DNA of 20,662 nucleotides, from assembly GCA_030698575.1 (NCBI GenBank), contig JAUYMQ010000181.1, forward strand, positions 1 to 20,662. Direction: 5' to 3'. The DNA is from Deltaproteobacteria bacterium (GTDB lineage: Bacteria > JAUYMQ01). A model generated the notes under the pieces. It saw only the letters and a program-made list of their open reading frames with translations, was not told where the DNA came from and ran no database searches. The position numbers and the translations under genes were made by a program. Below are positions 1 to 20,662 of the stretch, in pieces; positions within the stretch are counted from its first letter, which is position 1; each line of letters starts with the position of its first letter.

Positions 1-653
1 AGTACGCCATCCGTCTGCCTGGACCGGACCGCGACCCGGCGGCCTGCATCTGGCTGCCCATCGATTCCAAGTTTCCCCAGGAAGACTATCTCCGGCTCTC
101 GGAGGCCGCCGAGAAGGGTGATCAGGAGGGGGTTCAGCGAGCCAGCGCGGAGCTTGCCCGATCGATCCGCAAGGCCGCGAAGGACGTCTCGGAGAAGTAC
201 CTCGACCCACCCCGCACCACCGATTTCGCCCTCTTGTTCCTGCCGACCGAGGGCCTGTACGCGGAGGTGCTCAGGTATCCGGGGCTGATCGAGGAACTGC
301 AGGGGGCACACCGCGTGGTCCTCTCGGGACCCACGACGCTGGCCGCGATCCTCAACAGCCTGCATATGGGATTCAGGACGCTCGCGATCGAGAAGCGCGC
401 CAGCGAGGTCTGGAAGGTGCTGGCCGCGGTGAAGACCGAGTTCGGGAAGTTCGGCGGGGTGCTCGACAAGGTCAAGAAGCAGCTCAATAGCGCGAGCCGG
501 ACGATCGAGGAGACCGGCGTGCGAACCCGCGCCATGGAGAAAAGATTGAGAGAGGTCGAGCAGCTCCCCGGCGAGGAGGCCGAGAAAGTGCTCGAACTTT
601 CCGGGGCCGACGAAGATCCCGACGACGAAGACGAAACCGAGGAAGAGATCTGA
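1..653 (+). CDS. rmuC: DNA recombination protein RmuC, C-terminal part (5' end outside window)
   Basis: The open frame runs from the first complete codon at base 3 to the TGA at 651-653, giving 216 residues with no start inside the window. It matches the core RmuC domain. Visible motifs are PIDSKFPQEDY near the left edge, then KYLDPPRTTDFALLFLPTEG, then VLSGPTTLAAILNSL, then a helical stretch containing AVKTEFGKFG that leads into a coiled coil. RmuC proteins are predicted nuclease-like factors that limit recombination between inverted repeats; their biochemistry is poorly known. The missing N-terminus normally holds a membrane anchor and a long coiled coil. The last 19 residues are strongly acidic, with runs of D and E. 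The gene converges on the ABC-F gene, with 10 bases between the stop codons. The family call is secure; the full length cannot be judged. Confidence 0.93.
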   Translation, partial: YAIRLPGPDRDPAACIWLPIDSKFPQEDYLRLSEAAEKGDQEGVQRASAELARSIRKAAKDVSEKYLDPPRTTDFALLFLPTEGLYAEVLRYPGLIEELQGAHRVVLSGPTTLAAILNSLHMGFRTLAIEKRASEVWKVLAAVKTEFGKFGGVLDKVKKQLNSASRTIEETGVRTRAMEKRLREVEQLPGEEAEKVLELSGADEDPDDEDETEEEI

Positions 654-665
654 CGCACGGATCTC
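645..665. terminator. Short inverted repeat spanning two convergent stop codons
   Basis: GAGATC (645-650) and GATCTC (660-665) form a perfect 6-bp stem with a 9-base loop. The stem-loop covers the rmuC stop (651-653) and reaches into the ABC-F stop (664-666). The position is right for a shared bidirectional terminator, but the stem is weak and neither strand has a T tract. I report the repeat as seen and the termination role as a guess. Confidence 0.3.
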
Positions 666-2664
666 AGCCCGGCGCCTCCCCCCCCCTTCCCTCGTCCATC
701 CACTGGTAGCGATCGTAAAGGCGATCTCGCTCGCCCTTGAGCGCCTGGTACTCGCTCAGCGTGGCCTCGAAGCCCGCCGGATCTTCGTAGAGGCCGGGAT
801 CGGCGAGGCGGGCCTCGATCTCCGCAAGGCGTTTCTCGGCCTGGCCGATCCTACCCTCGAGCTTCTCCAGATCACGGTTGTGGCGCGCTTCTTTGCGCGC
901 CTCGGCTTTCTCGGACTCGCGCGCGCGTATCCGCGCCTCTTTCGCGGTGCCGCCGGCTGGCGCCGCCCCACCGGTAGTCGCCTCCCCCGCGTCCTCCTTC
1001 TTCACCTTCTTTCGCGCCGCCTTCCCCGCACGTGCCGGTGAGGACCCCTCCGCCGCGGCGTCCCGCGCCTTCCGCTCCAGGAAGTCCTCGTAGTTACCCG
1101 GGTAGTGATGAATCTCGCCCTGGCCGACCTCGAATACGTGCTGTGAGAGCCGGTTCAGGAAATGGCGATCGTGGGAGACGAACAGGACCGTACCGGAATA
1201 GGTCAGCAGCGCCTCGAGCAGGACGTCCTTGGCCTCGAGATCGAGATGGTTTGTGGGCTCGTCCAGCAAGAGGACATTGGCGGGCCGAAGCAGCATGAGC
1301 GCAAGGGCAAGGCGGTTGCGCTCACCGCCGGAAAGCACGGCCACCCGCTTGTTGACATCGTCACCCCGGAAGAGAAAGGAGCCGAGGATCGTCCTGAGCT
1401 GCGGGACGATATCGAGCGGCGCGCCCTCGGTCATCGTCTCGAGCACCGTGCGATCCGGATCAAGTGTGCGAGATTGATCCTGGGCAAAATAGTCGATCTC
1501 GACGATGTGCCCCAACTTGTGCACGCCGTCCGTCAGCGGCTCCACTCCCGCCAGCATCTTGAGCAGGGTAGATTTTCCGGCGCCGTTCGGGCCAACAAGC
1601 GCCGCCTTGATCCCGCGCTCGAGCATGAAATCAACCTGCCGGTAGACCTCGAGATCGCCGTAACGCTTCGAGGCCCCTTCGAGCGTGAGCACCGTGCGGC
1701 CGGACTTCTTCGGCTGAGGAAACCGAAAATGGATCTGCTCCCGCCCTTCCGGCGGTTCCACGCGTTCGAGCTTCTCGAGATACTTGACCCGGCTCTGCAC
1801 GAGAGCCGCCTTCGAGGCCTGGTAACGAAAACGGTTGATGAACATCTGGATGCGCTCGATCTCCTCGCGCTGCTTCCGGTAGGCTTCCCAGGCCACGAGC
1901 CGTCGGTTCTCGCGCTCCTGCTCGAAACGCGAGTAGTCGGTGTGATAGACGGAGAGCTTTCCGCCGGATATCTCCACGATGTGATCGATCGTGACATCCA
2001 TGAAGTAACGATCGTGCGAAACGACGACGACCGCGCCCGGATAGTCCGCAAGAAACGCCTCCAGCCAGTTCCGCGCTTCGAGATCGAGGTGGTTCGTAGG
2101 CTCGTCGAGCAGGAGGACCGTGGGTCGGAGCAGAAGAAGCTTCGCCAGGGCTATGCGCATCTGCCAGCCGCCGGAGTAGGTCCGGGTGTCGCGCTCGAAA
2201 TCTCCGGACGCGAACCCGAGGCCGAGCAGGATCGCCTGGGCGCGCGCCTCGAGATCGTAGCCCCCCAGGCGCTGGAACTCGGCCTGATGATCGCCGTACC
2301 GGCGCAAAAGATCCTCGTGGCCCGGGTCGCCGGCCGCGCCTCCCTCCAGCTTGCCCTCGATGTCGCGTACGGCGGCCTCACAGGCGCGCACCTGCGGGCA
2401 GGCATCGGTTACCTCGCGCAGCAGCGTTCGCCCGCCGGCTTCGAGCCCGTCCTGGGGGAGGTATCCGGCGGTCTCGCTCCGGCCGATCGAGCGATCCCCG
2501 TCGTCCGGCGCGACGATGCCGGCCATGATCTTCATCAGCGTGCTCTTGCCAGAGCCATTCATGCCCACGAGGCCCAGACGGTCGCGTCCCTGCACCATCA
2601 GGGAAACCTCGTCGAGGACCTTGCGGGAGCCGAATTGCTTGGAGAGTCGTGTCAGCTGAAGCAT
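664..2664 (-). CDS. ABC-F family ATP-binding protein (Uup-like, with C-terminal coiled coil)
   Basis: This 666-residue protein has two ABC ATPase domains and no membrane segments, the ABC-F architecture. Members act on the ribosome or, for Uup, also affect DNA and transposon precise excision. Domain 1 has Walker A GMNGSGKST (34-42), signature SGGWQ (164-168) and Walker B LLLDEPTNHLDLE (184-196). A charged helical linker spans about 240-325. Domain 2 has Walker A GPNGAGKST (358-366), signature SGGER (445-449) and Walker B LLLDEPTNHLDLE (465-477). After a low-complexity K/A/G spacer, residues 575-658 form a Uup-type coiled coil. I chose the ATG at 2664 because AAAGGA lies 8-9 bases upstream and the homologous sequence begins there. 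The frame stays open 51 codons further upstream, but those residues look non-coding. The specific ABC-F subfamily is uncertain. Confidence 0.93.
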   Translation of the reverse strand: MLQLTRLSKQFGSRKVLDEVSLMVQGRDRLGLVGMNGSGKSTLMKIMAGIVAPDDGDRSIGRSETAGYLPQDGLEAGGRTLLREVTDACPQVRACEAAVRDIEGKLEGGAAGDPGHEDLLRRYGDHQAEFQRLGGYDLEARAQAILLGLGFASGDFERDTRTYSGGWQMRIALAKLLLLRPTVLLLDEPTNHLDLEARNWLEAFLADYPGAVVVVSHDRYFMDVTIDHIVEISGGKLSVYHTDYSRFEQERENRRLVAWEAYRKQREEIERIQMFINRFRYQASKAALVQSRVKYLEKLERVEPPEGREQIHFRFPQPKKSGRTVLTLEGASKRYGDLEVYRQVDFMLERGIKAALVGPNGAGKSTLLKMLAGVEPLTDGVHKLGHIVEIDYFAQDQSRTLDPDRTVLETMTEGAPLDIVPQLRTILGSFLFRGDDVNKRVAVLSGGERNRLALALMLLRPANVLLLDEPTNHLDLEAKDVLLEALLTYSGTVLFVSHDRHFLNRLSQHVFEVGQGEIHHYPGNYEDFLERKARDAAAEGSSPARAGKAARKKVKKEDAGEATTGGAAPAGGTAKEARIRARESEKAEARKEARHNRDLEKLEGRIGQAEKRLAEIEARLADPGLYEDPAGFEATLSEYQALKGERDRLYDRYQWMDEGRGGEAPG

Positions 2665-2688
2665 GTCGCGATTCCTTTTGAGCGCGAG

Positions 2689-2694
2689 ATGATA
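2689..2694 (-). promoter_or_regulatory. Candidate -10 element for the ABC-F gene
   Basis: Read on the minus strand, TATCAT occupies 2694-2689, one base from the sigma-70 consensus. It is 24 bases before the ATG at 2664, so the leader would be very short and would still include the ribosome binding site. The hexamer expected 17 bases upstream (TGGTCG) is a poor -35. The rest of the 217-bp gap back to the basic-protein stop at 2882 shows no other gene or clear terminator. Confidence 0.28.
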
Positions 2695-2881
2695 GCGCAG
2701 CACCCCGGTCGCGACCAGCAAGCGCCGCATGCAGTGACGCCAACGGCCGCGGCCGGCCCAGAGCAGGCCGGCCGGCGGAGGCTTCCACCCGGACGAAACC
2801 GGCTCCCGTTCCGGCACGGCCTGGCAGCGGCCTGCCGCGCGTGAAGGAGCCGATCCCTTCGGGTGATTGATGCGGTGAGGA

Positions 2882-3163
2882 TTACTTCTTCTTGCGTCCT
2901 TTCCCGGACTTCGCGGCCCTTGCCTTCGCCCAGCGCTTGCGCTGCGCGGCCGCGATCCTCGCCCTGCCCGCGGCGCTGAGGCGCCGCTTGCCGCCGCGCT
3001 TCTTGGCGCCGCCGCGAGCGCCCTTCTTTCCTATGCCGGTCGTCGCCTGGAGAATCCTCTCGATGCGCTCCATCTGAGCAGCGATCTGCTTCGCTTCCTT
3101 CTGCAGTTCCTTCTTCGCCTTGCTGAGCGCCGCGCTCAGGCTCTTGCCGATGCTCGTGGCCAT
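2882..3163 (-). CDS. Small, highly basic histone-like protein
   Basis: This is a 93-residue protein. The ATG at 3163 is preceded by a strong Shine-Dalgarno (GGGGAGGAAG, about 7 bases before the start); the frame is open further upstream, but no other start has such a site. Residues 7-40 form an amphipathic, coiled-coil-like helix (KSLSAALSKAKKELQKEAKQ and onward). Residues 46-93 are rich in K, R, G and A, resembling the tails of bacterial histone H1-like proteins. The tail contains LSAAGRARIAAAQRKRWAKA (62-81), a motif I recall from uncharacterised basic proteins of several GC-rich bacteria and from some plant proteins. Binding to DNA or RNA in the nucleoid is a likely role, inferred from composition only. 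I do not recognise a named family. It sits alone between ispH and the ABC-F gene and has its own candidate promoter. Confidence 0.82.
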   Translation of the reverse strand: MATSIGKSLSAALSKAKKELQKEAKQIAAQMERIERILQATTGIGKKGARGGAKKRGGKRRLSAAGRARIAAAQRKRWAKARAAKSGKGRKKK

Positions 3164-3248
3164 GGGTCTTCCTCCCCGTAAGATTCGCCTGTAAGATTGT
3201 GCTTGCTGGATTCGGATCGCAAGGATTGTCTTGTAATGGTTGGCCTGT

Positions 3249-3276
3249 AGTGTACACGCCATCCGGGCAGTGGCAA
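3249..3276 (-). promoter_or_regulatory. Candidate sigma-70 promoter for the basic protein gene
   Basis: On the minus strand TTGCCA (3276-3271, 5 of 6 matches to TTGACA) is followed after 16 bases by TACACT (3254-3249, 4 of 6 matches to TATAAT). Transcription would begin near 3242 and leave a leader of about 80 bases before the ATG at 3163. The surrounding 285-bp gap (3164-3448) has no credible gene. Its part at 3295-3350 is notably richer in A+T than the rest of the window. Confidence 0.45.
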
Positions 3277-3399
3277 TGGGAGAGAAGCCTGGAATGATCA
3301 AATTCTTGGAAAAGTTAGTGACGAAGGCGGGATTTTACAAAGTATTTGTACAAGTCGCCGTGCACTCAAACAGCCAGTTATCAGGAACTCACCGTGATC

Positions 3400-3421
3400 G
3401 CGAGTCGGATAGTGAACTCGC
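3400..3421. terminator. Weak inverted repeat downstream of ispH
   Basis: GCGAGT (3400-3405) and ACTCGC (3416-3421) are perfect 6-base inverted arms separated by 10 bases, 28 bases beyond the ispH stop. No T run follows on the minus strand, so intrinsic termination is doubtful. It is the only hairpin I see in this gap. Confidence 0.25.
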
Positions 3422-3448
3422 CCCGGATTCAGCCCCCAAGCGGCGCTC

Positions 3449-4396
3449 TTACCGGCCTAACTTCACGTCCAGCTCGCCTTTCAACTCCGGAGGCAGGGCA
3501 AAGGTGACGTCCTCTCGCACAAGCTCCATCTCGCGCACACCGGTTCCCCCCAGTTCGAACAGACGTTCGACGACCCTCGAGACGAGACTTTCCGGCGCGC
3601 TGGCGCCCGCCGTCAGCCCGACTCGCTTCGCGTCCGAGAGCCAGGCCGGATCGATGTCCTCGGCCGACTCGACAAGGTAAGCGTCGACGCCCCGCGCCCG
3701 AGCCACCTCCACCAATCGGTTCGAGTTCGACGACTCCGGAGCACCGACGACCAGGATCACGTCGGCTTCGAGCGCGATGGCCTTGACGGCGTTCTGCCGG
3801 TTGGTGGTGGCGTAGCAAATGTCATCCTTGCGCGGCCCCCGGATCTCCGGGAAGCGGCGTTTCAGCGCCTCGACTACGGCCTGGGTGTCGTCGACAGAGA
3901 GCGTCGTCTGGGTGAGATAGGCGGCCTTGCCGGCGCTCGGCAGATCGAGCGACGCAACCTCCTCGGGCGTCGAGACCAACCACATTCCTCCCGGCACCTC
4001 CCCCATGGTCCCCTCGACTTCCACGTGGCCGCGGTGGCCGATGAGAACGATGGAGTACCCTTCCCGGGCGTAGCGAATCGCTTCGAGGTGAACCTTGGTG
4101 ACGAGCGGGCAGGTGGCGTCGATGGCCCGGAGATTCCGCTCGCTGGCCTCGCGGCGCACGGCGGGAGAAACGCCGTGGGCGGAGAAGATGACGACGCTTC
4201 CGGAGGGAACGTTTTCGAGCTCGTCGACAAAACGCGCGCCGATCGCGCGCAGTCCTTCGACGACATGGCGGTTGTGCACTATCTCGTGGCGGACGTAAAC
4301 GGGGGGGCCGAACACCTCGAGGGCCAGCTTGACGATCTCGATCGCCCGATCGACGCCGGCGCAGAACCCGCGCGGTTTCGCGAGAAGAATCTCCAT
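3449..4396 (-). CDS. ispH: 4-hydroxy-3-methylbut-2-enyl diphosphate reductase IspH (LytB)
   Basis: IspH is the last enzyme of the MEP isoprenoid pathway. It reduces HMBPP to IPP and DMAPP with a [4Fe-4S] cluster in the cytoplasm. From the ATG at 4396 the protein has 315 residues, the usual length. It starts with MEILLAKPRGFCAGVDRAIE. The three cluster cysteines are at 12, 96 (ATCP) and 194 (ICYATTNRQ). The substrate-binding residues are also present: H41 in EIVHNRHVV, H74 in SAHGV, H124 and the proton-relay E126 in HVEVEGTMG, and SSNSNRL at 222-228. A TTG four codons upstream (4408) is an alternative start; neither start has a good Shine-Dalgarno. The alcohol dehydrogenase gene ends 45 bases upstream on the same strand, so ispH is probably read from that transcript. 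The MEP pathway for isoprenoids is therefore expected in this organism. Confidence 0.97.
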   Translation of the reverse strand: MEILLAKPRGFCAGVDRAIEIVKLALEVFGPPVYVRHEIVHNRHVVEGLRAIGARFVDELENVPSGSVVIFSAHGVSPAVRREASERNLRAIDATCPLVTKVHLEAIRYAREGYSIVLIGHRGHVEVEGTMGEVPGGMWLVSTPEEVASLDLPSAGKAAYLTQTTLSVDDTQAVVEALKRRFPEIRGPRKDDICYATTNRQNAVKAIALEADVILVVGAPESSNSNRLVEVARARGVDAYLVESAEDIDPAWLSDAKRVGLTAGASAPESLVSRVVERLFELGGTGVREMELVREDVTFALPPELKGELDVKLGR

Positions 4397-4441
4397 AGGA
4401 CCGTTCAAGTTAGCGTCGGGGTGATCGGGCCGCCAGGGCTA

Positions 4442-5539
4442 TCAAAAGACGATGACGCCCCGCGCATTGACTCCGGATTGCATGTCCGAGAAGGCCTCGT
4501 TGATCTCCCCGATCTTGTAGGTCCTGGTCACAAGTTCGTCGAGCAGCAGCTTTCCCGCGCGGTAGAGCGCGAGCAGGTTTGGAATGTCGCGATGGGGATT
4601 GGCGCCACCGTACCACGACCCGACAATGCTCTTCTCGAGAAGGGGAATAAGAAAGGCATTCAGGTTGACCGAGGCACCGAACGGACCCACGCCAACCACG
4701 ACGCAGGTGCCGCCCTTCCGGCAAGCGGCATAGGCCTGCTCGATCACCTCGGGGATCCCGATGGCTTCGAAGGCAAAATCGGAGCCGCGCCCGTCCGTGA
4801 TCTCCTTGATGGCCGTAACCGCATCGTCCTTGGAGGAATCAATGGTGTGGGTGGCGCCGAAGGTCTTTGCGAGCGCGAGCTTCTTCGGCTGAACGTCGAC
4901 CGCAATTATCTTTTCCGCGCCGGCGATAGCGGCGCCCTGGATGACGTTCAGGCCCACGCCCCCCGCGCCGAACACCGCGACAGAGCTTCCCGGCGGCACC
5001 TTCGCCGTGTTGAACACCGCGCCCACGCCGGTCATGACGGCGCACCCGAGAAGGGCGGCTTTGTCCAGGGGCGCGTCGTCCGGCACCTTCACCGCCGAGC
5101 TCGCGTGGGCGATGACCGTTTCCGCCATCGTCGCGATGCCCGAGAAGGAGAACAGATCCTTTCCGTCCTTGTGAAGGCGGCTGGTGCCGTCCGGAAGCAT
5201 GCTCATCCGGTTGACCTTCTCCCCGAGCTCGCAGAGGTTCTGCTTTCCGATGCGGCAGAAGTAGCAGGTCCCGCAGGTGGCCACCCAGGAGAAGACCACG
5301 CGATCTCCGGGCTTCACGTGCGTCACGCCTTCGCCCACCTCCTCCACGACACCCGCGCCCTCATGGCCCAGCACGCAGGGGAGCATGAGCGGCATCACCC
5401 CCGTGACCACCGAGAGATCGGAATGGCACACCCCCGAGGCCGCCATGCGGACACACACTTCGTCGCGGCCGGGCGCATCGTGCTCGATCTCTTCCACGAC
5501 GACCGGCTTGTCTCGCTCGTAGCAGATAACCGCCTTCAT
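4442..5539 (-). CDS. Zinc-dependent alcohol dehydrogenase (class III-like MDR family)
   Basis: This 365-residue medium-chain dehydrogenase/reductase oxidises an alcohol or reduces an aldehyde with NAD(H) or a bound nicotinamide. The catalytic zinc ligands are C38 (GVCHSD), H59 (LGHEGAG) and C166 (LLGCAVMTG). The structural zinc lobe has C89, C92, C95 and C103. The Rossmann fold has GAGGVG (191-196) with D215 at the end of the second strand, which favours NAD over NADP. The sequence resembles class III and NDMA-dependent (Rxyl_3153-type) alcohol dehydrogenases; the substrate cannot be told from sequence. The ATG at 5539 has a clear Shine-Dalgarno (CAGGAGGATC). A 12-bp direct repeat in the leader may be an operator. 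ispH lies directly downstream. The family is certain, the substrate is not. Confidence 0.93.
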   Translation of the reverse strand: MKAVICYERDKPVVVEEIEHDAPGRDEVCVRMAASGVCHSDLSVVTGVMPLMLPCVLGHEGAGVVEEVGEGVTHVKPGDRVVFSWVATCGTCYFCRIGKQNLCELGEKVNRMSMLPDGTSRLHKDGKDLFSFSGIATMAETVIAHASSAVKVPDDAPLDKAALLGCAVMTGVGAVFNTAKVPPGSSVAVFGAGGVGLNVIQGAAIAGAEKIIAVDVQPKKLALAKTFGATHTIDSSKDDAVTAIKEITDGRGSDFAFEAIGIPEVIEQAYAACRKGGTCVVVGVGPFGASVNLNAFLIPLLEKSIVGSWYGGANPHRDIPNLLALYRAGKLLLDELVTRTYKIGEINEAFSDMQSGVNARGVIVF

Positions 5540-5571
5540 CCCGAAGATCCTCCTGATGCGTTGGCTCGAAA

Positions 5572-5611
5572 ATGGGCGCGAAAGATCGCCTCGATGGACA
5601 TGGGCGCGAAA
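5572..5611. repeat. Twelve-base direct repeat in the alcohol dehydrogenase leader
   Basis: ATGGGCGCGAAA occurs at 5572-5583 and again at 5600-5611, 28 bases start to start. On the minus strand it reads TTTCGCGCCCAT twice, about 33 and 61 bases upstream of the dehydrogenase ATG. The 126-bp gap between this gene and the glycosyltransferase stop at 5666 holds nothing else I recognise. A paired direct repeat close to a start suits a regulator site, but that function is inference. Confidence 0.45.
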
Positions 5612-5665
5612 AGCATCATCCCCCGCACCTGCCAGAAAAGCAACCGAAGGCGCATGCAGCGACGC

Positions 5666-7462
5666 TCAACGGGCCGCGGGGCTGCCGTTGCGCGGGGGAG
5701 GAAGCGCATCGGTGCCCCGAAGCGCGCGCAGCCTGTCCCGCTCTCGCCTGAGTTCACCGTCGAAAGGCGCCTCCCGCAGCATCTCTTCCAGCATGCGCGA
5801 GGCCTCGGCCTCCCTGCCCTGTCTGGCGCGCAGCCGCGCGAGCGCGAGCTTCAGGCTCCTGCGCTCGGGCGCCCATTCCGCCGCCGCTTCCAGCGCGCTC
5901 TCGGCGGTTTCGAGGTCGCCCGCCTCGATCGCCATCCCGCCGCGCACCTCGAGTCCCAGCGCGCTGTCCGGATGCGCGGCGAGCCCTTCTGCCACGAGCG
6001 CTTCCGCCTCCTCGAACCGCCCCTCCTCGATCAACGTGATGGACACGTTGAAGAGCGGCCATTCATAGACCTCGGGATAGCGCCCCCGCTTCGTCACGAG
6101 CACGGCAAGCAGGATCAATATCAGAGCGGCGGCGAGCTTGACGAAGGCGCGCCGGCGGACCAGATGGACGAGTCCCCCAAGGCCGACCCCCGCGAACACC
6201 GCAAACAGCGGCAGCGCGACAATGCGGTAACGACCGAGGATGAAGAAGACGATCACCGAGCCGGCATGCCCCAGAAACAGGAGCAGCTCCGCCGAGCGGG
6301 CGCGCCAGAGCGGGATCGACAGCACCAGCCCGAGAACGCTCAGCGCCGCGATCGGACCCATCCCCGGCAGGGGAAGCCGGAGCGGCGCGAAGCGGGGACG
6401 GAAGAAGAGGTAGGGGTGTGTGTCGGGCTGCTCGAACTCCGAGAAGTAGAGCAGCCCTTTTCTCACGAGATTCTTGAAGGCTGCGGCGGGCGAGTCGCGC
6501 CAGTAGGTGAGCCCCTCCCCCAGCCAGAAGGCGGAAGTCGACGAGCGGCTCATCAGCCGCCCCGTCCGGCGCTCCGCTTCGGCCCTCCAGTCCATCTCCT
6601 CGAATCGCAGATCATCACGCAGCCAGGGCTGCGGCATGAAAGTGCCCGTCTGGTTCTCCGGGTTGTTCCCGATGAAGAAGTTCGGCCCCGACTGGCCGGG
6701 GGTGATGGTCCAGTCTCCGAAGACGGCCCGGTTGCGAAGCGCCGTGGCGCCGAAGACCAGCATGATGCCGGCGAGGAGAAGCGCTATTGCGGCCCCCGCG
6801 CGCACTCCGCGCGGCCGGGCGAGAAGCGGAACTGCCAGCGCCAGCGGCAGGACGAGAAGAACGTTCCCGCGGAGGAGAACGGCCGCGGCCAGCGCGGCGC
6901 CCGCGCCGGCCACGCGGCCCTTGCGCCCCTCGGCAACGCCTGACGCCAGCAGCCATGCGCCCAGCGTGAACAGGAACATGCAGAGCGGCGATTTCTCGAG
7001 AAGGCCATCGTAGAAAACAGCCACGGGAGAGAGCGCCACGAGCGCGGCCGCCGCCACGCCCGCCACGGGACCCGCCATGCGGCGGGCCAGCGCCCAGGCC
7101 AGAAGCGCGGAGAGCAGCCCCAGGATCGATTGCGCCACCAGCGGCGCCGCGGGCGACATGACGGTGAGCTTCATCACGCCGGCCACAAAGAGCGCGTAGA
7201 GCGGATCCTGAAACGAAACGCGGATCCCCCAGGGACTTCCCGCGAGTATCTCCTGGGCGGCGCGGTAATAGACGTGGCCGTCCCCACCCAGGATGAGCTC
7301 GCGCCAGTAGGGCCAGCCAAGGAGCGCCTGGAAGTAGGCCGTTCGTAGCGCAGCGCCCGCGAGTAGTACGAGCCCGAGCGCCAACATCTCGCCGCCGCGC
7401 GCCCGCTGCACGGCAGGAATCGCGACCGCCGCGGGGCGGCGCGCCTTAGCGGGCGTGCTCAT
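5666..7462 (-). CDS. GT-C type membrane glycosyltransferase with C-terminal TPR domain
   Basis: This 598-residue integral membrane protein resembles the ArnT/PMT_2 type of GT-C glycosyltransferase, which moves a sugar from a polyprenyl-phosphate donor on the outer face of the inner membrane. After a basic N-terminus, about 10-11 hydrophobic helices span roughly 24-46, 87-125, 134-176, 187-244 and 368-456. The first extracytoplasmic loop has LGGDGHVYYRAAQEILAG, with D61 in the place of the family's catalytic acid. A large loop (about 246-366) contains GQSGPNFFIGNNPENQ. GRYR is at 410-413. Residues 468-575 are soluble TPR hairpins, for example EGRFEEAEALVAEGLAAHPD, probably outside the cytoplasmic membrane. 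The ATG at 7462 lies inside tmk; the reading frames overlap by 17 bases, suggesting translational coupling. The acceptor is unknown. An O-antigen ligase-like or mannosyltransferase role is possible. Confidence 0.8.
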   Translation of the reverse strand: MSTPAKARRPAAVAIPAVQRARGGEMLALGLVLLAGAALRTAYFQALLGWPYWRELILGGDGHVYYRAAQEILAGSPWGIRVSFQDPLYALFVAGVMKLTVMSPAAPLVAQSILGLLSALLAWALARRMAGPVAGVAAAALVALSPVAVFYDGLLEKSPLCMFLFTLGAWLLASGVAEGRKGRVAGAGAALAAAVLLRGNVLLVLPLALAVPLLARPRGVRAGAAIALLLAGIMLVFGATALRNRAVFGDWTITPGQSGPNFFIGNNPENQTGTFMPQPWLRDDLRFEEMDWRAEAERRTGRLMSRSSTSAFWLGEGLTYWRDSPAAAFKNLVRKGLLYFSEFEQPDTHPYLFFRPRFAPLRLPLPGMGPIAALSVLGLVLSIPLWRARSAELLLFLGHAGSVIVFFILGRYRIVALPLFAVFAGVGLGGLVHLVRRRAFVKLAAALILILLAVLVTKRGRYPEVYEWPLFNVSITLIEEGRFEEAEALVAEGLAAHPDSALGLEVRGGMAIEAGDLETAESALEAAAEWAPERRSLKLALARLRARQGREAEASRMLEEMLREAPFDGELRRERDRLRALRGTDALPPPRNGSPAAR

Positions 7463-8087
7463 CGAGATAAGCCTGCACCGAATACCAGATTCGCGCCTCC
7501 ACTTCGGCGGGTGTACCGGAGGCGTCCAGGCGCCGGATGGCGGGGTCGTCGAAGCTGTCGAAAAGCGCGGCCACGCGGGTCAGATATTCCGTTGACTCAT
7601 AAGAAGCCTCTACCCCCTCCGGGCGCCCGCGCGCGATGCGTTCGAGACTCGTGGCGGGATCGATGCGCAGCAGAAGGACAAGATCGGGACGCGGGAAGAG
7701 CGCCTCGTTCATCTCGCGGATCCGGACCGGATCGAGGCCGAGGGCGCCCTGGTAAGCCATCGTCGAAAAATAGTATCTGTCGGTGACAACAATTTTCCCC
7801 GCGTTCAGCGCGGGACGGATGGTGCGCTCCACGTCTTCCATCCGATCGCGGAGAAACCAGTCCAGTTCGTCCTCCGGCGGAACATCCCGTCGCCCCTGCC
7901 TGGCCAGCCGCCGGATGCGCTTGCCCCACTCGCCCTCGGTGGGCTCGCGGGTCGACGCTACCGGCCAGCCCGCGGCCTCGAGGCCCGCCGCCAGGTTACG
8001 CGCCTGGGTGCTCTTCCCCGTGCCGTCGATGCCCTCGAGGGCCACGAGGACGCCCTTCTCGAGCCTCCCCGGCTTCGCGACGCCCAT
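7446..8087 (-). CDS. tmk: Thymidylate kinase (dTMP kinase)
   Basis: It phosphorylates dTMP to dTDP with ATP for DNA synthesis. With the ATG at 8087 the protein has 213 residues, the normal length. The P-loop is GIDGTGKST (19-27), the substrate motif TREPT (46-50) replaces the commoner TREPGG, DRY is at 103-105, and AYQGALG (111-117) follows S108. The P-loop has no arginine, so the catalytic arginine should come from the lid, where R150, R153 and R155 lie. The frame stays open further upstream with another ATG at 8117. I chose 8087 because AGAGGCGGTAAGAGG precedes it and little sequence then comes before the first strand. It is divergent from the mS38/bS22-like gene and overlaps the membrane glycosyltransferase gene downstream by 17 bases. 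The TREPT(E/D)G variant resembles dTMP kinases of Myxococcota-like bacteria, from memory. Confidence 0.94.
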   Translation of the reverse strand: MGVAKPGRLEKGVLVALEGIDGTGKSTQARNLAAGLEAAGWPVASTREPTEGEWGKRIRRLARQGRRDVPPEDELDWFLRDRMEDVERTIRPALNAGKIVVTDRYYFSTMAYQGALGLDPVRIREMNEALFPRPDLVLLLRIDPATSLERIARGRPEGVEASYESTEYLTRVAALFDSFDDPAIRRLDASGTPAEVEARIWYSVQAYLDEHAR

Positions 8088-8166
8088 GCCTCTTACCGCC
8101 TCTGCGTGTAGTCGCATCCTGAGCGGCGCGATCTCTGGGGATAGGAGCGCCGCCGGAGCGGCGAAC

Positions 8167-8172
8167 AGTCTA
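8167..8172 (-). promoter_or_regulatory. Candidate -10 element for tmk
   Basis: On the minus strand TAGACT (8172-8167) lies in GTGCTAGACTG, a common -10 setting, and is 79 bases before the chosen tmk ATG. I see no good -35 at 16-18 bases. It would fire divergently from the promoter at 8229-8257. Confidence 0.3.
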
Positions 8173-8228
8173 GCACGGGGGACCGGGAGCGACGGAACGG
8201 GCCCGCGCGCACGGGCGTTGCGGGCGCG

Positions 8229-8257
8229 TTGACAAAGGAAGGGCTGATTCCTATACT
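8229..8257 (+). promoter_or_regulatory. Near-consensus sigma-70 promoter for the mS38/bS22-like gene
   Basis: TTGACA (8229-8234) is a perfect -35, followed by a 17-base spacer and TATACT (8252-8257), 5 of 6 matches to the -10 consensus. Transcription should start near 8264, giving a leader of about 46 bases before the TTG at 8310. It is the best promoter match I found in the window and suits a highly expressed ribosomal gene. Confidence 0.8.
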
Positions 8258-8309
8258 CCGGCGGCCTCGGATGCCCGAGAGCACCCACCAGGACCCCAGG
8301 AGAATCTCA

Positions 8310-8405
8310 TTGGGAAGCGTAGTTAAGAAGCGGCGGAAGAAGATTCGCAAGCACAAGCAGAAGAAGCTCCGCCGGAAGATGCGCCACCAGCGCCGCAAGC
8401 GCTAG
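8310..8405 (+). CDS. AURKAIP1/COX24-domain mini protein (mS38/bS22-like ribosomal protein)
   Basis: A 31-codon gene reads TTG GGA AGC GTA GTT and ends at TAG (8403-8405). The product begins MGSVVKKRRKKIRKHKQ and ends MRHQRRKR; almost every residue is K, R, H or Q. This is the short AURKAIP1/COX24 family (DUF1713). Its mycobacterial member (GSVIKKRRKRM at the start) is ribosomal protein bS22 of the small subunit, and its mitochondrial relatives are mS38. By homology it should bind 16S rRNA near the decoding region. The TTG start is supported by AGGAG 7 bases upstream, the strong promoter at 8229-8257 and the exact match of the GSV(V/I)KKRRK start. Automated callers often miss genes this short. 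The last four bases, CTAG, overlap the giant TPR gene's stop on the other strand. Confidence 0.9.
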   Translation: MGSVVKKRRKKIRKHKQKKLRRKMRHQRRKR

Positions 8406-11400
8406 GGCGCCGCCTCGACGGTATCCAGATATATCTCCTCCGAGATGAACGCCAGAAGCCCCCGCGCTGCGCGGGAGGCCGCCAGCGCTGCGCTGATCGA
8501 ATCGCGATCGGGATCGATCTCGGACAATCCCTGTTCGCGTGACGCGACGCCGAAGAGCGCTCCGCCGGGATCCCGGCCTGCGATGAGCGCCGCGCGATCG
8601 GCCGTCCGCGCGTGCGCGGCTGCCAGGCAGGCCAGCGCTTCATCATCAAGAGATTCCAGTTCAGCGAGGACCTTTCGCACCCGCCGACGGTTTTTCCAGG
8701 TGACCGCCGTCCCGGCCACGCCGGCGCCGGTCTCCCTCTTCATACCCTGCGGACCCCTATCGAGCCCCGCGGCCTTCCTGAGCGCCGCAAGCGCGACGCG
8801 TAGCGAAGGCGCGCCGCAACCGGCCGGCCCTTGCTCCAGCGCGATGCGGGCCGCCACACGGTGGCAGAGATATCTCCAGACAGACCCGGCCAGCCGGCTG
8901 ATCTCTTCCTCGCGGGCGCCGATGGCGATGCGTTCTCCGCCAAGAACGACGAGCGGCTCGCCCGGTGAGGGGAGTGCGAGGACAGGAAGCTCGAGAAGCC
9001 CCCATTGCCTCAGAACTTCGCCGAGCGTCTGCGCTCGTTCGCCGAGGGCGGCGGGGCCAGCCCCGGCCGGGGCATCCGGCAGAAGAAGGCTCCATCCGCC
9101 CTGGAGCGCCTCGATGAGGGGTGCGAGATCAAGGGGCGCATCGAGGGCTTCGCGAAACGGGCCGCGCTGCTGGAAGCGATCCCGCCACGGCAGGAAGTCT
9201 CGCTCCGCCGGCGCCTCTGAGGCCGGGCTCTCCCAGACCGGGCTGGTCTCTCCGCCAAGGAGGCGATGGATCGCAGCCACGTCGCGGCAGCCCCCCGTTC
9301 GCCGCTGGAACCAGTAGATTCCTCCCAGGCCGCGCCATGCGGAAGCGCGTAGCGGCTCCTGCTCAATCAGGCTCCGGTAGACCACCGCAGCCTCGCCGTA
9401 AGTATCGGCGCTCCCCGAGAGGATCTCCGCGAGCCGCTCCTTCAGCTTCGCGTTACCGGGCTCGAGCGCCATGAGCGCGCGCAGGCTTCGCGCAGCCCCC
9501 TCGGGCTCGTAGAGCCTGTCGGCGTAGACGTCAGCAAGCCGCGAGAGGAGCGGCAGGTGGGCCTCGCATGGCTCCACCCGCTCGAAGTAAGCCTCGATGA
9601 AGCCCGCCAGCCGCGGCCAGTTCTCCCGCGCCTCGCAGATGGCCACGGCCAGTTCCACGGCCGCCAGCCCGTCTCCAGGCAACTCGATTGAGCGGCGCAG
9701 GCAACCGAGAGCGTTCTGCTCTTCGCCGAATCCTTCCCACCACACGCGACCAAGGTCGCTCTGGTCGCGGGCGTCCTCACGGAGGCCGGCGAGTGATTCG
9801 AGATAGGCGCCCGCCTCGCGCCATGAACTCGAAGCGAGCGCGTGATCTGCCAGGCGGCGGAGACTGTCAGTGTGATCGGGGTGGGCCGAGAGCGCTTCGC
9901 GAAGCCAACCGTAGGCGCGGGGCTTCTGGCCGTCGATGGCATCGAGGATCTCGGCGCCGTGATAGAGAGCCTCGGCGCGCAGCTCATCGCTCGGCGCCGC
10001 CATGGCGGCTTCCCGCCAGGCGGTCGCGGCTTCCACGCCACGGCCGAGAGACGTCATCAACTCTGCCCGGAGCAGCCGGAGGTCGTACCGATCGGGCTCT
10101 GCGCCGAGGGCGCCCTCGGCTGCCACGAGCCCCGTTTCGGGCCGACCGAGCGCCTGCTCGGCCCTCGCGATGCCGTGGAGCGCAGCGGTTCGCTCATCGC
10201 TTGCGATCCCTTGCGCATTGGCCACCCGGGTGTGCGCATCCCTTGCGCTCGCCCACTCCCCGGCCTGCAGATAGAGACCGCCGAGCGCCTGCCATGCGTC
10301 GGTCAGCGCGGGCGCAAGCCTCACGGCCTTCGTGAGCGCGCGAACTGCTGCGTCGCTCTCGCCGAGCTGGCTATGCGAAAGGCCGAGCATCAGGGCAAGG
10401 CCGGCCGTCCGCCGACGCCCCCGCCCATCGCCGTCAAGCGCGAGCGCGCGGGAAAGATGGGCGCAGGCCGATTCATGATCGCCGCGCTGGTGTTTGATCT
10501 CGCCGAATCGCGCGAGTGCCTCGTTGCATCCGCTGTCGAGCGCAATCGCGCGCTCGTAGCAGGCCTCTGCCCGCTCCAGGTCGTGCAGCTTGTCCTGACA
10601 GATCACCCCGAGATCGGCCGCGAGCGCCGCCGCGCCACGGCCCACAGGCATGCCGTTCAGGAGCCGCTCGAGGGATGCAGCCGCGCCCTCGAAGTCCCCC
10701 TCGCCCTCGTACAAGCGGCGGAGAGAGGCAAGGCCGGCCGCCATGCCCGGATTGATCGACACCGCATCTTCGAGAAACGCGATGGCGCGCGCCGGATCTC
10801 CGGCCTGCTCGCAGGCCCCGGCCATGCGCGCCAGCACCTCGCTCCGCGCGTTGGCGTCGGAAGTGATTTCAGCCAGGCGCCCCAGGGCGTTCAGATGGTC
10901 TTCGAGCCTCCCCAGGCGCGCGTGCAGGGCGGCGAGTTCATCGAGTACGGGTGCGGCGTCGGTGCCAGGCACGACGGCCCGCTCGTAGCTCTGGATTGCG
11001 TCCTCGGGTCGTCCGACGGGCCCCGCTTCAAGGCGCGCGCGCTCGAGACAGATCTCCCCTTCGCGCGCTTGTGACGGATCGAGCGATAGCTCGCGCCCGA
11101 GAGAGCGATGGAGCGCCTCGTGGTCTTCGAGAGCCCGGTAGAGATCCTGCTGTTTCCGGAGAGCCCCGAGGTGATCGGGCACGAGGGCGAGCGCTCGCTC
11201 ATACTCGGCGGCGGCGGCGGCCAATGCGCCGAGATGCTCCTCTTCGATCACCGCGAGATCCAGAGAAAGCGAGAGCAGCCTCTCGTCGTCGACGGGGGTT
11301 TCGCGTTCGCAGCGGAGCATCGCGGCCAGGTCGTGCCAACGCGCGAGCCTTCGGTAGAGCGACTGAAGGCGGTGCATGCACTCCACCGCCGCCGGCTCGC

Positions 11401-14400
11401 GGCTGAGCCAGGCCTGGTAGGCCGCCACGGCCTCGTCGAACCGCCAGAGACGCGCCTCCGCCAGTTCTCCGAGCGCCGCGTAGAGCGACGGCTTTTCGTC
11501 CTCGGCAGCAATCTCGATCATCTCCTCGAGGAGCCGGCGGGCTTCCTCGAAACGCCCTTCCCTTTCGAGCAGTTCCAGAAGCGCCGGCCGGGCGTTCGCG
11601 CCCTGCTCCGGCGTGGCGCCCTCATCCAGCAGCGCGTAAAGGTGCTCGATGGCGCGCGGCCGCTCGGCGGGATGCGGCGCGAGGAGATCGGCCTGGCGCT
11701 GCCGCAACCGGACTCGCCGCGCCGGATCGGGCGTGCCCGCGATGAGCCGCTCGATCGCCGCCGCGCCGTCGCGCCAGCGCCCGAGTGCGGGCGCGCTTTC
11801 CGCCACCGCGTTGAGCGCGTCCGGGGTGTCGGGTTCGATGGCCAGGATGCGCATCCAGGCGCCCAGGGCGCGATGGGGGTCCTTGAGGCGCGTCTCGCAA
11901 AGGCGCGCGAGCACCCGCAGTCGCGCCGTGACGCCGGCGCCGCGGCCGGAGACCCGCGTTTCGATCAGATCGGTCAGCGACCGCCATTCACTCCGCGCTT
12001 CCAGCAACCGCTCGAGGCGATCCTTCGCGTCGCCCGAGCCGGGATCTGCTTCGATCCACATCTTGCAGTACTCCGCCGCGCGGCCCGTCCGGCCCAGCGA
12101 TTCCTCCCAGAGACGGGCCAGCGTCGAGAGGACGAACGTGAGTTCATCCCGCGGCGGCGGGAGCTCCAGGTAGATCTCCAGCGCCTCCACCGCGCCCGCC
12201 CCGTCCCCTTTCAGGAGCGAAAGATCCGCAATTGCGCGCAGCAATTCAGCCTCAGGCGCGCCGAGATCGAGCGCCCGCCGGTAGTGCGCCAGTGCTCGCG
12301 CGCTGCGCCCGGGCAGTTCCCTCAGCGCGCCGGCCGCTTGCAGACGCAGCGACCGTTCCTCGTCGAGCGAGGTAGCTAATAAGATTCGGCGCTCGCAGAG
12401 CGCGGCCAGATCTTCCTTCCGGCCCTGCAAATTAAGAATTCGAGCGAGCGCGGCATGCGCGGCGTGCCCGCCAGGGGCGCCGGCGCCGTCGTCGAGAGCC
12501 CGGCGATAGGCCTGCTCGGCAAGATCGATTCGATCGGTCGCCTCCCAGGCTGCGCCGGCGGCGGCCCGGAGATCGACGGCTTCCACGCCCGATCGGATGC
12601 GAGCGGCGCGATTCTCGAGGTGCGCCCCCAGAGCATCGTGGGCGCCCATGCGCTCCAGCAAGTGCCGGCGCTCTTTGAAGCGCAGAGCGCCTTCGGGATC
12701 GAGGTCGCAGGCGCGGCCGTAGGCTTCGGCCGCTGCGGCGTTGTGCCCCCCGGAATCCGGCTCGGCCGAGAGATAATCGCCATAGCGCGCCCATATGCCG
12801 GCGGCTTCGCGGCACCCCATCGGATCAGAGGGTTCGCCGACATCCTTCAACAGGTCCGGGTAGAGATCCGCGAGCGAGCGTCGATCGCCGAGCCGCGTCC
12901 AGAGCGCCTCGAGCTTCAACGCGACACGGCAGCGGGATGCGACCCCTTCCGAAGCCGCCAGCGCCTGACGGTAGGCGTCTGCCGCTTCGGCCGACTCCTT
13001 CAGATGATCAGCCAGCAGATCCCCCAGACGCTCGCAGTCAGCGGCGCGCCGTCCGCCCTCCTCGGGGACCGGCAGCACCTCGATCCGCTCGCGCAGGATT
13101 CGCGCCAGGGTGCGGTGGCGGTGATGGGTTACTGCGAGGCGCTCAAGCAGGTCGCGGGCATCCTCATTCGAGGGATCGAGCTCGAGTGCGCGCTCCAGCT
13201 CGCCCATTGCGTCGTGATCACGGCCGAACTTCGTGTGGAGAATGACGGCGGCGCGGTAAGTGGCCGCCGCCCGCAGGTGCTGCCCGGATTCCTCCCTTGC
13301 AAGCGTTTCGAGGACGCCCAGCAGTTCCTCCCACCTTCGCTCGTCTTCACATAGCCGCGCCATCGCCCTGAGCGACGGAAGCGAAGCCGGATCGATCTGG
13401 CGGGCCTGGCGGTAAAGGATCAACGCCTGGTCAGGCCGGTGAAAACGCTCTTCCCAGAGGGTGGCGAGCTGGAGCGTGACGTCCATCTGCGCTTCCGTTC
13501 CCTCGGCGAGGGAAAGGCGGCGCGAGAGGGCATCGAGCAGCTCATTGTAGCGCCCGGCTGCCTCGAGGCGCGTTCCCATGACAGCCAGGACGTCGTCACT
13601 CTCGGCGCCGAGATCCACTATCTGCTTGCAGACGTCGATCGTGCGAGCATGGCCGGCGGCTTCCGCGCCTTCACTGGCCAGCGCAACGCGGAAGGCCTCG
13701 CGGGCAAGGGCGATTCTCTGTTCGGGCTCCTCGGCGACAGCGAGCGACGATTCGATGAGACCAGACAGCCCCTCGAGATCGCCGCGCGCCTCCAGGCGCC
13801 GGAACAGGCGCGCCTGGGCTTCGGTATGCTCGGGCACTGCTGCGATTACCTCGCGAAGCGTCGACTCCGCCCCGGCCGCCTCATCGAGGGCGGTTTCCTG
13901 AATGTGCGCAATTTCGACCAGGGCATCTCCCCAGGTGTACGGAGCGACCTCGCGCTGCCGATCGGCCTCCTCACGCAGGAGCCCGACGAGTTCATCCCAT
14001 GCCTCGCTTTTGGCCAGCGCGCGGTGCAACTGCTGTTGCACGGCTGGATCCCCGGGACGGGCAACTGCGACGGCGCGGTAGTGAGTGAGCGCCCTGGCGC
14101 CCTGTCCGAGTCTTTCCTCCAGGATTTCCCCGAGCGAGAGGTGGAGTGCCAGCGCGCGCCGGGGTTCCGGCGAGCACGCGAGCTCGTCCTCGACGAGCCT
14201 CGCGACCTCCGCCCAGCGCCCGGCCCTTTCATAGTGATCACGGAGTCGCTCCCGGGCCATGTCGTTCCCTGGCGAGGCAGCGAGCGCTTCCTCCCACAGC
14301 GAGACGGCACGGTCGGCATTGTCCAGCGGCCCTTCCCAGAGGGCGGCTCGCGCCCCGGCGATCTCGCCCCGGCGGGCACCCTCTCCCGAAAGATCCGCCT

Positions 14401-16591
14401 CGCGGGCCAGCAGCCCGTCGAGCGCCTCCCAGCGCTCAAGTTTGCGATAAAGATCGCCGAGTGCCCGCAGGGTGTCCGGACACGCCGGTGCGAGGACGAG
14501 CGCCTCTTCCAGGCTCACCGTGGCGCCCGCGAGATCTGAAAGCCGGCTTTCGAGGACGTGCGCCCGCTCGATCAGGATCTCGGCCTTCTCGTCGTCCGCC
14601 GCGATCTCCGCGCGCCGGCCCAGCAGCTCCGCCAGCGCTTCCCACCTGCCGAGCGCCGGGTAGAGCCGCTGGAGCCCCTCGAGCGCCGGCGGGGTGGTGG
14701 AATCGATCACCAGCGCCCGCTCGTAGGCGGCCACTGCCTCTTCCGGATCGTCGCAAGCCGTTTCGTAGAGCTTGCCCGCGCGCACGAGCAGGACCAGCCT
14801 GGTCGCCGGCGCCTCCTCGATCTGGGAAGCCTTCATCACGACTGCCAGGAGCCCCTCGTCGTCGCCCAGCTTTTCGTAGAGTGCGGCCAGAGCTCTGAGC
14901 GCTCCCCGGTGTGCGGGATCGCGGGAAAGCAACGCTTCCCAGCAAGCCAGCGCCTCATCGGCCCGCGATAGCGCCGTGGCGTCCAGCGCCACGCGCTCGA
15001 GAAGAATCATTTCGCGCTCGGGATCGCGCCCCGGATTTTCGAGCGTCTCTTCACAGAGCAAGCTGAGCTCGGTCGCCGCGGCTTCCCGCTCCTCGGCGAT
15101 CTCGCCACGGGCCTCGTGGATGGCCTGGAGGCGGGCGAGGACGAAGAGGTCATCTGGAAGCAGCTGGCGGGCGCTCCTGTAGGCGTCGATGGCCGTGCTT
15201 TCCTGGCCGACCGCCTCGAGGGCCTGCCCGGCCTCGCGCCAGGCCTCTCCCCGCTCGGCGTCGGGCGTGCCGGAAGGGAGCGCCCCTGCCAGCCGCAAGA
15301 GCTTTCGCGCACGATCGTGCGGGCGGCCCATCCGGTCGTAGAGATCGCATAGCCGTTCGAGCGCGGGCGCCTGTATCGGATCGCGGGCAAGGACAGCCTC
15401 GAGTGCGGCCGCCGCCTCCTCGTCGCGGCCTCCGAGGTTCTCGAGGATCCGGGAGCGTTCGTCGCAGATCGCAATCGCCTCGGCGTCGGTCTCGAAAAAT
15501 CCGGCGCGCTCCCGCAGGCCGAGAATGTGCGCCAGCGCGGAGCTCTCACCGGCCGCTCGCGCGAGCCGCTCCGCAGCGGCGAGTGCGGCGGAATCACCGA
15601 CGTGATGATCGAGGATCGATCGCCAGGCTTCCAGTGCGCGAACCGGATCGCGAAGTTGCTGCTCGAGCAGTTCCGCCCGCTCGCGGAGCGCGGCGTCGGA
15701 CCCGGCCCCCCCCTCCGTGGCCGCCGCCTGAAGCGCCTCGACCAGCGATTCCCAGCGCTCGCCCTGGCGGTAGAGGCCGATGAGCGCCACCCGACTGCGG
15801 GCGGCAAGATCGTCGGGCGGAGAAAGCGTGAAAATCCGTTCATGACAGGCGATGGCGCGTTCGATCACGCCCGGCTCACCCGCCAGGTCGTTCGCGTAAA
15901 GCGCTGCCGCGCGCTCGAGAAGCTCCGGACCTTCCGGCGAGTGCCCCGCCTCTGCTTCAAGAAGCTCCGCCAACCGCGCATGTCGCCCGAGGCGTTCGAG
16001 CAGCGCGTAGAGCGCCTGGAACGTTTCGCCACGTTGCGGATCCGTCTCGAGAGCGTGCTCGTATACGGCAACGGCCGCTTCGGTGCGGCCGAGCTGCTCC
16101 TCCAGCACCTCGGCGTGGCGGATCTGAACGGAGAGGCGATCGGCGGCGTTGTTCATCCTGGGAGCGATTTCCTCGAGTAGCGTCGCGACCTCCTCCCAGC
16201 ATCCGGAGGCCTCGAGAATCCGCTCGAGCCGGTGACGCGCATCGGTGTCGCCCGCATGCTCGTTGAGAGCCTGCCGGTAAGCTCGGGCGGCATCTTCCGG
16301 CCTGGAAAGTCGCGATTCAAAAATGTGGCCCATGCGTCCGAAGATCAGCGCGCGCTCGGCCCGGTTCACGATGGCCTCGGTTCGCTGCTGATAGACGTCG
16401 AGCAATGCCTCCCAGGCTCCGGTCTTCTTCAGGCGTACTTCCACCGAGCGAAAGGCCGGCAGGCCGGCCGGGTCTTCCTGGAACAGCCGGAGGCAGCGCC
16501 GGGTTGCCTCGTCCAGCGCCGCTTCCCCGGCTGCGGCGCCTTCCCGAACTTCCGCCGGGTCGGCCGGTTGCTTCTCGTCAAGAACGCTCAT
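8402..16591 (-). CDS. Giant tetratricopeptide-repeat protein (2,729 residues)
   Basis: One uninterrupted frame from the ATG at 16591 (AGGAG 5 bases upstream) to TAG at 8404-8402. A GTG nine codons further up is less likely. I see no signal peptide or membrane helix, so it is probably cytoplasmic. After a charged leader of about 57 residues, residues 58 to about 2445 form roughly 33 tandem units of about 72 residues. Each is a pair of helical hairpins that typically starts with a GRWEALAELL-like helix, has an AxxxYExAL helix in the middle, then a DP turn, and ends in a LxxLYxxL helix. The last 280 or so residues lack this pattern and end ARGLLAFISEEIYLDTVEAAP-like, suggesting a separate domain. 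Large TPR proteins of similar style occur in myxobacteria, with no agreed function; scaffolding of a multi-protein assembly is the natural guess. No enzyme motif is visible. Confidence 0.9.
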   Translation of the reverse strand: MSVLDEKQPADPAEVREGAAAGEAALDEATRRCLRLFQEDPAGLPAFRSVEVRLKKTGAWEALLDVYQQRTEAIVNRAERALIFGRMGHIFESRLSRPEDAARAYRQALNEHAGDTDARHRLERILEASGCWEEVATLLEEIAPRMNNAADRLSVQIRHAEVLEEQLGRTEAAVAVYEHALETDPQRGETFQALYALLERLGRHARLAELLEAEAGHSPEGPELLERAAALYANDLAGEPGVIERAIACHERIFTLSPPDDLAARSRVALIGLYRQGERWESLVEALQAAATEGGAGSDAALRERAELLEQQLRDPVRALEAWRSILDHHVGDSAALAAAERLARAAGESSALAHILGLRERAGFFETDAEAIAICDERSRILENLGGRDEEAAAALEAVLARDPIQAPALERLCDLYDRMGRPHDRARKLLRLAGALPSGTPDAERGEAWREAGQALEAVGQESTAIDAYRSARQLLPDDLFVLARLQAIHEARGEIAEEREAAATELSLLCEETLENPGRDPEREMILLERVALDATALSRADEALACWEALLSRDPAHRGALRALAALYEKLGDDEGLLAVVMKASQIEEAPATRLVLLVRAGKLYETACDDPEEAVAAYERALVIDSTTPPALEGLQRLYPALGRWEALAELLGRRAEIAADDEKAEILIERAHVLESRLSDLAGATVSLEEALVLAPACPDTLRALGDLYRKLERWEALDGLLAREADLSGEGARRGEIAGARAALWEGPLDNADRAVSLWEEALAASPGNDMARERLRDHYERAGRWAEVARLVEDELACSPEPRRALALHLSLGEILEERLGQGARALTHYRAVAVARPGDPAVQQQLHRALAKSEAWDELVGLLREEADRQREVAPYTWGDALVEIAHIQETALDEAAGAESTLREVIAAVPEHTEAQARLFRRLEARGDLEGLSGLIESSLAVAEEPEQRIALAREAFRVALASEGAEAAGHARTIDVCKQIVDLGAESDDVLAVMGTRLEAAGRYNELLDALSRRLSLAEGTEAQMDVTLQLATLWEERFHRPDQALILYRQARQIDPASLPSLRAMARLCEDERRWEELLGVLETLAREESGQHLRAAATYRAAVILHTKFGRDHDAMGELERALELDPSNEDARDLLERLAVTHHRHRTLARILRERIEVLPVPEEGGRRAADCERLGDLLADHLKESAEAADAYRQALAASEGVASRCRVALKLEALWTRLGDRRSLADLYPDLLKDVGEPSDPMGCREAAGIWARYGDYLSAEPDSGGHNAAAAEAYGRACDLDPEGALRFKERRHLLERMGAHDALGAHLENRAARIRSGVEAVDLRAAAGAAWEATDRIDLAEQAYRRALDDGAGAPGGHAAHAALARILNLQGRKEDLAALCERRILLATSLDEERSLRLQAAGALRELPGRSARALAHYRRALDLGAPEAELLRAIADLSLLKGDGAGAVEALEIYLELPPPRDELTFVLSTLARLWEESLGRTGRAAEYCKMWIEADPGSGDAKDRLERLLEARSEWRSLTDLIETRVSGRGAGVTARLRVLARLCETRLKDPHRALGAWMRILAIEPDTPDALNAVAESAPALGRWRDGAAAIERLIAGTPDPARRVRLRQRQADLLAPHPAERPRAIEHLYALLDEGATPEQGANARPALLELLEREGRFEEARRLLEEMIEIAAEDEKPSLYAALGELAEARLWRFDEAVAAYQAWLSREPAAVECMHRLQSLYRRLARWHDLAAMLRCERETPVDDERLLSLSLDLAVIEEEHLGALAAAAAEYERALALVPDHLGALRKQQDLYRALEDHEALHRSLGRELSLDPSQAREGEICLERARLEAGPVGRPEDAIQSYERAVVPGTDAAPVLDELAALHARLGRLEDHLNALGRLAEITSDANARSEVLARMAGACEQAGDPARAIAFLEDAVSINPGMAAGLASLRRLYEGEGDFEGAAASLERLLNGMPVGRGAAALAADLGVICQDKLHDLERAEACYERAIALDSGCNEALARFGEIKHQRGDHESACAHLSRALALDGDGRGRRRTAGLALMLGLSHSQLGESDAAVRALTKAVRLAPALTDAWQALGGLYLQAGEWASARDAHTRVANAQGIASDERTAALHGIARAEQALGRPETGLVAAEGALGAEPDRYDLRLLRAELMTSLGRGVEAATAWREAAMAAPSDELRAEALYHGAEILDAIDGQKPRAYGWLREALSAHPDHTDSLRRLADHALASSSWREAGAYLESLAGLREDARDQSDLGRVWWEGFGEEQNALGCLRRSIELPGDGLAAVELAVAICEARENWPRLAGFIEAYFERVEPCEAHLPLLSRLADVYADRLYEPEGAARSLRALMALEPGNAKLKERLAEILSGSADTYGEAAVVYRSLIEQEPLRASAWRGLGGIYWFQRRTGGCRDVAAIHRLLGGETSPVWESPASEAPAERDFLPWRDRFQQRGPFREALDAPLDLAPLIEALQGGWSLLLPDAPAGAGPAALGERAQTLGEVLRQWGLLELPVLALPSPGEPLVVLGGERIAIGAREEEISRLAGSVWRYLCHRVAARIALEQGPAGCGAPSLRVALAALRKAAGLDRGPQGMKRETGAGVAGTAVTWKNRRRVRKVLAELESLDDEALACLAAAHARTADRAALIAGRDPGGALFGVASREQGLSEIDPDRDSISAALAASRAARGLLAFISEEIYLDTVEAAP
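9257..16420 (-). repeat. Protein-level tandem repeat array, about 33 units of about 72 residues
   Basis: I cut the protein by eye at each recurring GxW, GRxxxL or equivalent helix start and obtained about 33 segments, most of 70-76 residues with a few stretched to about 80. Well-formed examples begin GRWEALAELL, ERWEALDGLL, RRWEELLGVL, GRFEEARRLL and ARWHDLAAML. The units differ widely in sequence and show no near-identical DNA copies. The array is therefore old and is unlikely to be an assembly artefact or prone to slippage. Unit borders are approximate. Confidence 0.75.
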
Positions 16592-17086
16592 GCATGCTCC
16601 TGGCCCGGGCCCGCCCACGTGTCGACCTGGTGCTGGTCCGGTATGTCTTCAATCGACGAAGGGGAAAGATGGCCGCCCGCCGGCGCGGGGTTGCCGCGCC
16701 GCGGGTCAAGGGTTGCGCTGGACCTATCGCTGGTTGGAGCGGTGCCCGCGTCCAGGTCGAATTTCACCCGGGGCGAAGCCCCCCCCGTCGAAGGCCCATC
16801 CATCTGATCTTTTCGGCACAGCGCGGGGACGCTTTAAGGGAAAAGGGGTGGAGCGCGGAGGAGGGGCGCGGAAAGGGGGCCGCGCCCCCTGATTCACTGG
16901 AGAGGGCAGCGCCGGGGGGCGCGGGGAGGCCACCACCCGCGGGAATGAGGGAGCAAGAAACGTGCCGTGAGGGCGGGGCGCGGGAAGCCCGCGGCAGCCG
17001 CCAGGCGTCGAAACTCAGTGGCGGAGATCGCCCGAAAGGACGGACGCTCGGAATGCCGGAACCTGTGGACGGTGGGCGCCGCGGAT
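16592..17086. other. 495-bp region without a convincing gene
   Basis: This is the only gap above 300 bases. It is extremely G-rich on the plus strand and has short GC hairpins: GGGGC/GCCCC (16770-16774 with 16778-16782), AGGGGGC/GCCCCCT (16874-16890) and CGCGGG/CCCGCG (16979-16984 with 16988-16993). A minus-strand frame of 71 codons (16803 to 16588) ends in an ATGA overlap with the giant TPR start, but its composition is proline/glycine-rich and it matches nothing I know. No full promoter for the TPR gene was found. TTGACC on the minus strand (16709-16704) lacks a -10 partner. Confidence 0.6.
16874..16890. terminator. Seven-base-pair GC hairpin
   Basis: AGGGGGC (16874-16880) pairs perfectly with GCCCCCT (16884-16890) across a CGC loop. 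It lies between the stop of the six-TM gene (17087) and the start of the TPR gene, a sensible place for transcription to stop on the minus strand. No T tract follows, so it may only be a structured spacer. Confidence 0.3.
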
Positions 17087-17890
17087 CTAGCTACACTCCC
17101 AGGTATCGCTGCTGCGCTCGTAGTTGCAGTTGATGTAGCTCGCCGCCTCGAAGCTCACCGCAAACTGCCTGGTCCCCTTCTTGGTGTAGATGTAGTCCTC
17201 CCGATCACTCCATCCCTCCGGCACATCCGTCTCCGGAATAGCTCGGAAGTAGCCGGGCACGAGATCCTGGAGCGTCTCGGGGAGCATCTTGTTCTCGGTC
17301 TGGTAATGCTTGATGGCATAGACCACTTCACGCCCGCGGTCGAGTGAGCGTTGCACCTCGGCGTCGCTCTTGAGAGTGCCCGTGGAGAGGCTCAGCATGA
17401 GCAGCGCGACCGCCACGCCGAAATAGGCCATAAGCCGATCGCGGCTGGTCCACGACTGATCCCGGCGAATGATCGCATGCCGAATGCAGAGGTAGAGCAG
17501 CACGGGAGAGGCCAGCCAGAAAGCACTCAGCGAGAGGCCCCCGAAGAGCGAGAGGTGCTGCCGGGTCATGCTCCAGAATATGAGGCAGGGGATCGCGACG
17601 AGCAGGAGAAACAGTCCGATGGCAGGGAGCTGCCCTCGCAGCCGGCCCGCTCGAGAGAGCGCAATCAGTAAACCGAGGGCGAAGAGGAGACCCAGAACGG
17701 TGCTGGAGTGCCAGAGGGCGAGCAGGGTGCCAACCGCGGAGACGAAGACCGTCCCGAGAATCTCGGCGGCATCAAGCTTGTGTAAGTAATAGCGGAAGCC
17801 GCCCTCCTCCCGGAGGATATTGAGCACGACCGCAATCCCGAAGATCGAGGAAACCACTGCGATGAACCAGCGGGCTTCCACCTTCTTCAT
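17087..17890 (-). CDS. Six-TM membrane protein with pseudopilin-like C-terminal domain
   Basis: This is a 267-residue protein. The ATG at 17890 has AAAGGA about 6 bases upstream. Hydrophobic helices lie at about 8-25, 42-62, 63-80, 89-107, 115-138 and 153-172. After the last helix comes a polar helix (DAEVQRSLDRGREVVYAIKH), then YQTENKMLPETLQDLVPGYF, then IPETDVPEGW, a YIYTKKGTRQFAVSF strand pair, and two cysteines (C255, C266) that could form a disulfide. This order, a membrane helix running into an amphipathic helix, then a YxxxxxxxP loop and beta strands, is that of GspG-like pseudopilins. The prepilin peptidase site is absent, however, and five extra helices precede it. I do not recognise the family. 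TAAACT (17950-17945, minus strand) is a possible -10. The DUF4921 gene ends 110 bases upstream on the same strand, so operon membership is possible but unproven. Confidence 0.75.
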   Translation of the reverse strand: MKKVEARWFIAVVSSIFGIAVVLNILREEGGFRYYLHKLDAAEILGTVFVSAVGTLLALWHSSTVLGLLFALGLLIALSRAGRLRGQLPAIGLFLLLVAIPCLIFWSMTRQHLSLFGGLSLSAFWLASPVLLYLCIRHAIIRRDQSWTSRDRLMAYFGVAVALLMLSLSTGTLKSDAEVQRSLDRGREVVYAIKHYQTENKMLPETLQDLVPGYFRAIPETDVPEGWSDREDYIYTKKGTRQFAVSFEAASYINCNYERSSDTWECS

Positions 17891-18000
17891 CTCAATCCTT
17901 TCCGGGCTCCCGGCCCTGCAAATCCCCAGCCTGACCGCATTTCGAGTTTATCCGAACCGACGCTGGATAGAAAGATCGTGAAAGGAGACCGACCGCCCGG

Positions 18001-19332
18001 TCAGGAAGCCTGTCCGGCACGGAGCGGGCTTCGCGCGCACCGCCCGTCTTCGAGCAGGCGAAATCCGCGAAGCCCCTCGCCGGCAGCAAGCCTCCTCAGG
18101 CGGTCGCGAACCCAATCCCGCATCGCGAAGGGGCTCACGGGATGGATGTAGAGATCCGTCCCCCCTTCGAAACCGGACGGGTTGTTGATGCGCCAGCGGA
18201 CGAGCACGCGCCAGGGGATCGGCGCGTCGCAGTCCCGCGGCGCATAGAACCAGTCCTCGTTTGAGGGAACTTCGCTGCCGCGTGCGCGGTGAGCCGCGTG
18301 AATAAGGTCGGACATCCCCCGGACTTCCTCCTCGCTCTGCTCCCAGGGGCGCATCGTCGCGCTTCTGGAATAGATGCCGAGGGTGGGATGCCGGTGTCCG
18401 ATGTCGACCAGCAAGACCGCGTGGTCGTTCTCCGCCAGTACGAGCCCATGCCCGGAAGCCTGGTCGATGATCGCCTCGTTGTAGATCCCGGGGCGGCTTC
18501 GCGCGAGCCGGGCCTCCCGCTCGAGAATCACGCCCCAGCCGTCGAACCCCACCAGCTGCTTGTGCAGGTGATCGAAGGAAGCGCCGCCGGCGTGGAGCCA
18601 GTTCTGGAAAGTCATCACGTACCGGACGTTCGGATTCTGGACGTGGAGATCCTCGATGGCCCTGATGGCGAAGCCGACGTAGGCCGCGTGCTCAGCTTGC
18701 GAGAGATCGCCCGCCCCGAGCGGCGCTGCGCCGGCCGCCGATCCCTCCGCGAAATGGCGCCCCGTTATGACGAGATCGTGGCTTCCCCCGAAAAGCCCCT
18801 CGGTCAGCAGCGCACGCTCTTCTACCGGGAGGCGCGCCAGGTCCTCCTCCGGGCGCCCCTCTCTGGCGAGTTTCGCCGCGAGGAGCGCGTCGACATGGGC
18901 CTTCCCCGCGGAGTCGGAAAGGTAGGCGCGCATCCGTGCGCCGTCCCGCTCCGAGATCCTGTAGCCGTGGTTCGCCACCCAGTAGTCGTAAGGAACCACC
19001 TCGAACAGGTTGGCCACACGCCGGAAGGCGGCCCGGCTTTCCCCGAGCGCCGGCGCGCCCACGCCCTCCACCAGGCGGAAGCCATCCCCCGCGGCCACGA
19101 GCCGCTCCTTCTCCGGCGGCGTGCGCAGGTTATTGGCCTCGCAGAACTCGCAGCGCATCTCGACTTCGCGCCGATCCACCGCCTGCTGCGGGCGCCCGGG
19201 GGCGTTGGTGATGGGGCGGGACGCGCGTGCGGGAATGAACCAGCTTCCGAGCCCGCTCACCGGGTTCGTCATGCGGATCGTGCCGTCGCGCATAACCCGC
19301 AGGAACCCATCCGATCGATCAGGCTGTTCCAT
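18001..19332 (-). CDS. DUF4921 family protein (galactose-1-phosphate uridylyltransferase-like)
   Basis: A 443-residue protein resembling the DUF4921 branch of the GalT/HIT superfamily. Residues 9-40 (GFLRVMRDGTIRMTNPVSGL and onward) match the usual opening of these proteins. CEFC (61-64) is a probable zinc or metal pair, NLFEVVPYDYW is at 108-118, HDLVITGRH at 185-193, and SFDHLHKQ (252-259) gives the HxHxQ active-site motif, with H257 the expected nucleotidylated residue. By homology it may be a nucleotidyltransferase or phosphorylase on a sugar phosphate or nucleotide; the real reaction is unknown. The ATG at 19332 follows GGGGAGG; a GTG at 19356 is an alternative. The glycerate kinase gene ends 36 bases upstream, implying co-transcription. 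A weak hairpin (17987-17991 with 17998-18002) overlaps the stop codon and could help end the transcript. Confidence 0.85.
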   Translation of the reverse strand: MEQPDRSDGFLRVMRDGTIRMTNPVSGLGSWFIPARASRPITNAPGRPQQAVDRREVEMRCEFCEANNLRTPPEKERLVAAGDGFRLVEGVGAPALGESRAAFRRVANLFEVVPYDYWVANHGYRISERDGARMRAYLSDSAGKAHVDALLAAKLAREGRPEEDLARLPVEERALLTEGLFGGSHDLVITGRHFAEGSAAGAAPLGAGDLSQAEHAAYVGFAIRAIEDLHVQNPNVRYVMTFQNWLHAGGASFDHLHKQLVGFDGWGVILEREARLARSRPGIYNEAIIDQASGHGLVLAENDHAVLLVDIGHRHPTLGIYSRSATMRPWEQSEEEVRGMSDLIHAAHRARGSEVPSNEDWFYAPRDCDAPIPWRVLVRWRINNPSGFEGGTDLYIHPVSPFAMRDWVRDRLRRLAAGEGLRGFRLLEDGRCARSPLRAGQAS

Positions 19333-19368
19333 TCTCCCCCGCCCTCCCCAAATCACCGCCGCCGCGCA

Positions 19369-20662
19369 TCAGCCGAGCAGAATGATGGCCAGATCCATCA
19401 CGTTCGTCATGGTGGGCCCGGTTACGAGGAGCCCCCCCGCGCGCTCGAAGAAGCTGTAACTGTCGTTCTCGTCGAGAAAGGCGCGCGGGTCAACCCCCAG
19501 CCTCCGCGCGCGCGCCGCTGTCTCGCCAGTCACGATGGCGCCCGCCGCGTCGGTGGCACCGTCGGTGCCGTCGGTCCCGGCGAAGAGCCCGACCGCACCC
19601 GGCAGGCCCTCGATCCCCAGCGCGAAGGCCAGGGCGAACTCGGTGTTGCGCCCTCCCCTGCCGTTTCCCCGGACCGTCACCGTCGTCTCGCCTCCCAGGA
19701 TGAAACCCAGGGGCTCCGCACCGGACGGCCGGCCCTGACTGACGTCGCGCACCTCCCGCGCAAGGACGGCGGCCGTATCCCGCGCCTCCCCCTCCAGAGC
19801 ACCGTTACGGATCCACGCTTCGTAGCCGCGCACCCGCGCCGCGGCTTCCACCGCTTCGAGCGCATCGCGGTTGCTTCCCACGATGAAATTCTGAACGCCG
19901 TCGAGATCGCGATCGCCCGGCTTCGGTGTTTCCGGATGCCGGCCGGCCGCGCCGGCTTCGAGGTAAGCGCGAGGGCCCCGGGGCAGACGTCCCTCGGGGT
20001 CGTAGCGGGACAGCAGCGACAGCGCCTCGTCGTAGGTCGATGGATCGGCCGCCGTGGGCCCCGAGGCGATGACGTCCAGGGGATCCCCCACGACGTCCGA
20101 GAGAATGAGCGCAAGCACCCGCGCAGGCGCGGCCGCCTGCGCGAGCCGTCCCCCCTTGATGGCGGAAAGGTGCTTTCTGACGCTGTTCAAATCTTGTATG
20201 GGCGCCCCTGCGCGCAGAAGGTGGTTGGTCACTGCGCGCTTCTCCTCCAGCGTGACCCCTCCGGCCGGCAGCGCGAGCAGCGCCGATGCACCGCCTGAGA
20301 GCAGGACAATCAGGAGATCGTCCGACCCGGCCGACTGCGCGATGGCGAGAACTTCGCGCGCCGCGGCCTCACCCCGTGCGTCCGGCACGGGGTGCCCGGC
20401 CTCGCGCACCTCGATCTTCCGCGTCGGAACGGTGTGCCGATCCTTCACCACGACCAGACCCCGGCTGACGCGATCCCCGAGCAAGCCCTCGAGCGCCGCC
20501 GCCATGGGCGCCGCGGCCTTGCCGCCGCCCACGACAAAGGTGCTTCCGCCGCCGAGCGAATACGCATTCCCGCCGGCCCGCAATACGCCTCCTTCGAAAT
20601 GGACATGACGCCGCAACGCCTCGCCCGCATCGACTGCAGCCAGACCGGCCTGAAACAGCGCC
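19369..20662 (-). CDS. Glycerate 2-kinase, MOFRL family (5' end outside window)
   Basis: It phosphorylates D-glycerate to 2-phosphoglycerate with ATP, feeding glycerate from serine, glyoxylate or sugar-acid breakdown into lower glycolysis. About 430 residues are visible. The open frame continues through the window edge with ALFQAGLAAVDAGEAL, the normal N-terminal motif of the family, so only the first few residues are missing. A TTG at 20616 is not the real start. The N-terminal DUF4147 domain shows VVGGGKAAAP (near 20520), VKDRHTVP, EAGHPVPDARG, LLSGGASAL (near 20290), NSVRKHLSAIKGGRLA and LSDVVGDPLDVIASGPT. The C-terminal MOFRL domain shows LGGETTVTVRGNGRGGRNTE (19639 to about 19700) and FAGTDGTDGATDAAGA. 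Older databases call such proteins hydroxypyruvate reductase (TtuD). It probably forms an operon with the DUF4921 gene. Confidence 0.93.
   Translation of the reverse strand, partial: ALFQAGLAAVDAGEALRRHVHFEGGVLRAGGNAYSLGGGSTFVVGGGKAAAPMAAALEGLLGDRVSRGLVVVKDRHTVPTRKIEVREAGHPVPDARGEAAAREVLAIAQSAGSDDLLIVLLSGGASALLALPAGGVTLEEKRAVTNHLLRAGAPIQDLNSVRKHLSAIKGGRLAQAAAPARVLALILSDVVGDPLDVIASGPTAADPSTYDEALSLLSRYDPEGRLPRGPRAYLEAGAAGRHPETPKPGDRDLDGVQNFIVGSNRDALEAVEAAARVRGYEAWIRNGALEGEARDTAAVLAREVRDVSQGRPSGAEPLGFILGGETTVTVRGNGRGGRNTEFALAFALGIEGLPGAVGLFAGTDGTDGATDAAGAIVTGETAARARRLGVDPRAFLDENDSYSFFERAGGLLVTGPTMTNVMDLAIILLG

Follow-up and report, generated by a model that had tools for sequence, protein, structure and literature searches.

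Results

Organization of the locus

The DNA analysed here (the window) is the 20,662-nucleotide contig JAUYMQ010000181.1 from a Deltaproteobacteria bacterium (the host; assembly GCA_030698575.1). Between a divergently oriented tmk gene, which lies outside the bS22 unit, and a convergent gene for a very large protein, it carries a 31-codon gene which we assign with high confidence to ribosomal protein bS22 (Table 1).

Table 1. Features at and around the bS22 locus (positions in the window)
Feature	Position	Strand	Basis
tmk (thymidylate kinase), divergent neighbour	7446..8087	-	PF02223, E 1.9e-39
Sigma-70-type promoter, TTGACA-17-TATACT	8229..8257	+	11/12 consensus bases, read from sequence
Shine-Dalgarno site, AGGAG	8298..8302	+	7 nt ahead of TTG start
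bS22 (AURKAIP1/COX24-domain) gene, 31 codons	8310..8405	+	PF08213, PDB bS22 matches, pN/pS
2738-aa TPR-repeat protein, convergent neighbour	8402..16618	-	TPR families, ORF list

Every element named in the initial annotation (a TTGACA-17-TATACT promoter, AGGAG, a TTG start and a 31-codon frame ending in RRKR) is present in the sequence, and the -35 box and the bS22 stop mark the two ends of the range 8229-8405. The -35 box TTGACA occupies 8229-8234 and a 17-nt spacer separates it from the -10 box TATACT at 8252-8257; transcription is predicted to begin at about 8263-8264. This is the one site in the whole window that matches at least 11 of the 12 consensus bases, and such a site occurs in one of 100 simulated windows. 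The frame opens with TTG at 8310 and closes with TAG at 8403-8405. Its product, MGSVVKKRRKKIRKHKQKKLRRKMRHQRRKR, is strongly basic, with K or R at 19 of 31 residues, and terminates in ...HQRRKR. By coincidence, 8229-8405 is also spanned by a mechanical ORF of 58 codons, for which the -35 hexamer supplies the “TTG”.

The 2738-residue protein consists largely of TPR repeats, and the stops of its gene and of bS22 overlap by 4 nt. The initial annotation had proposed, as a check, to look for conservation of the divergent tmk-bS22 arrangement in related genomes; tblastn with the window's thymidylate kinase found tmk near bS22 in none of the related loci. Genes next to bS22 are shared only inside individual lineages; one such neighbour, in Nitrospirae, is a putative SMC-like gene, identified by its N-terminal sequence. 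Elsewhere in the window, 2882-3301 on the minus strand encodes a small K/A-rich protein without a Pfam match, which has a histone-H1-like composition and ends in LSAAGRARIAAAQRKRWAKARAAKSGKGRKKK.

Family membership

The coding frame and its membership of the AURKAIP1/COX24 family are direct observations. Pfam COX24_C (PF08213) matches the 31-residue product at 30.4 bits (E 3.6e-7), above the curated cut-off of 23, and in a genome-wide search with the same model bS22 was the sole match in the host genome, at 28 bits. A phmmer search of the PDB returned bS22 chains from mycobacterial and C. acnes ribosomes; the mycobacterial protein, whose position in the ribosome is solved, is 63% identical to the peptide over 30 residues. 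The peptide also has the bS22 hallmark of roughly 30 K/R-rich residues with MGSV at the start and then K(K/W)R(R/K), and it aligns with 16 relatives at 55–83% identity, ungapped across 29 columns. A profile of 17 family members, the host peptide included, matches both bS22 and the mS38 of plants and mammals (E 4e-4 to 0.4). The assignment to the bS22/mS38 family, first made from the sequence alone, is supported by the Pfam profile and by the PDB matches.

The NCBIfam equivalog model ribo_bS22 (NF047430) scores the peptide at 31.5 bits, below its cut-off of 34. Because this cut-off is likewise missed by several non-actinobacterial orthologues, the shortfall seems to reflect a limitation of the model. 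As the equivalog cut-off was missed, we file the protein under the Pfam family and name it bS22 by homology.

Coding selection and alternative readings of the frame

With 31 codons the frame is small, and GC-rich DNA readily yields chance frames with many basic residues, so one might ask whether it is a fortuitous K/R-rich stretch of intergenic DNA and no gene at all. A profile built without the host sequence scored the 31-mer at 49.8 bits; when its residues were shuffled 5,000 times, the top score was 14.9 bits, so that none of these same-composition peptides came within 34 bits of it. When the window was scanned in six frames with the profile, the bS22 frame ranked first at 44.5 bits and the next frame scored 5.7, while the best score in 100 simulated windows was 7.9 bits. 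Differences from relatives concentrate at third codon positions and are mostly synonymous: pN/pS was 0.17–0.38 against 11 non-mycobacterial relatives and 0.56 against a more distant mycobacterial-type sequence. This pattern shows, within the sequences compared, that the frame is under purifying selection, and the synonymous/non-synonymous comparison proposed in the initial annotation therefore came out in favour of a coding gene. The promoter, the Shine-Dalgarno site and the start are, in addition, mutually consistent. A chance frame, to which we attach almost no probability, was ruled out by the shuffle and simulation scores together with the synonymous pattern of change.

Translation could in principle begin further upstream, at an in-frame ATG at 8271, and yield a product of 44 codons. 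ATG is the usual start codon, and no stop codon interrupts the frame between 8271 and 8310; the extension would include MPESTHQDPRR. However, the ATG has no Shine-Dalgarno site ahead of it and lies only about 7 nt past the predicted transcription start, and AGGAG is placed 7 nt before the TTG instead. Relatives all begin at M, V or L before GSV, and residues upstream are not conserved. Conservation of the start was observed directly. In relatives from Chloroflexi, Deltaproteobacteria, Nitrospirae and Actinomycetota the protein starts at the position used in the host (MGSV, LGSV or VGSV, in some cases MGNV or MSSV), and most have a Shine-Dalgarno-like site just upstream. Some use GTG (G012, G188, L062) or TTG (L053), and L025, L026, L028 and L039 show L at the start residue. 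Because relatives share this residue, some of them with GTG or TTG, we favour TTG at 8310, as originally proposed, and consider the longer product very unlikely.

It might also be supposed that this family member has departed from the ribosome and is now a free basic peptide, for example an antimicrobial one. A bS22 peptide from C. acnes, added externally, does inhibit bacterial growth and cell-free translation (PMC10085706). In the host protein, however, it is the positions typical of the ribosomal family that are conserved, 31 residues are too few to accommodate a secretion signal, and no export gene was seen among its neighbours in the window; we regard such a change of function as extremely improbable. 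We are nearly certain that 8310-8405 is a real bS22 gene with its own sigma-70-type promoter, a TTG start behind AGGAG and, by homology, a role in the ribosome.

Discussion

Comparison with known bS22 and mS38

The host protein shares its length class and its MGSV-KKRRK start with mycobacterial and Cutibacterium bS22 (PDB 5o61, 8crx and others; AURKAIP1/COX24 domain-containing protein), and its alignment with the mycobacterial protein is ungapped across 30 residues. Unlike these proteins, it has a non-actinobacterial central motif, KIRKHK plus MRHQRRK, and its gene starts with TTG. In addition, the host genome also encodes bS21, whereas mycobacterial ribosomes lack bS21 (PMC7470450). As described in PMC10618245, the bS22 of Borrelia burgdorferi (bb0822) resembles that of the host in its 31-codon span (867605-867697), its non-ATG start and its basic character. 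Mitochondrial mS38 (AURKAIP1/COX24) shares the PF08213 domain with the host peptide and was reached by the relatives' profile; compared singly with mS38, the host peptide shows weak similarity (E about 1–2). In contrast to the 31-codon bacterial product, mS38 is longer and has an N-terminal extension. As judged from these comparisons, the host protein is not mS38, and the two would be homologous in the domain only.

Proposed role in the ribosome

In Borrelia (PMC10618245) and C. acnes (PMC10085706) ribosomes, bS22 occupies a pocket formed by 16S rRNA helices h27, h44 and h45 (and h2) and contacts 23S rRNA as an intersubunit bridge. Ribosome binding and mechanism in the host are taken from these homologous structures. 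The host product would form a strongly basic helix, would sit by homology in the pocket between h27, h44 and h45, and may touch 23S rRNA once the subunits join, forming an intersubunit bridge and stabilising h44. In yeast, the mS38 protein constrains h44 and promotes initiation on the COX1, COX2 and COX3 mRNAs (PMC6582356). A search for 16S rRNA in the host assembly found none.

Host lineage and spread of the family

In an RpoB tree, the host grouped (support 96/97) with Deltaproteobacteria and three further genomes, apart from the actinobacterial rows, which were recognised by their mycobacterial-type bS22 and not by name. Because of this grouping we conclude that the host is not actinobacterial, which agrees with the initial annotation.

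The NCBIfam model matched 26 of 386 genomes sampled domain-wide (about 7%) at E <= 0.001, 12 of them above the cut-off, and the window's own genome is among those listed. In a scan of GTDB genomes, the named holders among the matches listed belong to at least four named phyla, namely Chloroflexi, Deltaproteobacteria, Nitrospirae and Actinomycetota; the deltaproteobacterial holders are also filed as Desulfobacteraceae, Syntrophus and Syntrophales. The culturable deltaproteobacterium NaphS2 (L044) likewise carries a bS22. Corynebacterium glutamicum was the only one of 14 control genomes to score above the PF08213 cut-off, and the PF08213 search of the control genomes of E. coli, B. subtilis and Caulobacter vibrioides gave no match. 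The host phylum is sparsely sampled, being represented in the genomes searched by the host genome alone, and the known spread of bS22 now extends to it.

The implied novelty of a bS22 outside Actinobacteria lacks support, given these phyla and the published presence of bS22 in the ribosomes of Flavobacterium johnsoniae (Bacteroidetes) and Borrelia burgdorferi (spirochaetes) (PMC10618245). The Borrelia gene, with its GUG start, had previously been unannotated, and its authors predicted further such cases (PMC10618245). The host bS22 is one of these cases, and the family was already known.

Origin of mS38 and annotation of bS22

Because non-actinobacterial bS22 is published and about 7% of sampled genomes carry the family, the host bS22 says little that is specific about the origin of mS38. 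Thus, the suggestion that the gene bears on this origin retains its general relevance but not its particular link to the host lineage. We tentatively entertain, while thinking it somewhat less probable than its converse, that bS22 is an ancient ribosomal protein of bacteria, found in many phyla and under-annotated, from which mitochondria inherited mS38 rather than gaining it anew. If this is true, the sparsely sampled host phylum contributes one more data point. A proper survey of bS22 would make the origin of mS38 testable.

The NCBI equivalog model places many non-actinobacterial orthologues just below its cut-off, so that bS22 is probably under-annotated. Clear bS22 orthologues (L002, L003, L031, L032, L033 and others) score 21–33 bits, below the NF047430 cut-off of 34, and because of these scores automatic naming probably misses them. 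Two divergent, basic short frames, MPSGKKRKRRKIKKHKLRKRRRRDRHKKKLR and MNGRKAKRQKIRNHKYKKLRRRMRHKNKK, in L016 (G009) and L011 (G016, match near 1501), fall below the Pfam cut-off; their sequences suggest additional bS22 variants that lack the MGSV start.
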